The position numbers and the translations under genes are program-made. A stretch of 64,000 nt of DNA, taken from NCBI GenBank assembly GCA_945872795.1, contig CAMCAZ010000012.1:1-64000 (forward strand), in the 5' to 3' direction. Shown piece after piece: positions 1-64,000 of the stretch (its first letter is position 1; each line of letters opens with the position of its first letter). This DNA comes from Chryseobacterium gleum (GTDB taxonomy: Bacteria; Bacteroidota; Bacteroidia; Flavobacteriales_F; PHOS-HE28). A model generated the notes under the pieces. It saw nothing but the letters and a program-made list of their open reading frames with translations, made no database searches and was not told where the DNA came from.

Positions 1-1610
1 TCATCGCCGCCGGTGGCACGCCCGAGTTCACCGTCACCGCTGCGGGCGACTACACCATCCACACCTTGGTGTACGACCCCCTGACGCTGGACCTGGGCAT
101 CGTGGAGTTCGGTGTCACCACCGGCTTTGATGTGAACGGACTGCTGATCCAAGGCGGTGGAACGATCTGCGCCAGCCTCGATGTGGCGGGTGCGCCCATC
201 GTGGTGGAAGATTGCACCGAGCCCTGCCTGGCCAACGCCGGCACCCTCACCGCGGTCGCCAGCCCCGTATGCCTGCTGAACGCTGAGGCCACGCTGAGCG
301 CCACGGCCGATGGCAATGCCACCGTGCCTGTGGACTACCAGACCGTCTACGTGCTGACCCAAGGCCCTGAGCTGCTGATCATCGCCGCCGGTGGCACGCC
401 CGAGTTCACCGTCACCGCTGCGGGCGACTACACCATCCACACGCTGGTGTATGACCCCCTGACGCTGGACCTCAGCATCGTGGAGTTCGGTGTCACCACC
501 GGCTTTGATGTGAACGGACTGTTGATCCAAGGTGGTGGAACGATCTGCGCCAGCCTGGACGTGGCGGGTGCGCCCATCGTGGTGGAAGATTGCACGGAGC
601 CCTGTGAGGCCAACGCCGGTACCCTGACCGCCGATGCCAGCCCCGTGTGCCTGGTGGCCGGTAGCGCCATCATCAGCGCCACCGCCGATGGTAGTGCAGT
701 GGTGCCCGATGGCTATACCACCATCTATGTGCTGACCCAGGGACCCGGACTCGTGATCGTGGGCGTGAACCTCAGCACCGACTTCGGTGTCACCGCGGCC
801 GGCGACTACACCATCCACACGCTGGTGTACGACCCGCTGACGCTGGACCTCAGCATCGTGGAACCGGGGGTCACCACGGGCTTCGATGTGAACGCCCTGC
901 TGATCCAAGGTGGCGGTGGCATCTGCGCCAGCTTGGATGTGACCGGTGCGCCGGTGACCGTGGAGCTCTGCGATGAGTGCCTCGCCGATGCAGGAACGCT
1001 GACAACCGATGAGGCCGAGGTATGCCTGCAGAGCGGCGTGCTGGTCGCCATCCCCGATGGGAACAGTGAGGTGCCACAGGGCTTCCAGACCATCTACGTG
1101 CTCACGCAGGGTCCTGGCCTGGTGATCCTCGCCGTGGATGCCACGCCCACCTTCACCGTGACGGAAGAGGGCACTTACACCATCCACACGCTGGTGTACG
1201 ACCCGCTGACGCTGGACCTCGGCATCGTGGAGCCTGGCGTGACCACCGGCTTTGACGTGAACGCCCTGCTGATCCAGGGTGGTGGAGAGATCTGTGCCAG
1301 CCTCGATGTGGCGGGCGCGGCCTTCACGGTATCCATCTGCAGTGCGCTGTCCGAGCTGGCGGCGAACAGCTTCGCGGTGTTCCCCAACCCCACGCAGGGC
1401 ACGCTCAACATCCGCACGGCGGTCGAGGGACCGGTGCAGCTGGAACTGCTGGACCTCAGCGGCCGCGTGGTGTACAGCGCACAGCGCATCACCGCCGGCA
1501 ATGAGCCCTTCACCATGCAGCTGGGCAATGACCTGGCGCCCGGCAGCTACGTGCTTCGCTTCATCACGGAGCTGGGCAGCAGCGAGCAGCGCATCATCCT
1601 GCAGCGCTAA
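1..1610 (+). CDS. T9SS cargo protein with long near-identical repeats (5' truncated)
   Basis: The frame is open from the first bases of the window, so the N-terminus and any signal peptide lie outside. What remains is an array of about 125-residue repeats, each with the same cysteine positions (VCL, CASLDV, CTEPC) and a strongly conserved core reading YTIHTLVYDPLTLDL. The core recurs at bases 51, 429, 807 and 1176, giving spacings of 126, 126 and 123 codons. The last 80 or so residues form a T9SS type A sorting domain (FPNPTQGTLNIR, then LLDLSGRVVY, ending LRF...QRIILQR), so the protein should be exported by the type IX system and its C-terminal domain removed. The repeats are probably extracellular beta-rich adhesin-like modules; no enzymatic motif is visible. 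Confident as T9SS cargo, function unknown. Confidence 0.9.
   Translation, partial: IAAGGTPEFTVTAAGDYTIHTLVYDPLTLDLGIVEFGVTTGFDVNGLLIQGGGTICASLDVAGAPIVVEDCTEPCLANAGTLTAVASPVCLLNAEATLSATADGNATVPVDYQTVYVLTQGPELLIIAAGGTPEFTVTAAGDYTIHTLVYDPLTLDLSIVEFGVTTGFDVNGLLIQGGGTICASLDVAGAPIVVEDCTEPCEANAGTLTADASPVCLVAGSAIISATADGSAVVPDGYTTIYVLTQGPGLVIVGVNLSTDFGVTAAGDYTIHTLVYDPLTLDLSIVEPGVTTGFDVNALLIQGGGGICASLDVTGAPVTVELCDECLADAGTLTTDEAEVCLQSGVLVAIPDGNSEVPQGFQTIYVLTQGPGLVILAVDATPTFTVTEEGTYTIHTLVYDPLTLDLGIVEPGVTTGFDVNALLIQGGGEICASLDVAGAAFTVSICSALSELAANSFAVFPNPTQGTLNIRTAVEGPVQLELLDLSGRVVYSAQRITAGNEPFTMQLGNDLAPGSYVLRFITELGSSEQRIILQR
3..1330 (+). repeat. Tandem 378/369-bp in-gene repeats
   Basis: Four copies (the first truncated by the window edge) of a unit of 126, 126 and 123 codons inside the T9SS cargo gene. 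Copies are nearly identical at DNA level over long stretches, for example the segments beginning at 51 and 429, which points to recent duplication or recombination between units. Confidence 0.9.
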
Positions 1611-1630
1611 GGCGCAGCACCCCAATGGCC

Positions 1631-1664
1631 AAGGGCCGTTCCGCGCAAGCGGGGCGGCCCTTTT
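1631..1664 (+). terminator. Intrinsic terminator after the repeat protein
   Basis: AAGGGCCG (1631-1638) pairs with CGGCCCTT (1655-1662), and an inner CCGC/GCGG stem is capped by GCAA, a GNRA tetraloop. TT follows. It lies 20 nt after the stop codon. A terminator with the same AAGGGCCG stem sits at 44347-44380. Confidence 0.8.
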
Positions 1665-1836
1665 GCCTGGAGGTTATCTCAAGGCGCCGGTAGGCGGGTG
1701 GACACGTCCCGCGGCCCACTGCCCCTCATGGACTTACGGCACCTGCGTCCGGCCCCGGCCCTGCGCCCGCAGCAGCGCCGATCGGGGCATCAGCACCCCG
1801 ATCTTGGCGAAAACGGTGGGGAAATGGGGCCGCCTC

Positions 1837-2000
1837 GTGTCGCAACCCGTAAGTTGGTTCACTGAAGGTCTGCCACTATTTCGCCTTCATGTGCAAGGCG
1901 GAACATGTACGGCGTAGCGGGCGCTATGACGAAATGTTCCAACGCGGCAGGAAGGTGAAAGAGGGGCGGAGATGGTGAAGGAACTTACGGGTTGCGACAC
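1837..2000. repeat. Long imperfect inverted repeat between convergent secreted-protein genes
   Basis: A perfect 19-bp arm, 1837-1855 (GTGTCGCAACCCGTAAGTT), is repeated in inverse at 1982-2000. Symmetric inner matches continue toward the centre: GGAACAT at 1900-1906 against ATGTTCC at 1934-1940, and TAGCG at 1915-1919 against CGCTA at 1922-1926. The outer right edge touches the TAG stop codon of the minus-strand gene. The rest of the 1611-1999 gap holds only the terminator; no gene is seen. Confidence 0.85.
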
Positions 2001-3352
2001 TAGCGCGCGTCCAGCAGCGTCAAATGCCCGCTCTGGTCGTAGGCCTGCTGCGTGCCTTCGGGGGTGGTCAGCGTGTAGCGCGCCACCCAGAAGTAGGTAG
2101 CCGCGGACAGCTTCATGCCCTCGTAGCGGCCGTCCCACACCTCATCGGGCCGGGAGCTGGAGAAGAGCAGCTGCCCCCAGCGGTTGCGGATCTCCAGGCT
2201 GTAGTTGCTGGGACGCTTGCCGGTGAGGATGGGGCCGAACACATCGTTCACCCCGTCGCCGTTGGGGGTGAACACGTTGGGCATGGCCAGGGTGCCGGGC
2301 TCAATGGGGGGCACGGGCACGATGCAGGTATCCTCCAGCAGTGTGACGCTGGCCGTGGCGTTCAGGCAGCGACCGCTCGCCGTGGCCGTGTAGGTGCCGG
2401 GCCCCGTCACCACCTCGGTGTCCGAGGTGCCGCCCGTGCTCCAGCTGTACTGCATATCGTTCAGGGGCCAGCCGGCGGGCACCAGCGTGGCCTGCAGCGT
2501 GGCGCTGCTATCGGGGCACAGGGGTGCATCGGGCCCCAGCACCAGCGTGGGTGCCGGTGGCAGGATGGTCACCTCCACCGAATCCGTCCAGCTGCAGAGC
2601 GCCGCGAAGGAGATATCGTCCAGCGCGAAATCGTTGCCGCTGGTGGCCAGGTTCTGGTTGTTGATGCAGATGGTGGCCGTGGTGGCGCTGCCCGAGTTCC
2701 ACAACGCGTAGAACTGGTCCCATTGGCAGGTGGCCAGGGCCGCCAGCAGGGGCGCCCCCAGGTCGACACCGTTGATGGCGAAGCGCATCTCCGCCGGTGC
2801 CTCGCTCACCATCGTCACCACCCAGGCGCTGAAGGCATAGAAGGTGTTGGGCTGCACGCTTACCGTCTGGCACCAGATGTTGGCCCCCGGCGATGCCGAG
2901 CCGTTCACCACCAGCATGTTGCCCGTGCCGGTGGTATGGTCATCACAGGGCGCGAAGTTGTTGTGCGCCAGCGTGCCGTTGCTCACCACCGCGTAGGTGC
3001 CCTCGGTGCTCAGTAGCCCGAAGGAGCCGCCCATGCCCGGCACCAGGTCCGTGGTGAAGCTGCCCGCGTTGAGGCTGAAATCGCCGTCCACCACCAACTC
3101 ATCGCCCGTGATGGGGAAAAAGGCCGTGCAGCTGTAAGTGCCGCTGGTCTCCGCGCCCAGCAGGATGGATTGTGTGCCGTCGTTCCAGTTCCAGCTCAGG
3201 GCCCCCTGCGGCGCGGTCAGGAACATCAGCTGCCCGTTGCACAGCACCGTATCAGGCCCCAGGGAGAACGCACAGGCCGATTGGCCCATGGCCGCGGCCC
3301 CGATGCCAAGGTGAGCCAAAGCCACAAGGAACAGACGCGGATGGTGATGCAT
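2000..3352 (-). CDS. Secreted protein with gliding-motility (CHU_C) C-terminal domain
   Basis: A 450-residue protein with a short signal peptide (hydrophobic run LVALAHLGIGAAAMGQ after MHHHPRLF). The central part (about residues 85-235) begins with DELVVDGDFSLN and has several Trp/Asn-rich strands, resembling a carbohydrate-binding jelly-roll such as those often found in Bacteroidota surface proteins; this is inferred from pattern only. A proline-rich region and an Ig/SprB-like segment follow. The last 95 residues carry the CHU_C domain: MPNVFTPNGDGVNDVFG, then EIRNRWGQLLF and VWDGRYEGMKL. That domain marks T9SS export, usually without cleavage to a short tail. It converges with the preceding cargo gene. 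Substrate unknown. Confidence 0.88.
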   Translation of the reverse strand: MHHHPRLFLVALAHLGIGAAAMGQSACAFSLGPDTVLCNGQLMFLTAPQGALSWNWNDGTQSILLGAETSGTYSCTAFFPITGDELVVDGDFSLNAGSFTTDLVPGMGGSFGLLSTEGTYAVVSNGTLAHNNFAPCDDHTTGTGNMLVVNGSASPGANIWCQTVSVQPNTFYAFSAWVVTMVSEAPAEMRFAINGVDLGAPLLAALATCQWDQFYALWNSGSATTATICINNQNLATSGNDFALDDISFAALCSWTDSVEVTILPPAPTLVLGPDAPLCPDSSATLQATLVPAGWPLNDMQYSWSTGGTSDTEVVTGPGTYTATASGRCLNATASVTLLEDTCIVPVPPIEPGTLAMPNVFTPNGDGVNDVFGPILTGKRPSNYSLEIRNRWGQLLFSSSRPDEVWDGRYEGMKLSAATYFWVARYTLTTPEGTQQAYDQSGHLTLLDAR

Positions 3353-3869
3353 GGTGCTAGGACGAACGCCGGGGCCCTGCGGTTGTTCAACCTGCCCCGT
3401 GCGGTGTAAACATAATCGGTGGATGCAGGTGGCCGTCCGGCCACAGATGGTGGGTTATCCACAGACCTGCCTGCCCGAGGCAGGTGAAGATGATCGCACA
3501 ATGGTATGCTCATCTCCGGACCGTAGGGGCGGACCATGATACACGGAGCGAACGAAGTATCCGACTGAGGGGCCTGCCTGTCCGGTAGGCAGGCAACGAA
3601 GTATGGCTGGACGAGAGCAAATGCAAATGGGAAGCGCCCCTGCCTCCCTTGCCGCAGGGCTACGTTTGCGGTAGGTCTTTTTTCATGGTGTCGTTCAGAA
3701 ATGTACTGATCGCCACTTGTCCTGAATCTCCCGGGCACCTCACACCACACTGGAAGGGAAGGACGAGGCCGTGTTCCGATTCCTGGCCACCTACAATGCG
3801 GACCTTTATTGGAACAGCAGCGAACCGCAGGACGGGTTCTCGTGCCGTTGTGTGAGGGATAGATGAGCC
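3353..3869. other. 517-bp gene-free region with small palindromes
   Basis: No convincing gene in either strand. It contains two hairpins of the same type, ACCTGCCT/AGGCAGGT (3465-3485) and GCCTGCCT/AGGCAGGC (3572-3594). The second is flanked by a 10-bp direct repeat AACGAAGTAT at 3551-3560 and 3595-3604. A single perfect DnaA-box sequence TTATCCACA lies at 3455-3463. The stretch separates the CHU_C gene (transcribed leftward) from the 3' end of dxs. Confidence 0.7.
3465..3604. repeat. REP-like palindromes with flanking direct repeat
   Basis: Two stem-loops built on TGCCT/AGGCA stems (3465-3485 with loop GCCCG; 3572-3594 with a 7-nt loop). AACGAAGTAT is duplicated on both sides of the second. 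This resembles short intergenic palindromes dispersed in Bacteroidota genomes. Confidence 0.7.
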
Positions 3870-5807
3870 TCAGGCGATCGCGCTCTTCCGACCCTTGTTC
3901 TCGGCCAGCATCTCCTTCACCGCCTCCACCACCGCGATGGCATCGATCCCGCATTCGCGGTAAAGCTCCGCCTGCGTGCCGTGCTCGATGAACGTGTCGG
4001 GGATCGCCAGGCGCTTCACGTGGGCGGCGTAGCCGTGGTCGCCCATGAACTCCAGCACCGCGCTGCCCATGCCACCCTGCAGGCCGTGGTCCTCCACGGT
4101 GACCACGTGCTTGAACTTGCTGAACACTTCGTGCAGCAGCAGCTCGTCGATGGGCTTCACGAATCGCAAGTCGTAGTGCGCCACGCTGTAGCCTTCTGCC
4201 TCCAGTGCGTCGATGCCCTTGGCGGCCAGGTTGCCGATGTGACCGATGCTGAGCACTGCGATGTCGGTGCCTGAGCGCAGCTTGCGACCTGTGCCCACCT
4301 TGATCGCCTTGAAGGGCGTCTTCCACTCGGTCATCACGCCTTCGCCGCGCGGGTAGCGGATGCTGAATGGACCCTGATCTGGCAGCTGGGCGGTGTACAT
4401 CAGGTCGCGCAATTCCTCTTCGTTCATCGGCGCGCTCACCACCATGTTGGGGATGCAGCGGAAGTAGGCGAAGTCGAAGTTACCGTGGTGTGTGGGGCCG
4501 TCGGCACCGGCCAGTCCGCCGCGGTCCAGGCAGAATACCACATTGAGGTTCTGGAGCGCCACATCATGAACCACCTGGTCGTAGGCCCGCTGCATGAACG
4601 AGCTATAAATGTTGCAGAAGGGCACCAGGCCCTGCGTGGCCATCCCGGCGCTGAAGGTCACGGCGTGCTGCTCGGCGATGCCTACATCGAAGGCGCGGTC
4701 GGGCATGGCCTTCATCATGATGTTGAGCGAGCAACCCGAGGGCATGGCGGGCGTAACGCCCACGATCTTCGGGTTCTTCTCGGCCAGCTCCACGATGCTG
4801 TGGCCGAACACGTCCTGGTACTTCGGGGGCTGTGGGCTCTTGGGCACCACCTTGATGATCTCGCCGGTCTCCTTGTTGAAGAGTCCCGGAGCGTGCCACA
4901 CCGTGGGGCTGCCTGCTTCAGCAGGTCCGTAGCCCTTACCCTTCTTGGTGATCGTGTGCAGGATCTTCGGACCGGGGATGTCGCGCAGGTCGCGCAACAC
5001 CTTCACCAGATGGTCCACATCGTGTCCGTCCACCGGGCCGAAGTAGCGGAACTGCAGGCTTTCGAAGAGGTTGCTCTGCTTGAGCAGGGCGCTCTTCACG
5101 GCGTTCTCCACCTTTTGGGCGATGGCCTGCGCGTTGGGTCCGAACTTGCTGATCTTGCCCAGCAGGTTCCACACATCGTCCTTCACCTTGTTGTAGGTGT
5201 GGCTGGTGGTGATGTCGGTCAGGTACTCCTTCAGGGCACCGACGTTCGGGTCGATGCTCATGCAGTTGTCGTTGAGGATCACGAGCATGTCGGTGCCCGC
5301 ACCGCCCGCGTGGTTCAGCGCTTCGAAGGCCTGGCCGGCCGTCATGGCACCATCGCCGATGATGGCCACGCACTGGCGGTCTGGCTCACCCTTGAGCTTG
5401 CTGGCCACGGCCATGCCCAGCGCTCCGCCGATGCTGGTGCTGCTGTGCCCCACGCCGAAGGTGTCGAACTCGCTCTCGCTGCGCTTGGGGAATCCGCTGA
5501 TGCCCTTGTGTATACGGTTGGTGTGGAAGATCTCGCGCCGACCCGTGAGGATCTTGTGCCCGTAGGCCTGGTGCCCCACGTCCCACACCAGCTGGTCATA
5601 GGGCGTGTTGAACACGTAATGCAGTGCCACGGTGAGCTCCACCACGCCCAGGCTGGCACCGAAGTGCCCGCCTTTCACGCTGACCACATCGATGATGAAG
5701 TCACGCAGCTCGGTGCAGACCTGCTGGAGCTGTTCCTCGTTGAGCTTGCGGAGGTCGGCCGGCAGCTGGATCTGTTCCAGAAGAGGGAAGGCCGTGGGTT
5801 GGCTCAT
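3870..5807 (-). CDS. dxs: 1-deoxy-D-xylulose-5-phosphate synthase
   Basis: Condenses pyruvate and glyceraldehyde 3-phosphate to DXP, the first step of the MEP isoprenoid pathway, in the cytoplasm with thiamine diphosphate. The 645-residue length fits the family. Visible marks: GGHFGASLGVVELT (His48), WDVGHQAYGHK (His80), the ThDP/Mg motif GDGAMTAG at 151-158 with Asn179/Asn181 in NDN, the second-domain EQHAVTFSAG, and GGLAGADGPTHHG. The frame is open further upstream, but the start at 5807 (MSQPTAFPLLEQ) fits family N-termini and lies 30 nt after a TACATTTG promoter box. The last enzyme pair partner, dxr, is 55 kb away in this same window. No sign of damage. Confidence 0.97.
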   Translation of the reverse strand: MSQPTAFPLLEQIQLPADLRKLNEEQLQQVCTELRDFIIDVVSVKGGHFGASLGVVELTVALHYVFNTPYDQLVWDVGHQAYGHKILTGRREIFHTNRIHKGISGFPKRSESEFDTFGVGHSSTSIGGALGMAVASKLKGEPDRQCVAIIGDGAMTAGQAFEALNHAGGAGTDMLVILNDNCMSIDPNVGALKEYLTDITTSHTYNKVKDDVWNLLGKISKFGPNAQAIAQKVENAVKSALLKQSNLFESLQFRYFGPVDGHDVDHLVKVLRDLRDIPGPKILHTITKKGKGYGPAEAGSPTVWHAPGLFNKETGEIIKVVPKSPQPPKYQDVFGHSIVELAEKNPKIVGVTPAMPSGCSLNIMMKAMPDRAFDVGIAEQHAVTFSAGMATQGLVPFCNIYSSFMQRAYDQVVHDVALQNLNVVFCLDRGGLAGADGPTHHGNFDFAYFRCIPNMVVSAPMNEEELRDLMYTAQLPDQGPFSIRYPRGEGVMTEWKTPFKAIKVGTGRKLRSGTDIAVLSIGHIGNLAAKGIDALEAEGYSVAHYDLRFVKPIDELLLHEVFSKFKHVVTVEDHGLQGGMGSAVLEFMGDHGYAAHVKRLAIPDTFIEHGTQAELYRECGIDAIAVVEAVKEMLAENKGRKSAIA

Positions 5808-6105
5808 GGACGGTCGGTCTGGTGACAGGCGGTTGAACAAATGTAACGGGTGGAAGGTTCGGGAGGCCTGACGGGTGGCGGTAGGCATAACGTGGCTGAG
5901 CGGTGATCGGTCTGTCGCGTGGGCGTTCCCCCCGGCCGCACCCTTCCCGCAGGGGCTTCAGGCACGAGGAAGGGGCCGGGGTCGCGCCTGCCTGACGGCA
6001 GTCTGGCTCAGGTGCCCGCTCCTCCGGAACGGTCTCCTCCCGCCGGCTCTGGGGCAAGCTGCAGCAACGCCCGCTCACGCGGGGTCACGTGCCCTGCCGA
6101 AAGCC
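5808..6105. other. 298-bp gap upstream of dxs
   Basis: Holds the dxs promoter box near its left end and the 3' flank of the small PH-like gene on the right. No gene, repeat or RNA structure is recognised in the remainder. Confidence 0.5.
5838..5845 (-). promoter_or_regulatory. dxs -7 promoter box
   Basis: TACATTTG on the minus strand, an exact match to the Bacteroidota -7 consensus TAnnTTTG, 30 nt before the dxs start codon. The same octamer serves the secreted-protein gene at 6530. No clear -33 TTTG. Confidence 0.65.
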
Positions 6106-6402
6106 TCATCGGTCGGTCGCGTTGATGCGGGCCAGCAACGTGTGCTTCATCTCTTCCACCTCCCGGCGAAGGAAACCATTCACGGAGATCATGCCCTCGC
6201 CCGTGGTGTGGATGTGGATGCTCGAATAGCCCACCGCCGGGCAGCTGATGTTCACCGACGCGATGCGTGTGTAGGGAATGGAGGTCTCCTTTCCGCTGAA
6301 CAGGGAGGGCTGGCGAAGGGTCACACCCATGTCGTCGATCACCAATTGCGCTGGGAAGAGCCGGTTCCCGGCCGTGAGGCGAGAGGAGGTGTAGCGTTTC
6401 AT
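6106..6402 (-). CDS. Small PH-like domain protein
   Basis: A 98-residue soluble protein with no signal peptide or membrane segment. Alternating short strands (FPAQLVIDDMGVTLRQ, then SIPYTRIASVNIS and SSIHIHTTGEGMISV) followed by one amphipathic C-terminal helix (REVEEMKHTLLARI) match the layout of bacterial PH-like domains that replace membrane segments in small YdbS/bPH-type proteins. That fold is inferred from the strand-helix pattern. It is divergent from the secreted gene at 6530 and has its own promoter box only 4 nt before the ATG. Partner and function unknown. Confidence 0.7.
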   Translation of the reverse strand: MKRYTSSRLTAGNRLFPAQLVIDDMGVTLRQPSLFSGKETSIPYTRIASVNISCPAVGYSSIHIHTTGEGMISVNGFLRREVEEMKHTLLARINATDR

Positions 6403-6406
6403 TCCT

Positions 6407-6414
6407 CAAGGATA
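6407..6414 (-). promoter_or_regulatory. -7 box of the PH-like gene (leaderless)
   Basis: TATCCTTG on the minus strand ends 4 nt before the ATG at 6402, so transcription should begin at or next to the start codon. Confidence 0.5.
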
Positions 6415-6494
6415 CGGAACCGCTGGCTGGCAGGTCTTCCACCGTCCTGTTCCGGGGCGGCCCACAAGGCATGCGGTCGCGACGGCCTTTCGTT

Positions 6495-6502
6495 TACATT
6501 TG
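6495..6502 (+). promoter_or_regulatory. -7 box of the SprB/PKD/CHU_C gene
   Basis: TACATTTG, an exact TAnnTTTG match, 27 nt before the ATG at 6530. It supports that start over the upstream in-frame ATG at 6500. Confidence 0.65.
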
Positions 6503-6529
6503 GACGGCTACGAACGGCTTTTCCGACCG

Positions 6530-8965
6530 ATGAACACCCCTTTCCGCCTGCTACCGCTGGTCGCGCTGGTCCTCCCCCTGTTCGCAGGGGCGCAGAACCT
6601 GGTGGTGAACCCCAGCTTCGAGACCGTGACCTCCTGCCCGTTGGGCACGAGCGAACTGGACAAGGCCGCCCCCTGGCGCGATCCGTTCCTGAACCTGGTG
6701 GGCGACACCTGCTCCACCTCCGATCTCTATAATGCGTGCAGCCCTTTTGGCGCATTCGGGGTCGGGGTGCCCAACAACATCCTGGGCAGCCAGCCGGCGC
6801 GTACCGGTGATGGGTATGCAGGCATCATCGTATACGAAGGCTTTGCCCTGCTGGGCTGCCAGACCCTCTTCGGCAGCGGGTGGCGCGAATACCTCCACGG
6901 CACCCTCACCCAGCCCATGGTGGCCGGACAGACCTATTGTGTGGAGTTCCATGTGAGCCTTGCGGACAATGTGAAGTTCTCCTCGCCGAACATCGGGGTG
7001 CACTTCTCCACTGTCCCGCTCAACGTGAGCTGCGCCACCATCGGCGGTTCTTCGGTGCTGCCGGTGACGCCCCAATTGGAATACACCGGACCGGAGGTGA
7101 CCGATACCGAACAATGGCAGCGCCTGCAATGGAACTACACGGCCACCGGCGGCGAGCAGTACATCACCATCGGCAATTTCCAGGCTGACGCCACCACCAC
7201 TTACAACTGCGCCAACGAGTCGGCCCTGAACCCCTACGCGTACTACTTCGTGGACGATGTGAGCGTGGTGCCGGAGCCCTGCTGCAACGCCGAGTTCGCT
7301 CCCGTGGCACCGCTATGCGCCACCGATGCGCCGGTGCTGCTGCAGCCCACCACGCCCGGCGGCACCTGGAGCGGGCCGGGCATCAGTGCCCCCAACGCCG
7401 GTGCCTTCGATCCGGCACTCGCGGGCCCCGGCCTGCACAGCGTGGTGCACACCCTGCCCTGCGGCAGCGACACGCTGGTCATCGCCGTGAGCAACTGCGC
7501 ACCCATGGAGGTGTGCATCGGTGCCGATGGCAGCTGGAACGTGAACAACGGGCTGTCGCCGTACACCTGGCAGCAGCAGACCACCACGCAGGATTGCAGC
7601 GACTGTCTTTTCGGCTGCTTCTTCCCTCCGGGCTGCGCGGTGAACGTCACCACCTGGAGCGACTTCGCCACCGGTGCCAGCATCCTCCCGCCCGCGACTT
7701 TGCCGGTGCGGGTGGTGGATGCTGCGGGCAGCACCCTGGAGATCGCCTCGCCCGCCGGCCTGGCGCCCTGTCCGAACTGCCCTAACATTACCCTGTCCGT
7801 TGTGCAAAGCACCAACGTGGCCTGCAATGGGGCCAGCACCGGCAGCGCCTCGGTCCAGGCCACCGGCGGCACCGGCCCCTACACGTTCTCCTGGTCGCCC
7901 GGCGCCCTGCAAGGACCGCAGCAGATCGGCCTGGCGGCGGGGAATTACACGGTGACGGCCACCGATGCCGATGGATGCACGGGCAACTTCCAAGTGCTGA
8001 TCGCGCAGCCACCGCCCTTGTCGGTCACCATTACCGGCACCACGCCCACCACCTGTGGAGGGGCCGATGGCACAGCCACCGTGCAGGCCTCCGGCGGCAC
8101 CGCACCCTACACGCAGTTGTGGTCGCCCGCGGGGGGCACGGCCCTCACCGCCACGGGCCTTGCGGAAGGCAGCTACCAGGTCACCATCACGGATGCCAGC
8201 GGCTGCACGGCCTTGGCCAACACCACCATCCAGCCGGAGCCCACCCAGGCGGAGATCACCGGACCTGATGCGCTATGCACCGGCGCCTCCATCGTGCTCA
8301 CCGCCAGCGGCGGCAGCTCTTACCTGTGGAGCACCGGGGCCACCACGTCCAGCATCACGGTCACGGCCGGGGGCACCTACACCGTGGAGGTGAGCGGTTG
8401 CGGCTCCGACCAGGCCTCGGTGACGGTGGTGGAGACCACCGTGGTGGCCGACATCGGTGGCGACCCGCTTGTGGGCGACCCGCCCCTGGAGGTGCTGTTC
8501 ACCAACACGTCCACGCCACCGGGGGCCACATTCCAGTGGGACCTGGGCGATGGCACCGCCTTCACGGGTACGACCACGGACCATACCTACACCGACCCCG
8601 GCATCTACACCGTGGTGATGACCGCCACGGCCAACGGCTGCAGCGACAGCGATACCCTGCTGGTAGTGGTGAACAGCCCCGTCGTGATCAGCGACATCTT
8701 CGTGCCCAACGTGTTCACGCCCAATGGCGATGGGCAGAACGATGCCTGGGGCGTGGAGTCGGTGGGCCTTTCCAGCCTCAATGCACAGGTGTTCAACCGA
8801 TGGGGGCAGCTCGTGGCCGAACTGCGTGCGCCGGACCGGTCCTGGGACGGGCGCACCGAGGCCGATCAGCCTGCGCCCGAGGGCACGTACTACTATGTGC
8901 TACAGGCGGAAGGGGCTGACGGACGGAGCTATCGTTTCACGGGATCGCTGACATTGCTGCGGTAG
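6530..8965 (+). CDS. Secreted SprB/PKD-repeat protein with CHU_C domain
   Basis: An 811-residue exported protein. Order: signal peptide (MNTPFRLLPLVALVLPLFAGAQ); an N-terminal module starting NLVVNPSFE with conserved cysteines and a FVDDVSVV end, typical of jelly-roll binding modules; a Gly/Pro/Cys-rich middle; two SprB-type repeats at about residues 420-575 (GSASVQATGGTGPYTFSWSP and DGTATVQASGGTAPYTQLWS); a PKD domain (FQWDLGDGTAFTG, TYTDPGIYTVVMTA); and a CHU_C domain (IFVPNVFTPNGDGQND, FNRWGQLV, SWDGRT). Probably a T9SS-exported surface adhesin. Its stop is 12 nt from the convergent CoA-transferase gene. The CHU_C end is the sibling of that in the minus-strand gene ending at 2000. Confidence 0.9.
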   Translation: MNTPFRLLPLVALVLPLFAGAQNLVVNPSFETVTSCPLGTSELDKAAPWRDPFLNLVGDTCSTSDLYNACSPFGAFGVGVPNNILGSQPARTGDGYAGIIVYEGFALLGCQTLFGSGWREYLHGTLTQPMVAGQTYCVEFHVSLADNVKFSSPNIGVHFSTVPLNVSCATIGGSSVLPVTPQLEYTGPEVTDTEQWQRLQWNYTATGGEQYITIGNFQADATTTYNCANESALNPYAYYFVDDVSVVPEPCCNAEFAPVAPLCATDAPVLLQPTTPGGTWSGPGISAPNAGAFDPALAGPGLHSVVHTLPCGSDTLVIAVSNCAPMEVCIGADGSWNVNNGLSPYTWQQQTTTQDCSDCLFGCFFPPGCAVNVTTWSDFATGASILPPATLPVRVVDAAGSTLEIASPAGLAPCPNCPNITLSVVQSTNVACNGASTGSASVQATGGTGPYTFSWSPGALQGPQQIGLAAGNYTVTATDADGCTGNFQVLIAQPPPLSVTITGTTPTTCGGADGTATVQASGGTAPYTQLWSPAGGTALTATGLAEGSYQVTITDASGCTALANTTIQPEPTQAEITGPDALCTGASIVLTASGGSSYLWSTGATTSSITVTAGGTYTVEVSGCGSDQASVTVVETTVVADIGGDPLVGDPPLEVLFTNTSTPPGATFQWDLGDGTAFTGTTTDHTYTDPGIYTVVMTATANGCSDSDTLLVVVNSPVVISDIFVPNVFTPNGDGQNDAWGVESVGLSSLNAQVFNRWGQLVAELRAPDRSWDGRTEADQPAPEGTYYYVLQAEGADGRSYRFTGSLTLLR

Positions 8966-8977
8966 GGGGGCTGTCGC

Positions 8978-10264
8978 TCAGGTGCTGCGCTCGAACCGCT
9001 CCCTGTACGCCCTTTCCAGTTCCTCTTGGTGCTCCGGTGCTGCGATGCCGATCAGGGCCCTGGCCCGCTGTTGCAGATTCTTGCCGTAGAGATAGGCCAC
9101 GCCATGCTCGGTCACCACGTAGTGCACGTGGGCTCGGGTGGTCACCACGCCGGCGCCCTCCTTGAGGAAGGGCACGATCTTGCTCTGGCCCTTGTTGGTG
9201 GTGGAGCACAGGGCGATGATCGGCTTGCCCCCTTCGCTCAGGGCGGCACCCCGGATGAAGTCCATCTGCCCGCCCACGCCGCTGAACTGGTAGGTGCCGA
9301 TGCTGTCCGCGCACACCTGGCCGGTGAGGTCCACCTCGATGGCACTGTTCACGGCCACCACCTTGGGGTTCTCGCGGATCACCTTCGTATCGTTCACGTA
9401 CTGGGCGTCCAGGAAAGCGAAGAAGGGGTTGTCGTCCACCAGGTCGTAGAGACGGCGGGTGCCGAAGGCGAAGGCCGTGGCGATCTTGCCCCGCTGTTTC
9501 TTCTTGAACTTGTTGGTCACGACGCCCTTTTCCACCAGGTCGATGATGCCGTTGGAGCACATCTCGGTATGCACCCCGAGGTCCTTGTGACCGCCCAGCC
9601 CGCGCAGGATGGCATCCGGGATCGCACCGATGCCCATCTGCAGGGTGGCGCCATCCTCCACCATCTCGCTGATGTAGCGGGCAATGCGCTCCTCGGTGGG
9701 TCCGATGGCGCCCGCATAGTCCACCTCGGGCAGGGCATCATCCACCTGCACCATGGCCGCAAAGCGGGCGACGTGCACCTGCCCGTCGCCCAGTGTGCGC
9801 GGCATGTTGGGGTTCACCTGGGCGATCACCGTCCGGGCGTTGCGCACCGCCGAGCGGGCCACATCAACGGATACGCCCAAGGAGCAAAAACCATGACGGT
9901 CCGGCGGGGAAACATGCACCAGGGCCACGTCCACCGGAAGGACGCCTTGCTCGAAGAGGCGGGGGATCTCGCTCAGGAACACCGGGATGTAATCGCCCCG
10001 AGGACCATCCACGGTGGAGCGCATGTTGGCCGACACGAAGAGGGCGTTGAGGAAGAAGGCGCGCTGCACCTCGGGCCGTTCGAAGCCGAGTTCGCCGAAG
10101 GTGCTGATGCTCACCAGCTCCACATCGTGCAGTTCCGTGTGGCGGTCCAGCAGGGCGCGCACCAGTCGTACCGGAGTGGCGGCACTGCCATGGATGAAGA
10201 CCCGATCCCTGGAATTCACCAAGCGCACCGCCTCTTCTGCTGACATCCAAGCCACGTTCTTCAT
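8978..10264 (-). CDS. Acetyl-CoA hydrolase/transferase family protein
   Basis: About 428 residues of the class I CoA-transferase family (acetyl-CoA hydrolase, 4-hydroxybutyrate or succinyl-CoA:acetate CoA-transferases). Marks: SGDRVFIHG-like start (SRDRVFIHGSAATP), HVSPPDRHGFCSLGVS, GATLQMGIGAIPDA, and GVHTEMCSNG, whose Glu is expected to form the glutamyl-CoA thioester. The C-terminus has GGQMDFIRGA and the VTEHGVAYLYGK motif. The frame runs upstream to 10495, but MKNVAWMSAEEA at 10264 matches family N-termini and lies 5 nt after a CACCTTTG box; an alternative ATG at 10366 would add 34 residues of unlikely sequence. Substrate cannot be fixed from sequence; acetate/acyl-CoA exchange is most likely. 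Confidence 0.88.
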   Translation of the reverse strand: MKNVAWMSAEEAVRLVNSRDRVFIHGSAATPVRLVRALLDRHTELHDVELVSISTFGELGFERPEVQRAFFLNALFVSANMRSTVDGPRGDYIPVFLSEIPRLFEQGVLPVDVALVHVSPPDRHGFCSLGVSVDVARSAVRNARTVIAQVNPNMPRTLGDGQVHVARFAAMVQVDDALPEVDYAGAIGPTEERIARYISEMVEDGATLQMGIGAIPDAILRGLGGHKDLGVHTEMCSNGIIDLVEKGVVTNKFKKKQRGKIATAFAFGTRRLYDLVDDNPFFAFLDAQYVNDTKVIRENPKVVAVNSAIEVDLTGQVCADSIGTYQFSGVGGQMDFIRGAALSEGGKPIIALCSTTNKGQSKIVPFLKEGAGVVTTRAHVHYVVTEHGVAYLYGKNLQQRARALIGIAAPEHQEELERAYRERFERST

Positions 10265-10269
10265 GGTGG

Positions 10270-10277
10270 CAAAGGTG
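10270..10277 (-). promoter_or_regulatory. -7 box of the CoA-transferase gene (leaderless)
   Basis: CACCTTTG on the minus strand ends 5 nt before the ATG at 10264, the same spacing and octamer as the M23 gene at 54368. It supports the shorter start. Confidence 0.45.
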
Positions 10278-10370
10278 GGAGAGGGCGCACGGTGCGAACT
10301 GACGGCCCTCAGCGCGGGGTAGCCTTCATGGAATGCTCGGCTTGTTTCCGTGGATTTATTTACCATGGTA

Positions 10371-10378
10371 TATGTTTG
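10371..10378 (+). promoter_or_regulatory. -7 box of the pirin gene
   Basis: TATGTTTG, an exact TAnnTTTG match, 25 nt before the ATG at 10404. Confidence 0.6.
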
Positions 10379-10403
10379 CGGCTGAAGCTCACACAACAGA
10401 ACC

Positions 10404-11279
10404 ATGGACAGAAAAGACTTCCTCCGCAAGAGCCTTCTGGGAACAAGCGTCCTGGTCAGCGGTGCAGCTGCAGCCAGTGTGCTCCGGAACGACATCGATG
10501 AACTGAAGCCACTGGACCCCGTAGGCTTCGATCACCTCCCGCCAACACCTCCCGAACGCATGGAAAACATGGTACTGCACCGCGCCAGCGAGCGCGGCAC
10601 CGCCGATCACGGCTGGCTCAAGGCCAACTTCAGTTTCAGCTTCGCCAACCACTACGATCCCACCCGGATGCACTTCGGTGTGCTGCGTGTGATGAACGAT
10701 GACATCATAGCGGCCGGCAAGGGTTTCGGCACCCACCCGCACGATAACATGGAGATCATCACCATCCCGTTGAAGGGGGCCCTGCAGCACAAGGACAGCA
10801 TGGGCAACACCAGCATCATCAACGCGGGCGATGTGCAGGTGATGAGCGCGGGCACAGGCATCCTGCACAGCGAGTTCAATCCGAACGCGGACAAGGACGC
10901 GAACACCCTGCAGATCTGGCTCTTCCCGCGCCAGCGGCAAGTGCCCCCGCGCTACCAGCAGATGACACTGGACCCGCAGGAACGCGTGAACAAGTTCCAG
11001 CAGGTGCTTTCGCCGAACCCCGATGACGCCGGCGTGTGGATCCACCAGGACGCCTGGTTCCACATCGGCAACTTCGATGCGGGCCGCAACGCATCCTATA
11101 CCGTGAAGCGCAAAGGCAATGGCGTATACGCATTCATCATCAGCGGCAGCGCCACCATCAACGGCCAGCAGCTGGGCAAACGCGATGCATTGGGCGTGTG
11201 GGACACCGCTTCGCTGAATATCGAAGTCGGCCCCAACGGCGCGGAGATCCTGCTGCAGGATGTGCCGATGGAACTATGA
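10404..11279 (+). CDS. Pirin family protein with export-like N-terminus
   Basis: A 291-residue bicupin of the pirin family (YhhW-type quercetin dioxygenase-like proteins). The N-terminal cupin carries the metal-ligand pattern: GTHPHDNMEIITIP (two His), LQHKDS (His), and GTGILHSEFN (His plus Glu context). The first 25 residues, MDRKDFLRKSLLGTSVLVSG followed by AAAA, look like a twin-arginine-type signal with Arg-Lys in place of Arg-Arg, unusual for the normally cytosolic pirins. tatA and a clear Tat substrate (the Rieske protein at 56859) also occur in the window. Flanked by the divergent CoA-transferase gene and by sqr downstream. Enzymatic substrate unknown. Confidence 0.9.
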   Translation: MDRKDFLRKSLLGTSVLVSGAAAASVLRNDIDELKPLDPVGFDHLPPTPPERMENMVLHRASERGTADHGWLKANFSFSFANHYDPTRMHFGVLRVMNDDIIAAGKGFGTHPHDNMEIITIPLKGALQHKDSMGNTSIINAGDVQVMSAGTGILHSEFNPNADKDANTLQIWLFPRQRQVPPRYQQMTLDPQERVNKFQQVLSPNPDDAGVWIHQDAWFHIGNFDAGRNASYTVKRKGNGVYAFIISGSATINGQQLGKRDALGVWDTASLNIEVGPNGAEILLQDVPMEL

Positions 11280-11400
11280 AGGCTGACAGGAATAGATGAG
11301 AAGGAGAGGTCGGCTCGATCAATGTATCGACAGGCCCGAGCAACACCGGAATATCCGCCCGGGGTAACCGATCCAACCCGCGGGCCTTCCTGCTGGTGCC

Positions 11401-11433
11401 GTGTGACGATCGTCATGGCTAAATGCGTCACAC
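11401..11433 (+). promoter_or_regulatory. CRP-like operator upstream of sqr
   Basis: TGTGACGATCGTCATG at 11402-11417 follows the CRP pattern TGTGA-N6-TCAnn and contains the perfect 12-bp palindrome TGACGATCGTCA (11404-11415). A second symmetry, GTGTGACG (11401-11408) with CGTCACAC (11426-11433), overlaps it. Its centre lies about 42 bp before the start point expected from the -7 box at 11439, the classical class II activator position. Confidence 0.45.
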
Positions 11434-11438
11434 TTGGC

Positions 11439-11446
11439 CAGCTTTG
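11439..11446 (+). promoter_or_regulatory. sqr -7 box
   Basis: CAGCTTTG, one base off TAnnTTTG, 24 nt before the ATG at 11471. A weak box is consistent with activator dependence. Confidence 0.45.
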
Positions 11447-11470
11447 TAGGAGCATCAACGCTTCCGTACC

Positions 11471-12742
11471 ATGGCCACCACGCACTACTACGATATCCTC
11501 ATCATCGGCGGCGGTACCGCGGGGATCATGACAGCCGCGCAACTGCGCCGCAAGCAGAAGCACCTGAAGGTCGCCATCATAGACCCCGCCAAGGACCATT
11601 GGTACCAGCCTGCCTGGACGCTGGTGGCAGCCGACACCTTCAGCATGAAGGACACCCGACGGGATGAGGCCAGCCTGATCCCACCCGGGGTGGACCTCGT
11701 CGCTGAGCACGCTGCGACCTTCGAGCCCGATGCGAACACCGTGCGGACCAGGGAGGGCAACACGTACACCTATGGCCATTTGGTGGTATGCCCGGGCATC
11801 CAGATGAACATCGACGACATGCCCGGACTGCGCGAGGCCTTGAAGACGGACTTCGTGTGCAGCAACTACCTCGACCCCGAGAAGACCAAGCGGGTGATGC
11901 AGAACTTCAAGGGCGGGATCGCCGTGTTCACCCAACCTGCCACACCCATCAAGTGCGGTGGCGCCCCGCAAAAGGCCGCCTACCTGGCCGATGAGTTCTT
12001 CCGCAGGAACGGGGTGCGCGAAAAGACCAAGCTCGTCTTCGCCACACCCGGTTCGGTCATCTTCGGCGTGGATCCCTTCCGCGCGGCGTTGGAGGATGTG
12101 ATCCGCAAGAAGAGCATCATCCTGAAGACCTTCTACAATCCAGTGGCCATCGACCCGGTGAAGAAGGAGATCCACTTCAAATGGAGCAAGCCGGGGGACA
12201 ACCACTGCGTGATCACCGAGGAGCAGGGCCTGCCGGAGAAGATCGAGGGCGAGAGCATCATTGCGATGAAGTACGACATGCTGCACCTGGCGCCTCCGCA
12301 AAGCGCTCCCGACTTCGTGCGCAACTCGCCGCTGGCCTACGCCGCTGGCCCCAGCAAGGGCTGGCTGGAGGTGGACATCCACACGCTGCAGCACAAGCGC
12401 TACGCGAACATCTTCGGGCTGGGTGATGCGGCCGCGCTGCCCACCGCCAAGACCGGCGCAGCCATCCGCAAGCAGGCACCTGTGGTGGTCGCGAATATCC
12501 TGCAACGCATCAAGGACGGCATGCTCTCGCCTGTCAAGTACGAGGGATACAGCAGTTGTCCGCTGGTGACCGGCTACGGCAAGATGCTCCTGGCAGAGTT
12601 CAAGTACGACAACGTGCGCGACAGCGACCCCTTGCTGAGCCGGATGTTCGACACCGCCAAGCCGCTGTGGAGCATGTGGATCCTGAAGAAGCACCTGCTG
12701 CCCTGGCTCTACTGGAACCGGATGCTGAAGGGGGTGATGTGA
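11471..12742 (+). CDS. sqr: Sulfide:quinone oxidoreductase
   Basis: A 423-residue FAD enzyme that oxidises sulfide at the cytoplasmic membrane and passes electrons to quinone. The N-terminal Rossmann motif is ILIIGGGTAGIMTA. Three cysteines lie where the SQR redox cysteines are expected: Cys130 (FVCSNYL), Cys162 in the hallmark IKCGGAPQKA, and Cys363 (YSSCPLVTGYGK). The second FAD motif is NIFGLGDAAALPTAKTG. The C-terminus has an amphipathic Trp/Leu-rich tail (LKKHLLPWLYWNRMLKGVM) suited to monotopic membrane binding. Length fits the family. It lies between pirin and an adenylate cyclase gene and has a CRP-like palindrome upstream. No persulfide dioxygenase or rhodanese is adjacent, so the sulfur product path is not visible here. 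Confidence 0.93.
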   Translation: MATTHYYDILIIGGGTAGIMTAAQLRRKQKHLKVAIIDPAKDHWYQPAWTLVAADTFSMKDTRRDEASLIPPGVDLVAEHAATFEPDANTVRTREGNTYTYGHLVVCPGIQMNIDDMPGLREALKTDFVCSNYLDPEKTKRVMQNFKGGIAVFTQPATPIKCGGAPQKAAYLADEFFRRNGVREKTKLVFATPGSVIFGVDPFRAALEDVIRKKSIILKTFYNPVAIDPVKKEIHFKWSKPGDNHCVITEEQGLPEKIEGESIIAMKYDMLHLAPPQSAPDFVRNSPLAYAAGPSKGWLEVDIHTLQHKRYANIFGLGDAAALPTAKTGAAIRKQAPVVVANILQRIKDGMLSPVKYEGYSSCPLVTGYGKMLLAEFKYDNVRDSDPLLSRMFDTAKPLWSMWILKKHLLPWLYWNRMLKGVM

Positions 12743-12785
12743 GCGGCGCGCGCTCATGGATCACGAACGGTCGGAAGCGAGGGGC

Positions 12786-12793
12786 TATCTTGC
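12786..12793 (+). promoter_or_regulatory. -7 box of the cyclase gene
   Basis: TATCTTGC ends 8 nt before the ATG at 12802. It lies between the sqr stop and the cyclase start, so the cyclase can be expressed independently. Confidence 0.45.
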
Positions 12794-12801
12794 CGGGGTC
12801 C

Positions 12802-14367
12802 ATGACCATCCGCAACCTCCTTTTGAGCCTTGTATTCGTCGCAGTACCCCTGTCCATGCTGGTTCCCGCATTGGCCTGGATGCTGGGTCGCGAACTGGAT
12901 GCTGCGGAGGCTGCGCAGGAACGCAGGCACCTATCCCATCAGTTGGCGCAGGAGCTGCTCTCATCCAGCGAAAAACTGACCGCGTTCGCCCGGAGCTATG
13001 TGGTCACCGGTGAGCCCCGCTACCGTGATCACTTCCAACAGGTGCTCGACCTGAGGAATGGCATCCTGGCCTTGCCACGTGAGCGGAGCGAGGTGTACTG
13101 GGCGATGGTGCTCGCGGGCCAGCTTCCTGCGCCCATGGACAGTGCTGATGGCAGCATGGCCCTGGAGAAACGCATGCTCGGCGCCGGCATTACGCTGGAG
13201 GAATTCGCCCTGTTGAAGGAGGCGCAATACCGGTCGGACAAACTCGTGGAATTGGAGCATCGCGCCATGTTCGACCTGATGCGTGTACCATCTTCCGAAC
13301 AGGACACCGGCCTTGCCATGAAGGAGCGGGCTTTGGCGATAGCCCTGCTGCATGGGCAGGAATACAACGAAGCCAAAGCCTCCATCATGGACCCCATCGG
13401 CCGCTTCACGAATGCGGTGGATGAGCGGACACGCGCTGAATTGGCGCTGCTGAACACCCGTGCATCCCGCATGCTGTTCGGGTTGCTCCTTACGAGTGCC
13501 GCGCTGCTTGCCTTGTTCCTGCTGATGGTGGTGTTGCTGCAGCGCCGGTTGGTGCGCAGGGGTGCCGGGCTGATCCATACGGTGGAGCGCATCGCCGCCG
13601 GGGACCTGAAAGCCCGTACCGGGGAATCAGGCAACGATGAATTGGCCCTTTTGTCGCGCACCATCGACGATATGGCCGCCCGGTTGGAAATTGCGCTCGA
13701 CGAAGCACACAGCAAGGCCCGTGAGTTGAACGACCAGCGGGCACACAGCGAGAAATTGCTCAACAACATTCTGCCGGTGCTTATTGCCGACCGGTTGAAG
13801 AAGGGCGAATCCAACATTGCGGAGATCTTCCCCGAGGTCACCGTGCTGTTCGCCGACATTGTTGGCTTCACCCAATTGAGCGCCTCCATTGCTCCACGAC
13901 AGCTCGTACATATCCTGAACGACATCTTCGGCCGTTTCGATGAACTGGCCGTCAAGCACGGGCTCGAGAAGATAAAGACCATCGGTGATTGCTACATGGT
14001 GGTGGGCGGTGTTCCAGAGCGCAGTTCAACACACTGCCAGCAGGTGGCCCATTTCGCGATCGATGCGCTACAGGCCTTGGAAGACTACAATGCTGTGAAT
14101 GGCCAGCAATTGAGCATGCGCATCGGGATCCATACGGGCACCGTGGTTGCTGGTATCGTTGGCAAGCAGAAATACAGTTATGATCTCTGGGGCGATGTGG
14201 TGAATACGGCAAGTCGTCTGGAAGGCTCAGGACTTCCGGGACGCATCCAGGTCACTGATGTCGTTCGTTCGCGGCTTTCCGAAGAGTTCCAGTTCGAGTC
14301 CCGCGGGCCTGTGGAACTGAAGGGGAAAGGCATGGTGGACACCTGGTTCCTGAATGGTATCCGGTGA
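12802..14367 (+). CDS. Membrane class III adenylate cyclase
   Basis: 521 residues: TM1 (NLLLSLVFVAVPLSMLVPAL), an extracytoplasmic helical region to about residue 220, TM2 (MLFGLLLTSAALLALFLLMV), a HAMP linker, a short coiled coil, then a class III cyclase domain from about 345. Metal-binding Asp352 (FADIVGF) and Asp396 (TIGDCYM) are present. The purine-selecting positions are Lys392 (IKTIGD) and Asp461 (YDLWGD), the ATP-type pair rather than the Glu/Cys of guanylate cyclases, so the product is predicted to be cAMP. The frame is open upstream within sqr; the chosen ATG precedes the TM segment and follows a -7 box by 8 nt. It probably senses an envelope signal through the periplasmic helices. 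Confidence 0.9.
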   Translation: MTIRNLLLSLVFVAVPLSMLVPALAWMLGRELDAAEAAQERRHLSHQLAQELLSSSEKLTAFARSYVVTGEPRYRDHFQQVLDLRNGILALPRERSEVYWAMVLAGQLPAPMDSADGSMALEKRMLGAGITLEEFALLKEAQYRSDKLVELEHRAMFDLMRVPSSEQDTGLAMKERALAIALLHGQEYNEAKASIMDPIGRFTNAVDERTRAELALLNTRASRMLFGLLLTSAALLALFLLMVVLLQRRLVRRGAGLIHTVERIAAGDLKARTGESGNDELALLSRTIDDMAARLEIALDEAHSKARELNDQRAHSEKLLNNILPVLIADRLKKGESNIAEIFPEVTVLFADIVGFTQLSASIAPRQLVHILNDIFGRFDELAVKHGLEKIKTIGDCYMVVGGVPERSSTHCQQVAHFAIDALQALEDYNAVNGQQLSMRIGIHTGTVVAGIVGKQKYSYDLWGDVVNTASRLEGSGLPGRIQVTDVVRSRLSEEFQFESRGPVELKGKGMVDTWFLNGIR

Positions 14368-14461
14368 TGCGGCTGGTGCCAACAAAATGCGTCGGGCGAT
14401 GCTTCGAACCGCCACTAAGAAGAGTCCCTACGCTCGGTAAGCCAGGGGGGGTGCTCAACCC

Positions 14462-14689
14462 ATGAAAGTCGGTTTCCGCACCCCTTCCCTGAAGAAACGC
14501 ATCGCGGTGCGCACCAGCGTGAAGCGCTACGTGCGGCACAGCCTGGGCCTGAAGGCCCCCCGCGGCTGGGGCTGGCTGACGAACCCGAAGAAGGCGGCCT
14601 ATAACCGGGTATACAACCGAACCACGGTGGGCTGCCTGGTGCCCGCGGCGGTGCTGGGCGGTGGAGCGGTGGCGTGGCTGTGGTGGTAG
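14462..14689 (+). CDS. Small cationic protein with hydrophobic tail
   Basis: 75 residues. The first 55 are very basic (RTPSLKKRIAVRTSVKRYVR) and contain two sentence-like motifs, APRGWGWLTNPKKAAYNRVY and NRTT, that look like conserved blocks rather than random translation. The tail VGCLVPAAVLGGGAVAWLWW is hydrophobic enough for a membrane segment. No family name is assigned. Possible roles include nucleic-acid or membrane binding; nothing in the context decides. Starts 94 nt after the cyclase stop, same strand. Confidence 0.6.
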   Translation: MKVGFRTPSLKKRIAVRTSVKRYVRHSLGLKAPRGWGWLTNPKKAAYNRVYNRTTVGCLVPAAVLGGGAVAWLWW

Positions 14690-14760
14690 CTGGCCTTGAA
14701 GCCACCATAGGTCTCACCCATGTAACCCTGCGAAATCCCCGAATGCCCGGGATCCAAGCG

Positions 14761-14812
14761 TAGCCTTTGGCTATGCTCGATAAGCACATCCTGATGGTAG
14801 CCTTTGGCTACC
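14761..14812. repeat. Duplicated TAGCC/GGCTA palindrome
   Basis: TAGCCTTTGGCTA occurs at 14761-14773 and again at 14798-14810, 37 bp apart. The second copy extends to a 7-bp stem, GGTAGCC/GGCTACC (14796-14812). It lies in the 225-bp gap between convergent genes and could serve as a bidirectional terminator or a REP-like element. Confidence 0.7.
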
Positions 14813-14914
14813 CGGTCTGGATGCATCAATATGTGAAGGGTACCTCGAAGAACCTCGCTCCGGCGGCGATGGAGGCAGGGGCGCTTTCCATGTGCACTTG
14901 CTCTCGTCCGGCCC

Positions 14915-15814
14915 TCAGCTGTCCAGGATCAAACGATAGCCCACCCCGCGGATGTTGGCGATGCGCACATTGGGGTCGGCCTCCAGCTTCTTGCGCAGTT
15001 TGGAGACGAAGACATCCAGGGTGCGGCCCACATAGTCGCTGTTGTTGCCCCACACTTCCTTCAGCATCTGCTCGCGCGCCACGGTCTCGTTCACGTTGCC
15101 GTGCAGCAGGTGCAGCAGCTCGGCCTCCTTGGCGCTCAGTTCCGTCCGTTGGTCCTGGAAGCTCAGTTCCAGTTTGGCCCGGTCGAAGAGGAAGGCGCCG
15201 ATGGCCACCCCTGTGCCCTTGGGGGCTTCCACAGGCGCAGCCTTGCGGCGGTATAGCACGAAGGTGATGAGCGCAAGGAGCACAACAAGCGCCGCGGCCA
15301 GGATCCAGGCCGTGGGTGCCTGATCGCTCGGCGGCACGGCAGCCGGCACCGCTGCCACCTGCTCCGTTGGCGGCGGGGGGGGCAGCAGGGCCACCCGCAG
15401 GGTGTAGCAGGCACTGGGCAGGGCACGCGAGGTGCAGGGCATGATGTTCAGCGTGTCGGCTGTGCGGTGCTCGTAGCTGTAAACCACCTCGCGCGTTCCG
15501 CAGCGCTCCACCTCCACCACGTAGTCCGCTGAGAGGCGTGTGGTGGCCATCACACTGTCCACCGTAGCGGCCAGGCGCTCGGGCACGAAGCCGAACTCGG
15601 TGCCGAAGGAGATGAGGTAGCTATCGGCCACACGTTGCACCGGTAGCACCAGGGAGCTGCTGTCGCCAACGGACAGGAGCACCGCGTGGCCGATCATGCG
15701 CATGCCCACATGCTCATGCGGCGAACGGGTTTCGGTCTGTTGGGCACGCAGGGGTGCCAGCGCCAACAAGACCCCGGAAAGCAGCACCAGGTGCCGGGGA
15801 GGGGTCGCGATCAT
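14915..15814 (-). CDS. Membrane-anchored winged-helix regulator with reversed topology
   Basis: 299 residues: signal peptide (LVLLSGVLLALAPLRAQ), a periplasmic domain of about 150 residues with a cysteine pair region (VERCGTRE, MPCTSR, SACYTL), a Pro-rich linker, one TM (WILAAALVVLLALITFVLY), and a cytoplasmic OmpR/PhoB-type winged helix (ELSAKEAELLHLLHGNVNE, REQMLKEVWG, GRTLDVFVSKLRKKLE, IRGVGYRLI). ToxR/CadC proteins have the opposite order, DNA-binding domain first. It is probably a one-step sensor that regulates DNA from the membrane. The ATG at 15814 is preferred over 15850 because a TACCTTCG box ends 4 nt upstream. Divergent from the TonB-C-like pair, a likely target. Confidence 0.88.
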   Translation of the reverse strand: MIATPPRHLVLLSGVLLALAPLRAQQTETRSPHEHVGMRMIGHAVLLSVGDSSSLVLPVQRVADSYLISFGTEFGFVPERLAATVDSVMATTRLSADYVVEVERCGTREVVYSYEHRTADTLNIMPCTSRALPSACYTLRVALLPPPPPTEQVAAVPAAVPPSDQAPTAWILAAALVVLLALITFVLYRRKAAPVEAPKGTGVAIGAFLFDRAKLELSFQDQRTELSAKEAELLHLLHGNVNETVAREQMLKEVWGNNSDYVGRTLDVFVSKLRKKLEADPNVRIANIRGVGYRLILDS

Positions 15815-15818
15815 GCCC

Positions 15819-15826
15819 CGAAGGTA
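15819..15826 (-). promoter_or_regulatory. -7 box of the winged-helix regulator (leaderless)
   Basis: TACCTTCG on the minus strand, 4 nt before the ATG at 15814. Confidence 0.55.
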
Positions 15827-15852
15827 GTGGGCTAAGTGCTTGATGCACAATG

Positions 15853-15880
15853 TTTCACGCTCGGTTTACAGTATTTTACA
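15853..15880. promoter_or_regulatory. Candidate operator: phased TTTACA direct repeats
   Basis: TTTACA at 15865-15870 and 15875-15880 (10-bp period), preceded by TTTCAC at 15853-15858. Phased direct repeats of about one helical turn are the usual target of OmpR/ToxR-type winged helices. The site is roughly 40-70 bp upstream of both divergent start points, so it could control the regulator and the TonB-C-like pair together. Confidence 0.4.
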
Positions 15881-15911
15881 CTAGGTAACTCACTTTGGCG
15901 CACGACCGCCC

Positions 15912-15919
15912 CACCTTTA
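15912..15919 (+). promoter_or_regulatory. -7 box of the TonB-C-like operon
   Basis: CACCTTTA, a weak match to TAnnTTTG, 22 nt before the ATG at 15942. TTTG at 15894-15897 may act as a -33 element, though the spacing is short. Confidence 0.35.
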
Positions 15920-15941
15920 GCGTATCAACGCAACAGCACCC

Positions 15942-16502
15942 ATGTTCAGCATTCTAGAAGCCCCCGTACTTGCGCTCGCACTTGGCGCCGTATTCCTTTC
16001 GGTGGAGATCGCCGTGATCGGTGTTCCCGCACCCTCCACCGGTCTGCAAGGGCCGGTGAGGACCTTCGACCCGCTGAGCCTGCCGAAGGATACCACGGCA
16101 CGCGCACCCTTCCTGGACCCCACCGCCTTGTTCTCCGACCAGGTCTATGTGGTGCGTCCGATGGCCGAGGTGGCCGAGGGCAGCGTGCACAACGCCTACC
16201 ACGGCAGGCAGGCCAGCTTCGGGGGCGGCGAGCAGGCCCTGGTGAGCTACTTGAAGACGCGGGTGCTGCAGCACATCGCACCGGGCATCGGCTGGTTGAA
16301 GCCCCCGGTGCTGCATTTCCAGGTGGATGCCACGGGTGCGCCCACACAGGTGGAACTGGTGAAGACATCGGGCAACGCGGAACTGGATGGGGCGCTGGTG
16401 CGGATCTTCCGGGAGATGCCACGCTGGCAAGCGGCCACCGATGCGAAGGGCCGTGCGGTGGCACAGGCCTTCGAGTTCGTGGTGGGGCCGGGCGGATGCT
16501 GA
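15942..16502 (+). CDS. TonB-C-like domain protein, membrane anchored
   Basis: 186 residues with one N-terminal membrane segment (VLALALGAVFLSVEIAVIGV) and a C-terminal TonB-C-like domain (about 115-186: LHFQVDATGAPTQVELVKTS, then LDGALVRIFREMPRWQAATD). It lacks the Pro/Lys-rich spacer of true TonB, so energy transduction to receptors is doubtful. The protein ends in GPGGC; the next gene's product has the same domain and also ends in GC, indicating paralogues. First gene of a two-gene unit divergent from the membrane regulator. Function unknown; perhaps part of the signal sensed or controlled by that regulator. Confidence 0.75.
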   Translation: MFSILEAPVLALALGAVFLSVEIAVIGVPAPSTGLQGPVRTFDPLSLPKDTTARAPFLDPTALFSDQVYVVRPMAEVAEGSVHNAYHGRQASFGGGEQALVSYLKTRVLQHIAPGIGWLKPPVLHFQVDATGAPTQVELVKTSGNAELDGALVRIFREMPRWQAATDAKGRAVAQAFEFVVGPGGC

Positions 16503-16533
16503 AAACTGTTGAACTGTACCAACGACACGTACC

Positions 16534-17343
16534 ATGAAGACGAACATGAACATCGCATTTTCCGCACTGGTGGCATTGTTGACCCTCTCCGGCGGCTGCA
16601 CGGGCCAGCCGCAGCCCGAGTCCTTGGCCGTAACACCAACGACCAGCGCAGCCGCAGTTTCGTTGGACCTGGGCTTGGGCACTTACCTGCGCGGAACCCC
16701 CACGCAGATCTTCTACGACCTGGATTCCCGCTTCTTACTTACCGTCACCAAGGACCAGTTACGTGCTGCGAAGTCGGTAGACGATATCGTTCCGGGGCAT
16801 TTGGGACAAGGTGGCCTTATCTACTCCTCGGTGAATATCCGCACGATCGAACGCGAGGATGGCTCCGAGATCGTCGTTCCGGGCACCGATACGGTGTTGA
16901 ATGCGGAACAACTGAAGCTCCTGTGGTCCTTGGACTATTCGGACAACTTCATGATCCAGGTCAGGGCCAGGGCGAATTTCGGTGGAGCAGGAACCACCAG
17001 TACCGACTACTTCACACCGCACGTGACGATCGTGCCGGAGCAGGAGGCTGCCAACAGCTTGGGCAAGGAAGCGATGATCGCCCACGTGCAGAACGGCACC
17101 TCGGTCTTCGCATACATGGTGGATGCCAACACCCTGCGGCCGGGAAAGGTCTATTTCACGGTGGACAAAGCAGGCACGGTCTCGGATGTCCGCTTGTCGG
17201 AGAGCTCAGGCTACCCCCCGTTGGACACGCGGGTGATGGACCTGATGAACACCCTGCCCGGAACCTGGAAACCCGCCACCAACGCTGCGGGCGAAGCGGT
17301 GGAACAGGAGTTCGTGTTCTCCTTCGGCACGGTGGGTTGCTGA
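16534..17343 (+). CDS. Putative lipoprotein with C-terminal TonB-C-like domain
   Basis: 269 residues. The N-terminus (MNIAFSALVALLTLSGGC) looks like a lipoprotein signal with Cys at the end of a near-lipobox SGGC; translation may start at the ATG at 16534 or at 16546. Residues about 50-190 are a novel beta-rich region. The last 75 residues repeat the TonB-C-like pattern of the upstream gene (VYFTVDKAGTVSDVRLSESS, LDTRVMDLMNTLPGTWKPAT) and end in FGTVGC, again with a terminal cysteine. It starts 31 nt after the upstream stop with no promoter of its own visible. Role unknown. Confidence 0.7.
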   Translation: MKTNMNIAFSALVALLTLSGGCTGQPQPESLAVTPTTSAAAVSLDLGLGTYLRGTPTQIFYDLDSRFLLTVTKDQLRAAKSVDDIVPGHLGQGGLIYSSVNIRTIEREDGSEIVVPGTDTVLNAEQLKLLWSLDYSDNFMIQVRARANFGGAGTTSTDYFTPHVTIVPEQEAANSLGKEAMIAHVQNGTSVFAYMVDANTLRPGKVYFTVDKAGTVSDVRLSESSGYPPLDTRVMDLMNTLPGTWKPATNAAGEAVEQEFVFSFGTVGC

Positions 17344-17403
17344 GCGGGCAGGGCTTGGCGGCCTTGTTCGTTGGCTTCAATACAACCGCTGGCTCCGCGT
17401 CCT

Positions 17404-17440
17404 TGGGACCCTGCGGTATGCGCGTGGCCGCAGGGTCCCA
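17404..17440 (+). terminator. Strong stem-loop after the TonB-C-like pair
   Basis: Perfect 13-bp stem: TGGGACCCTGCGG (17404-17416) against CCGCAGGGTCCCA (17428-17440), with an 11-nt loop. No T-run follows, so it may act as a terminator or a 3'-end stabiliser. Confidence 0.65.
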
Positions 17441-17595
17441 TCGTATCCCCGGAGACGGCGGATGTGGGAGCGCTGGCGGCACGGCATTCCAATATACAGG
17501 CAGGACACTCACCTCCTGAGACAGTTCTGTCGGGCAACTTGGGCGGCGTTCCAGGCGTCATTTGTGTGCTTGGGCGGCGGCTAAATGCGTTGCGC

Positions 17596-17619
17596 GGGTA
17601 ACTACAGCCATCGTTACCC
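17596..17619 (+). promoter_or_regulatory. Inverted repeat upstream of the VCBS gene
   Basis: GGGTAAC (17596-17602) and GTTACCC (17613-17619) are separated by 10 nt, a dimer-type operator geometry, ending 21 nt before the start codon region at 17641. No good -7 box is seen nearby. Confidence 0.35.
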
Positions 17620-17640
17620 CCACCATCTCACATACAGCCC

Positions 17641-19056
17641 ATGATGAAGCGTTCGCTACCCGTCCTTTTCCTGCTTGCCGCAGCTCCATTCACACGTGCG
17701 CAGAACATCACGTTCACCCTGGCCACCCCGCAACCTTCGTTGGTAGAGGTCTACGCCGGCTCATCGGCCAGTGGCGATATCGATGGGGATGGCGACATGG
17801 ACCTACTGATGGTGGGCCAAAGCCCCGAGACCGCGCTGTACCTGAACGATGGCTTCGGAGGCTTCACGGAGGTGGCCACGCCCTTTCCGGAGGCTTTTAG
17901 CAGCGTTACTCGTTTCGTGGACCTGGATGGCGATGGTGATCTGGACCTGTTCTTTTCAGGCAATGGCTTCAACGAGGCGGAATTTGCCCACATCTACTTG
18001 AACAATGGGCAGGGGGCCTTCACACTGCTGTCTAACCCCGCGCTTCCGCAATTTCAAGGCACCGGCGTGGCCATCGGCGATGTGGACGGAGATGATGATC
18101 CGGACCTGCTGCTCGCCGTAAAGGACGAGAACAACACCTTCGTGGCCGACCTCTTCCTGAACGATGGCAATGGCGCTTTCACAGCGGTGGGCAGCACAGC
18201 CTTTACGCCTGTGGAGCTTGCTGTGGTGGCATTCATCGATGCGGAGGGCGATGGCGACCTGGATGCGATCATCGCCGGCACCCAACAGAACGGCGAACAT
18301 TCGACCATCCTTTACATCAACGATGGCACAGGCAATTTCACACCGGATGGCAGCAACACGTTCGTGCCCCTGAACGCCAACGACGTGGATGTGGCCGATA
18401 CCGATGGCGACGGGGACCAGGACATCCTGGTGTCCGGCCCCACCAGCTCGTTCGCGGTGCGCACCATCCTGTACCTGAATGATGGCGACGGCTTCTTCAC
18501 CGAACTGGGCGATAGCGGGCTGCAGCATACCTTCTTCGGCACCAACGTGATCGCGGACCTGGACAACGATGGTGACCAGGACCTGGTGATCCTGGGCTCC
18601 CAGATGGGCGGGCTGCCCAACATCTACAACATCGTGTACGAGAACCTCGGTAACAACGCCTTCATCCCCACGGATACCGTGGGTGGCGAATACATAGCGG
18701 CCTGCGCGGCGGACGACTTCAACGCGGATGGCCTCGTGGACCTCGTGATCCAAGGCTTCATTCAAAGGACGAACGTGTATTGGAACACCACGGTGACGAC
18801 CTCGGTGCGTGAGCGTGAGGCCAGGTCGTTGGGGCTATACCCGAACCCGACCGACGGCCGTTTCACCATCCGCTGGGATGAGGCCTTGCCGGTACAGGCG
18901 CTTCGCGTCTACTGCAGCCAGGGCCGCTTGGTGCATGAGCGGACCGTTGGTGCAGGGTGGTCATATTTGGTGGACCTGGACCTCCCCGCTGGCGCGTACC
19001 TCGTGCAGCTGCGCACGGACGACGCGGTGCTCAGGGAAACGTTGGTGGTTCAGTAG
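17641..19056 (+). CDS. VCBS/FG-GAP repeat protein with T9SS type A sorting domain
   Basis: 471 residues (the next codon, 17644, is a second possible ATG). A signal peptide (SLPVLFLLAAAPFTRAQ) is followed by seven beta-propeller-type calcium loops of the DxDxDGxxD form: DIDGDGDMD, DLDGDGDLD, DVDGDDDPD, DAEGDGDLD, DTDGDGDQD, DLDNDGDQD and a degenerate DFNADGLVD. These are spaced about 50-60 residues apart and would form a seven-bladed propeller. The end is a type A T9SS domain (LGLYPNPTDGRFTI, RVYCSQGRLV, PAGAYLVQL). Predicted secreted, calcium-binding, role unknown. It stands alone between the hairpin region and gltX. Confidence 0.92.
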   Translation: MMKRSLPVLFLLAAAPFTRAQNITFTLATPQPSLVEVYAGSSASGDIDGDGDMDLLMVGQSPETALYLNDGFGGFTEVATPFPEAFSSVTRFVDLDGDGDLDLFFSGNGFNEAEFAHIYLNNGQGAFTLLSNPALPQFQGTGVAIGDVDGDDDPDLLLAVKDENNTFVADLFLNDGNGAFTAVGSTAFTPVELAVVAFIDAEGDGDLDAIIAGTQQNGEHSTILYINDGTGNFTPDGSNTFVPLNANDVDVADTDGDGDQDILVSGPTSSFAVRTILYLNDGDGFFTELGDSGLQHTFFGTNVIADLDNDGDQDLVILGSQMGGLPNIYNIVYENLGNNAFIPTDTVGGEYIAACAADDFNADGLVDLVIQGFIQRTNVYWNTTVTTSVREREARSLGLYPNPTDGRFTIRWDEALPVQALRVYCSQGRLVHERTVGAGWSYLVDLDLPAGAYLVQLRTDDAVLRETLVVQ

Positions 19057-19131
19057 GTGCACGCTGGGCCGTTGCAGTTCCCACGCCCACACATGCTGCC
19101 GAGTATGTAGTGTCGGACCGCGGTGCGCAGA

Positions 19132-19154
19132 GCGCCCCGGGATCAGAGGGGCGC
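19132..19154 (+). terminator. Possible terminator hairpin
   Basis: GCGCCCC (19132-19138) pairs with GGGGCGC (19148-19154) across a 9-nt loop, 75 nt after the VCBS gene stop and before the gltX promoter. No T-tract, so the assignment is weak. Confidence 0.35.
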
Positions 19155-19192
19155 CGATCCGGGGGCGTTCCGCTGCATCGTTCCGCCCCCGT

Positions 19193-19200
19193 TACCTTCG
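19193..19200 (+). promoter_or_regulatory. gltX -7 box
   Basis: TACCTTCG, identical to the boxes before the oligopeptidase and winged-helix genes. It lies 86 nt before the gltX ATG, giving a longer leader than usual in this window. Confidence 0.5.
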
Positions 19201-19286
19201 CGCTCCCTTTTTCCGCCAGTGCGGATGCTGCCCGGGTCCCACCCGGAAAGGCAGTTGAGCGCACCAGCCACCAGAGCACCGCCCCC

Positions 19287-20822
19287 ATGAGCGTCCGCGT
19301 CCGTTTCGCCCCCAGCCCCACCGGCCCCCTGCACATGGGCGGTGTGCGCACAGCCCTTTACAACTACCTCTTTGCCCGCAAGCACGGTGGCCAGTTCCTG
19401 CTCCGCATCGAGGACACCGACCAGGCGCGCTTCGTGCCCGGGGCTGAGGACTACATCCGCGAGGCGCTGGACTGGTGCGGCATCACCCCTGATGAGAGCC
19501 CCTGGACCGGCGGCCCGGACGGCCCCTACCGCCAGAGCGACCGCAAGGACCTGTACCGGCAGTACGCCGACCAGTTGATCGCCGCGGACAAGGCCTACTA
19601 CGCCTTCGACACTTCGGAGGAATTGGAGGCCATGCGCGAACGGCTGAAGGCTGCGGGATCGGCCTCACCGGCCTACAACGCCGTGACGCGTGAGCACATG
19701 AAGAACAGCCTGACGCTGAGCGCCGACGAGGTGAAGGAGCGGCTGGCGCGCGGCGATGAGCATGTGATCCGCCTGAAGGTGCCGCGCCACACCGAGGTGC
19801 GCTTCGAGGACATCATCCGCGGCTGGGTGGTGGTGCACAGCGCCAACATCGACGACAAGGTGCTGTTCAAGAGCGACGGCATGCCCACCTACCACCTGGC
19901 CAACATCGTGGACGATCACCTGATGCGCATCACCCATGTGATCCGCGGGGAGGAGTGGCTGCCCAGCGCACCGTTGCACGTGCTGCTGTACGAGGCTTTC
20001 GGTTGGGAGCGCCCGCAGTTCGCCCACCTGCCGCTGATCCTGAAGCCCGATGGGAACGGCAAGCTCAGCAAGCGCGACGGCGACCGTCTGGGATTCCCGG
20101 TGTTCCCCCTGAACTGGGCGGACCCCACCAGCGGCGAGCAGAGCAGCGGTTACCGCGAGCGTGGCTACTACCCCGAGGCCTTCATCAACATGCTGGCCCT
20201 GCTGGGCTGGAACCCCGGCGGCGATGTGGAGCTGATGAGCAAGGACGAACTCGTGAAGCACTTCGACCTGGAGCGCGTACACAAGGGTGGCGCCAAGTTC
20301 GATCCGGACAAGACCAAGTGGTTCAACCAGCAGTACCTGCGCATGCGGCCTGATGCCGAGCTGGGTGCGCAGTTGCAGACCAAGTTGAAGGACCAGGGCA
20401 TCGACACCACCGTGGAGCGCGCCACCGCCGCGGCCGTGCTGCTGAAGGAGCGCGCCACCTTCGTGGGGGACATGCTGGAAGGGATCTACCTGTTCACCAG
20501 CGGATCGCCGCTGAAGGACAACACCCCGGCCGAGGAGGAGCTGCGCAAGCGTTGGAAGCCCGAGGCCGCCCCGGCGCTGGAGGCCTACATCGCTCAGCTG
20601 GCCACCCTGCCCGCACTGACACCGGCCGTGCTGGAGGCCACCTTCAACGCAGTGCTGCAGCAGCATGGCCTGAAGATCGGCCAGCTCATGCCCTTGTACC
20701 GCCTGTTCGTGGCCGGCCGCATGCAGGGTCCGGGCATGTTCGATGTGAGCGCCCTGCTGGGCAGGGATGAAGTGATGGCCCGCCTGAACGCCGGCCTGCA
20801 ACACTGCCGCGCATGGGCCTGA
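19287..20822 (+). CDS. gltX: Glutamyl-tRNA synthetase
   Basis: 511 residues, class I aminoacyl-tRNA synthetase charging tRNA-Glu. The N-terminus RVRFAPSPTGPLHMGGVRTA contains the HIGH-type motif, and KLSKRDG at 259-265 is the KMSKS-type motif. The frame extends upstream to 18957 but only the ATG at 19287 matches family starts. The FolB gene overlaps its last 10 bases, so the two are translationally linked. gatA is present elsewhere in this window (30290), so an amidotransferase route for Gln-tRNA exists and GltX may be non-discriminating; that last point is inference. Confidence 0.97.
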   Translation: MSVRVRFAPSPTGPLHMGGVRTALYNYLFARKHGGQFLLRIEDTDQARFVPGAEDYIREALDWCGITPDESPWTGGPDGPYRQSDRKDLYRQYADQLIAADKAYYAFDTSEELEAMRERLKAAGSASPAYNAVTREHMKNSLTLSADEVKERLARGDEHVIRLKVPRHTEVRFEDIIRGWVVVHSANIDDKVLFKSDGMPTYHLANIVDDHLMRITHVIRGEEWLPSAPLHVLLYEAFGWERPQFAHLPLILKPDGNGKLSKRDGDRLGFPVFPLNWADPTSGEQSSGYRERGYYPEAFINMLALLGWNPGGDVELMSKDELVKHFDLERVHKGGAKFDPDKTKWFNQQYLRMRPDAELGAQLQTKLKDQGIDTTVERATAAAVLLKERATFVGDMLEGIYLFTSGSPLKDNTPAEEELRKRWKPEAAPALEAYIAQLATLPALTPAVLEATFNAVLQQHGLKIGQLMPLYRLFVAGRMQGPGMFDVSALLGRDEVMARLNAGLQHCRAWA

Positions 20823-21163
20823 TGGAGGTGAACGGCATCCGGGTGTTCGCCTACCACGGCTGTTTGGCCGAGGAGGGTCGCATCGGTGGCCATTTCCGGG
20901 TGGATGTTACCGTGGAAGGCGACTTCGGCCTTGCCGAGACCGGCGACCACCTTGCCGATACGGTCGATTACGGCCGGGTGACGGCCATTGTGAAGGAGCA
21001 GATGGCGGTGCGCGCCAACCTCATCGAGCATGTGGTGCGTCGCATCCTCGATGCCCTGAAGGCCGAGTGGGACCCCGCGTTGCACTGGCACGTGCGCCTG
21101 GTGAAGGAGCGCCCGCCCATCAACGGCGATGTGGCCGAAGCTGTGTACAGCGTGGAGGGATAG
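20813..21163 (+). CDS. folB: Dihydroneopterin aldolase
   Basis: 116 residues, the usual FolB length. It cleaves dihydroneopterin to 6-hydroxymethyl-dihydropterin and glycolaldehyde in folate synthesis. Family pattern: GIRVFAYHGCLAEEGRIGG (active-site Glu pair), the DTVDYGRV block, LIEHVVRRIL, and a lysine near VKERPPINGD. It starts inside the end of gltX (10-bp overlap). The initial ATG is followed by a second at residue 4 (MEVNGIRVF), which could be the true start. Followed by the tRNA-Cys promoter 11 nt after the stop. Confidence 0.93.
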   Translation: MGLMEVNGIRVFAYHGCLAEEGRIGGHFRVDVTVEGDFGLAETGDHLADTVDYGRVTAIVKEQMAVRANLIEHVVRRILDALKAEWDPALHWHVRLVKERPPINGDVAEAVYSVEG

Positions 21164-21174
21164 CCCGATCCTCC

Positions 21175-21182
21175 TATCTTCG
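21175..21182 (+). promoter_or_regulatory. tRNA-Cys -7 box
   Basis: TATCTTCG ends 13 nt before the mature tRNA 5' end. It shows that the TATCTTCG variant of the -7 box serves a stable RNA gene too. Confidence 0.6.
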
Positions 21183-21195
21183 CAGCCCACTTTCC

Positions 21196-21266
21196 GGTCG
21201 CGTGGCCGAGTGGCTAGGCACAGCTCTGCAAAAGCTGCTACTGCGGTTCGAATCCGCACGCGACCT
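21196..21266 (+). tRNA. tRNA-Cys (GCA)
   Basis: Complete cloverleaf: acceptor GGTCGCG/CGCGACC, D-arm with GCC/GGC stem, anticodon arm CAGCT-CTGCAAA-AGCTG giving anticodon GCA, T-arm TGCGG-TTCGAAT-CCGCA. The discriminator base is T, the cysteine identity base. CCA is not encoded. The 3' end sequence is copied downstream in the tandem array. Confidence 0.96.
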
Positions 21267-21275
21267 CGATCAGCT

Positions 21276-21299
21276 GATGCCCCGGTCCCCCGGGGCATC
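21276..21299 (+). terminator. Hairpin directly after tRNA-Cys
   Basis: GATGCCCCGG (21276-21285) pairs perfectly with CCGGGGCATC (21290-21299) over a 4-nt loop, 9 nt after the tRNA. No long T-run follows, but a T-rich CTCATTTC comes next. Confidence 0.7.
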
Positions 21300-21300
21300 G

Positions 21301-21359
21301 CTCATTTCAAGGCCCCCCTCGGCCAAGCTCGCTTGAAGCCGAGGCCCCCTTGAAATGAG
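21301..21359 (+). repeat. Long hairpin in the tRNA-Cys array
   Basis: CTCATTTCAAGG at the left and the inverse CCTTGAAATGAG at the right enclose an inner CCTCGGC/GCCGAGG stem capped by the CAAGCTCGCTTGAA core. The second array unit repeats the inner stem as GGGGAGGC/GCCTCCCC with the same cap. Confidence 0.75.
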
Positions 21360-21584
21360 CCCACGGTCGCAGACCGGGGTAGCTGTCGATCGACCGGCCC
21401 CCCCACGACCGGATCCCTTGGCATCCGCACGCGACCGTCTACCGGGGAGGCCAAGCTCGCTTGAAGCCTCCCCAGCCCCATGAAGCGCCCCTGACCCAAG
21501 GTCGGGGCCTGTCGATCGACCGGCCCCCCACTACCGCCCCCTGACATCCGCACGCCCCACCACCGACGGAGCCTTCCCCTGGCC

Positions 21585-21592
21585 GATCTTTG
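21585..21592 (+). promoter_or_regulatory. porZ -7 box candidate
   Basis: GATCTTTG, one base off consensus, 69 nt before the porZ ATG. TGTGCACTGC occurs right after it and again at about 21640, just before the gene. Confidence 0.35.
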
Positions 21593-21661
21593 TGCACTGC
21601 CTACCTTGTTCCATACCAATTGCCCTGTTCCGGCGTTGTGTGCACTGCTGATCCTTCTGCC

Positions 21662-24022
21662 ATGTCCGTGATCCGAACCCTGCTCCTGGTCCTTCCTTGC
21701 CTGCTCTCCCCAGTGCTGCACGCGCAAAGCGAGGTGCCCATCGGTGCATGGTCGGAGCACTACCCCTACCGCAAGGCCATCGCGGTGGCCGAGGGAGGCG
21801 GCTACGTGTTCACCGCCACGGCCAATAGCATGTTCCGCTACACCACGGCCACGGGCGAGATCGAGACGCTCTCCAAGGTGAACGCGCTGAACGACGTCGG
21901 CATCCAAGGGCTGGCGTGGAACGAACCGCTGGGCATGCTGCTGGTGTGCTACACCAACGGCAACCTGGACCTGATCGAGGGCAATCGCACCACCAACGTG
22001 GGCGACATCAAGCGCAGCAACATCTTGGGCAACAAGGGTATCTATTCGGTGTACTTCGAAGGCACCAACGCCTTCCTGGGCTGCGGCTTCGGCATCGTGG
22101 TGCTGGACCTGGAGCGAAAGGAGGTGCGTGACACCTGGCGCATCGGACCCAACGGCAGCCAGGTGCAGGTGAACGGAATCACGGTATACAACGATTCCAT
22201 CTACGCGGCCACCACCACGGGCCTGTTCACCGCCGCGCGCAATGCGCCGAACCTGGCCTCCTTTGACAGCTGGCGGCAGCGCTCGGACATGGGCTTCAAC
22301 ATCGCCGGCGGACCCTTCACCTCCATTTCCACATTCGCCGACAAGCTACTGCTGAACTACAGGGGTTCGCAGGTGGCGCTGGACACCCTGCTGATGTTGG
22401 GCACTGACAATGCCTGGCAGCGCTTCGCCCCGCTCTATGGCCGCGTGAACCGCCGATTGGATGTCTCCACGGACGGCGCCTTCGTGGTGATCCCGCACAA
22501 CTCGGACATCCATATGTACGACCAGGCGATGAACGAGGTGAGCTTCATCTTCGGTTACGTGGGGGGCTTCGCCAATCCCTCGCAGGCCATCCGCGGCAGC
22601 AATGCCACCTTCTGGATCGCCGATCTGGAGGTGGGCCTCGTGAACTTCGGGGGGGCGACGGACCGCTCCTTCCTGCCCAACGGCCCGAAGAACGCCAATA
22701 CCTGGAGGCTGGCCAGCAGTGGTGGCGCCGTGTACATCGCCACCGGGGCCCTGGCGGGCAACTGGTCCAACACCTTCCTCAAGGACGGTGTGCACCTCTA
22801 CCGAAACGGTACCTGGAGCACCAGCGACGTGGGCAACACCCCGCTGATGGCCGGTGCCAACACCTACGGCGGTGCGGTGAACGATATCGTGGCCATCGCC
22901 GTGGACCCCGAGGACCCCACGCACGCCTATGCGGGCAGCTGGGACGATGGCCTGCTGGAACTGCGTGATGGGCGCCCGGTGCAGATCTTCAACGCCGGCA
23001 ACAGCTCTCTGGGCAACGACCTGAACCAAGGCATCGAAAAGGTCAACGTGGCGGGGCTGGACTACGACCTGGACGGCAACCTGTGGATATCCAATGCCTG
23101 GGCCCCCTCGCCCATCTCCGTGCGCACCAAGAGCGGCAGCTGGTACAGCTACACGCCGGGGTCCATCCTGAACGGTAATCTGCTCATCGCCGATATCCTG
23201 GCGGCAAGCAACGGCTACAAATGGATCGTGCGGCCCCGCGGCAATGCCCTGCTGGTGTTCGATGACAACGGCACCCTGGACAACACGAGCGACGACCGTT
23301 ACAAGCTGCTGAACAGCGAGGCCGGCACCGGCGGACTGCCAGCGCCCGACGTGTATGCCGTGGCCGAGGACAAGGAAGGCCAGATCTGGGTTGGCACCAG
23401 CAAGGGCGTGGCCGTGTACTACACCCCTGAGGTGGTCTTCAACAACCCCGTGGATGCCCAGCAGATCCTGCTGGAACAGGACGGCAACTTCCAGTACCTG
23501 CTGGAGACCGAGTTCGTGAGCTGCATCGCCGTGGACGGTGCGAACCGCAAATGGCTGGGCACCCAGACGGGCGGTGTGTTCCTGGTATCCCCCGACGGGC
23601 GCACGCAGATCCAGCACTTCACCGAGGCCAACAGCCCGTTGCCGAGCAATACAGTGAACGCCATCACCATCGACGGGCTCACCGGCGAGGTGTATGTGGC
23701 CACCGACCGGGGCATCATGAGCTACCGCAGCGATGCCATCGAAGGCGGCACGGAGAACACCTGCGCCACGGTCTTCCCCAACCCCGTGCGCGAGAGCTAC
23801 ACCGGCCAGGTGGCCATCGATGGACTGGTGCGTGACAGCGAGGTGAAGATCACCGATGTGAGCGGCAACCTGGTGTACCGCACCACCTCGTTGGGCGGCC
23901 AGGCCCTGTGGCCCGCCACCAACATGTCCGGTGAGCGGGTGAGCACGGGCGTGTACCTGATCTTCGCCACGGACCAGTTCGGCACCTTCAAGTGCAACAC
24001 CAAGGTGCTGGTGGTGCGCTGA
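21662..24022 (+). CDS. porZ: Type IX secretion component PorZ
   Basis: 786 residues with a signal peptide (LLLVLPCLLSPVLHAQ). The opening IGAWSEHYPYRKAIAVAEGG and the WNEPLGMLLVCYTNGNLDLI and GCGFGIVVLDLERKEVRDTW blocks are those of PorZ, a two-propeller surface protein of the T9SS attachment complex that presents anionic LPS to the sortase. The second propeller shows GQIWVGTSKGVAV and RKWLGTQTGGVF blade motifs. The last 85 residues form a T9SS-type C-terminal domain (TVFPNPVRES, VKITDVSGNLVYRT, TGVYLIFA). recO follows by 16 nt, the arrangement common in Bacteroidota. The start at 21662 is chosen because it begins the signal peptide; the frame extends further upstream. Confidence 0.9.
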   Translation: MSVIRTLLLVLPCLLSPVLHAQSEVPIGAWSEHYPYRKAIAVAEGGGYVFTATANSMFRYTTATGEIETLSKVNALNDVGIQGLAWNEPLGMLLVCYTNGNLDLIEGNRTTNVGDIKRSNILGNKGIYSVYFEGTNAFLGCGFGIVVLDLERKEVRDTWRIGPNGSQVQVNGITVYNDSIYAATTTGLFTAARNAPNLASFDSWRQRSDMGFNIAGGPFTSISTFADKLLLNYRGSQVALDTLLMLGTDNAWQRFAPLYGRVNRRLDVSTDGAFVVIPHNSDIHMYDQAMNEVSFIFGYVGGFANPSQAIRGSNATFWIADLEVGLVNFGGATDRSFLPNGPKNANTWRLASSGGAVYIATGALAGNWSNTFLKDGVHLYRNGTWSTSDVGNTPLMAGANTYGGAVNDIVAIAVDPEDPTHAYAGSWDDGLLELRDGRPVQIFNAGNSSLGNDLNQGIEKVNVAGLDYDLDGNLWISNAWAPSPISVRTKSGSWYSYTPGSILNGNLLIADILAASNGYKWIVRPRGNALLVFDDNGTLDNTSDDRYKLLNSEAGTGGLPAPDVYAVAEDKEGQIWVGTSKGVAVYYTPEVVFNNPVDAQQILLEQDGNFQYLLETEFVSCIAVDGANRKWLGTQTGGVFLVSPDGRTQIQHFTEANSPLPSNTVNAITIDGLTGEVYVATDRGIMSYRSDAIEGGTENTCATVFPNPVRESYTGQVAIDGLVRDSEVKITDVSGNLVYRTTSLGGQALWPATNMSGERVSTGVYLIFATDQFGTFKCNTKVLVVR

Positions 24023-24038
24023 TCCCGCGCACCGACCC

Positions 24039-24752
24039 ATGCTGCAGACCACCCGCGCCATCGTCATCCGCACCGTGCGCTATGCGGACCAGCGCACCAT
24101 CCTGAAGGCCTACACCGAACATGCCGGCATGCGTAGCTACGTGGTGCGGACCGGCAGGCGGGGCACGGGCACCCAGGCGGCACTGCAGGCCCTGAACCGC
24201 GTGGAGCTGGTGGCCGATGACAGTCCCGACCGCGACCTGCATGTGCTGCGCGAGCTGCGCGTGGCGAAGCCTTACACCACGCTGCCCTACGACCCCGTAC
24301 GCGGCACCATCGCCCTCTTCGTTCAGGAGCTGCTGTACAAAGTGCTGCGCGAGGAGGCCGCCGATGAGTCCCTCTACGCCTTTCTGGAGGAGGCCCTGGA
24401 GGTGATGGATACCATGGCCGATGTCACCCATTTCCCCCTGCTCTTCCTGCTGCAGCTCTCGGGCCACTTGGGATTCCTGCCCGAGGCACCGGCCCCCGGT
24501 GAGGACCGCTTCGACCTGAAGGAAGGCCACTTCATGCGTGGCGGCGCGCAGCACGGCCACACCCTGGGCCCGCCCCTGAGCCACGCCCTGGCCACCCTGC
24601 TGGAAGTGCCGCTGGACGGACTGCCCCAGCCCCGCATTCCCACCGCCCAGCGCCGCGACCTCCTGGACCATCTGCTGCTCTACTACCGCCTGCACCTGGA
24701 GGGCATGGGCGAAATGCGCTCTCCCGCGGTGTTGAATCAGGTGCTGACCTAG
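24039..24752 (+). CDS. recO: DNA repair protein RecO
   Basis: 237 residues. The N-terminal OB-fold segment (TTRAIVIRTVRYADQRTILKA, YTEHAG, SYVVRTGRRG) and the helical C-terminal domain (FVQELLYKVLREEAADESLY, FPLLFLLQLSGHLGFLPE) match RecO, which loads RecA with RecR and anneals single strands. The protein contains no cysteine, so the zinc finger found in some RecO proteins is absent. Linked to porZ (16-nt gap). A perfect hairpin overlaps its stop codon. Confidence 0.92.
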   Translation: MLQTTRAIVIRTVRYADQRTILKAYTEHAGMRSYVVRTGRRGTGTQAALQALNRVELVADDSPDRDLHVLRELRVAKPYTTLPYDPVRGTIALFVQELLYKVLREEAADESLYAFLEEALEVMDTMADVTHFPLLFLLQLSGHLGFLPEAPAPGEDRFDLKEGHFMRGGAQHGHTLGPPLSHALATLLEVPLDGLPQPRIPTAQRRDLLDHLLLYYRLHLEGMGEMRSPAVLNQVLT

Positions 24753-24772
24753 CGAGGATCGATGATCCTCGC
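24752..24772 (+). terminator. Hairpin overlapping the recO stop
   Basis: GCGAGGATC (24752-24760) and GATCCTCGC (24764-24772) pair perfectly with a 3-nt loop. A further GCGATCCTCGC follows a few bases on. It could terminate porZ-recO; the sequence also looks like a REP-type palindrome. Confidence 0.6.
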
Positions 24773-24795
24773 TGATGCGGCGATCCTCGCAGAAG

Positions 24796-24803
24796 TACCT
24801 TCG
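24796..24803 (+). promoter_or_regulatory. -7 box of the oligopeptidase gene (leaderless)
   Basis: TACCTTCG ends 6 nt before the ATG at 24810, supporting that start and a leaderless transcript. Confidence 0.55.
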
Positions 24804-24809
24804 CCCCCC

Positions 24810-26993
24810 ATGTTCCCCCGCGCCGCCGCCATCATCCCTTTGCTGGCCCTGATCGTTGCGGGCTGCCAGAACGCCCCCGACCCTATGACCGGTACCGACC
24901 GTCCACAAGCCCCCATCGCCCCGGAAGAACCCCATGTGCACACGGCCCACGGCCAGCAGCGGGTGGACGAGTTCCACTGGATGCGCCTGAGCGAGGAGCA
25001 GCGCAACGCTGCCGAGCCCGATGCTCACACGCAGAAGGTGGTGGCCCACCTCACGGCTGAGAACGCCTACACCGAGGCCATGCTGGCACCGGTGAAGGAG
25101 CTGAAGGAGACCCTGTTCCAGGAGATGAAGGGCCGCATGAAGGAGACCGACCTCAGCGTGCCCTACCGGGAGAACGGCTACTGGTACCACTACCGTTTTG
25201 AGGAAGGCAAGGAATACCCCATCCACGTGCGCCGTGCCGATGCGCCGGATGCCACCGAGGAGGACTTCCTGAACGAGAACCTGCTGGCCACGGGCAGCAC
25301 TTACTTCGACCTGGGCGATTTCGAGGTGAGCCCCTCCAACCGCATCGTGGGCTACAGCGTGGACCTGGTGGGTCGCCGTCAGTATGACATCCGTTTCCGC
25401 GACCTGGCCACGGGCGCCGACCTGCCCGATGTGATCACCAACACCGGTGGCGGCTGTGCCTTCGCCGATGAGCGCACCGTATTCTACCCCCGCAAGGACA
25501 GCACCCTGCGCAGCTACCGCATCTACCGCCACATCATGGGCAGCGACCCTGCCACTGACGTGGTGGTGTATGAGGAGCAGGACGCCGCCTACAGCTGCGA
25601 TGTGTACCGCAGCCAGTCGGATCAGTTCGTGATCATCACCACCGAAAGCACCCTGAGCAGTGAGCACCGCTATCTGCCCGTGGACCGGCCGATGGAGGAG
25701 TTCCGCCTCTTCCTGCCCCGCGAGGAGGAGCATGAGCACAGCGTGATGCACGTGAAGGCCCATGACGGACAGGCCGGCAAGTGGTACATCGTCACCAACT
25801 GGAAGGCGCTCAACTTCCGCCTGATGGAATGCGCCGAGAGCGACACCCAGGACAAGCGCAAATGGAAGGAGGTGCTGGCCCACCGCAAGGACGTGCTGCT
25901 GGAGGATGTCGATGCCTTCCGTGACCACCTTGTGTTCAGCGAACGGACCGAGGGCCTCACGCACCTGCGCATTCGCCGCCTGAGCGACGGGCAGGAGCAC
26001 GAGATCGCCTTCAACGACCCGGCCTATGTGGCCTACACCGGCACCAACCCCGAGTGGGACACCGACAAGCTGCGCTATGGCTACACCAGCCTCACCACGC
26101 CCAGCAGCGTGTACGAGTGCGACCTCAATACCCGCGCCACCACCCTGCTGAAGCAGCAGGAGGTGGTGGGCAGCTTCCGTGCTGGCGACTACGCCAGCGA
26201 ACGCATCTGGGCCACCGCCCGCGATGGCGAGAAGGTGCCCGTGAGCATCGTGTACCGCAAGGGCACCCCGCTGAACGGAACCTCTCCGCTGCTGCTCTAT
26301 GGCTACGGCAGCTACGGCCACAGCATCGAGCCCACCTTCAGCAGCGCCCGCCTGAGCCTGCTGGACCGCGGCTTCGTCTATGCCATCGCCCACATCCGCG
26401 GGGGCGAGGAGATGGGGCGCGACTGGTATGAGAATGGCAAGATGGAGCACAAGATGAACACCTTCACGGACTTCATCGACGTGGCCGACCACCTGGACAG
26501 CCTGAAGTACGCCGATCCCCAACGACTCTTCTGCTTCGGTGGCAGCGCCGGTGGCCTGCTGGTGGGTGCCGTGGTGAACATGCGTCCGGACCGCTGGAAG
26601 GCCGCCGTGGCCGCCGTGCCCTTCGTGGACGTGGTCTCCACGATGCTCGATGAGAGCATCCCCCTCACCACCGGCGAGTTCGATGAGTGGGGCGACCCCA
26701 AGGAGAAGGAGGCCTACGACCGCATGATGGCCTATTCACCCTATGACAATGTGAAGCCCCAGGCCTATCCCGCACTGCTCGTCACCACCGGCTTCCACGA
26801 CAGCCAGGTGCAGTACTGGGAGCCCGCCAAGTGGGTGGCCCGCCTGCGCAAGAACCAGCAGGGCGATGCCCCCATCCTGCTCCACACCAACCTGGAGGCC
26901 GGCCACGGTGGCGCCTCAGGCCGCTTCGAGATGCTCAAGGAAGTGGCCCTGGACTACAGTTTCCTGCTGTGGCAGGCGGGGGTGGTGAAGTAG
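24810..26993 (+). CDS. Oligopeptidase B-like S9 serine peptidase, lipoprotein
   Basis: 727 residues of the prolyl oligopeptidase family S9A, closest in layout to oligopeptidase B, which cuts after Lys/Arg in short peptides. A propeller domain fills the first 430 residues (WMRLSEEQRN and YRFEEGKEYP are typical of the family). The hydrolase domain carries Ser579 (GGSAGG), Asp664 (GFHDSQV) and His699 (EAGHGG). The N-terminus (IIPLLALIVAGC) is a lipoprotein signal with lipobox VAGC, so the enzyme should sit in an envelope membrane rather than the cytosol. The ATG at 24810 is preferred to 24762 because of the promoter box and the lipobox distance. Physiological role probably peptide nutrition. Confidence 0.93.
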   Translation: MFPRAAAIIPLLALIVAGCQNAPDPMTGTDRPQAPIAPEEPHVHTAHGQQRVDEFHWMRLSEEQRNAAEPDAHTQKVVAHLTAENAYTEAMLAPVKELKETLFQEMKGRMKETDLSVPYRENGYWYHYRFEEGKEYPIHVRRADAPDATEEDFLNENLLATGSTYFDLGDFEVSPSNRIVGYSVDLVGRRQYDIRFRDLATGADLPDVITNTGGGCAFADERTVFYPRKDSTLRSYRIYRHIMGSDPATDVVVYEEQDAAYSCDVYRSQSDQFVIITTESTLSSEHRYLPVDRPMEEFRLFLPREEEHEHSVMHVKAHDGQAGKWYIVTNWKALNFRLMECAESDTQDKRKWKEVLAHRKDVLLEDVDAFRDHLVFSERTEGLTHLRIRRLSDGQEHEIAFNDPAYVAYTGTNPEWDTDKLRYGYTSLTTPSSVYECDLNTRATTLLKQQEVVGSFRAGDYASERIWATARDGEKVPVSIVYRKGTPLNGTSPLLLYGYGSYGHSIEPTFSSARLSLLDRGFVYAIAHIRGGEEMGRDWYENGKMEHKMNTFTDFIDVADHLDSLKYADPQRLFCFGGSAGGLLVGAVVNMRPDRWKAAVAAVPFVDVVSTMLDESIPLTTGEFDEWGDPKEKEAYDRMMAYSPYDNVKPQAYPALLVTTGFHDSQVQYWEPAKWVARLRKNQQGDAPILLHTNLEAGHGGASGRFEMLKEVALDYSFLLWQAGVVK

Positions 26994-27311
26994 GGCTTCA
27001 TCTTCTTGGTTCTCGGAAGATAGGCGACAGGCAATGTTGACCCACCTCAGAGCAGCGACGGGCGGGTGGTGCAGGAGCAGCACTTCACACCTCACAGCTC
27101 CGCACTCACCCTTCACACCTCCTTGGCACCAGTCCTCTACCACCTCCATCTGAGCGATGCCACGCGCTGGTTGGCGGGGGCGAAGGTGGTGTTGGAGCAA
27201 GGCGTCCGCTCCGATCTCAGAGCCTTTTACGCAGCACTCACACCTGCTGGAAAGGTGAGGTGTGAAGTGTGAGCTGTGAAGTGTGAATGGAACTGCGCGC
27301 TTTGCGCTCCC
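26994..27311. other. 318-bp gene-free gap with facing oligo-repeat arms
   Basis: Between convergent genes. Apart from the inverted oligo-repeat arms (27081-27120 and 27254-27287), nothing is recognised. Confidence 0.6.
27081..27269. repeat. Facing arrays of TTCACAC-type units
   Basis: The left arm is built of units such as CTTCACAC and CTCAC; the right arm is the reverse complement (GTGTGAAG, GTGAG). CACTTCACACCTCAC (27081-27095) pairs perfectly over 15 bp with GTGAGGTGTGAAGTG (27255-27269). Further GTGTGAA units follow to 27287. Confidence 0.75.
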
Positions 27312-27560
27312 TCAGCTCGCCATGCTCTCCGCCCACACGATCTCCTCGGACTGCATGGGGATCACCTGCACGGGTGTGCCTTCCTGCTGCAGGCGCTCAT
27401 AGTCGCGCACGCTGGCGAAGTAGAGGCTGGTGCTGTGCGCTCCATCGGGGCCGCCCTCGGCGGTCTCCACTTCCCACACCACACCGTAGACCTCCCTCCC
27501 CGAGCGGAGCTTGAAGCGGCAATGTTTGTGGGTAAAGGAACTGAGGTGTGCGAGGTCCAT
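27312..27560 (-). CDS. Small conserved-looking soluble protein
   Basis: 82 residues without signal or membrane segments. The front part reads as a small beta-barrel pattern (CRFKLRSGREVYGVVWEVET, then STSLYFASV), reminiscent of Sm-like or SH3-like folds; the tail VQVIPMQSEEIVWAE is acidic. The ATG at 27560 is chosen over 27650 because the extra 30 residues look non-coding and a TAATTTTC box lies between. Last gene of the minus-strand envelope cluster. Function unknown. Confidence 0.6.
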   Translation of the reverse strand: MDLAHLSSFTHKHCRFKLRSGREVYGVVWEVETAEGGPDGAHSTSLYFASVRDYERLQQEGTPVQVIPMQSEEIVWAESMAS

Positions 27561-27583
27561 GTTATCCGTCAACGGCTCTTCCC

Positions 27584-27591
27584 GAAAATTA
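27584..27591 (-). promoter_or_regulatory. -7 box of the small soluble protein gene
   Basis: TAATTTTC, one base off TAnnTTTG, 23 nt before the ATG at 27560. Confidence 0.35.
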
Positions 27592-27686
27592 GCGCAAAGC
27601 GGGTCGGGGACCGATGGTCTTTTATCAACACTGGCGCTCGTCCTGTTCATCAGGCGGGTGCCCCGCGGTCCGCAGCCTGCTGAGGG

Positions 27687-28724
27687 TCAGGAGGAAGCCT
27701 TGGCGCCGATGCGCAGGGAGAAAAGGATGGCCTCCAGCTCGCGCAGGTAGTCGCGCTTGTTGAACTGCGGCGCGTATACGAATCCCTCCACGGTGATGAG
27801 CTCCTTGCGCTCTTCATCCACGGTGCTCAGGCTCACGAAGGGGCCGCCCATCTTGGCGCCCTGCATGCCGTAGAGGCCGTGCATCAGGTAGGCGAAGCGC
27901 CCATCGAGCTCGGTGGCCTGTCCGCTGGGCATCAGGTCCAGCTGTTCGAAGACCCGTTGCACGATCATGTAGGACCCGGGGTCCGGGCCATTCACGAATG
28001 CCGCCGTGACGGAGTCGCGCTGCTGCACCAGGAAGGGCACGGTGAAGGTGCTGTCGCTGGTGTAGGGGTGTCGGTGGATGAAGAGGCCTTCGATGACGTT
28101 GTGGTCCAGGCCGCTGCCGCTTACGATGCGGTCGCGCTGCAGCCAGGTGAAGTGGCTCTCCTGCTTCATCACGCGGTAGCCGCCGGGAATGGCGAGGGTG
28201 AGGTCGTGCGCGGCCTGCACGCTGCTCACCAGGGCCTTGTCCTGTTCGCGTTTCAGGCGGGCCAGGGTGCGTTGGCGTTGGTGGGCCTCGAAGGCCTCGG
28301 AGAGGGGCCCGCCCTCGCGCTGCAGCATGCGGGTCCAGGTCTCGGGGTCGAAGGCGGCCACCTGCACGAGCAGCTGCCCGGAGGCATGCACATCGCGGCG
28401 GGAGACCACGGCCACGGAGTCCACCTTGCCGCTGATCGTGGCGAGCAGCACGCTGTGGTGCCCTTCCAGCAGGGAGGCGAAGTGCTCCGGAGCGCACTGG
28501 GCCACCTTGAAGCGTTTTTCGGGCTGGGGCATGTGCTCCATGTACTGTTCCAGCACCTGGCGAACGGCTGCACCGGGTTCACCTTCCCAATGTCCCTTGG
28601 CCATCACCACCAGCACCTCGCTTTCGCCGCCCACGGCCAGGGGCTTGCGCTTGGGAGCATCGTTGCAGGCCAGCAGCAGGCCAGCACACAGCAGCAGGGG
28701 GAGGGCGGAACGGTGCAGGCTCAT
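27687..28724 (-). CDS. DUF4837 family lipoprotein
   Basis: 345 residues beginning with a lipoprotein signal (SALPLLLCAGLLLAC). The body matches the Bacteroidota DUF4837 family: GESEVLVVMAKGHWEG near the start, VRQVLEQYM, a repeated half with AIPGGYRVMKQESHFTWLQR, and LFIHRHPYT. The family is uncharacterised and appears confined to Bacteroidota envelopes. ATG overlaps the upstream stop as ATGA (28721-28724), so it is translationally coupled to the lytic transglycosylase, hinting at a shared envelope role. Confidence 0.85.
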   Translation of the reverse strand: MSLHRSALPLLLCAGLLLACNDAPKRKPLAVGGESEVLVVMAKGHWEGEPGAAVRQVLEQYMEHMPQPEKRFKVAQCAPEHFASLLEGHHSVLLATISGKVDSVAVVSRRDVHASGQLLVQVAAFDPETWTRMLQREGGPLSEAFEAHQRQRTLARLKREQDKALVSSVQAAHDLTLAIPGGYRVMKQESHFTWLQRDRIVSGSGLDHNVIEGLFIHRHPYTSDSTFTVPFLVQQRDSVTAAFVNGPDPGSYMIVQRVFEQLDLMPSGQATELDGRFAYLMHGLYGMQGAKMGGPFVSLSTVDEERKELITVEGFVYAPQFNKRDYLRELEAILFSLRIGAKASS

Positions 28725-30193
28725 CCCTCCTGGACGCCCACCTTGATGCGGTCGCCCACCTTCAGGCCATCCTGCACGGCGCCGCCGTTCAGGCGTTTCA
28801 GGTCGTCCACGCTCACGCCGGGGTAGCGCTTGGCGATGTCCCACAGGGTGTCGCCGGGCTGCACCACGTGGTAGATGTAGGTGCCGTCCTGCACGGGTTT
28901 GGCGGCGGGCTTGGCCGCGGTGGCCGTGGCGGCCTGCTTGCCCACCACCAGCTTCTGCCCGGGACGGATCATGTCGCTGCGCAGCCCGTTCATGCGCTTC
29001 AGATCGCCCACGGAAAGCTTGTACTTCCCCGCGATGATGCCGAGGGATTCCCCTTTGCGCACGGTATGGTAGCGGCTGGTGGATCCGGCGGCGGGGCTGG
29101 CGGTGGCCAGGGTACGCTCGCTGGGCGGTGGCACGGCGGGGGTGGAGAAGCCCCGGTAGCGGAGGCTCTCCTCATTCGCCACGAAGGTGCCGGCGGCCTC
29201 GCGGGGCATGTAGATGCTCACTGGCTGGTCCACATCGGGCACCAGGCCCAGCTTGAAGGTGGGGTTGAGGGCACGCAGCTCATCGCCCGAAGCACCGGTG
29301 AGCTTCGCCAGGTCCTGCAGGTCCAGCGGGTAGCATACCTGCACGGTGTCCACCTCGTGGGCACAGTAGGTGGGCGCGATGGGGTAGAGGTTGTGGTCCG
29401 CGTGGTGCGCAAAGAGGTAGTTCACCGCGATGAAGGCCGGGACGTATCCACGGGTCTCGCGGGGCAGGTGGTCGTAGATGGCCCAGTAGTCCTTGGCGCC
29501 CCCGCTGCGGCGGATGGCCTTGTTCACGTTGCCGGGCCCGCAATTGTAGGCGGCCAGGGCCATCTCCCAGTTGTCGTAGAGGTTGTAGAGGTACTTCAGG
29601 TAGCGGCAGGCGGCCTCGGTGCTTTTGTAGAGGTCGTGGCGTTCATCCACGTAGCTGTCGGCCTTCAGCCCGAACATGCGTCCTGTCGGGAGCATGAACT
29701 GCCAGAGGCCCACGGCACCGGCGCGGCTGCGGGCTGCGGGGTTCAAGGCGCTTTCCACCACGGCCAGGTACCTCATCTCCAGCGGGATGCCGTGGCGGTC
29801 CAGGTATTCATCGAAGGTGGGGAAGTACAGTTCGGACAGCCCCAGCATGCGGGAGCTCATTTCCCGTTTGCGGCTCACGTAAAGGTCGATGTAGGACTGG
29901 ACGACCGGGTTGTAGGTGAGGTTGAAGGGCGTGTTGGCATCCAGCACGGCCACACGCTGGCGCACGGTCTCCAGCGGCCAGGCGGGGATGTGGTCGGCCG
30001 CGAAGCCGTGCACGTTGTGGTGGGCGGTATCGGTGCTGAAGGACGAGTGCTTGATCCAGGGGACCTGGGCAAGGTCATCGAGACGGGCCACCACGGGGTC
30101 GTCGGGCATCAGGGACACGGCCTCGGTGGGCTGCGCCACCAACAGGGTGGGCAGCAGCAGGGCGAGCAGGGAGAGGTGTTTCAACAGGGCCAT
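28721..30193 (-). CDS. LysM-containing lytic transglycosylase (MltD-like)
   Basis: 490 residues: signal peptide (LSLLALLLPTLLVAQ), a lytic transglycosylase domain at about 115-260 with catalytic Glu in YLAVVESALNP, then AVGLWQFMLPTGR and ALAAYNCGPGNVNKAI, followed by LysM modules. Two are clear (YHTVRKGESLGIIAGKYKLS and YHVVQPGDTLWDIAKRYPGV); a degenerate one sits near 290-335. The enzyme cleaves peptidoglycan glycan strands, forming anhydromuramoyl ends, in the periplasm. It is coupled by ATGA to the DUF4837 gene. An ATACAAGT/ACTTGTAT inverted repeat and a TAACTTCG box lie at its start. Confidence 0.92.
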   Translation of the reverse strand: MALLKHLSLLALLLPTLLVAQPTEAVSLMPDDPVVARLDDLAQVPWIKHSSFSTDTAHHNVHGFAADHIPAWPLETVRQRVAVLDANTPFNLTYNPVVQSYIDLYVSRKREMSSRMLGLSELYFPTFDEYLDRHGIPLEMRYLAVVESALNPAARSRAGAVGLWQFMLPTGRMFGLKADSYVDERHDLYKSTEAACRYLKYLYNLYDNWEMALAAYNCGPGNVNKAIRRSGGAKDYWAIYDHLPRETRGYVPAFIAVNYLFAHHADHNLYPIAPTYCAHEVDTVQVCYPLDLQDLAKLTGASGDELRALNPTFKLGLVPDVDQPVSIYMPREAAGTFVANEESLRYRGFSTPAVPPPSERTLATASPAAGSTSRYHTVRKGESLGIIAGKYKLSVGDLKRMNGLRSDMIRPGQKLVVGKQAATATAAKPAAKPVQDGTYIYHVVQPGDTLWDIAKRYPGVSVDDLKRLNGGAVQDGLKVGDRIKVGVQEG

Positions 30194-30229
30194 ACAAGTC
30201 TATCCGGAGCGAGCCGAAGTTACTTGTAT
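30192..30229 (-). promoter_or_regulatory. Inverted repeat at the transglycosylase start
   Basis: ATACAAGT (30192-30199) and ACTTGTAT (30222-30229) form perfect 8-bp arms across 22 nt. The inner arm includes part of the start codon, so a stem or bound protein here could block initiation. Confidence 0.45.
30215..30222 (-). promoter_or_regulatory. -7 box of the transglycosylase gene
   Basis: TAACTTCG on the minus strand, 21 nt before the ATG at 30193, lying between the two arms of the inverted repeat. Confidence 0.4.
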
Positions 30230-30289
30230 TACGCAGGACGACGACCGTTGTTATGTGCCTTGCTCGTTCACAGTACGTTGTGGACGGGG

Positions 30290-31693
30290 TCAGAACAGGT
30301 GCTCCGCCGCCGCCAGCAACTTGGCTTCTGCGAAAGGTGCGGCGGTGAGCTGGATGCCGAAGGGCAGCCCATTGCTGTGCGTGCCGGTGGGCAGGCTGAT
30401 GGCGGGCACCCCGGCCAGGTTGGCCTGCACGGTGAAGATGTCCTGCAGGTACATGGCCACGGGGTCGGTCACGGCGCCATGGGCGAAGGCGGTGGTGGGG
30501 CAGGTGGGACCCAGCAACAGGTCGTACTGGCCGGTGGCCTCCAAGGTGCGGTCGCGGAGGATCCGGCGCACGCGCTGGGCCTGAGCGTAGTAGGCATCGT
30601 AGTAGCCCGCGCTGAGCACGAAGGTGCCCAAGAGGATACGGCGCTTCACCTCGGGTCCGAAGCCTTCGGTGCGGCTCAGGCGGTAGGTCTCCTCCACGCC
30701 CTGGGCGGACTTGCTGCGGTGGCCGTAGTGGATGCCATCGAAGCGCGCCAGGTTGCTGCTGGCCTCGGCGGTGGCCAGGATGTAGTAGGTGGGCACCTGG
30801 TGGTCCAGCAGGGGCACGTCCACGGGCTCCACGGTATGGCCCTCGGCCCGCAGGCGGTCGATGTGGCCTTGCAGGTGTGCCACCACTTCGGGGTCCATGC
30901 CGGCCCGCTCCAGCCCTTCACGGAAGTAGCCGATGCGCAGCTTGCCGGGGTGTGCCAGGGTCACAGGCTCCACGGGCGTGCGGCTGGTGGTGCTATCCCG
31001 AGGGTCGGCACCGGCCATGGCGCTGTACAGGGCGGCGGTATCGGCGACGGTATGGGCGAATGGCCCGATCTGATCGAAGCTGCTGGCGAAGGCGATGAGG
31101 CCGTAGCGGCTGATGCGGCCGTAGGTGGGTTTGAAGCCCACGGTACCCGTGAAGGAGGCCGGTTGGCGGATGGAACCTCCGGTGTCGCTGCCCAGTGCGG
31201 CGTGCACGATGCCGGCCGCCACGCTGGCCGCCGCGCCGCCGCTGCTTCCGCCGGGCACCATGCGGTGGTCCAGCGGGTTCTTCACGGGGCCAAAGGCGCT
31301 GTTCTCATTGCTGCTGCCCATGGCGAACTCGTCGCAGTTGGTGCGGCCCAGGATCACCGCGTCGGCGGCGAGCAGGCGTTCCACCACGGTGGCGCTGTAT
31401 AGGCTGGTGAAGCCCTCCAGGATGCGCGAACTGGCGCTGACCTTATGGTCCTTGAAGCAGATGTTGTCCTTGATGCTGAGCACCAGGCCGGCCAGTGCAC
31501 CGGCATTACCGGCTTTCACGCGGGCGTCCACGGCGGCCGCTTGCTTCAGTGCGCTTTCGTCGAAGAGCTCAAGGAAGGCGTTGAGGTCCGCGTGCTGACG
31601 TGCAGCGGCCAATGCGGCCTCGGTGGCGGCGCTGACCGTTGCGCCCTGGGCAAGTGCTGCGCGGGCCTCGGTAAAGGTCTTGGTGGTGCTCAC
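30290..31693 (-). CDS. gatA: Asp-tRNA(Asn)/Glu-tRNA(Gln) amidotransferase subunit A
   Basis: 467 residues of the amidase-signature family. GatA supplies ammonia from glutamine to convert Glu-tRNA-Gln or Asp-tRNA-Asn. The catalytic triad is visible: Lys75 (SIKDN), Ser150 (PGGSSGG) and Ser174 (GSDTGGSIRQPAS), with the same spacing as in characterised GatA. The start codon is GTG. It follows tatA by 16 nt. gatB and gatC are not in this window. Confidence 0.95.
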   Translation of the reverse strand: MSTTKTFTEARAALAQGATVSAATEAALAAARQHADLNAFLELFDESALKQAAAVDARVKAGNAGALAGLVLSIKDNICFKDHKVSASSRILEGFTSLYSATVVERLLAADAVILGRTNCDEFAMGSSNENSAFGPVKNPLDHRMVPGGSSGGAAASVAAGIVHAALGSDTGGSIRQPASFTGTVGFKPTYGRISRYGLIAFASSFDQIGPFAHTVADTAALYSAMAGADPRDSTTSRTPVEPVTLAHPGKLRIGYFREGLERAGMDPEVVAHLQGHIDRLRAEGHTVEPVDVPLLDHQVPTYYILATAEASSNLARFDGIHYGHRSKSAQGVEETYRLSRTEGFGPEVKRRILLGTFVLSAGYYDAYYAQAQRVRRILRDRTLEATGQYDLLLGPTCPTTAFAHGAVTDPVAMYLQDIFTVQANLAGVPAISLPTGTHSNGLPFGIQLTAAPFAEAKLLAAAEHLF

Positions 31694-31709
31694 GCCGGAA
31701 CGCGGGGGC

Positions 31710-31910
31710 CTACTTGCCCTCCTCCTTTTTCTCCTCGTTCAGGCCGTCCTTGGCGTTCTTGAACTCCTTCATGCCCTGGCCCAGGCCGCGCATGAGCTCG
31801 GGGATCTTCTTGCCGCCGAAGAAGAGCATCAGCACAACCACGACAAGTACGATCTGCCAGGGGCCTACGACGCCGAGAAGGATGGAGAGGGGAAGGGTGG
31901 ATAGGGCCAT
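31710..31910 (-). CDS. tatA: Sec-independent translocase protein TatA
   Basis: 66 residues: an N-terminal membrane segment (WQIVLVVVVLMLFF), the hinge FGGKKIPELMRGLGQGMKEF with the conserved Phe-Gly, an amphipathic helix and an acidic/basic tail. It forms the pore-like part of the twin-arginine system for folded proteins. A likely client in this window is the Rieske protein (MERRDFLRT start). Own TACCTTTG box 19 nt upstream; followed closely by gatA. Confidence 0.94.
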   Translation of the reverse strand: MALSTLPLSILLGVVGPWQIVLVVVVLMLFFGGKKIPELMRGLGQGMKEFKNAKDGLNEEKKEEGK

Positions 31911-31929
31911 GGGGGCGGGGGATGTGCGG

Positions 31930-31937
31930 CAAAGGTA
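31930..31937 (-). promoter_or_regulatory. tatA -7 box
   Basis: TACCTTTG, exact TAnnTTTG match, 19 nt before the tatA ATG. Confidence 0.65.
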
Positions 31938-31971
31938 GTGCAGTTGACCGGGCGTGTATGTGGATGGCCAC

Positions 31972-33228
31972 CTACCGCAACAACCACGGCCCGGGATCCA
32001 CCTTCACCAGGCCATCGGCGGTGATCTTCCACACCTCGATGTGGGCGATGGAGCCGGTGTCATCGGTGAGCACGGTGCCCACGGTCTGTTTGGTGTCCAC
32101 CTTCTGGCCCTTGGCCACGCTCACCTCGCGCAGGTTACTGTAAACGGTGCGGTAGGCGCCATGGCTCAGGATCACGGCCTTTCCAGCGCCGGGGATCACG
32201 ATCACGCTGCTGACGTCGCCACGGAAGATGGACCGCACCGCCGCCCCTTTTTCGGTGGTGATGTCCACACCGTTGTTCTCGATGGTGATGCCGGGCAGCA
32301 CGGGGTGCGGTTGCTTGCCGAAGCGGCTGGTGATCACACCCTTCTCCACCGGCCAGGGCAGCTTGCCCTTGTTCTTCTCGAAGTCGGCATTGAGCTCCTT
32401 GGCCTCGGGGGTCAGCGTCAGGTCCAGCTTGCCCGTGGCGGGTTTGCTGGTGGCGCCGGCCTTGGCCTTGGGTTTCAGGCTCTCCTCGATGGCCTTGCGG
32501 ATGGCGGCATCCAGGTCGTTGCGTTGCTTCTGTTGCTTGCGCTGGGTCTCCTTCAGTCGGCCCTCCTCCTTGCGCAGCGTGCTGAGCGCGCTCTGTTGGC
32601 CGTTGCGGTCGGCGGCGAGCTTCTGTTTCTCGGCCTGTTCCTGGGCCATGATCCGGCTCTTCTCCTCTCGCTGCTCCTTCAGCCCATTGAGGCGGGACTC
32701 GATCTCCTGCCGTGTCTCCTCGATCAGAGCGGCCTGGCGGGTACGCTGTGCGGCGATCTGGTCCAGGTAGCGGCTGCGCTTGTAGGCCTGCTGGAAGCTG
32801 CTGGCCGCGAAGAGGTAGCTCATGCGGTCATAGCTGCTGCGGTTACGGTAGGCGAACTGGAGCATGCGGCCATACTCCTGCTTCAGCTTCTCGAGGTCCT
32901 CCTTCAGGGAGATGACCATGGCCTGGTCCTCCTGGATCTTGCTGTCCACCTGGCGCAGTTCGCCGTTCATGGCGCGGATCAGCTGCTCGCGTGCATCGAT
33001 CTGGCTTTCCAGCAGTTGCAACTGTTGCTGGGTGACGCGCTGCTCCTTGCGGGCCTGGTCGATGAGGGCCGTGGTGGTGCGGATCTGCCGGTCCAGGGAC
33101 TCGCGTTTCTTCTCCAGCTCCTTGCGGTTCTGCCCTTGGGCAGGGGCCAGCACCAACACAAGGGCGCAGAGCGCCATCACGCGGGACAGGTTCGCCAGGA
33201 GGGAGGGTGCGGGTGTGTGCGTGTCCAT
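31972..33228 (-). CDS. EnvC-like M23 protein with degenerate active site
   Basis: 418 residues: signal peptide (VMALCALVLVLAPAQGQ), a long coiled coil from about 35 to 255 (repeated KELEKKRESLDRQIR-type heptads), and a C-terminal LytM domain. Zinc ligands are altered: the HxGxD motif reads NNGVDI and the HLHFE motif reads AHIEVW, so two histidines are missing. That matches EnvC, which activates amidases during cell separation rather than cutting peptidoglycan itself. It follows the DUF4292 gene by 8 nt. The window also holds an M23 protein with an intact site at 54368. Confidence 0.9.
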   Translation of the reverse strand: MDTHTPAPSLLANLSRVMALCALVLVLAPAQGQNRKELEKKRESLDRQIRTTTALIDQARKEQRVTQQQLQLLESQIDAREQLIRAMNGELRQVDSKIQEDQAMVISLKEDLEKLKQEYGRMLQFAYRNRSSYDRMSYLFAASSFQQAYKRSRYLDQIAAQRTRQAALIEETRQEIESRLNGLKEQREEKSRIMAQEQAEKQKLAADRNGQQSALSTLRKEEGRLKETQRKQQKQRNDLDAAIRKAIEESLKPKAKAGATSKPATGKLDLTLTPEAKELNADFEKNKGKLPWPVEKGVITSRFGKQPHPVLPGITIENNGVDITTEKGAAVRSIFRGDVSSVIVIPGAGKAVILSHGAYRTVYSNLREVSVAKGQKVDTKQTVGTVLTDDTGSIAHIEVWKITADGLVKVDPGPWLLR

Positions 33229-33236
33229 GTGCCGGA

Positions 33237-34124
33237 TCAGGGCATCGGTGTGAACTTTTCCGGAACGCGGAAAGGTAGGCTCAGCGGTCCTTCGAGCGTG
33301 ATCTTGGAAAGCTCCAGCACGCCGGAGGCCTGACGTTCGCCTTCGCTGAGGGTGATGCTGATGCGGGTGGGCATGAAGTGCTCCTCGGGCCCGCCGCGCA
33401 CCTCGTAGCGCACATCGGCGGTGCGGTCGCGCACCAGGTCGCTGATCTGCACGCGGGTGATGCGGAAGCTTTCCGGCTCGATCCAGAAGCGGTGCACGAT
33501 GGCCTCCTTGTCCTCGGCCTTGCGCAGGGTGCGCTCCAGGCGCCGTTCGCCCATGTCCCGGTCGCGGGCCAGGGTGTCGCCCGGGGTGATGTCCTCGGCG
33601 GCGCGCACAAAACGGCGTTTCTCCTTGCTGGTCAGCACGTACTGCCCGTCCTCCCGATCGGAGCGGTATTTCTCTTCGGGGTCCAGGCCGATGGGAAGGC
33701 CCTGCAGCGCGCGTTGCAGCATGGTCAGGTCGGGGTTCATCCCGAAGCGGGCCATGGCGCTGGTGCTGTCGCCGATGAAAAAATGGTCGTTCACCTTGTC
33801 CAGCAGCTTGATGCTGTCCGGGGTCATCAGCACCCGGGCCACCTCGATCCCCAGGGCGGGCACCACGCTGACCCAGGCGGCGCTGTCGTGCACGGACCGG
33901 ATCTGGGCCTTGAAGCTGCGTTTGCCATCGGGCATCGTGAGTTCAACGGCGGCCTTGGCGGAGTAGTATTGGCTGGGCTTCACGTCCCGTTCCAGCACGC
34001 GCTCCAGCACCTTTTCGGGGGAGCGTGCGGGCAGTTCGCGGTTGATGAGCGTGAGCGGCCTGCCCTGCTTGCAGGACACGACCACCATCAGGGCCGCCAG
34101 GATGGACAGGCCCTTGATGTTCAT
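33237..34124 (-). CDS. DUF4292 lipoprotein (LolB-like)
   Basis: 295 residues with a lipoprotein signal ending VVVSC. The body (SQYYSAKAAVELTMPDGKR, SAAWVSVVPALGIEVARVLM, PDSIKLLDKVND) matches DUF4292, a Bacteroidota family whose strand layout resembles LolA/LolB-type lipoprotein carriers; function untested. It is coupled by ATGA (34121-34124) to the TPR lipoprotein gene and followed 8 nt later by the EnvC-like gene. Confidence 0.88.
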   Translation of the reverse strand: MNIKGLSILAALMVVVSCKQGRPLTLINRELPARSPEKVLERVLERDVKPSQYYSAKAAVELTMPDGKRSFKAQIRSVHDSAAWVSVVPALGIEVARVLMTPDSIKLLDKVNDHFFIGDSTSAMARFGMNPDLTMLQRALQGLPIGLDPEEKYRSDREDGQYVLTSKEKRRFVRAAEDITPGDTLARDRDMGERRLERTLRKAEDKEAIVHRFWIEPESFRITRVQISDLVRDRTADVRYEVRGGPEEHFMPTRISITLSEGERQASGVLELSKITLEGPLSLPFRVPEKFTPMP

Positions 34125-35887
34125 TCCACGCGGCGGCCTTCGTTGATCTTGCGGTCGATGGCCTCACCGGCACCACCTCGTTCCTGTGCCTTGCGCCACT
34201 GTTCCATCGCACCGGCGGCATCGCCCAGTTCGAAGAGGATGTCGCCGTAGTGCTCCAGCAGCACGCCATCGGGCTGTGGCGACCCGGCGAGGGCCTTTTC
34301 CATCCAGACCCGGGCATCGGCATGGCGCCCCATGCGGAAGAGCACCCACGCGTAGGTGTCCTGGTAGGTGGCCTGTCCGGGTGCCAGTTCGTTGGAGCGT
34401 TTGCTCATGCGTTCGGCCTTCTCCAGCTGTTCGCCGCGCAGGCTCAGGTAGTAGGCGTAGTTGTTGAGCGTGCCGATGTTGTCGGGCTCCAGCGCAAGGG
34501 CCTTGTCGTAAGCCTTGTCACTGTCGGCGTAACGTTCGGCCTCGTTGTAGGCATCGCCCAGGCTGGTCCAGAACTGGGCGGTCAGGGGTGGGTTGTCCAC
34601 CACGAGGTCGCGCCCGGTGATCAGTGCCTCGATGGCCTGGTCGTGCTGCTTCAGCTGCGAGTGGCCGATACCTTGGTAGAGATAGAGCTCCGGAGTGGTG
34701 GGAAAGAGGGCCGCCGCGGCCTCTGCATCCTTCACCAGGGCCTCGTGGTCACCGAGCTGGAGGTCCAGTTGCAGCAGTTGCATGTGGATGGGGAAGCGAT
34801 CCTTCTCGGTCTCCAGCGCCTTGCGGAACTCCTCGCGGGCCTGGGCGAACTTGCCGTCGCGCAGGAGGAAGTCACCGTGGATGGTGTGCGGCTTTCCGCT
34901 TTCGGGATGGGCTTTCTCCAGGGCGTCGATCAGGCCGTAGGCGCGGGAGATCATGGCCGGCCGGTCCTCAGGCTTCTCCCCTTCGCTGTTGGTCATCTCG
35001 AAGAAGCCGATGAGCACCTGCATCTTGGCATCGATGTCCAGTTCGGGGTCCAGGAAGGCCTCGCCCAGCTGGTCATAGGCCTCATCCATGCGGCCGGTGG
35101 CGTAGTAGTGCTCGGCCAGGCCGATGCGCAGCATGCTGTTCCCCGGGTCGAGCTCCAGGGCCTTGAGGTAGTGCTGCAGGGCCTTTTCATGGTCGCCGCG
35201 CTGGTCATAGAGCTCGGCGAGCAGGCCGATGTATTGCGGTTCCTGGGGATGGGCGGCGGCCGCACGCAGGGCGAGCTGTTCGGCCTCCTCGAACTTGCCG
35301 CTGCTGGTCAGCATGCCGAACTGCTGCATCACCAGCTCGTCGTTCAGCCCGATGCGTGCCTCCAGGTCGTTGTAGACCTTGATGGCCTCGTTCACCCGGC
35401 CACTGAAGGCGAGGGAGTTGGCCAGGTCGAAGTACACCTCATGACGGTCCGGCCACTGCTGGATGATGCCCCGGTAGACCTCGATGGCATCGGAGGTGCG
35501 CTGGTCCTGCTGGTAGAGGTCGGCGAGCAGGAAGCGGTACCAGATGTTCTCCTTGTCGGCTGCCACGGCGCGTTTGGCGTAGTCCACTGCCTGGGGCATG
35601 TTCTGCCCCTGGTGGTAGAGCTTGCTGAGCTCGAACATGGACGCGCTGTTGGTGGGGTCCACGCGCAGGCATTGCTGGTAGAGCTGCACGGCCTTGGGGC
35701 CTTGGCCGCTGAGGCGCGCCTGGGTGGCCTCCATGAACAGGCGCATCACCTCGGCTCGTTTATCGGTAGGAGCCGCCGGTGGTACGTCGCCTGCCGGCGG
35801 GGTGCTCGCGACCGGTTTCGCCCCCCCACAGGCCCCCAGCAGAAGCAGTGCACAGAGGCCGAGGAGCGGAAGGCGTTGGTCGTTCAT
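34121..35887 (-). CDS. TPR-repeat lipoprotein
   Basis: 588 residues: lipoprotein signal (LGLCALLLLGAC), a Pro/Ala linker, then TPR units across nearly the whole length (for example AVQLYQQCLRVDPTNSASMF, ALQHYLKALELDPGNSMLRI, AYDKALALEPDNIGTLNNYA). Likely a periplasmic scaffold. Its fixed place between the nucleotidyltransferase and DUF4292 genes suggests an envelope-assembly role. Overlaps DUF4292 by 4 nt. Confidence 0.9.
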   Translation of the reverse strand: MNDQRLPLLGLCALLLLGACGGAKPVASTPPAGDVPPAAPTDKRAEVMRLFMEATQARLSGQGPKAVQLYQQCLRVDPTNSASMFELSKLYHQGQNMPQAVDYAKRAVAADKENIWYRFLLADLYQQDQRTSDAIEVYRGIIQQWPDRHEVYFDLANSLAFSGRVNEAIKVYNDLEARIGLNDELVMQQFGMLTSSGKFEEAEQLALRAAAAHPQEPQYIGLLAELYDQRGDHEKALQHYLKALELDPGNSMLRIGLAEHYYATGRMDEAYDQLGEAFLDPELDIDAKMQVLIGFFEMTNSEGEKPEDRPAMISRAYGLIDALEKAHPESGKPHTIHGDFLLRDGKFAQAREEFRKALETEKDRFPIHMQLLQLDLQLGDHEALVKDAEAAAALFPTTPELYLYQGIGHSQLKQHDQAIEALITGRDLVVDNPPLTAQFWTSLGDAYNEAERYADSDKAYDKALALEPDNIGTLNNYAYYLSLRGEQLEKAERMSKRSNELAPGQATYQDTYAWVLFRMGRHADARVWMEKALAGSPQPDGVLLEHYGDILFELGDAAGAMEQWRKAQERGGAGEAIDRKINEGRRVE

Positions 35888-35903
35888 GGTCTCGGTGGTG
35901 GTC

Positions 35904-36911
35904 TCAGCCCACCGTGCTGTCGTCGCTGAGGCTCAGGTCCATCGCTTTTCCGGTGACGATGGCGCGTTCGCCGAGCATGCTGTTGTCGATGATGGCATCG
36001 GTGATCTGCACGGAGGGTCGTACGATCGAATTCCGTACCACACTGTTGGTGATGATGGCACCGCTCTCGATGGAGACGTTCGGCCCCACGATGCTGTTCA
36101 CCAGGGTGACGTTCTCGCCGATGAAGCAGGGGGAGATGACCAGGCTGCCGGTGAGGGTGGCCTTGGGGCTCACCAGTGCCTTGTCCTCCTTCAGGAAACC
36201 GAGTACCTTGGTGTTGGTGTCCACCATGGCGTTCTTGTTGCCGCAGTCCATCCACACGTCCACCGCCCCGGCCTTGAAGCGCGCACCCTTCTGCTTCATG
36301 TTCTCCATGGCGTTGGTGAGCTGGTACTCGCCCTTCTCCTTGATGTCGTTGTCGATGAGGAACTGCATCTCCTTGCGCAGTCGCTCGCCATCGGCGAAGT
36401 AGTAGATGCCGATGATGGCCAGGTCGCTCACGAACTCCAGGGGCTTCTCCACGAACTCGGTGATGATGCCGTCGCCGTCGAGCTTCACCACGCCGAAGGG
36501 CCTGGGGTCCTCCACCTTGTTCACCCAGATCACCCCGTCGCAGTCCTTGTCCAGCTTCAGTTCGGCGCGGAACAGGGTGTCGGCGAAGGCCACGATCACG
36601 CGGCCGCTCAGCGCGCTTTCGGCGCAGAGGATGGCGTGGGCGGTGCCCAGGGCCACGTCCTGGTAGTGGATGCTGCCTTTGGCGCCCACGCGCTTGGCGA
36701 TCTCCATCAGCTCGTTCTCCACCTTCACACCGAAGGCGGGGTTGACCACGAAGGCCACCTCCTCCACGGGCTCCCCGGCCACGGCGGCCAGGTCCTCCAC
36801 AAGGCGTTGTACAATGGGCTTGCCGGCGATGGGCAGCAGGGGTTTGGCGGTGGTGTGGGTGTGTGGGCGCATGCGCTTGCCCATGCCCGCCATAGGGACG
36901 ATGATCTTCAT
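35904..36911 (-). CDS. Sugar-phosphate nucleotidyltransferase
   Basis: 335 residues: an N-terminal nucleotidyltransferase domain (MKIIVPMAGMGKRMRPHTHT signature, then KPLLPIAGKPIV), with EYQLTNAMENM around 195, and a C-terminal left-handed beta-helix (hexapeptide runs such as GENVTLVNSIVGPNVSIESG). Makes an NDP-sugar from NTP and sugar 1-phosphate for glycan synthesis; glucose-1-phosphate thymidylyl/uridylyl or mannose-1-phosphate guanylyl activity cannot be separated by eye. The ATG at 36911 starts the signature; the upstream extension is inside dut. 16-nt gaps on both sides indicate an operon. Confidence 0.9.
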   Translation of the reverse strand: MKIIVPMAGMGKRMRPHTHTTAKPLLPIAGKPIVQRLVEDLAAVAGEPVEEVAFVVNPAFGVKVENELMEIAKRVGAKGSIHYQDVALGTAHAILCAESALSGRVIVAFADTLFRAELKLDKDCDGVIWVNKVEDPRPFGVVKLDGDGIITEFVEKPLEFVSDLAIIGIYYFADGERLRKEMQFLIDNDIKEKGEYQLTNAMENMKQKGARFKAGAVDVWMDCGNKNAMVDTNTKVLGFLKEDKALVSPKATLTGSLVISPCFIGENVTLVNSIVGPNVSIESGAIITNSVVRNSIVRPSVQITDAIIDNSMLGERAIVTGKAMDLSLSDDSTVG

Positions 36912-36927
36912 TCCAAGTGGTTCTCGC

Positions 36928-37371
36928 TCAGCGGGTGCCGGTGTGTCCGAAGCCGCCCGCTCCTCGTTCAGTGGCGCGAAGGTCCGCACTTTCTGCGAAT
37001 GAAACCCTGACATAGGTCGCCACCACCAATTGGGCCACCCGTTCACCATCATTCACGGTGAATGCTTCCTGCCCGTGGTTGATCAGCAGCACACCCACTT
37101 CGCCGCGGTAATCGGCATCAATGGTACCCGGGCTGTTCAGCACGGTGACCCCGTGTTTGAAGGCCAGTCCGCTGCGTGGCCGCACCTGGGCCTCGGTGCC
37201 TTCGGGCAGTTCCAGGTGCAGCCCGGTGGGGATCAGCGCGCGCTCGCCAGGGGCGAGGATGATGGGCGAATCGAGGTTCGCTCGCAGGTCCATGCCGGCG
37301 CTGTGTTCGGTGGCGTAGGAGGGGAGCGGGTGGCGGCTTTTGTTGGTGATGCGGACGGCGAACTCATTCAT
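36928..37371 (-). CDS. dut: dUTP diphosphatase
   Basis: 147 residues with the five trimeric dUTPase motifs: [17 protein letters not shown], the [10 protein letters not shown] block with its catalytic Asp, GERVAQLVV, and the C-terminal [11 protein letters not shown]. Hydrolyses dUTP to dUMP, keeping uracil out of DNA. First gene of the tight dut-nucleotidyltransferase-TPR-DUF4292-EnvC run. Confidence 0.96.
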
Positions 37372-37412
37372 GGGACAAAAGTCGGAATGCGCACCCGCAT
37401 CTGATCAATTCA

Positions 37413-37850
37413 TCAAACCAGATCTCCACCAATGAAAGCCGAGGGTTCCATCACCGGGATCTGACTTACCGCGAAATCCTTGGTATTACAAGTAACGACG
37501 GCATCCACCCCGGTGGCATGCATGGCGGCGAAGTGCTGCACACCGTCCTCCAGGTCGACGAATTCACTGGCGAAGCTTGCGTAGAAGTCTGCGTTCGAAA
37601 CGGGCAACATGGTGAACAAGGGCAGGAGGCTGTTCATCGCCTTCACCACGCGATCGCGGTCCACATGTTTGCGGCTTATGCGCCACTTGTTGCTGAGCAC
37701 GAACATGATGTTGGCCATCAGGATCGGCGAGGTCAGTCCGGTGAAGCGGCCTTGGGCCAACGCGTCCATCACCTCTTGACTGGCGGCGCTCTGGTCCTCG
37801 GTGCCCGCCATGGCAGCGATCACCACATCGCTATCGATGAGCACGCGCAT
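37413..37850 (-). CDS. PIN-domain toxin (VapC-like)
   Basis: 145 residues of the PIN ribonuclease fold. Acidic residues are visible at the start (LIDSDVVIA, Asp6/Asp8), in FVDLEDGVQHFAA (Asp99/Glu101/Asp102) and in VVTCNTKDFAVS (Asp125). The usual helix-2 Glu appears replaced (SPILMANIMF). Probably cleaves RNA when free of its antitoxin. The start codon overlaps the antitoxin stop by one base (TGATG arrangement), so the pair is coupled. Confidence 0.85.
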   Translation of the reverse strand: MRVLIDSDVVIAAMAGTEDQSAASQEVMDALAQGRFTGLTSPILMANIMFVLSNKWRISRKHVDRDRVVKAMNSLLPLFTMLPVSNADFYASFASEFVDLEDGVQHFAAMHATGVDAVVTCNTKDFAVSQIPVMEPSAFIGGDLV

Positions 37851-38122
37851 CAGGCACGTTTCTGCTTGGCCCGTGCTCCTTTCGCCTTGGCCCTGCGCAC
37901 CAAGTGACCCATGCGATCATCCCGTACGGCATCGGCTTCGGTAAGTTGAAGCGTACCGCCCCAGACCTCGCTCCAGGACTTTCGTTCTGGTTTCTTCCCG
38001 CTGGTGGCCTGTTCAACCACCTCCTCGAAGAATTCGCTCACGCTCTTGCCTTGCCTCCGGCTGTTCGCCTTGGCCTTTCGCACGATCGATTCCTCGATGC
38101 TAAGGGTGAGCTTCTTCTTCAT
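37850..38122 (-). CDS. Ribbon-helix-helix antitoxin paired with the PIN toxin
   Basis: 90 residues. The N-terminus (LTLSIEESIVRKAKANSRRQ followed by GKSVSEFFEEVVEQ) is a ribbon-helix-helix DNA-binding pattern of the DUF6364 type. The basic and acidic tail likely binds and inhibits the toxin. It is the first gene of the pair, with a consensus TATCTTTG box 6 nt before its ATG; autoregulation is expected for such modules. The longer open frame reading through from 39676 is not a gene; only this last part is. Confidence 0.85.
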   Translation of the reverse strand: MKKKLTLSIEESIVRKAKANSRRQGKSVSEFFEEVVEQATSGKKPERKSWSEVWGGTLQLTEADAVRDDRMGHLVRRAKAKGARAKQKRA

Positions 38123-38128
38123 GAAGAC

Positions 38129-38136
38129 CAAAGATA
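38129..38136 (-). promoter_or_regulatory. Toxin-antitoxin -7 box (leaderless)
   Basis: TATCTTTG on the minus strand, a perfect consensus, ending 6 nt before the antitoxin ATG. Confidence 0.65.
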
Positions 38137-38172
38137 CGTGATCATGAAGCGAGTACGTACAACGGCGCCGTG

Positions 38173-39666
38173 CTATACCCTCAATGCTCCACGTTCCAAC
38201 TTCCACACCACTGCCACGTACCCCGCCAGAACCACCGCCCGCAGCCCATATTCCAACAAACCTCCCAGGCTTGTCACTCCAAGCGCAGCCGAGGATCCCC
38301 ACCAAAGCACCACTGCCCCCGCCATGTACAGCAGTACACGGCTCACGTTGTAGGGGATCGGGTAGTGCCGCTGCCCCCACACGTAGCTGATGGCCGCCAT
38401 ACTGAAGTAACAGATCAAGGTGGTCCAGGCCGCGCCCATGTAGCCCATGCGCGGTATCAGGGCGAAAAGCAGCACGATGGTGATGGCCGCACCGATCAGG
38501 CTGATGGCACTGCCCACACGCGGCCGGTCGGTGAGCTTGTACCACACGCTCTGGTTGTAGTAGATGCCCAGGAACACGTTGGCGAGCATCAGGATGGGTA
38601 CTACGCGCAGCCCTTCGTGGTAGGCCGGGTTGGGAATGAACCACTTGAAGAGGTCCAGGAAGAGCATCACCACCAGGAAGGCGCTCATGCACACCGCCAC
38701 GAAGATGTTCATGATGCGGGCGAAGGTCTCGCGGCTGTTCTTCTCCTTGGCATGGCTGAAGAAGAAGGGCTCGGCGCCCATGCGGAAGGCCTGGATGAAG
38801 AGCGTGATGAGCACGGCCAGTTTGTAGCACGCGCCGTAGATGCCGATCTCGCTGTCGGCGACATCCCCGGGCAGCAGGTACTTCAAGATCACGCGGTCGG
38901 CGGTCTCGTTCACCATGCCGGCGAGGCCCGCGATCATCAGCGGGGCTCCGAAAGCGAACATGGCGCGCAGCAGGTCCTTGTCCAGCGGTTTCCAACTGGG
39001 CCACGAGGGCAGCAGCACCAGCAGTTTCACCGCCGTGCTCACCAGGTTGATGGCGAACACGTATCCCACGCCGAGCGAGGGGTCGTACACGGCGTCGATG
39101 AGCGCGTTGCTCTGGCCCATGTTGTACTGTTTCATGCAGTACAGGAAGAAGAACACGCTGAGCACGATGTTGACCCCCACGCTGAGCATGTTGATGGCCG
39201 CGTACTTCCACGGCCGTCCCTGTTGCCGCAGCCGCGCCATGGGGACGGTGGTGATGGCATCGATGCCGATGATCATCACGAGCAGGAGTACGGCGCTCGC
39301 GTAAGCGCCGAAGTGGAGACCGTTCGCGAGGTGGGCGGAGAAGAGCCCGCCGAGCAGCATGAAGGCCAGCGCAGGGAAGAAGAGGCCCCAGGTGGCGGTG
39401 GCGTAGAGCACCCGTCCGCCATCGGGGTTGTCCTTTACATGGTCCTTGACGGCGAAGCGGAAGAAGGCGGTCTCCATGCCGAAGGTGAGCACCACGTTGA
39501 GCAGGGCCGTCCACGCATAAAGCGCAGTTACCACGCCGAATTCGGCCGGCTCGAACACGAATTTGCTGGTGTACAGCGGCACCAGCAGGAAGTTGAGGAA
39601 GCGCGCAACGATGCTGCTGAGCCCGTAGATGGCCGTCTGGCCGGCGAGGGTGCGGAGGGCGCTCAA
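38173..39666 (-). CDS. Polysaccharide flippase (Wzx/MOP superfamily)
   Basis: 497 residues with about 12-14 hydrophobic segments. The start MSALRTLAGQTAIYGLSSIV and LNFLLVPLYTSKF are typical of Bacteroidota oligosaccharide flippases. It moves lipid-linked glycans across the inner membrane. The start codon is TTG; no ATG lies close, and the N-terminus aligned from TTG matches family starts. Followed on the same strand by the toxin-antitoxin pair and then dut. Confidence 0.9.
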   Translation of the reverse strand: MSALRTLAGQTAIYGLSSIVARFLNFLLVPLYTSKFVFEPAEFGVVTALYAWTALLNVVLTFGMETAFFRFAVKDHVKDNPDGGRVLYATATWGLFFPALAFMLLGGLFSAHLANGLHFGAYASAVLLLVMIIGIDAITTVPMARLRQQGRPWKYAAINMLSVGVNIVLSVFFFLYCMKQYNMGQSNALIDAVYDPSLGVGYVFAINLVSTAVKLLVLLPSWPSWKPLDKDLLRAMFAFGAPLMIAGLAGMVNETADRVILKYLLPGDVADSEIGIYGACYKLAVLITLFIQAFRMGAEPFFFSHAKEKNSRETFARIMNIFVAVCMSAFLVVMLFLDLFKWFIPNPAYHEGLRVVPILMLANVFLGIYYNQSVWYKLTDRPRVGSAISLIGAAITIVLLFALIPRMGYMGAAWTTLICYFSMAAISYVWGQRHYPIPYNVSRVLLYMAGAVVLWWGSSAALGVTSLGGLLEYGLRAVVLAGYVAVVWKLERGALRV

Positions 39667-39681
39667 AGCAGTTCAACTACG

Positions 39682-39785
39682 TCCCGAGGCCTCGGGAGGA
39701 CACGGATGGACACGGATCGGCGCATTCCCAAAAATGATACCTGGAGGTAGGCATTTCATCCGTGTTGATCCGTGTGTATCCGTGG
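39682..39785. repeat. 16-bp palindrome and facing CACGGAT arrays
   Basis: TCCCGAGGCCTCGGGA (39682-39697) is a perfect palindrome. It is followed by ACACGGAT-GG-ACACGGAT (39700-39717) and, about 45 bp later, the reverse-complement array ATCCGTGTTGATCCGTGT with a further ATCCGTGG (to 39785). The whole fills the 120-bp gap between the crotonase stop and the flippase start. Confidence 0.75.
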
Positions 39786-39786
39786 T

Positions 39787-40575
39787 TTAGTCACCTTTGA
39801 ACTCCGCCTTCCGCTTCTCCATGAACGCCCTCGTTCCCTCCTTGAAATCCGCGGTACCGAAGCATTTGCCGAACTCCTCGATCTCGCGTTGCAGGCCGTC
39901 GGCGCCGGGTTCGTAGCCGGCGTTCACGGCGCGGATGGCGGCGCCCAGGGCGGTGGGGCTGTTGCGGGCGATCTTGCTGGCGAGTTCCATGCAGGTGCTG
40001 AGCAGTTGGTCAGCAGGTACAACGTGGTTCACCAAGCCCCATTGTTGGGCTTCGGTGGCGGGGATCATGCCCGAGCTGCCGAGGAGGATCATCTCCATGG
40101 CCTTGCCCTTGCCCACCAGTTGCGCTAAGCGCTGTGTGCCACCGTAGCCGGGGATCACGCCCAGGCCCACTTCGGGCAGGCCCAGTTTGGCGGTCTCGCT
40201 GGCCACGCGGAAGTGGCAGCTCATGGCCAGTTCAAGACCGCCGCCCAATGCGAAGCCGTTCACGGCGGCGATGACGGGTTTGTTCAGGCGCTCCACATGG
40301 CTGAAGAGCTTGTTGTGCCCATCGGCGCTCAGGGCCTTGCCCTCTTCCACGCTGAAATGCGCGAACTCCTTGATATCGGCACCGGCCACAAAGGCTTTGA
40401 CACCGCTACCGGTGATCACCAGCACACGGACGTTCCTGTCGCCCTCGGCCTCGGTGAGCGCGCGGTCCAGCTCGTCGATGGTGGCGCGGTTCAGCGCGTT
40501 CAGCTGGTCGGGACGGTTGATGGTGATGACGCGGATCGTGTCGGCGTCGGCGATGAGGAGGTTCTGGTACGACAT
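39787..40575 (-). CDS. Enoyl-CoA hydratase/isomerase family protein
   Basis: 262 residues, crotonase fold. The oxyanion-hole strand AGADIKEF, catalytic Glu115 (GFALGGGLELAMSCHF) and Glu135 (LGLPEVGLGVIPGYGG) match true enoyl-CoA hydratases. Hydrates 2-enoyl-CoA to 3-hydroxyacyl-CoA in fatty acid oxidation or related routes. Preceded by a TACCTTTG promoter and a REP-like hairpin in its leader. Confidence 0.93.
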   Translation of the reverse strand: MSYQNLLIADADTIRVITINRPDQLNALNRATIDELDRALTEAEGDRNVRVLVITGSGVKAFVAGADIKEFAHFSVEEGKALSADGHNKLFSHVERLNKPVIAAVNGFALGGGLELAMSCHFRVASETAKLGLPEVGLGVIPGYGGTQRLAQLVGKGKAMEMILLGSSGMIPATEAQQWGLVNHVVPADQLLSTCMELASKIARNSPTALGAAIRAVNAGYEPGADGLQREIEEFGKCFGTADFKEGTRAFMEKRKAEFKGD

Positions 40576-40595
40576 TCAATATGGACTTTGGTCGG

Positions 40596-40631
40596 CTCCG
40601 GGCACTTCGACTTCGCTCAGTGGGCCCGGAG
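40596..40631. repeat. REP-like hairpin in the crotonase leader
   Basis: CTCCGGGC (40596-40603) pairs with GCCCGGAG (40624-40631), enclosing ACTTCGACTTCGCTCAGT, itself near-palindromic (ACT...AGT). It lies between the promoter box at 40641 and the ATG at 40575, so it would be part of the mRNA leader. Confidence 0.7.
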
Positions 40632-40640
40632 TGACACGGT

Positions 40641-40648
40641 CAAAGGTA
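40641..40648 (-). promoter_or_regulatory. Crotonase -7 box
   Basis: TACCTTTG, exact consensus, 65 nt before the ATG at 40575. Confidence 0.55.
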
Positions 40649-40652
40649 TCGG

Positions 40653-43600
40653 CTACTTCCGCAGGGGCAAGGCCACGAAGAATATCGTGCCTTGTCCCTC
40701 CCGGGTCTCGAACCATACCCTGCCACCGGCGCCCTCCACGATGCGTTGCACCATGGCGAGGCCCAGTCCCATGCCGCTGCTCTTGGTGGTGAAGTTGGGC
40801 CGGAAGATGCGTTCCTTGTCCGCCTCGGCGATGCCACTGCCGTTGTCGCGCACCTCCGCGATGACCTGTTCGTCCGTGCGCCGCAGCACCACGGTGATGT
40901 TCGGCACGCGGCCTTCGGGGATGGACTGCTCGGCGTTCTTCAGCAGGTTGTTGAACACGCGCAGCAACTGTTCGCGGTCGGCACGGATGGGCAGGGTCTC
41001 CCCGGGGGTCCGCTCCAGCGTGAAGTGTTTGTCCAACGCTCCGATCAGGGCCAGCGCGGCGTCCACCACATCGGCCAGGTCCAGGTCCTCCTCCTGGGTG
41101 CGGGGCATCTGCGCGAAGTTGCTGAACTCCCCGGCGATGTTGCTCAGCGCATCGATCTGCTCCACCATGGCCTTGCTGAAGCGCTCCAAGCGTTCGGCGG
41201 CATCGGGCGCTTCCGGGCTCCAGGTGCGTTGAAAGTGCTGGATGCCCAGCTTCATGGGCGTGAGCGGGTTCTTGATCTCGTGCGCGACCTGCCGGGCCAT
41301 CTCGCGCCACGCGCTTTCCCGTTCGCTGCGGGCCAGTCTTTCGGCGCTGGCGTGCAGCTCCTCCACCTTGCGGTTGTACACCTCCACCAGTTGTCCCACC
41401 TCATCATCGCCACGGTAGCGGATGGGCTCGTTCGCGCCTTGCAATGCCACCCGGCTGAGGGCGTTCTTCAGCAGGTCCAACGGGCGGGTGGTCCAGTTGC
41501 TGATGAACACGGCCACCAGCACGCTGAGCGCGAAGAGCAGGACGAAGAGGTTCACCACGGCGATGAGCACTCCGCCGCGTTCCTCCTCCTGTTGGGCCCG
41601 GTCGGCGAAGCTGGGCAGGGCGATGTAGGCCAGGGTCCTTCCGCCGCGGTCGTGCAGGGGCACATAGGCGGTGCGGTAGGTGGCCGAACCGATGGCTTCC
41701 TGGTGCACGTATCCGCTGGAGTTGTTGAGCGCCAGTTGTACGTAGGCCATGGGGTCCATGCGTCGGCCGAGGAGGCCGTTGGAGAAGATCTGCGGCCGCG
41801 AACTGGCGAGCATGCGGCCTTGGGCGGAATACACGGTGATGTCCGTGAAGAACACGTTGCTGGACCGCGCCAGCAAGTGTTCGAGGTAGGGCACGTGGCT
41901 GCTGTTCAGCGGTGGTTCACCGGCGAAGCGCTGATGGAGCTCCTGACCCACGGACCGCGCTTTCTGGAGGATGGCGGCATGGAAGCGTTGTTCATATTGC
42001 TCGGCAAGGAGGCGCTGGGTGCCGACCCCGAAGAAGGAAAGACCGATGACGGCGAAGAGCAGCAGGGCCAGCCGGACCTTGGCACTGATGCCCAGGTCCA
42101 GCGGTGAGCGTCCCCGGAAGGCGGTGCGCAGGCCTAGTGCGAGGATGGCCAGGGTGCCGAAGAGCGCGAAGAGGTAGCTGAAGGTGGTGGCGTGGTCCAC
42201 AAGGGAGGGTTCGGTGGAGCCCAGCACGATGAGGGTACCCGCCGGGTCGCCCTTGGCCAGGAAACGGGTCTGCCGGTCGGTGTACCATAGCAGGCCGCTG
42301 GCGGGTATCGGCCGCTGCCAGCGGAGGGGATGGTCCACCCGTCCTGTGCGTTCGGCGAGCAGGCCACCTTCATAGCGTGCCACGCTGTAGCGTTCGGCTC
42401 GGCGTGCCAGGGGGTCATCACCGGCCAGCAGGAGGTCCGGGAAGCCGGGGCCCTGGGAAGCGGAGCGGGGGTGGAGCTCGAGGATGATCTGTCCGGGGGG
42501 GGTGCTATCGTTGAGCATCACCGCGATGCGCGCATGGTAGAAGGGGCTGCGGCCGGGCTGTTCCTCGATGAAGAGGTCGGGCATGTCGGCCAGGGCCATG
42601 GGGTCATTGAAGTCATCGACCTTCCCGCTGAAGCTCTGTGGGGCGATGTTGTCCGTGGCACAGCGCAACTGCCCGTCCGCCCCAATGGCGAACAGGCGCA
42701 CGTCATAGCGTTCCCAGTACCCGGTGAAGAAGCGTTGACGCACCTGTTGATCAAGCTGGGTGGCATCGCAGGGGGCTGAACCGGTCAGCAGCCGATGGGT
42801 GATCGGGTCGGAACGCAGGCCCGGGGCCGTTTCGCGGAAGAGGAGCTCCACCACGGGGTCCTCCCGGATGGCCAGGCGTTCGGCGAGCACGGGGCGTTCA
42901 CGATCTTCCCGCACCCGGGTGTATTTGGTGAGGATGTGGGCGGTGGTCCCCGCCAACACCCCGATGGCGAGCACGGCCTGCACGAAGCGGAGCCCATTGC
43001 CGCGGCGCAGCACCAACAGGGCCAACAGCGGCATCGGCCAGAGGAAGAGGATGGTATCGACCACGCCCAGCAGGTGATGGAGAATGACCGAACCGACCAG
43101 CGCGATCAACAGGGGTGGCCACCAGCTCGATGGCCGCAGTGGTCCACTGAAGGTCCGTGCTGTGACCGAGGCCGTGATCCACCACGCCCCATAGAGCAGG
43201 GCGATGCCGAGCAGGGCCGCCGCGCTCAGTAAGCTCATGCCCTGAACATGGAAGAGGTCGAGGTCGACGCTGCTGTTGTCCACCACCCCGATGATGAGCT
43301 GGGTGATCCAGGCGCCGAAGAGGAGCAGGCCTGCCCATGCCGACCAAGCGAGAACCGCCGAGCCCATGGGTACGGCCCCCCGGTCGGCCATTCGTCTCCC
43401 GAAAAGCGCCATCACCAGCAGGAGCAAGGCGTTGAGGATCAGGTCCCCCAGCGAAGGGAAGGCCATGGAGGTGGCATACACGGCGGGATCGAACAAGGGC
43501 AGCCGGTCGAAGGGTGAGGGTGGCAAGGCGAGCAGCATCACCCCCCTCAGACCGATGGTGAGGACCATGAACAAGGTGGCGGCTACAACGGTCCTGCCGG

Positions 43601-44306
43601 TTTTGGCGATCCGCTGGCAGGCGGACCAGATGGCCGCCACCGCGAAGGCCATGGTGAGCAGGAGCAGCAACAGGCGCTGCATGATCCAAGGTCCGAACTC
43701 CATGGCACCCTCCTGCCAGCCCAGTTCGAAGAGCGCGGCACCGCGGTCGTCCTTGATGGCAGGGCCGGTGCCCGTTACCTGTCCTGCCATGATGCCCTGC
43801 GGGATGCCCAGAGCAGGGTGGAAGCTGCGTTGCAGGTAGGCGTTCTCGATCGGGGGTGTGCGCCAGATGGGCCTCAGGCCATGGAGGGTGAGGCTTCCCT
43901 GCTGACGGATGGAATGGAGGTAGAGGGCATCGGGCAGTATAAGGTGTCGGGCGGGGTCAGATAGCAGGTCCTTGGGGCGGGTGGATGGCTGACCGGTCCA
44001 GCACACGAGGCTGTCCCCATCGAAGCCCATGTACAGGGTGCCGGTGGCCTCCCGCTCGGCTTCCAGCGCCTGCATGTGGGTGCGCATCCATCCTTCAGGT
44101 CCTTGGTCCTCAAGGTCTTTCAGTCGTGCGGTGGTGCTCCGGTCCAGGTCGGCTGCAGCCTTGTGCAAGGTCCGTTGTGCGTCACTCGCCACCCTGAACA
44201 GGCGTTGCTCCCCATCGGGCTCGACGATGCCCATGGACAGTCCGGCACAGAGTGCGGCCAGGAGCAGGAGGATGAGCGGTCGGGACACGGGGGCGGTGCG
44301 GCGCAA
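40653..44306 (-). CDS. Large multi-membrane sensor histidine kinase (NtrY-like)
   Basis: 1217 residues, very long for the family. An N-terminal TM (LILLLLAALCAGLSMGI) and periplasmic region come first; then a block of about eight TM helices (roughly 215-460), a second extracytoplasmic region, two TMs near 720-775, a third sensor region, a TM (VVNLFVLLFALSVLVAVF) and a HAMP domain. The kinase core has phosphoacceptor His1009 (VAHEIKNPLTPMKLG), NNLLKNAEQSI, VRDNGSGI and GMGLGLAMVQ. No response regulator is adjacent. The start is TTG at 44306 or GTG at 44288; a GTACTTTG box 9 nt before the TTG favours the former. Confidence 0.9.
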   Translation of the reverse strand: MRRTAPVSRPLILLLLAALCAGLSMGIVEPDGEQRLFRVASDAQRTLHKAAADLDRSTTARLKDLEDQGPEGWMRTHMQALEAEREATGTLYMGFDGDSLVCWTGQPSTRPKDLLSDPARHLILPDALYLHSIRQQGSLTLHGLRPIWRTPPIENAYLQRSFHPALGIPQGIMAGQVTGTGPAIKDDRGAALFELGWQEGAMEFGPWIMQRLLLLLLTMAFAVAAIWSACQRIAKTGRTVVAATLFMVLTIGLRGVMLLALPPSPFDRLPLFDPAVYATSMAFPSLGDLILNALLLLVMALFGRRMADRGAVPMGSAVLAWSAWAGLLLFGAWITQLIIGVVDNSSVDLDLFHVQGMSLLSAAALLGIALLYGAWWITASVTARTFSGPLRPSSWWPPLLIALVGSVILHHLLGVVDTILFLWPMPLLALLVLRRGNGLRFVQAVLAIGVLAGTTAHILTKYTRVREDRERPVLAERLAIREDPVVELLFRETAPGLRSDPITHRLLTGSAPCDATQLDQQVRQRFFTGYWERYDVRLFAIGADGQLRCATDNIAPQSFSGKVDDFNDPMALADMPDLFIEEQPGRSPFYHARIAVMLNDSTPPGQIILELHPRSASQGPGFPDLLLAGDDPLARRAERYSVARYEGGLLAERTGRVDHPLRWQRPIPASGLLWYTDRQTRFLAKGDPAGTLIVLGSTEPSLVDHATTFSYLFALFGTLAILALGLRTAFRGRSPLDLGISAKVRLALLLFAVIGLSFFGVGTQRLLAEQYEQRFHAAILQKARSVGQELHQRFAGEPPLNSSHVPYLEHLLARSSNVFFTDITVYSAQGRMLASSRPQIFSNGLLGRRMDPMAYVQLALNNSSGYVHQEAIGSATYRTAYVPLHDRGGRTLAYIALPSFADRAQQEEERGGVLIAVVNLFVLLFALSVLVAVFISNWTTRPLDLLKNALSRVALQGANEPIRYRGDDEVGQLVEVYNRKVEELHASAERLARSERESAWREMARQVAHEIKNPLTPMKLGIQHFQRTWSPEAPDAAERLERFSKAMVEQIDALSNIAGEFSNFAQMPRTQEEDLDLADVVDAALALIGALDKHFTLERTPGETLPIRADREQLLRVFNNLLKNAEQSIPEGRVPNITVVLRRTDEQVIAEVRDNGSGIAEADKERIFRPNFTTKSSGMGLGLAMVQRIVEGAGGRVWFETREGQGTIFFVALPLRK

Positions 44307-44315
44307 GGGTTAGGC

Positions 44316-44323
44316 CAAAGTAC
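44316..44323 (-). promoter_or_regulatory. Histidine kinase -7 box candidate
   Basis: GTACTTTG on the minus strand, ending 9 nt before the TTG start. It deviates from consensus, so the call is tentative. Confidence 0.3.
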
Positions 44324-44346
44324 AACGTGGGCAAGTGCCTGAACGA

Positions 44347-44380
44347 GCAAAGGGCCGCTCCGGATGGAACGGCCCTTTGC
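44347..44380 (-). terminator. Intrinsic terminator after the secreted hypothetical gene
   Basis: GCAAAGGGCCG (44347-44357) pairs perfectly with CGGCCCTTTGC (44370-44380). It shares its AAGGGCCG stem with the terminator at 1631. It sits 20 nt after the stop at 44401. Confidence 0.8.
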
Positions 44381-44400
44381 CGGTGCTCCTGTCGTATGGA

Positions 44401-45102
44401 CTATCCGCCCACGATATTGCCTCCACGGATCACGATGGGCCGCATCACCGGGATGCCGTCCACCATGGCTTGGAAGTAGTACGTGCCGTTCTCGAGCAAC
44501 TCGGCGTTCACGCTCACGCGGTCACCGTCCATGTTCAGTTCCAAGGTCATGAACTGCCCCCTGTTGTTCATGATGGCCATATCGCTCAAGGTGCCTTGTG
44601 CCATGACCGAGAAACGTCCGGGTCGGGGATCACCATGGATGGTCAGGTCCTGCACGCCTTCGTGGCGTATTGAATAACGGTCGGAGATCTCCGCCCAGTC
44701 GCCATTCACCTGCGCCAGCAGTCTGTAGTACGAGACCCCGTTGATGGGCGACTCGTCTGTGATGGTGTAGGGTGTATGGCTGTCCGTGTGGCCCTGGCCC
44801 TGCACCTGCGCCACCAGGTCCCAATGGATGAGGTCCCCGGAGCGCTCCACATGGAAAGTCTCTTCGGGCCTTTCGGACACAGTGGCGAACTGCACTTCCA
44901 CGGTGCCGTGGTCTTTCGATGCCGCTTCAAATGAGACGAGCTCCAACACCGGCAGACCACTTTCCAGTAGCACCGGTTCGTTCTGGAGCCTTTCCGCCAA
45001 GCCTCGGGGTTCGGGAGCGCGCGACAGGCCCACCAGGTCGGCCTGCGCTTGTGCTTGGCCCAGCAAGTGGGCCGCAAGCACGACGAGTAAAGTTCTGTTC
45101 AT
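44401..45102 (-). CDS. Secreted protein with fibronectin-like strand pattern
   Basis: 233 residues with a signal peptide (LLVVLAAHLLGQAQAQ). The centre reads like the domain that often precedes T9SS sorting domains in Bacteroidota: VEVQFATVSERPEETFHVER, DLIHWDLVAQVQGQG, YTITDESPINGVSYYRLLAQ. The end (LENGTYYFQAMVDGIPVMRP and a Gly-rich tail) resembles the last strands of a type A domain but lacks its FPNP start, so the sorting signal is incomplete or absent. Single gene with its own terminator. Function unknown. Confidence 0.75.
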   Translation of the reverse strand: MNRTLLVVLAAHLLGQAQAQADLVGLSRAPEPRGLAERLQNEPVLLESGLPVLELVSFEAASKDHGTVEVQFATVSERPEETFHVERSGDLIHWDLVAQVQGQGHTDSHTPYTITDESPINGVSYYRLLAQVNGDWAEISDRYSIRHEGVQDLTIHGDPRPGRFSVMAQGTLSDMAIMNNRGQFMTLELNMDGDRVSVNAELLENGTYYFQAMVDGIPVMRPIVIRGGNIVGG

Positions 45103-45274
45103 GGTCCATTCGTTTGTGAGTGGACCGTTGTACGCAGGGTGGTTCGAATTGTTCCGCTGATCGACAGAAGGATGGTGTTCGTCTAAAGCAGAGGTTCGTT
45201 CGCCGAGTACCGCAGTTGAAAATTTGGGCTCTCTGGCCCGGATGGAAGATCTGGTCTCCGATCGAGGGGGCCCA

Positions 45275-46156
45275 CTACCCCTTCAGCGCCTCCGCACCGC
45301 CCACGATCTCCAGGATCTCCCCGGTGATGGCGGCTTGGCGGGCCTTGTTGTAGGACAGCTTCAGCTCCTTGATGAGGGAGTCGGCATTGTCCGTGGCCTT
45401 GTGCATGGCGGTCATGCGGGCGCCGTGCTCGGCGGCGTTGCTGTCCAGCAGTGCCTTGTAGAGCTGGATCTTCAGGCTCTTGGGGATGATCTGCTCCACG
45501 ATGGTGGCGCGATCGGGCTCCATGATGTGCTCGCCCTTGGTGGCCTCCCCCTTCACCTTCTCAGCGGCGGGCGGGATCGGCAGGTATTGCTCCTCCGTGG
45601 TGATCTGCACCGCGGCGTTCTTGAACTTGTTGTAGAACAGCACGATGCGGTCGAAGCTGCCATCGGCGAACTTCTCCATCAACAGCTCGGCCACCGGGGC
45701 GGTCCTGTCGAAGTTGAGGCCGTCGTACAACTTGGCCAGGTCGGCAGGCAGCGCTTGGTCCATCAACCCAGTGCGGCGGTAGGTGTCCAGGGCCTTCTTG
45801 CCGATGGGCAGCACGGAGACATCCAGTCCTTGGGCTTTCGCATCGTCCACGGCCTTGCGCACAAGGCGGAACACCTGCGTGTTGAAGGCCCCGGCCAGCC
45901 CACGGTTGCTCACAATGGCCACGAGCAGCACCTTCTTCACCTCGCGCTGCTGGCTGAACTTGCCCTCGCTACTGTCCAGCGATGCGCTGACGTTGCTGAG
46001 GATCTGCTGCAGCTTCTCGGCGTAGGGCCGCATGCGGATGATGGCGTCCTGGGCACGACGCAGCTTGGCCGCGCTCACCATTTTCATGGCGGCGGTGATC
46101 TGCTTCGTGCTGTTGACCGAAACGATCCGGTTGCGTACCTCCTTCAGGCTGCCCAT
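45275..46156 (-). CDS. atpG: ATP synthase F1 subunit gamma
   Basis: 293 residues; the rotating shaft of F1. Conserved ends are clear: MGSLKEVRNRIVSVNSTKQI with AAMKMVSAAKLRRAQ, and the C-terminal ARMTAMHKATDNADSLIKEL, NKARQAAITGEILEIVGGAEA. Last gene of the cluster; an 86-bp gap with a perfect palindrome separates it from atpA, unlike the tight spacing elsewhere. Confidence 0.97.
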   Translation of the reverse strand: MGSLKEVRNRIVSVNSTKQITAAMKMVSAAKLRRAQDAIIRMRPYAEKLQQILSNVSASLDSSEGKFSQQREVKKVLLVAIVSNRGLAGAFNTQVFRLVRKAVDDAKAQGLDVSVLPIGKKALDTYRRTGLMDQALPADLAKLYDGLNFDRTAPVAELLMEKFADGSFDRIVLFYNKFKNAAVQITTEEQYLPIPPAAEKVKGEATKGEHIMEPDRATIVEQIIPKSLKIQLYKALLDSNAAEHGARMTAMHKATDNADSLIKELKLSYNKARQAAITGEILEIVGGAEALKG

Positions 46157-46205
46157 GCTTGCTTGCTTATCGGCGTTGTGCGGGTGCTGCTGTTGTGCGT
46201 GATAG

Positions 46206-46224
46206 GTCGACCCAATGGGTCGAC
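46206..46224. repeat. Palindrome between atpA and atpG
   Basis: GTCGACCCA-A-TGGGTCGAC is a perfect 9-bp inverted repeat around one base, with weaker symmetry further out. It lies in the atpA-atpG gap, inside what is normally one operon. Confidence 0.75.
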
Positions 46225-46242
46225 GCTACACGTGTTGTACAA

Positions 46243-47823
46243 TTAATTATCCAGGCTTTTTACCAGGTCGGCGGCCACCTTCTCCAGCGTGCCGGTGATC
46301 TGGTCGTTGTAATCGCCCTTCTTCAGGGAAGCCAGCACGTCGCTGTGCTTGTTGCGCAGCATGGTGATGAACTCGGCCTCGAACTGGCGTACGTTCTTCA
46401 CGGGGATCTTGGTGAGCAGGCCTTTCACACCACAGTAGATGATGGCGATCTGCTCCTCCACGCGCATGGGGCTGTTCTGGCCCTGCTTCAGGATCTCCAC
46501 GTTGCGGGCACCCTTGTCGATCACGGCCTTGGTGGCGGCGTCGAGGTCGGAACCGAACTTGCTGAAGGCCTCCAGTTCGCGGTACTGCGCCTGGTCCAGC
46601 TTCAGCGTGCCGGCCACCTTCTTCATGCTCTTGATCTGCGCGTTACCACCCACGCGGCTTACGCTGATACCCACGTTGATGGCGGGACGCACACCGCTGA
46701 GGAACAGGTTGCTCTCCAGGAAGATCTGTCCGTCCGTGATGGAGATCACATTGGTGGGGATGTAGGCGGATACGTCACCGGCCTGGGTCTCGATGATCGG
46801 CAGTGCGGTCAATGATCCGCCGCCCTTCACCTTGCCTTTCAGGCTCTCGGGCAGGTCGTTCATCTGGCTGGCCACGGTCTGGTCGGCCGTGATCTTCGCG
46901 GCACGCTCCAAGAGACGGCTGTGCAGGTAGAACACGTCGCCGGGGTAGGCTTCACGTCCGGGAGGACGACGCAGCAGGAGGGACACCTCACGGTAGGCCA
47001 CGGCCTGCTTGGAAAGGTCGTCGAACACGATCAGGGCCGGACGACCCGTGTCGCGGAAGAACTCGCCGATGGCCGCACCGGTGAAGGGTGCGTAGAACTG
47101 CATGGGAGCAGGGTCGCTGGCGTTGGCGGCCACCACCGTGGTGTAGGCCATGGCACCGTTCTCCTCCAGGGTCTTCACCGTGCCTGCCACGGTGGATCCC
47201 TTCTGGCCGATGGCCACGTAGATGCAGTACACCGGCTGGCCGGCTTCGAAGAACTCGCGCTGGTTGATGATGGTGTCGATGGCCACCGTGCTCTTGCCGG
47301 TCTGGCGGTCACCGATGATCAGTTCGCGCTGTCCACGACCGATGGGGATCATGGCGTCCACGGCCTTGATGCCGGTCTGCAGCGGCTCCTTCACGGGCTC
47401 GCGGTAGATGACGCCCGGCGCCTTGCGCTCGATGGGCATCTCGAAGGTCTCGCCAGTGATGGGGCCCTTGCCGTCGATGGGTTCACCCAGGGTGTTCACC
47501 ACACGGCCCACCATGCCTTCGCCCACGTTGACGCTGGCGATGCGGCGGGTGCGCTTCACGGTGTCGCCCTCCTTGATGCCCACGCTGGGACCCAGGAGCA
47601 CTGCGCCCACGTTGTCCTCCTCGAGGTTCAGTACGATGGCACGCAGTCCGCTGGCGAACTCCACGAGCTCGCCGCTCTGCACACCCTGGAGACCGTAGAT
47701 GCGGGCGATACCATCACCCACCTGGAGAACGGTACCGACCTCTTCGAACTCAGCGGCATCCCGCACACCTGCGAGTTCCTGCTTGAGGATCGCCGAAACC
47801 TCGGCGGCTTTTACTTCTGCCAT
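46243..47823 (-). CDS. atpA: ATP synthase F1 subunit alpha
   Basis: 526 residues. Walker [10 protein letters not shown], Walker B region [17 protein letters not shown], and the alpha signature [14 protein letters not shown] are all visible. Forms the non-catalytic nucleotide sites of F1. It follows atpH by 12 nt. No alteration seen. Confidence 0.98.
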
Positions 47824-47835
47824 GATACGGTTGAC

Positions 47836-48396
47836 TTAGAACTTCGGGATGTACGGGTTCTCGGCGAAGGTGCGCCGGATCACGTGGAGCTTGTGACGCA
47901 GGCTGGCGTCCCACTGAAGGTCGCCCACCTGGATGATCCCACCGCCCAGGATCGCGGGATCCACCACTTCCCGCATTTCGATCGTCTTCCCGGGATGACG
48001 GATCGCGGTGATCTTGCGCACCTGCTCCAGCTCCACGGCGGTGAGCTTCACGGCCGTGGTGATGCTGCAGATGACGATGTTCTTGTGTTCGAGGTAGAGC
48101 TCCTCGAAGGCGCGGGCGATCTCCGGGATCAACACCTCGCGACCCTTGCGCGTGACGATGGCGATGAAGCGCTGGGCGATCTCCCCCACATGTCCGGCGA
48201 AGATCGTGTTCAGTGCACGCGTTTTCTGATCGGCCCTGATCACGGGGCTTTTCAGCATGATGCGCAGCTCCTCGCTACCCTTGCAGGTATTGAGCATCAC
48301 CTTCAGGTCCGCGCGCATCTGTTCCAGCTGGTCACGCTCCAGGGCCAGTTCCATCAGGGACTTGGCGTAGCGGTATGCGGCCTGCTGGTTCTTCAT
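47836..48396 (-). CDS. atpH: ATP synthase F1 subunit delta
   Basis: 186 residues with the OSCP/delta layout: an N-terminal helical domain ([20 protein letters not shown]) and the C-terminal [20 protein letters not shown] signature. Joins F1 to the peripheral stalk. Its start overlaps the atpF stop by 4 nt. Confidence 0.96.
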
Positions 48397-48890
48397 GAAA
48401 GACGGGCCTCGGCCTCCTTCAACATGCGGTCGACCAGGGCGCGCTGTGCGGCGTCATCGGTCAACTTCTCGCGCAGCAGCTTCTCGGCGATCTCCACGCT
48501 GAGCTCGCCCACGAGCATCTTGATGTCGGCCACCGCGGCGCTCTTCTCGTTGCGGATCTCAGCACGGGCGCGTTCCAGCATGGAAGCCACTTCCACCTTG
48601 GCCTTCTCCTTGGCCTCCGCGATCTCCTTTTCGCGGATGTCGCGCGCCTCCTTCAGCAGCACCTCGCGTTCCTCACGGGCGGCGCGGTCCAGTTGCTCAT
48701 TGCGGGAGGTCATCGCGGCGATCTCCTCACGGGCCTTTTTGGCCTCGCTCAGGGCGTCCTCGATGGTGCGCTCACGCTCGCTCAGGGCACCGAGGATCGG
48801 CTTCCACGCGAACTTCTTGAGGATGAACAGTACCGCAAGGAACGATACGGTCATCCAGAAAATGAGACCGAAGGAGAATTGGATCAGCAT
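48393..48890 (-). CDS. atpF: ATP synthase F0 subunit b
   Basis: 165 residues: one N-terminal membrane helix ([20 protein letters not shown]) with the conserved FAWKPIL exit, then a long charged helix ([20 protein letters not shown] and following). Peripheral stalk dimer between F0 and F1. Overlaps atpH by 4 nt. Confidence 0.97.
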
Positions 48891-48922
48891 GGCTCGGGGT
48901 CAGTTTTGGGACCGGCCGGTGC

Positions 48923-49177
48923 TCAGAGCACCATGGCCAGCAGGCCCACAACGATGCCGAACATGGCAGCTCCTTCCACCAGTGCGGCGGCCAGGATCAT
49001 GTTGGCGCGGATGTCATTGGTAGCCTCGGGCTGGCGGGCGATGGCCTGCATGGCATCACCACCGATGCGGCCGATGCCGATGCCGGCGGCCAGGGCGGCG
49101 ATACCGGCGCCGATGGCGGCCAGACCGAAGTGCAGAGGAGCTTCAGTGGCGGCTTGCAGGAGGATCGAGAGGAACAT
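48923..49177 (-). CDS. atpE: ATP synthase F0 subunit c
   Basis: 84 residues, two membrane helices joined by the polar loop ARQPEA. The ion-binding carboxylate is Glu68 (ALVEGAAMFG). The residues that mark sodium-binding c rings (a Gln in helix 1 and Ser/Thr after the Glu) are absent, so a proton ring is predicted. Spaced 32 nt before atpF. Confidence 0.97.
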   Translation of the reverse strand: MFLSILLQAATEAPLHFGLAAIGAGIAALAAGIGIGRIGGDAMQAIARQPEATNDIRANMILAAALVEGAAMFGIVVGLLAMVL

Positions 49178-49206
49178 GTCGAACGGGTTTGGGTTTACGT
49201 TGGTTC

Positions 49207-50379
49207 TTAGTGGTGGTGGGGCTCTTCAATGGCGGCCCCCAGGTACATTGCGGAGAGGAACGTGAACACGAAGGCCTGGATGAAGGCCACCAGCAGTTCC
49301 AGCATGCTCATGAAGATGGTGAAGACGAGGGTGAAGATGCTCACACCCCAGCCCAGGCCGGCGTTGATCTCGCCGAAGATGAAGATCAGCGCGAAGAAGC
49401 TCAGCACGATGATGTGACCGGCGGTGATGTTCGCGAACAGTCGGATCATGAGGATCGCGGGTCGCAGGAACACGCCCAGGATCTCCACAGGAGTAAGGAT
49501 GAGCAACACTGGCTTGGGAACACCCGGCATGGCGATGATGTGGCCCCAGTAGTGGCGGTTGCCGTGGATCAGCGTGAGCACAAAGGTGATGGCCGCCAGG
49601 GTGAAGGTCACCGAGATGCTGCCGCTCACGTTGGCGCCGAAGGGGAAGATGGGGATCAGGCCCATCAGGTTGTTGATCAGGATGAAGAAGAACACCGTCA
49701 ACAGAAAGGGCATGAAGCGTTCGTACTTCGGACCGATGTTCGCCTTGGCCACGTCGTCGCGGACGAACACGATGATGGGCTCGATCAGGCTCTGCAGCCC
49801 TTTGGGTGCGCCCACGCCGCGCTTCTCATAGCCTTTGGCCACGCTGAGGAACACCAGCAGCATGATCAGCACGCTCACCATCAGGCCGAGCACGTTCTTG
49901 GTGATGCTGAAGTCCCAGGTCGCTGCGGTCAATTCCTCGTTCTGCGCGGCCTGGTGGGCATCGGTGCCATCCGCCGCATCCGTCGCCACGATCTTGCCTT
50001 CGTGCAGCATGTAGCCTCCGAAGGTCTTGTGACCGTGATCGAACTGCGCGCTGCTGAAGGAGGAGAAGCCACGCTCAGTGTTGTAGATCAGGATGGGGAG
50101 GGGAAGGCTGGTGTGACCCCAGAGGTGCCATCCGTGCTCATCGCCCACGTGGCCCATGATCATCTCGCCCGGGTTGAACTTCTGCGCGCCGTGAGCAGCG
50201 TGTTCCGTGGCGTGCTCCTCGTACACATCCTCCACATCGAGTTCGGTGGTTGGAACATTCGTGAGGTGCATCAGCCCGCTGTCGGCCACGGCATGGTCGT
50301 GGCCTTCATGCTGCGCCACCGACACCCCTGCGAACAGAACGCTGAACAGTAGGAATGTGGCGCGGATCAAGGCTTTCAT
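49207..50379 (-). CDS. atpB: ATP synthase F0 subunit a with Bacteroidota N-terminal extension
   Basis: 390 residues, longer than the usual 250-270. Residues 1-150 consist of a signal-like segment (LIRATFLLFSVLFAGVSVAQ) and a His/Asp-rich soluble part, an extension normal for Bacteroidota. The membrane part follows, with the essential Arg in the ILMIRLFANITAGHI helix and the AFIQAFVFTFLSAMYLG end. Carries protons past the c ring. The ATG at 50379 begins the signal segment; the upstream in-frame start at 50409 is less likely. Own TACCTTTG box at 50418. Confidence 0.96.
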   Translation of the reverse strand: MKALIRATFLLFSVLFAGVSVAQHEGHDHAVADSGLMHLTNVPTTELDVEDVYEEHATEHAAHGAQKFNPGEMIMGHVGDEHGWHLWGHTSLPLPILIYNTERGFSSFSSAQFDHGHKTFGGYMLHEGKIVATDAADGTDAHQAAQNEELTAATWDFSITKNVLGLMVSVLIMLLVFLSVAKGYEKRGVGAPKGLQSLIEPIIVFVRDDVAKANIGPKYERFMPFLLTVFFFILINNLMGLIPIFPFGANVSGSISVTFTLAAITFVLTLIHGNRHYWGHIIAMPGVPKPVLLILTPVEILGVFLRPAILMIRLFANITAGHIIVLSFFALIFIFGEINAGLGWGVSIFTLVFTIFMSMLELLVAFIQAFVFTFLSAMYLGAAIEEPHHH

Positions 50380-50402
50380 CACGTTCGTGCGGAGCGATTC
50401 CC

Positions 50403-50415
50403 CCCGCAATGCGGG
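50403..50415 (-). other. Small hairpin in the atpB leader
   Basis: CCCGCA-A-TGCGGG, perfect 6-bp arms around one base, between the atpB promoter box and start codon. A one-base loop cannot close as RNA, so the innermost pairs would open; it may instead be a protein site. Confidence 0.4.
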
Positions 50416-50417
50416 CG

Positions 50418-50425
50418 CAAAGGTA
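50418..50425 (-). promoter_or_regulatory. atpB -7 box
   Basis: TACCTTTG, exact consensus, 38 nt before atpB, giving the atpBEFHAG part its own start independent of the bactofilin promoter. Confidence 0.6.
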
Positions 50426-50457
50426 GAACTCCGTCGCGAATGCGAAAATCGGAACGA

Positions 50458-50679
50458 CTATTTACGACCGGTTTCCTTGAACAGGTAGAGCATGGCACCA
50501 ACGATCCCGGTCAGTGCAAGGACGATGGTGAGCACGGGGATACGCCAGCCCAGCAGGCCATCCAACCAATGGCCCGCGAAGGTGAAGGCCAGGATGATGC
50601 CCATCATGGTAAGGCCCATGCCGGTGAAGCGGAGGTAGGCCCTCGGGTCCAGCCGACGGTTGGGCTCAGGCGCGCTCAT
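50458..50679 (-). CDS. AtpZ/AtpI-like small membrane protein
   Basis: 73 residues with two membrane helices (GLTMMGIILAFTFAGHWLDG and PVLTIVLALTGIVGAMLYLF). Position before atpB and the two-helix form fit the AtpZ/AtpI family, which helps assemble the c ring or carry magnesium. The start at 50679 overlaps the upstream stop by ATGA (50676-50679). Confidence 0.85.
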   Translation of the reverse strand: MSAPEPNRRLDPRAYLRFTGMGLTMMGIILAFTFAGHWLDGLLGWRIPVLTIVLALTGIVGAMLYLFKETGRK

Positions 50680-51077
50680 GGCTTGCCGATGCGTTTCAGC
50701 AGGCGGAGCGAGCGCGAGGTGCTGAAGGCCAGAAAGGCGAGGTAGCAGCACACGAACACCAGCGCGAAGGTGATCACGGTGTCACGCGGAAGCTTGATGA
50801 GCAGGACCACGAGCAGCAGGAGGGACACCATCATTTTGATGGCGAGCGAGGCCATGAAGCGGTGCACCATGGCCTTGCTGTCCGGTCCGACGGCCGATTC
50901 GATCCAGGCGTGCAGGACCAGGGTCAGGACCGTGAAGTAGATGACTGCACCGCCCAAAAGGTCAGTGAAGGGAATTTTTAGCAGGAACAGGATGCCCCAC
51001 ATCACGGCATAGCAACACGCGGCAAAGACGAGTGTGGGAAGAAGGAAGGACCAGCGGCCGGTCGACGAGGCCGTCAT
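50676..51077 (-). CDS. Four-helix membrane protein of the atp cluster
   Basis: 133 residues with four membrane helices (LPTLVFAACCYAVMWGILFL, GGAVIYFTVLTLVLHAWI, ASLAIKMMVSLLLLVVLLI, TVITFALVFVCCYLAFLAF). It occupies the slot before AtpZ/AtpI and atpB, like the AtpI-type helper proteins of other phyla, so an ATP synthase assembly role is inferred. It is 16 nt after the bactofilin stop and overlaps the next gene by 4 nt. Confidence 0.8.
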   Translation of the reverse strand: MTASSTGRWSFLLPTLVFAACCYAVMWGILFLLKIPFTDLLGGAVIYFTVLTLVLHAWIESAVGPDSKAMVHRFMASLAIKMMVSLLLLVVLLIKLPRDTVITFALVFVCCYLAFLAFSTSRSLRLLKRIGKP

Positions 51078-51093
51078 GGCGGAGATGCTTGGA

Positions 51094-51549
51094 TCAGCGG
51101 ACCGCTTGGGCGGTCTGTTCCGTGCGAGCGGCTTCGGTGCGCAGGCGAACGGGGTCCATCTCCTTCACCACACCGCCGCCCATGCTGCAGTTACCGGTGA
51201 AGACGGCACCCGGTTCGATGGCGAGCTTCTTGGTGTTGATGTCGCCCTGCAATTTGGCCGTCGCCTTGAGGCTCAGCAGGTCCTGGCAGTTCACCCGGCC
51301 CAGCACGGTGCCTTCGATATCGCTGCTCTGGCAGGTCACCTCACCCTCGATCACACCGCTCTGTCCCACGATCAAGCGCCCGCGGACGTTGATGGTGCCC
51401 TTCACGCGGCCATCGACGCGCAGGTTGCTGTCACTTTTGATCTCGCCTTCAATGGAGGTTCCCTCCATGATGCTGTTGATCTTTCCCGGGTTGACGGTCT
51501 CAGCGGTCTTGTTCATGGCGGGTGGCGTGGATTTGTCGCTACGGAACAT
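51094..51549 (-). CDS. Bactofilin
   Basis: 151 residues. The centre (about 20-125) is the polymer-forming bactofilin domain, a right-handed beta-helix with short hydrophobic repeats (IEGEIKSDSNLRVDGRVKGT, GRLIVGQSGVIEGEV, SSDIEGTVLGRVNC, AIEPGAVFTGNCSMGG). Forms a cytoskeletal filament that may position envelope machines. Lies between porW and the atp cluster with its own consensus promoter. Confidence 0.92.
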   Translation of the reverse strand: MFRSDKSTPPAMNKTAETVNPGKINSIMEGTSIEGEIKSDSNLRVDGRVKGTINVRGRLIVGQSGVIEGEVTCQSSDIEGTVLGRVNCQDLLSLKATAKLQGDINTKKLAIEPGAVFTGNCSMGGGVVKEMDPVRLRTEAARTEQTAQAVR

Positions 51550-51597
51550 GGTCCCTATGAGCTTGGGGGTGGAACGGGGCTTCCGGACAAAGATAGC

Positions 51598-51605
51598 GTT
51601 GGTCC
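51598..51605 (-). promoter_or_regulatory. Bactofilin-atp cluster -7 box
   Basis: TATCTTTG on the minus strand, exact consensus, 48 nt before the bactofilin ATG and just before the porW stop codon region. It is the likely start of the bactofilin and four-helix genes. Confidence 0.65.
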
Positions 51606-51614
51606 TGAGTTATC

Positions 51615-54263
51615 CTATTGAGCCTCAACGTAGTTCTTCAGGAAGAACTCGGTGTATCCGGCAATGTCCTTGGACTTGTAGAGCAGGGTGTAATTCTCCG
51701 GGCTGATGGCGAAGGTGGTGAAGCCCTTGTTGTTCAGGTCACCCAGCACATCGGAGTTGCCGGTGAACAGGCGGTGGTAGTTCATGGCGCTTTCCTTGGA
51801 CCCCAGCCGGTCCACGAGGATCACCTGGCGCTCGGCGTCCAGGAAGCTGTTGGTGATCTGCAGGGTCTCCGTGGGCACGTACTGGATCCCGAAGTTGGAG
51901 ATGCTGGTCTTGATCTGGTTCAGGTCGTTGCCCCGGTTGGGCACCACCACCACATAAAAATGGGGACCGCTGCCCAGGGTGTAGGTGGCCGAGGTGCCTT
52001 CTGCGCGCGGTGCCGGAGGCGCGCCCGGACCCTGGTCCAGCGCGGCCAGCATGTCATCGGCCGCCTTGGCCTCATCCGTGCCGGGGTAGCTCACCTTCAG
52101 TTCGGTCAGCGCTTCCCGATAGCCGTCCATGTCCCGCAACCCGCCCATGGCCATGGCCTTCAGGATATGGTACTTAGGACGGAAATTATTGCGGGGCTCC
52201 TCCTGGATCACCTTGTTGCAGGCGTTCACTACGGGGATGAAGGCGTATTGGCGGTACTGCTGGTAGGTGGTCCTGTAGGCCTCCTCCTCCTCACGCTTGC
52301 GCTGTTCATCGGCCTGCAGCACGTTGGGGTCGCGCACCAGTCGGGCGAACTCCGAGGTGGGCCAGCGCTCCATGATGATGTCCGCATAGGTCTGTGAGCC
52401 GATGCCCTCCAGGGAGAACCAACCGCCCTGTTCCTTTTCCAGGTAGATGCGGTAAAGCTGGTAGTAGCTCTCCGGGGTGTAGCGGCATTCATCGAAGCGG
52501 TTGTTGAGCACCTCGAAGCTCTCCGTGGCGTTGTCCACGTCCTTGAGCTGCTCCTTGTAGATCATTCCGCTCACATACAGGGCCTCACAGATGCGGCCGT
52601 TGCTCACCTGGATATCGGCGTCGTCACGCGGCAGGTCCTTGAGGTAGAAGGAGGGGTCCTTCCATTCCGCTTCCGGTTCCTCTCCTTCCGCCTGCGACTC
52701 CTCCAGGGATTCCTCACCCTCCTCTTCGAGGCTTTCCGCCAAGGCGCTGCCGCTCTTGTCCTTGCGCCGCCAATCATCCTCCAGGGGGCGGTTTCCCCAA
52801 CGCTTCCGGAACTGGGCCAGTCCCCGTCCGATCTGCTGCGGATCATAGAAATACCAACTGCCCCGTGCACCGGTGGGTGCGGCGGGCGTGGTGGGTTTCC
52901 CGGTCGCCGCATCGCCCATGGCGCGGGCCTCCTCCTCCAGTCGGAGCTTCTCATCCTCCTCGCGTTCCCGGTCCCGGATGATGCCCTTGATCTTCTTGCC
53001 CAGTTCCTCCTCGTCCAATTGGGCCAAGGCCTGCAGGCTGTCCTCGCGGGCGATGATGCCCAGCTGTTCCACCAGGTCGCCCAACACCCGGGCACGGGTG
53101 TCCACCTCATCGAAGCGCACGTGCTCCTCGCTCAGCAGCGTCCGCGTGCTGTCATAGTACTTCTGGGCCTGGGCGTAGATGCGGTCGCCGAAGTTGATGT
53201 CCGCGAGCTTCAGGAAGGTCTTGGCCTTCTGTTTGGTATCCGTGGTGCTCACCTTGGCACTGGTCACCAGGTGGGCCATCGCCTCGGGCTTCTTGCGGTC
53301 CTTCAGGTCCAGGTCGGCCAGCGCGTAGTGGATCATGTCGAAATGGTCCAAGTGCTTGTCATCTCGCAACATGCGGTTCAGCTTCTGGCGCATCACCTTG
53401 GTGTCGCCCTTGTTGAAGGCCATCGCCTGGAAGATCTGGGCATGGAAGGCCATTTCGTAGGGAGGGCTCATTTTGCCCACGGCGGCGAACTGTGCGATGG
53501 CCTTCTCTTCCAGACCCTTCACCTGATAGAGTTGGGCAAGGATGAAGGCCCAGCGGACCCGGGAGCGCCGGTCCTTGGTGATGGGCAGCGCCAGTTCCAG
53601 GTGCATGATGGCATCGTCCACCTTGCCCCGCTTGAGCTCCAGTTCGGCCTGTACCGCGCTCATCTCGGCCTGGTCGAAGCCCTTGGGCATCTTTTTCACG
53701 TCCCTGATCTGGTCCAGGGAGCTTTGGGCCTTGGCGAACTGCTCCAGTTGGATCGCGGTACGGGCCTGCCACACCAGGCTCTCCAGTTTGCGGTCGCCAT
53801 CCTTGAAACGGCGGCTGATGTAGGTGAAACCACGCTCGGCCTCGTAGTAGTTCTGCTTGTAGAAGTGGCTCTTGGCGATCACGAACCAGGCATCGTCGAT
53901 CCACTGGTTGCGCTCCTTGCCCTCAATGTCCATACTGTGCCGCTCGATCACCAGCGAGCACTTGTCGATGCACTTCTCCAGGTCGGGCACTGCGGCCCGG
54001 GCCTCTTCCGCGGTGCCGTAGACGAAGATGGGAAGCACCTCGTCGTAGTTGTCCACGTGGGCATCCTCGATGCCGCGGACCACCTCCTTGAGCTTCTCAT
54101 TGGCGTTGAACCAGCCGTTGTCCCGTGCGGTGAGGCGGTGGAAGGTGCGGTTCAGGAAGGCGTCCTTTTTTTGACTGCACCCCACGCCCAGAAGCGCTGC
54201 GAGGAGCGCCACGAACAGGGCACGTTGGTATGCGGTGGAAAGGGCCAAGGTCCTGGTCGACAT
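51615..54263 (-). CDS. porW: T9SS TPR lipoprotein PorW/SprE
   Basis: 882 residues: lipoprotein signal (ALFVALLAALLGVGC), then the PorW/SprE hallmark KKDAFLNRTFHRLTARDNGW, TPR-type helical repeats over the first 450 residues, a highly charged middle segment (about 440-560, rich in Glu/Arg), and a C-terminal domain with FYVVVVPNRGNDLNQIKTSI and FLDAERQVILVDRLG. PorW (SprE in gliding species) is an outer-membrane lipoprotein required for T9SS secretion, bridging the PorKN rings and translocon. The neighbourhood with bactofilin and atp genes recurs in flavobacteria. With PorZ, the window holds two T9SS parts. Confidence 0.92.
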   Translation of the reverse strand: MSTRTLALSTAYQRALFVALLAALLGVGCSQKKDAFLNRTFHRLTARDNGWFNANEKLKEVVRGIEDAHVDNYDEVLPIFVYGTAEEARAAVPDLEKCIDKCSLVIERHSMDIEGKERNQWIDDAWFVIAKSHFYKQNYYEAERGFTYISRRFKDGDRKLESLVWQARTAIQLEQFAKAQSSLDQIRDVKKMPKGFDQAEMSAVQAELELKRGKVDDAIMHLELALPITKDRRSRVRWAFILAQLYQVKGLEEKAIAQFAAVGKMSPPYEMAFHAQIFQAMAFNKGDTKVMRQKLNRMLRDDKHLDHFDMIHYALADLDLKDRKKPEAMAHLVTSAKVSTTDTKQKAKTFLKLADINFGDRIYAQAQKYYDSTRTLLSEEHVRFDEVDTRARVLGDLVEQLGIIAREDSLQALAQLDEEELGKKIKGIIRDREREEDEKLRLEEEARAMGDAATGKPTTPAAPTGARGSWYFYDPQQIGRGLAQFRKRWGNRPLEDDWRRKDKSGSALAESLEEEGEESLEESQAEGEEPEAEWKDPSFYLKDLPRDDADIQVSNGRICEALYVSGMIYKEQLKDVDNATESFEVLNNRFDECRYTPESYYQLYRIYLEKEQGGWFSLEGIGSQTYADIIMERWPTSEFARLVRDPNVLQADEQRKREEEEAYRTTYQQYRQYAFIPVVNACNKVIQEEPRNNFRPKYHILKAMAMGGLRDMDGYREALTELKVSYPGTDEAKAADDMLAALDQGPGAPPAPRAEGTSATYTLGSGPHFYVVVVPNRGNDLNQIKTSISNFGIQYVPTETLQITNSFLDAERQVILVDRLGSKESAMNYHRLFTGNSDVLGDLNNKGFTTFAISPENYTLLYKSKDIAGYTEFFLKNYVEAQ

Positions 54264-54277
54264 TAACTGCGAATGGG

Positions 54278-54285
54278 CGAAGATA
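54278..54285 (-). promoter_or_regulatory. porW -7 box
   Basis: TATCTTCG, 14 nt before the porW ATG, within the 104-bp divergent region shared with the M23 gene. Confidence 0.55.
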
Positions 54286-54353
54286 TTTCATCGGCGCGGC
54301 ACCGGACCTGTCCACGTTCATGGAACGATGGACCGGGGATCGCCGATGATCGC

Positions 54354-54361
54354 CACCTTTG
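54354..54361 (+). promoter_or_regulatory. -7 box of the M23 gene (leaderless)
   Basis: CACCTTTG ends 6 nt before the ATG at 54368, favouring that start over 54359, which lies inside the box. Confidence 0.5.
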
Positions 54362-54367
54362 TGGGGC

Positions 54368-55267
54368 ATGGCGACAGAGGAACAGGGTGGACCCAAGGTG
54401 CGGATTCCGAGGCAGAAGCGGCTACTGCGCAAGCTTCGGAGCAAGTACCGCTTATTGCTCATCGACGACCGGACCTTTGAGGAGCGCTTCAGCATCAAGC
54501 TCAACCGACTGAACGTGCTGCTCATCGCCATCGCGGCCTTCACCGTGCACGGCCTGTTCGTTTCGGCCGTCATCGTGCTCACACCGCTGAAGCGTTACAT
54601 CCCGGGTTATTCCGACCAGGAGACCAAGCGCAACGCCTACCGCAGCACCGTGCTGGCCGATTCATTGGAACTGCGTGTGCGGGAACAGGACGAATACCTG
54701 GCCAACCTCAGGCTGGTGCTCAGCGGGGAATTGCCGGCGGACAGCACCAGCCTCTTCGTTCCGCTGACCACCCCGCCCGGGCCGGAGGATCTGGTGCCCG
54801 GCCGGTCGGACAGCGTGCTGCGGGCGCGCATGGCCCGCGAGGAGGCCTACGACCTGGTGGAGGGGCCGTCCAACGGCGCTCCCCGTGACCTGGCCGGCGT
54901 GTTCCTCTTCCCACCCTTGCGCGGCATCATCACCACCACCTACGACAGGGCCTTGGGGCACTTTGGAATCGACATCGTGGCGAAGGCCGATGCAGCCGTG
55001 AAGGCCTGTCTCGAGGGCACCGTGATCGCCGCCAGCTGGACCACCGATGCCGGTCACGTGCTGCATGTCCAGCACCGCAATGACCTGGTCAGCGTTTACA
55101 AGCACAACAGCGTCCTGTTGCGGAAGGTGGGCGACAAGGTGCGGGCGGGAGAGGCCGTGGCCATCGTGGGCAACAGCGGAGAGCTCACCACCGGTCCACA
55201 CCTGCACTTCGAGCTCTGGTTGAAGGGTGAGCCGGTGGATCCCCAAGCGTACATGGTTTTCCAGTGA
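54368..55267 (+). CDS. M23 family metallopeptidase with intact zinc site
   Basis: 299 residues: a basic N-terminal cytoplasmic part (LRKLRSKYRLLLIDDRTFEE), one membrane helix (VLLIAIAAFTVHGLFVSAV), a short coiled coil, and a LytM domain at about 185-295. The zinc ligands are complete: HFGIDI (HxGxD) and GPHLHFELW (HxH), so it is predicted to cut peptidoglycan cross-links. Divergent from porW. It contrasts with the degenerate EnvC-like protein at 31972. Confidence 0.92.
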   Translation: MATEEQGGPKVRIPRQKRLLRKLRSKYRLLLIDDRTFEERFSIKLNRLNVLLIAIAAFTVHGLFVSAVIVLTPLKRYIPGYSDQETKRNAYRSTVLADSLELRVREQDEYLANLRLVLSGELPADSTSLFVPLTTPPGPEDLVPGRSDSVLRARMAREEAYDLVEGPSNGAPRDLAGVFLFPPLRGIITTTYDRALGHFGIDIVAKADAAVKACLEGTVIAASWTTDAGHVLHVQHRNDLVSVYKHNSVLLRKVGDKVRAGEAVAIVGNSGELTTGPHLHFELWLKGEPVDPQAYMVFQ

Positions 55268-55279
55268 GCAACACAGGGA

Positions 55280-55342
55280 GCAGGGGCAGGAACAGGGGCA
55301 AGCAAGGGCGCTTGTGCCTGCCCCAGCCCCTCCTGCCCCTGC
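55280..55342. repeat. Facing arrays of CAGGGGCAGGA units
   Basis: GCAGGGGCAGGA (55280-55291) with a further CAGGGGCA faces TCCTGCCCCTGC (55331-55342), preceded by TGCCTGCCCC. The 12-bp arms pair perfectly. It fills most of the 91-bp gap between the M23 and GH3 genes. Confidence 0.75.
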
Positions 55343-55358
55343 CTTCTTCATCCCGCCC

Positions 55359-56858
55359 ATGAGCCTCAAGAGCGCCATCGCCAAACCCTATGCCCGCTGG
55401 GTGACCGACGCCGTGATGCGCCGCGCCATGGACCCCGTGGCCACCCAGCAGCACCTGCTGAAGGAACTGGTCCGCTTTGGTGGGGATACGGTGTTCGGAC
55501 GGGAGCACCGGGTGCATGACGTGGGCGACCACGCCGGTCTGGTGCAGGCCATACCCCTGCGGGATTACGAAGGGTTCAAGCCCTACATCGACCGCATCCT
55601 CTTCGGCGAGGAGGATGTGCTGTGGCCCGGCAGGCCACTTTACCTGTGCAAGACCAGCGGCACCACGAGCGGGGCCAAGTACATCCCCATCACCCGGGAG
55701 AGCCTGCCCAACCACATCGGGAGCGCCCGCCGTGCCCTGCTCGCCTACATCGCCCACAGTGGCCGTGCCGATTTCGTGGACGGCAGGATGATCTTCCTGC
55801 AGGGCAGCCCCGTGCTGGACCGTTCGCGCCAGATCCCCACGGGCAGGCTCAGCGGCATCGTGGCGAACCACGTACCGGCCTACCTGCTGAAGAACCGCAT
55901 GCCCAGCTTCGCCACCAACAGCATCGCTGACTGGGAGACCAAGGTGGAGGCCATCGTGGGGGAGACCATGGGGGCCGACCTGCGCCTGATCAGCGGCATC
56001 CCAGCCTGGGTGCAGATGTACTTCGAACGCCTGCTGGCCCGCACGGGAAAGGCGACGGTGAAGGAGGTGTTCCCCCACTTCTCGCTCTTCGTGTACGGTG
56101 GGGTCAACTATGCACCCTACCGCAACCGCATGGAGGCGCTCATCGGCGGAACGGTGCCCAGCGTGGAGCTCTTCCCCGCCAGCGAAGGCTTCATCGCCTA
56201 CCAGGACAGGAGCAACGAAGAGGGCTTGTTGCTGGTGCTGGACAACGGCATCTACTATGGATTCCTCCCGCTGAACACAACCCCCAACGCTACCCAGCCT
56301 CCAACCCCCAACAGGCCGCTCCCCATTGCCGAAGTGGAGATCGGTGTCAACTACGCCTTGGTGCTCTACACCAACGCCGGGCTCTGGGGGTATGAGATCG
56401 GTGACACCGTGAAGTTCGTGTCCCTCTCACCACCCCGGATCGTGGTCACGGGACGCACCAAACACTTCACCAGTGCCTTTGGCGAGCACGTCATCGCCGA
56501 AGAGGTGGAGGGGGCGTTGAAGGACGCGATGGCGGTGCTCCCCTGCGAAGTGTCGGAGTTCACTGTCGCTCCGCGATTGTCTCCCACCGAAGGCCTGCCT
56601 TACCACGAATGGTCCATCGAGTTCGCTGCTCCTCCGGCTGACCTGTCGCGTTTCGCCTCCTTGATCGATGAGGCTCTGCAGAAACGCAACGTGTACTACA
56701 AGGACCTGATCACCGGCAAGGTGCTGCGTCCGTTGGTCATCCGCTCCCTGGCGCGCGGTGCCTTCGCTGCCTGGATGAAGGCCCGGGGCATGAACGATGC
56801 GCAGAGCAAGGTGCCGCGCTTGGCGAATGACAGGCGGTATGTGGAGGGCTTGGGTTGA
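55359..56858 (+). CDS. GH3 auxin-responsive promoter family protein
   Basis: 499 residues of the GH3 superfamily of acyl-adenylating enzymes. Marks: CKTSGTTSGAKYIPIT (ATP-binding P-loop), SLFVYGGVNYAPYR, ELFPASEGFIAYQD, and LWGYEIGDTVKFVSLSPPRI followed by VTGRTKHFTSAFGEHV. Bacterial members probably conjugate carboxylic acids to amines; substrate unknown. Residues around 304-320 (NTTPNATQPPTPNR) are low-complexity and differ from the usual acidic loop there. The frame is open to 55227, but the ATG at 55359 matches family starts and the upstream part is the repeat. Converges with the Rieske gene with no gap. Confidence 0.9.
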   Translation: MSLKSAIAKPYARWVTDAVMRRAMDPVATQQHLLKELVRFGGDTVFGREHRVHDVGDHAGLVQAIPLRDYEGFKPYIDRILFGEEDVLWPGRPLYLCKTSGTTSGAKYIPITRESLPNHIGSARRALLAYIAHSGRADFVDGRMIFLQGSPVLDRSRQIPTGRLSGIVANHVPAYLLKNRMPSFATNSIADWETKVEAIVGETMGADLRLISGIPAWVQMYFERLLARTGKATVKEVFPHFSLFVYGGVNYAPYRNRMEALIGGTVPSVELFPASEGFIAYQDRSNEEGLLLVLDNGIYYGFLPLNTTPNATQPPTPNRPLPIAEVEIGVNYALVLYTNAGLWGYEIGDTVKFVSLSPPRIVVTGRTKHFTSAFGEHVIAEEVEGALKDAMAVLPCEVSEFTVAPRLSPTEGLPYHEWSIEFAAPPADLSRFASLIDEALQKRNVYYKDLITGKVLRPLVIRSLARGAFAAWMKARGMNDAQSKVPRLANDRRYVEGLG

Positions 56859-57281
56859 TCACCCCACCCGCACCACCAGTTCCGTGCCTTCCACAGCTGC
56901 GGGGTAGCGCTTCAGTCCGCTCGTGCTGGGGCCCTTGGTCACCTGGCCCTCAAGGTCGAAGGTGCTGCCATGCCATCCACACTGGAGCCCCACGCCATCG
57001 GTGAAGGTCACAGGACCGTTCTTGTGCGGGCAGTTCAGGACCAGCGCGGTGAAGGTCCCGTCCTCTCGCCGGTTGATCAGCACCTTATCGCCCAGGCCCT
57101 TGGCGCGGATGACGTTCACGCCTAGTGTCAGAACGTTCACCGGAATGCGCAGTGTGCCTTCCTGCACAGCATAGCTCGCGCCCTTGCTGGTAGCGCAGCC
57201 CTCCATGCTGGCCACCGCGGGTAATAGGGCAAGGCCGGCACAGGCCTGGCAGGCGGTGCGGAGGAAGTCGCGTCGTTCCAT
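56859..57281 (-). CDS. Tat-exported Rieske [2Fe-2S] protein
   Basis: 140 residues. The start MERRDFLRTACQACAG is a twin-arginine signal. The Rieske cluster ligands are Cys84/His86 (NCPHKNGP) and Cys101/His104 (QCGWHGSTFDLEG). Small stand-alone Rieske proteins serve in electron transfer in the periplasm; the partner is not visible here. Its stop abuts the GH3 stop. Own TATCTTCG box. Confidence 0.92.
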   Translation of the reverse strand: MERRDFLRTACQACAGLALLPAVASMEGCATSKGASYAVQEGTLRIPVNVLTLGVNVIRAKGLGDKVLINRREDGTFTALVLNCPHKNGPVTFTDGVGLQCGWHGSTFDLEGQVTKGPSTSGLKRYPAAVEGTELVVRVG

Positions 57282-57300
57282 GAGGGTGGTGCGTGTGTGC

Positions 57301-57308
57301 CGAAGATA
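57301..57308 (-). promoter_or_regulatory. Rieske gene -7 box
   Basis: TATCTTCG, 19 nt before the ATG at 57281. Confidence 0.55.
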
Positions 57309-57368
57309 CCGAGCGCAGCGATCGGGTCCATGGCGAAGACCGCTGTTCTAAAGGTGACCCGCGTTACA

Positions 57369-57376
57369 GACCTTTG
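57369..57376 (+). promoter_or_regulatory. sua5 -7 box (leaderless)
   Basis: GACCTTTG ends 4 nt before the ATG at 57381. It deviates at the first base from consensus; the spacing repeats that of other leaderless candidates. Confidence 0.4.
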
Positions 57377-57380
57377 TCCC

Positions 57381-58325
57381 ATGACCATCGGCACAGACCT
57401 ACACGAAGCCGCATGCCTCTTGCAGGGTGGGTCGTTGGTGGCCATCCCCACCGAGACGGTCTATGGCCTGGCCGCGAACGCCTTCGATGAGGCGGCCGTG
57501 CTGCGCATCTTCGCCGCCAAGGACCGTCCCAGCTTCGATCCGCTCATCGTCCACATCGGCCGTCCCGAGGACATTCATCGTGTGGCGCGTGAGCTGCCGC
57601 TCCATGCCGAAGCGCTCATGGCCGCCTTCTGGCCCGGCCCGCTCACCCTGCTCCTGCCCAAGCGCGCCGAGGTGCCCGACCTGGTCACCAGCGGTCTGGA
57701 CACCGTGGGTGTGCGCATGCCGGCCCATCCCATGACGCTGGAACTGTTGCGTACCCTGCCCTTCCCATTGGCGGCACCCAGCGCCAATCCCTTCGGCTAT
57801 GTGAGCCCCACCACCGCGCAGCACGTGGCCGACCAGCTGGGTGCGCGCGTGCCCTACATCCTGGACGGTGGCCCCTGTGCCGTGGGGGTGGAGAGCACCA
57901 TCATCGGCTGGGTGGATGGGCGCTGGCTGTTGTACAGGCCCGGCGGTATCGCCACAGAGGCCATTGAGCACATCACCGGCCCGTTGACCCTTGCGGCGAG
58001 GAAGGACCTGCCCGCCGCGCCCGGCATGTTGGACAGCCATTATGCACCCCGCAAACCCCTGTACCGGGGCGATGTGGAGACCCTGCTCAACCGTTTCGCC
58101 GGCCGCTCGGTGGGCGTCATCAGCTTCCAGCGCGAATACCTGGCCCACCGCTGCGAGATGCTCTCCGAACAAGGCGACCTGGCCGAAGCGGCACGCCACC
58201 TCTTCGCCGTGCTGCGCGAGATGGACGACAGCGAATGCAGTGTCATCGTGGCGGAGGAATTCCCCGAGGAGGGTCTTGGCCGGGCGATCAACGATCGTCT
58301 GCGACGGGCTTCGGCCGGGAGGTGA
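57381..58325 (+). CDS. L-threonylcarbamoyladenylate synthase (Sua5 type)
   Basis: 314 residues, the long Sua5 form rather than short TsaC. The YrdC domain shows GGSLVAIPTETVYGLAANAF, KDRPSFDPLIVHI, and PSANPFGYVSPTTA; the C-terminal Sua5 domain follows a linker with APGMLDSHYAPRKPLY. Makes threonylcarbamoyl-AMP for the t6A modification of tRNAs reading ANN codons. The ATG at 57381 is preferred to 57297 because of the promoter box and family length. Confidence 0.94.
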   Translation: MTIGTDLHEAACLLQGGSLVAIPTETVYGLAANAFDEAAVLRIFAAKDRPSFDPLIVHIGRPEDIHRVARELPLHAEALMAAFWPGPLTLLLPKRAEVPDLVTSGLDTVGVRMPAHPMTLELLRTLPFPLAAPSANPFGYVSPTTAQHVADQLGARVPYILDGGPCAVGVESTIIGWVDGRWLLYRPGGIATEAIEHITGPLTLAARKDLPAAPGMLDSHYAPRKPLYRGDVETLLNRFAGRSVGVISFQREYLAHRCEMLSEQGDLAEAARHLFAVLREMDDSECSVIVAEEFPEEGLGRAINDRLRRASAGR

Positions 58326-58506
58326 GGGGGCGTTCGCGTGGAGCGGCATTTTCAGGCGCAGGTCGGCGACCGTAAAGTGCTGTGGCACGTGGCAGAGTCC
58401 CGGTAGCACCGAATTCCCGTCGAAAAAAGCCAGCCATTGGTCGATGTGCCGTGCTTGGAGGGTTGGTGCGCAATTCCTCCATTGTCGGGACCGGGTTCCG
58501 GTGACG

Positions 58507-58514
58507 TATCTTCA
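58507..58514 (+). promoter_or_regulatory. -7 box of the ArsC-like gene
   Basis: TATCTTCA, 25 nt before the ATG at 58540. Confidence 0.45.
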
Positions 58515-58539
58515 GCATTCCACCAACCCCCCATTCTCC

Positions 58540-58929
58540 ATGAGTACCACCCTGAACTCCAAGGAATTGACATTGGTGTACGACAGCACCACGAGCGAGG
58601 GGCGCAAGGCTTTGGCCTATGCCTATTCACTGGCCACCAAGGTGAACCGCCAGGACGTGAGCGCGGTGAGCCTGAGCACCACCTTCGTGCGGCAGGTGCT
58701 GAAGCAATTGAACCTGCGACCCAAGGACCTGTTGAACCGGGCGCACCCCTACTATCAGTCGGACATCCGTGGCCGGGACCTGGACACCGAAGGGTGGCTG
58801 CAGGTGGTGGCGCACAATCCTGCGTTGCTGAAAGCGCCGATCGCCTTGTTGGGCGACCGGGCCGTGCTGTGCGAACCGGCCTCGCTCATCTACACCTTGT
58901 CCGAAGCACAGCGGAAGGCGGTGTATTGA
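58540..58929 (+). CDS. ArsC/Spx-like thioredoxin-fold protein lacking the active cysteine
   Basis: 129 residues. From about residue 50 it follows the ArsC/YffB pattern: VRQVLKQLNLRPKDLLNRAH, EGWLQVVAHNPALLKAPIAL and LGDRAVLCEPASLIYTL align with the usual helix-strand order. In ArsC the front strand leads to CxxS with a catalytic cysteine; here the site reads YDSTTSEGRKAL, so that cysteine is missing, as is the glutathione-reductase chemistry. Probably a binding or regulatory relative (Spx-like) rather than an arsenate reductase. Stand-alone gene with its own promoter. The open frame from 57991 is not used. Confidence 0.75.
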   Translation: MSTTLNSKELTLVYDSTTSEGRKALAYAYSLATKVNRQDVSAVSLSTTFVRQVLKQLNLRPKDLLNRAHPYYQSDIRGRDLDTEGWLQVVAHNPALLKAPIALLGDRAVLCEPASLIYTLSEAQRKAVY

Positions 58930-58974
58930 ACAGGTGATCGGGCTGCACCCTACGGGCGCAGTTTGTTTTTTGAA

Positions 58975-59085
58975 CCATGGATGGACACTGATACACACGG
59001 ATGTCCTCCCCTTGTTGATCGGAGTAGTGGTGTGACAAGTAGGTGGAACGTGACCGCATTTATCCGTGTGGATCCGTGATTCCGT
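58975..59085. repeat. Facing arrays of CACGGAT-type units, second locus
   Basis: The left arm has GATGGACACTGATACACACGG and AT, the right arm has the reverse-complement units TATCCGTGTGGATCCGTG. CACnGATnCACACGGAT pairs across about 60 bp. The units are those of the 39700-39785 locus. Confidence 0.65.
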
Positions 59086-59163
59086 ATTCCTCCCACAAGC
59101 GCCGTAAGGCGTGCCAACAACCCGGTGGTTCGAGGCCCTGATCGCCGTTCCCGCGCCAAAGGC

Positions 59164-59171
59164 GATCTTTG
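59164..59171 (+). promoter_or_regulatory. dxr -7 box candidate
   Basis: GATCTTTG, one base off consensus, within the symmetric CAAAG-N5-CTTTG, 70 nt before the dxr ATG. Confidence 0.4.
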
Positions 59172-59225
59172 CACGCTTTCAGCCTCGCAGTCATGTGGAT
59201 CCCAACGTCATGGGCACATGTTCGC

Positions 59226-59245
59226 ATGAGCACATGAGCACATGA
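59226..59245 (+). repeat. ATGAGCAC tandem repeat at the dxr start
   Basis: ATGAGCACATGAGCACATGA: two 8-bp units plus a third ATG, which is the dxr start codon (59242). The three ATGs are in different frames. Confidence 0.7.
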
Positions 59246-60408
59246 CCAAACGCATCGCCATCCTCGGTTCCACGGGTTCCATCGGCACACAGGCCCTTGA
59301 TGTGGTGCGCGAACAGCCCGAACACTTCCAAGTGGAGCTGCTGAGCTGCGGCAACAACGTGGACCTGCTGATCAAACAGGCGCTGGAGTTCACCCCCAAC
59401 GCCGTGGTGATCGGCGATCCCGCCAAGTTGGAACAGGTGAAGGAGGTTCTCTTCCCGGCCGGCATCAAGGCCTACGCTGGGGCGGAAGCGCTGGAGCAGG
59501 CCGTGACCATGGAGGGCATCGACCTGGTGCTGACGGCGCTGGTGGGCTACGCCGGGCTGCGGCCCACGCTGGCGGCCATCGCGGCGGGCAAACACATCGC
59601 CCTGGCCAACAAGGAGACCCTGGTGGTGGCGGGCGAGCTCGTCACCAAGGCCGCGCGGGAGAAGGGAGTGAACATCTATCCGGTGGACAGCGAGCACAGC
59701 GCCATCTTCCAGTGCCTGGCCGGCGAGTGGCACAACCCGATCGAGAAGATCGTGCTCACGGCCAGCGGCGGACCGTTCCGCGGTCGTACCCGGGATGATC
59801 TGGCAAAGGTGACCAAGGCCCAGGCCTTGAAGCACCCCAACTGGGACATGGGCGCCAAGATCACCATCGACAGTGCCAGCCTGATGAACAAGGGCCTGGA
59901 GGCCATCGAGGCCAAGTGGTTGTTCGACCTGCGCAAGGATCAGATCGAGATCATCGTTCATCCGCAGAGCATCATCCACAGCATCGTGCAGTTCCGTGAC
60001 GGCAGCATGAAGGCACAGATGGGCCTGCCGGACATGAAGCTGCCCATCCAATATGCCATGGCCTACCCGGACCGCCTGTCCACGACCTGGCCGCGCTTCG
60101 ATTTCCTGAACTACCCGGCGCTCACCTTCGAGCAGCCCGACCTGTCCACCTTCCGCAACCTGGCCCTGGCGCTCGATGCCATGGACCGGGGCGGCAATGC
60201 GCCTTGCGTGCTCAACGCCGCCAACGAGGTGGCCGTGGAGCTCTTCCTCCGGGATGCCATCGGCTTCCTGGAGATGAGCGACCTGGTAGAGCACTGCCTG
60301 CAGACCGTATCGTTCATCCCCAACCCCTCGCTTCCTGACCTGGAGGCCAGCGATGCCGAAGCGCGTCGTGTGGCCCGGGCCAGCATCCCTTCCGCATGGA
60401 CATCCTGA
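59242..60408 (+). CDS. dxr: 1-deoxy-D-xylulose-5-phosphate reductoisomerase
   Basis: 388 residues. NADPH-binding GSTGSIGTQALD at 9-20, LANKETLVVAG, the metal site Asp149/Glu151 in PVDSEHSAIFQCL, and TASGGPFR are all present, followed by NWDMGAKITIDSASLMNKGL. Second step of the MEP pathway, converting DXP to MEP. It overlaps rseP by 13 nt, linking isoprenoid synthesis and envelope proteolysis in one unit, an arrangement often seen in Bacteroidota. Confidence 0.97.
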   Translation: MTKRIAILGSTGSIGTQALDVVREQPEHFQVELLSCGNNVDLLIKQALEFTPNAVVIGDPAKLEQVKEVLFPAGIKAYAGAEALEQAVTMEGIDLVLTALVGYAGLRPTLAAIAAGKHIALANKETLVVAGELVTKAAREKGVNIYPVDSEHSAIFQCLAGEWHNPIEKIVLTASGGPFRGRTRDDLAKVTKAQALKHPNWDMGAKITIDSASLMNKGLEAIEAKWLFDLRKDQIEIIVHPQSIIHSIVQFRDGSMKAQMGLPDMKLPIQYAMAYPDRLSTTWPRFDFLNYPALTFEQPDLSTFRNLALALDAMDRGGNAPCVLNAANEVAVELFLRDAIGFLEMSDLVEHCLQTVSFIPNPSLPDLEASDAEARRVARASIPSAWTS

Positions 60409-61718
60409 TCAAAGGCGCACAGCTCATCCTCAGCCTCAGCATCCTGGTGGTGTTGCACGAGCTGGGCCACTTCATCCCTGCGCGCCTCTTCGGCACCCGC
60501 GTGGAGAAATTCTACCTCTTCTTCGACCCCTGGTTCTCCCTGTGGAAGAGGAACTGGAAGGGCACTGAGTTCGGCATCGGCTGGATCCCCTTCGGCGGCT
60601 ACGTGAAGATCAGCGGCATGGTGGACGAGAGCATGGACAAGGAGCAGATGGCCAAGCCGCCCGAGCCCTGGGAGTTCCGCAGCAAGCCCGCATGGCAGCG
60701 CCTCATCATCATGGTGGGCGGTGTGACGGTGAACCTGCTGCTGGGCATGGCCATCTACATCGGCATCCTCTTCACTTGGGGACGTGACTACATGCCCTTG
60801 GACGAGGTGAAATACGGTGTGCATGCGAGTCCGGTGATGGAGGCGCAGGGCGTGCAGGACGGTGACCGCATCCTGGCCGTGGGCGGGGTGACTCCGAAGA
60901 CCTTGGAGGAGGTGACACGCGCCATCCTGATCGATGAGGCCCGCGAGCTGACGATCCTGCGCAAGGGCGAACAATTGAAGCTCATCCTGAGCCCCGCAGT
61001 GCACGACAGCATCCTGGCGAGCGGAGAGAAAGTGTTGTTCTCGCCCCGCGTGCCGTTCGTGGTGGATACCGTGATGGCCGGAGGTCCCGCTGCTGCGGCG
61101 GGCATGCAGAAGGGCGACCGGATCCTGGCCGTGGACAATGCCAATGCCCAGTATTACACCGACCTGCGCGAAGCCTTGGGCGAACGCAAGGGGAAGGAGG
61201 TGTCCATGAAAGTGCAGCGTGACAGTGCGCGCATCGAACTGCGGATGACGGTGAGCGACGACGGCACTGTGGGCATCGGGAACCAGCCCCCCTCGGCCTT
61301 CTTCACGTTGGAACATGAGTCCTTCGGCTTCTTTTCAGCCGTTCCTGCGGGCATCAGCTACGGGCTGGAGACGTTGAGCGGCTACGTCCGTTCCCTGAAG
61401 CTCCTGTTCTCCAGCACGGGTGCCGGACAGATCGGTGGTTTCGGTGCCATCGGCGGGCTCTTCAGTCCCACATGGGACTGGCAGGTGTTCTGGAACATGA
61501 CCGCCTTCCTGAGCATCATCCTGGCCTTCATGAACATCCTGCCGATCCCGGCGCTGGACGGTGGCCACGTGGTGTTCCTGCTGTATGAGATGGTCACCGG
61601 TCGCCCGCCGAACCAGCGTGTGCTGGAGGTGGCCCAGATGGTGGGCATGGTGCTGCTGCTGGGGCTCATCCTCTTCGCCAACGGCAACGACCTGTTCAAG
61701 GCCCTCACCGGTCGCTGA
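60396..61718 (+). CDS. rseP: Site-2 zinc protease RseP
   Basis: 440 residues. The first membrane helix carries the metalloprotease motif HELGH (His21, Glu22, His25), with the FGIGWIPFGGYVKISG block following. Two PDZ domains lie at about 125-300, and the last helices hold MNILPIPALDGGHVVF, the second metal motif. Cleaves membrane proteins within the bilayer, typically to release stress signalling. Starts within the end of dxr. Confidence 0.96.
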   Translation: MDILIKGAQLILSLSILVVLHELGHFIPARLFGTRVEKFYLFFDPWFSLWKRNWKGTEFGIGWIPFGGYVKISGMVDESMDKEQMAKPPEPWEFRSKPAWQRLIIMVGGVTVNLLLGMAIYIGILFTWGRDYMPLDEVKYGVHASPVMEAQGVQDGDRILAVGGVTPKTLEEVTRAILIDEARELTILRKGEQLKLILSPAVHDSILASGEKVLFSPRVPFVVDTVMAGGPAAAAGMQKGDRILAVDNANAQYYTDLREALGERKGKEVSMKVQRDSARIELRMTVSDDGTVGIGNQPPSAFFTLEHESFGFFSAVPAGISYGLETLSGYVRSLKLLFSSTGAGQIGGFGAIGGLFSPTWDWQVFWNMTAFLSIILAFMNILPIPALDGGHVVFLLYEMVTGRPPNQRVLEVAQMVGMVLLLGLILFANGNDLFKALTGR

Positions 61719-61740
61719 TCGCATTACCACCAGCCCTGCC

Positions 61741-62202
61741 ATGCCGCGGATCAGCGAAGGGAAGAAACAGCTCACCAAGTTCGCCTTCATCGGCGGGCTG
61801 GCGGTGCTGACCGATCTGGCGTGCTACTACCTGTTCCTGCAGCTCTTCCCCGACGATGCCTTTCCGCGTCCGCTGGACAATGAGGCCGTGTCCAAGACGC
61901 TCTCCTTCCTCTGCGGATTATCAGTGACCTACCAGCTGAACAAGCGCTGGACCTGGCGCCGCCGTGACCGCAGCAACCGGCGGCTGGTGAAGTTCCTGAT
62001 GCTCTACGGGGTCTCGCTGATCCTCAACGTGAGCATGAACTCGTTGTTCCTCGCGGTACTCCACCGGAACGATGTGTTCGCCGCCGTGCCACATAAATAC
62101 CTGGTGGCCTTCGTGGGTGCCACGGGCATCTGCTCGGTGTTCAACTTCATCGGACAGAAGTTCTGGATCTTCAAGGAGGAGCCGGTGGGACTGGGTGATT
62201 GA
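61741..62202 (+). CDS. GtrA-like four-helix membrane protein
   Basis: 153 residues, four membrane helices (FAFIGGLAVLTDLACYYLFL, TLSFLCGLSVTYQLNKRW, LMLYGVSLILNVSMNSLFLA, AFVGATGICSVFNFIGQKF) with the GtrA-type ending NFIGQKFWIFK. GtrA proteins help flip polyprenyl-linked sugars or act in polysaccharide synthesis. Starts 22 nt after rseP, so probably co-transcribed. The ATG at 61741 is chosen; the frame is open upstream inside rseP. Confidence 0.9.
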   Translation: MPRISEGKKQLTKFAFIGGLAVLTDLACYYLFLQLFPDDAFPRPLDNEAVSKTLSFLCGLSVTYQLNKRWTWRRRDRSNRRLVKFLMLYGVSLILNVSMNSLFLAVLHRNDVFAAVPHKYLVAFVGATGICSVFNFIGQKFWIFKEEPVGLGD

Positions 62203-62221
62203 ACGCGGCCCTGCTTCACAG

Positions 62222-62229
62222 CATCTTTG
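62222..62229 (+). promoter_or_regulatory. -7 box of the antiporter gene
   Basis: CATCTTTG, one base off consensus, 32 nt before the ATG at 62262. Confidence 0.4.
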
Positions 62230-62261
62230 CAACGCGGCACCAGCCCGCCCCACCGATCGCC

Positions 62262-64000
62262 ATGGCCGCCCCCACCTTCCTGGAACACCTGGCGCTGGAG
62301 TTCGCGTTGCCGCTCCAGAACCCTGTGCTGGTGTTCTGCGTGGTGCTCTTCATCATCCTGCTGGCGCCGCTCATCCTGCGACAGTTCAAGGTCCCCGGCG
62401 TCATCGGGCTCATCATCTCGGGCGTCATCGTGGGCCCGCATGCGCTGAACATCCTGGAGAAGAACAGCGCGGTGGACCTCTTCAGCACCATCGGCCTGCT
62501 GTACATCATGTTCATCGCCGGCCTGGAGCTGGATATGGACGAGTTCCGGCGGAACCGCAACAAGAGCCTGTGGTTCGGCCTGTTCACCTTCGCCATACCG
62601 CTGACGATCGGTTATCCGGCCTGCCGCTACCTGCTGGGCTACGGTGAAGCGGCCAGCTTCCTCACCGCCATCATGTTCGCCACGCATACGCTGGTGGCCT
62701 ATCCCATCGTCTCGAAGTTCGGCATCGGCCGGCACCAGGCCGTGGCCATCACCGTGGGGGGCACCATCCTCACGGACACGGCCGTGCTGCTGGTCTTCGC
62801 GGTGATCATGGGCGCGGAGAACGGCGGTCTCACCCAGGAGTTCTGGCTGCGTCTGAGCACCTCCATGGTGCTGTTCCTGCTGTTCATGTTCCTGGTGCTG
62901 CCCCGCATCGCGCGCTGGTTCTTCAGCCGGCTCGAGAGCGAGAAGACCTCCCACTACATCTTCGTGCTGGCCGCCGTGTTCTTCGCGGCCTTCCTGGCGC
63001 AGGTGGCGGGGGTGGAGCCCATCATCGGCGCCTTCGTGGCCGGGCTTTCGCTGAACCGCTTGATCCCCCATTCATCGGCCCTGATGAACCGCCTGGAGTT
63101 CGTGGGCAACGCGCTGTTCATCCCCTTCTTCCTGATCAGTGTGGGCATGATCGTGGACGTGCGGGTGCTGACGCGCGGCACCGATGCCGTGGTGGTGGCC
63201 GCCGTGCTCACCGTGGTGGCGCTGGCCGGCAAGTGGCTCGCCGCGCTCCTGGCCCAGGTCGTGTTCCGTTATTCCGGCGCCCAGCGCCAGTTGATCTTCG
63301 GCCTCAGCAGTTCGCACGCTGCCGCCACGCTGGCCATCATCCTGGTGGGCTACAAGGCGGGCATCATCGATGAGAACATCCTGAACGGTACCATCATCCT
63401 GATCCTGGTGACCTGCCTGGTGGCCAGCTTCGCCACGGAGTCCGCTGCCAAACGGATCGTGCGGGCCGGCGAAGTGGAGCAGGGCACCCGTGCCGAACGC
63501 CCCGAGCAGCAGCGGGAACGCATCCTGATCCCCTGCGCAGAACCAGCCTCGGCACCGCCGCTGCTGGACCTTGCCAACCTGCTCCGCGACCACAACGAAG
63601 CACTGCCCATCACCCTGGTGAACGTGGTGGAGAACGACGACCGTGCCGAGACCCGCTCCCTGCGCATGCGCAAGCTGCTGGCGGACCAGGCCCGCTATGC
63701 CGCCGCCAGCGAGACCCTGGTGAACACCGTGGTCACCATCGACAACAACATCGCCGGCGGCATCATCCGGGTGGCACAGGAGACCCGATCCAACCTGATC
63801 CTGCTGGGCTGGAGCGACCGCGTGACCCTGCTGGAGCGCCTCTTCGGACCCAAGACCGATACCCTGCTGCGCAACTACCACCAGCTGGTGATGGTGACCC
63901 GCATCCCCAAGCCGCTCTCCGCACACCGTCGCCTGCTGTTGCTGTGCCCGCCCCTGGCCGAGCGTGAGCCGGGCTTCGGCCAATGGATCGGCAAGGTGCA
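62262..64000 (+). CDS. CPA2 family cation:proton antiporter (3' truncated)
   Basis: Read from the sequence: an open frame of about 579 codons that continues past the window end. It starts MAAPTFLEHLALEFALPLQN and has about 12 membrane helices with the CPA2 pattern: FKVPGVIGLIISGVIVGPHA, GLLYIMFIAGLELDMDEFRR, GGTILTDTAVLLVFAV, VEPIIGAFVAGLSLNRLIPH, FFLISVGMIVDVRVL. From about residue 410 a cytoplasmic part follows (RILIPCAEPAS..., LPITLVNVVEND, NLILLGWSDR) that resembles universal-stress-type domains. Exchanges monovalent cations for protons; ion unknown. A separate gene from gtrA by promoter and 59-nt gap. Confidence 0.93.
   Translation, partial: MAAPTFLEHLALEFALPLQNPVLVFCVVLFIILLAPLILRQFKVPGVIGLIISGVIVGPHALNILEKNSAVDLFSTIGLLYIMFIAGLELDMDEFRRNRNKSLWFGLFTFAIPLTIGYPACRYLLGYGEAASFLTAIMFATHTLVAYPIVSKFGIGRHQAVAITVGGTILTDTAVLLVFAVIMGAENGGLTQEFWLRLSTSMVLFLLFMFLVLPRIARWFFSRLESEKTSHYIFVLAAVFFAAFLAQVAGVEPIIGAFVAGLSLNRLIPHSSALMNRLEFVGNALFIPFFLISVGMIVDVRVLTRGTDAVVVAAVLTVVALAGKWLAALLAQVVFRYSGAQRQLIFGLSSSHAAATLAIILVGYKAGIIDENILNGTIILILVTCLVASFATESAAKRIVRAGEVEQGTRAERPEQQRERILIPCAEPASAPPLLDLANLLRDHNEALPITLVNVVENDDRAETRSLRMRKLLADQARYAAASETLVNTVVTIDNNIAGGIIRVAQETRSNLILLGWSDRVTLLERLFGPKTDTLLRNYHQLVMVTRIPKPLSAHRRLLLLCPPLAEREPGFGQWIGKV

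Follow-up and report, generated by a model that had tools for sequence, protein, structure and literature searches.

The tRNA-linked repeats (TLRs) of Escherichia coli are said to have been described by Egan and Landy in 1978 and by Rudd in 1999. As set out by Stenum et al. in 2021 (PMC8144298), a TLR is found in tRNA or rRNA operons, where it directly follows the mature RNA, and the last 18-19 bp or so of the unit are the same as the 3' end of that upstream RNA. A locus holds 1-5 units, which are transcribed by read-through and processed. For the E. coli TLR RrB, transcription passes terminator T1, cutting at the 3'-end copy was proposed by the same authors, and according to them most TLRs have no known function (PMC8144298). 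At E. coli tRNA-Tyr, we found that three copies of the tRNA 3' end follow one another at intervals of exactly 178 bp; the annotated rttR RNA has a length of 171 nt. The Rfam model RtT (RF00391), which represents the tyrT-type TLR, returned four strong matches in E. coli (133-138 bits). In MG1655 (L277, 1286000-1288500), the fourth of these lies between tyrT and tyrV, in addition to the three behind tyrV.

The locus examined here is part of a 64,000 nt stretch of DNA, referred to as the window. The gene order is gltX - folB - tRNA-Cys - repeats - porZ - recO, where porZ encodes PorZ of the type 9 secretion system, and the features of the repeat region are listed in Table 1. Two repeat units lie immediately downstream of the tRNA, the position also found in the pattern and tRNA-blind searches described below, where 1 to at least 5 units were seen per locus. 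No CCA is encoded at tRNA-Cys, and the 3'-end copy that closes unit 1 is identical to the tRNA at 14/14 positions, the last of them being the final base of the acceptor stem. As position, 3'-end copy and number of units all agree with the features described for TLRs, we consider it likely that this is a two-unit array of Bacteroidia TLRs, read through from the tRNA as a structured tRNA-trailer RNA that is probably cut out by tRNA 3'-end processing.

Table 1. Features of the repeat array behind tRNA-Cys (positions in the window)
Feature	Position	Strand	Basis or remark
tRNA-Cys(GCA), host gene	21196..21266	+	ARAGORN; Rfam tRNA 60 bits
Unit 1 of tRNA-linked repeat	21267..21436	+	covariance-model R1 match 21273-21427
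P1 outer stem, 5' strand (GATCAGCT)	21268..21275	+	partner 21381-21391
P2 hairpin GATGCCCCGG-TCCC-CCGGGGCATC	21276..21299	+	fold
P3 long hairpin, 13-bp perfect base	21300..21360	+	inverted repeat; arms covary between species
P3 conserved tip GGC-CAAG-CUCG-CUUG-AAGCC, unit 1	21321..21340	+	
P4 hairpin CGGTC-GCA-GACCG	21364..21376	+	fold
P1 outer stem, 3' strand (AGCTgtcGATC)	21381..21391	+	sequence
Box, unit 1 (P1 3' strand and linker)	21383..21403	+	direct repeat
P5 hairpin CGGAT-cccttggc-ATCCG	21410..21427	+	runs onto first bases of tRNA 3'-end copy
tRNA-Cys 3'-end copy 2, 14/14 exact	21423..21436	+	
Unit 2, shorter, without P1 5' strand and P2	21437..21555	+	
P3 hairpin of unit 2 (GGGGAGG...CCTCCCC)	21444..21473	+	same tip at 21449-21468
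Box of unit 2, GGGGCC TGTCGATCGACC GGCCCC palindrome	21504..21529	+	21-nt box 21509-21529
tRNA-Cys 3'-end copy 3, partial (CATCCGCACGC)	21545..21555	+	

The original prediction had proposed three kinds of block repeated in the same order behind a tRNA-Cys, and sequence inspection and a repeat search recovered all three in place, behind a tRNA recognised by both programs named in Table 1. The stretch copied at the unit ends extends from the T-loop to the 3' end and includes the 14-mer ATCCGCACGCGACC at 21252-21265. The 20-mer GGCCAAGCTCGCTTGAAGCC, found at 21321 and again at 21449, is indeed the tip of a long hairpin in each unit. The box is present and repeated, but it is 21 nt long (CTGTCGATCGACCGGCCCCCC) and starts at 21383 and 21509, rather than being 20 bases from 21384 and 21510. 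The blocks are offset by 171, 128, 126 and 122-123, and the occurrence of exact repeats of 20-21-mers within 1.1 kb is far beyond chance. Folding was one of the checks suggested with the prediction, and the 313 nt following tRNA-Cys gave a far more stable fold than dinucleotide shuffles (z = -6.9, 0/100 as good).

From 5' to 3', the plan of a full unit is P1 strand, terminator P2, P3, P4, P1 return, linker and P5, the 3' strand of P5 being the start of the tRNA 3'-end copy. Copy 2 is presumed to be the processing site that terminates unit 1. The P1 stem, with GATC on both sides, is also present in genomes G003 and G032 and in the tRNA-Ser units, and is absent from the MFE fold of the window unit taken alone; homologues of the box were likewise found in G003 and G032. 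P2 sits where the intrinsic terminator of the tRNA belongs and has a weak U-tract, and relatives without the element have a terminator in the same place. Unit 2 is shorter because it does not include this tRNA-terminator hairpin. The P3 arms differ between units 1 and 2 while the tip is unchanged. Across the family, tips are of the type CAAG-CUUG-CUUG, P4 often has a GAA or GCA triloop, and the GGAT...ATCC hairpin (P5) is kept. A three-hairpin cloverleaf was the MFE fold in 76/141 units, compared with 13/300 chimeras in which 3' halves had been swapped. In most units, the strands at the P3/P4 junction run a-b-a'-b' (GAATGC/GCATTC twice; e.g. L110 and L104), which could allow branch migration of the four-way junction, one form being a terminator (P2 and P4 extended) and the other a cloverleaf (P1 and P3).

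Comparison of the tRNA-Cys locus across 45 genomes of the genus, also suggested with the prediction, revealed that in most species tRNA-Cys is followed by a plain terminator and by the porZ promoter. The array was found in three genomes, those of the window, G032 and G003, and remnants were seen in a few others. In G003, two units of 169 bp are almost identical, and both have the tRNA 3' end and the terminator at their start. Whether or not repeats are present, nearly all relatives retain a block before porZ (21597-21650 in the window) that reads TACCTTG...CATACC(G)ATCG......GCGTTGTG. Its TAnnTTG resembles the -7 promoter box of Bacteroidota, and the remainder may be a conserved 5' leader. A search for the hairpin tip returned the exact 20-mer from the tRNA-Cys locus only (a single locus within G000), and a looser version of the motif was found behind tRNA-Ser genes, together with copies of the tRNA-Ser 3' end. 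Units were located at six loci in the genome of the window, behind tRNA-Cys, tRNA-Ser(CGA), tRNA-Ser(TGA), tRNA-Pro(CGG) and tRNA-Leu(GAG), and at one contig edge.

When a pattern made up of a T-loop, 45-75 nt and CAAGCnnGCTTG was used as a query, with the reversed pattern as a control, matches were returned from 16/45 genomes of the genus and from 54/395 Bacteroidia genomes, with 0 for the control. The occupancy found with the exact tip is a lower bound for the class, as tips vary compensatorily (CAAGCTTGCTTG, CGAGCTTGCTCG, GGAGCTTGCTCC, CAAACTTGTTTG, CGAACTTGTTCG). Outside Bacteroidia, a phylum-wide sample gave no credible match, the single match being not tRNA-like. A stricter pattern identified at least 119 loci among 84,980 GTDB species, where about 4 were estimated to be expected by chance. 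Among those listed, 109 are titled Bacteroidota; the gene in front is a tRNA at 108 of them, with 17 isotypes represented, and tmRNA at 3. The tmRNA genes with units include L108 and L115. Successive further copies of the tmRNA 3' end are found in L108, where the trans-translation gene thus serves as a host of the element.

For a test that does not presuppose the tRNA, 18 units stripped of tRNA sequence were used to train a covariance model, R1. Unit 1 of the window scored 83.7 bits (E 1.1e-14, whole genome searched), and matches were found in 38/45 genomes of the genus. Genomes contain at most about 10 to 13 matches, tandem runs among them, counts that include weak opposite-strand matches because the fold is nearly symmetric. 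A same-strand tRNA directly precedes the unit or array in 37 of the 40 loci inspected, and the other three (L323, L340 and L351) are at or near contig ends. Thus, in these loci the blocks are not scattered without tRNAs, and tandem copies in G003, G035, G038 and others show that this is not a single non-tandem structure. The hosts at the R1 loci are Ser, Pro, Leu and Cys tRNAs, and Arg was seen in a separate search. In G035, the array behind tRNA-Ser(GGA) (L078:1-700, L079:1740-2027) consists of 122-bp units with a higher-order period of 234 bp, and breaks the assembly (C104 end/C7 start). Contigs of MAGs G040, G041 and G044 stop inside or just behind a unit-bearing tRNA (L043, L054/L055, L096), and such arrays probably fragment assemblies.

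Copies of the host tRNA 3' end, with no more than 1 mismatch in 15, were found 100-330 nt downstream in 21/95 loci, compared with 0.15/95 when mismatched tRNAs were used. The identity was 15/15 in 16 and at least 14/15 in 21 of the 95 loci, and in the remainder the copy is shorter or decayed. Spacings cluster at 168-176 nt, a range that includes the 171 nt of the window. On inspection, position 59 is T or C in some tRNAs and A in the copy, and host-specific identity therefore often starts only at T60-C62. In distal units of Rikenellaceae/Alistipes (L155, - strand; L233:3190-4000), the preceding tRNA 3' copy keeps the full T-loop GTTCGA, and this junction differs from the usual TAATCC.

The arms of P3 pair within loci and not between them (13.9 versus 3.6). 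Two-sided changes were seen at 18/19 of the outer P3 pairs, with a score of 0.392 versus 0.132 and 0/500 shuffles. In an alignment of 67 model-fitted units, which leans toward structure, the covariation score was 0.481 compared with 0.123 after shuffling, with 508 versus 161 two-sided cells. Of these units, 31 have A-U and 29 have G-C at one pair of the tip, which is unpaired in none. On the tRNA strand, G-U outnumbers A-C in P3 (190:76, p 2e-12), in the terminator P2 (122:30) and in P4 (72:41, p 0.005), although equality was expected from composition (0.495); these p-values overstate independence, as the loci are phylogenetically related. The sense MFE is below the antisense in 108/141 units. 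As G-U exceeds A-C on the tRNA strand, the strand of the RNA matters, and the aligned sequences in this sense show that selection or mutation works on tRNA-sense RNA. The G-U excess could partly stem from a transcription- or replication-linked C-to-T bias. However, the P3 arms are not G+T-rich, and a transcription-linked mutation would itself imply transcription. Together, the location exclusively behind tRNAs, the tRNA 3'-end copies at unit ends, and the covariation with G-U bias on the tRNA strand support two of the three explanations originally offered, a tRNA-seeded repeat element and a structured RNA read through from the tRNA.

Units are mostly inherited with their tRNA, as scores between orthologues are usually higher. 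Most SerCGA orthologues of the genus carry a unit and some species have lost it, while in another genus both occupied and empty orthologous tRNA-Ser(TGA) sites were found. As some orthologous tRNAs carry no unit, it is not essential to the tRNA. The two tRNA-Ser units of G010 score 109.5 against each other and those of G000 score 94, compared with 73.5/80 against their orthologues, and we conclude that copying between tRNA genes happens.

In the mechanism that we propose, RNA polymerase would read through P2, a terminator expected to be leaky because its U-tract is weak in the genus. The tRNA 3'-processing machinery would then make two cuts, one behind the tRNA and the other at the 3'-end copy. 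The second cut is adopted from the proposal made for E. coli TLRs (PMC8144298). An RNA of about 171 nt, or several from an array, would be released in proportion to tRNA transcription and may act via the P3 tip, as a small RNA or a protein-binding RNA. Recombination between the tRNA 3'-end copies would lengthen or shorten arrays, and units would occasionally be copied onto other tRNA genes. The absence of a full tRNA 3'-end copy from unit 2 and many distal units counts against this explanation, as does the existence of unit-free orthologous tRNAs.

The units could instead be non-autonomous mobile elements, selfish insertions at tRNA and tmRNA 3' ends that duplicate their target, and whose RNA fold would help a trans-acting enzyme to mobilise them, possibly by way of RNA. 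The 17 isotypes plus tmRNA, each with a copy matching the host 3' end, fit this, as do the occupied and empty tRNA-Ser(TGA) sites within one genus and the G010 and G000 units that can exceed orthologues in likeness. However, gene conversion between similar tRNA-Ser genes would also give alike copies, there is no linked enzyme or viral match, and inheritance of most units with the tRNA, most SerCGA orthologues in the genus being occupied, makes the mobile element unlikely. Transposition as the sole history was rejected, as similarity mostly follows the orthologous tRNA, with some copying within genomes. We are still more doubtful of a class-wide, gene-free, RNA-dependent parasite of Bacteroidia tRNA genes, one that would target the T-arm/acceptor 3' end of tmRNA and of every kind of tRNA, duplicate this end and need its RNA fold in order to move, with the E. 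coli TLRs as its other known branch.

The 3' ends of tRNAs are classical attB sites, and the partial copies downstream of tRNA-Cys would be expected if an integrative element had successively integrated and been excised there, the third explanation originally offered. This is the least credible account and hardly tenable here. The copies bound a conserved five-helix RNA fold found at hundreds of other tRNA loci, they keep a constant distance of about 170 nt in the different taxa, and the 171- and 122-nt inserts are structured RNA. As noted from the outset, the copies enclose neither an integrase nor a cargo ORF, and 0 matches to the pattern were found in 2.9 million viral contigs. A device acting at the DNA level is also improbable, whether back-to-back terminators against antisense transcription or a REP-like palindrome read as DNA. 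The 3' half mirrors the 5' half in many units, and P4 with its A-tract consequently reads as an opposite-strand terminator; but the asymmetry of P4 favours the sense RNA too, antisense folding is weaker and the units are unlike scattered REPs. REP/BIME palindromes were also considered and rejected as the inspected matches are tRNA-linked, not dispersed among all kinds of gene. The RepRanger paper lists rttR as REP-hosting.

If the locus is a TLR array, an old E. coli puzzle is opened to comparative study by a second branch, both very large and strong in covariation. The Bacteroidia branch has hundreds of units, its orthologous sites can be occupied or empty, and hosts such as Flavobacterium, Algoriphagus, Sphingobacterium and Eudoraea are in culture. 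It makes it possible to test what the RNA binds, whether it is excised from tRNA transcripts and by what route it arrives at new tRNA genes. Where Bacteroidota MAG assemblies break off behind a tRNA, the units are probably the cause, and they are a warning that tRNA 3'-end copies need not be island scars.

A class-wide Bacteroidia TLR branch with its own fold appears to be undescribed in Rfam and in the literature searched, which comprised papers available without subscription. Within that literature, nothing was found on tRNA-downstream repeats in Bacteroidetes, and no account of TLRs outside enterobacteria. An Rfam scan of the window at gathering thresholds returned only the tRNA, RtT had no match in 8 Bacteroidia loci at E<=1, and a lax Rfam scan of eight loci and E. 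coli gave no credible known family for the units. Integrative elements at tRNA attB sites share the duplicated tRNA 3' end; in contrast, the units described here have no integrase or cargo, but a constant 170-nt structured insert and covarying tandem units. 3'ETS-leuZ is not a repeat and is not known to have a closing copy of a tRNA 3' end. Like the units, RNAs of its type derive from the 3' trailer of a tRNA, and 3'ETS-leuZ is a sponge RNA (PMC8144298). The E. coli TLRs (rttR at tyrT/tyrV; RrA/B/F at rrn operons) differ in sequence and fold, the conserved P3 tip and cloverleaf being features of the Bacteroidia units. They belong to another phylum, and host tRNAs are far more numerous in Bacteroidia (17 isotypes and tmRNA). 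Binding of Hfq and CsrA is known for RrB. In both, the units adjoin a tRNA (in E. coli also 5S rRNA), the unit terminates in a copy of the 3' end of the RNA before it, and one to several units of similar size (171 here, a step of 178 in E. coli) stand in tandem. As with RrB, the RNA comes after a terminator, and the junction ...TAATCC is common to E. coli and many of the Bacteroidia units.
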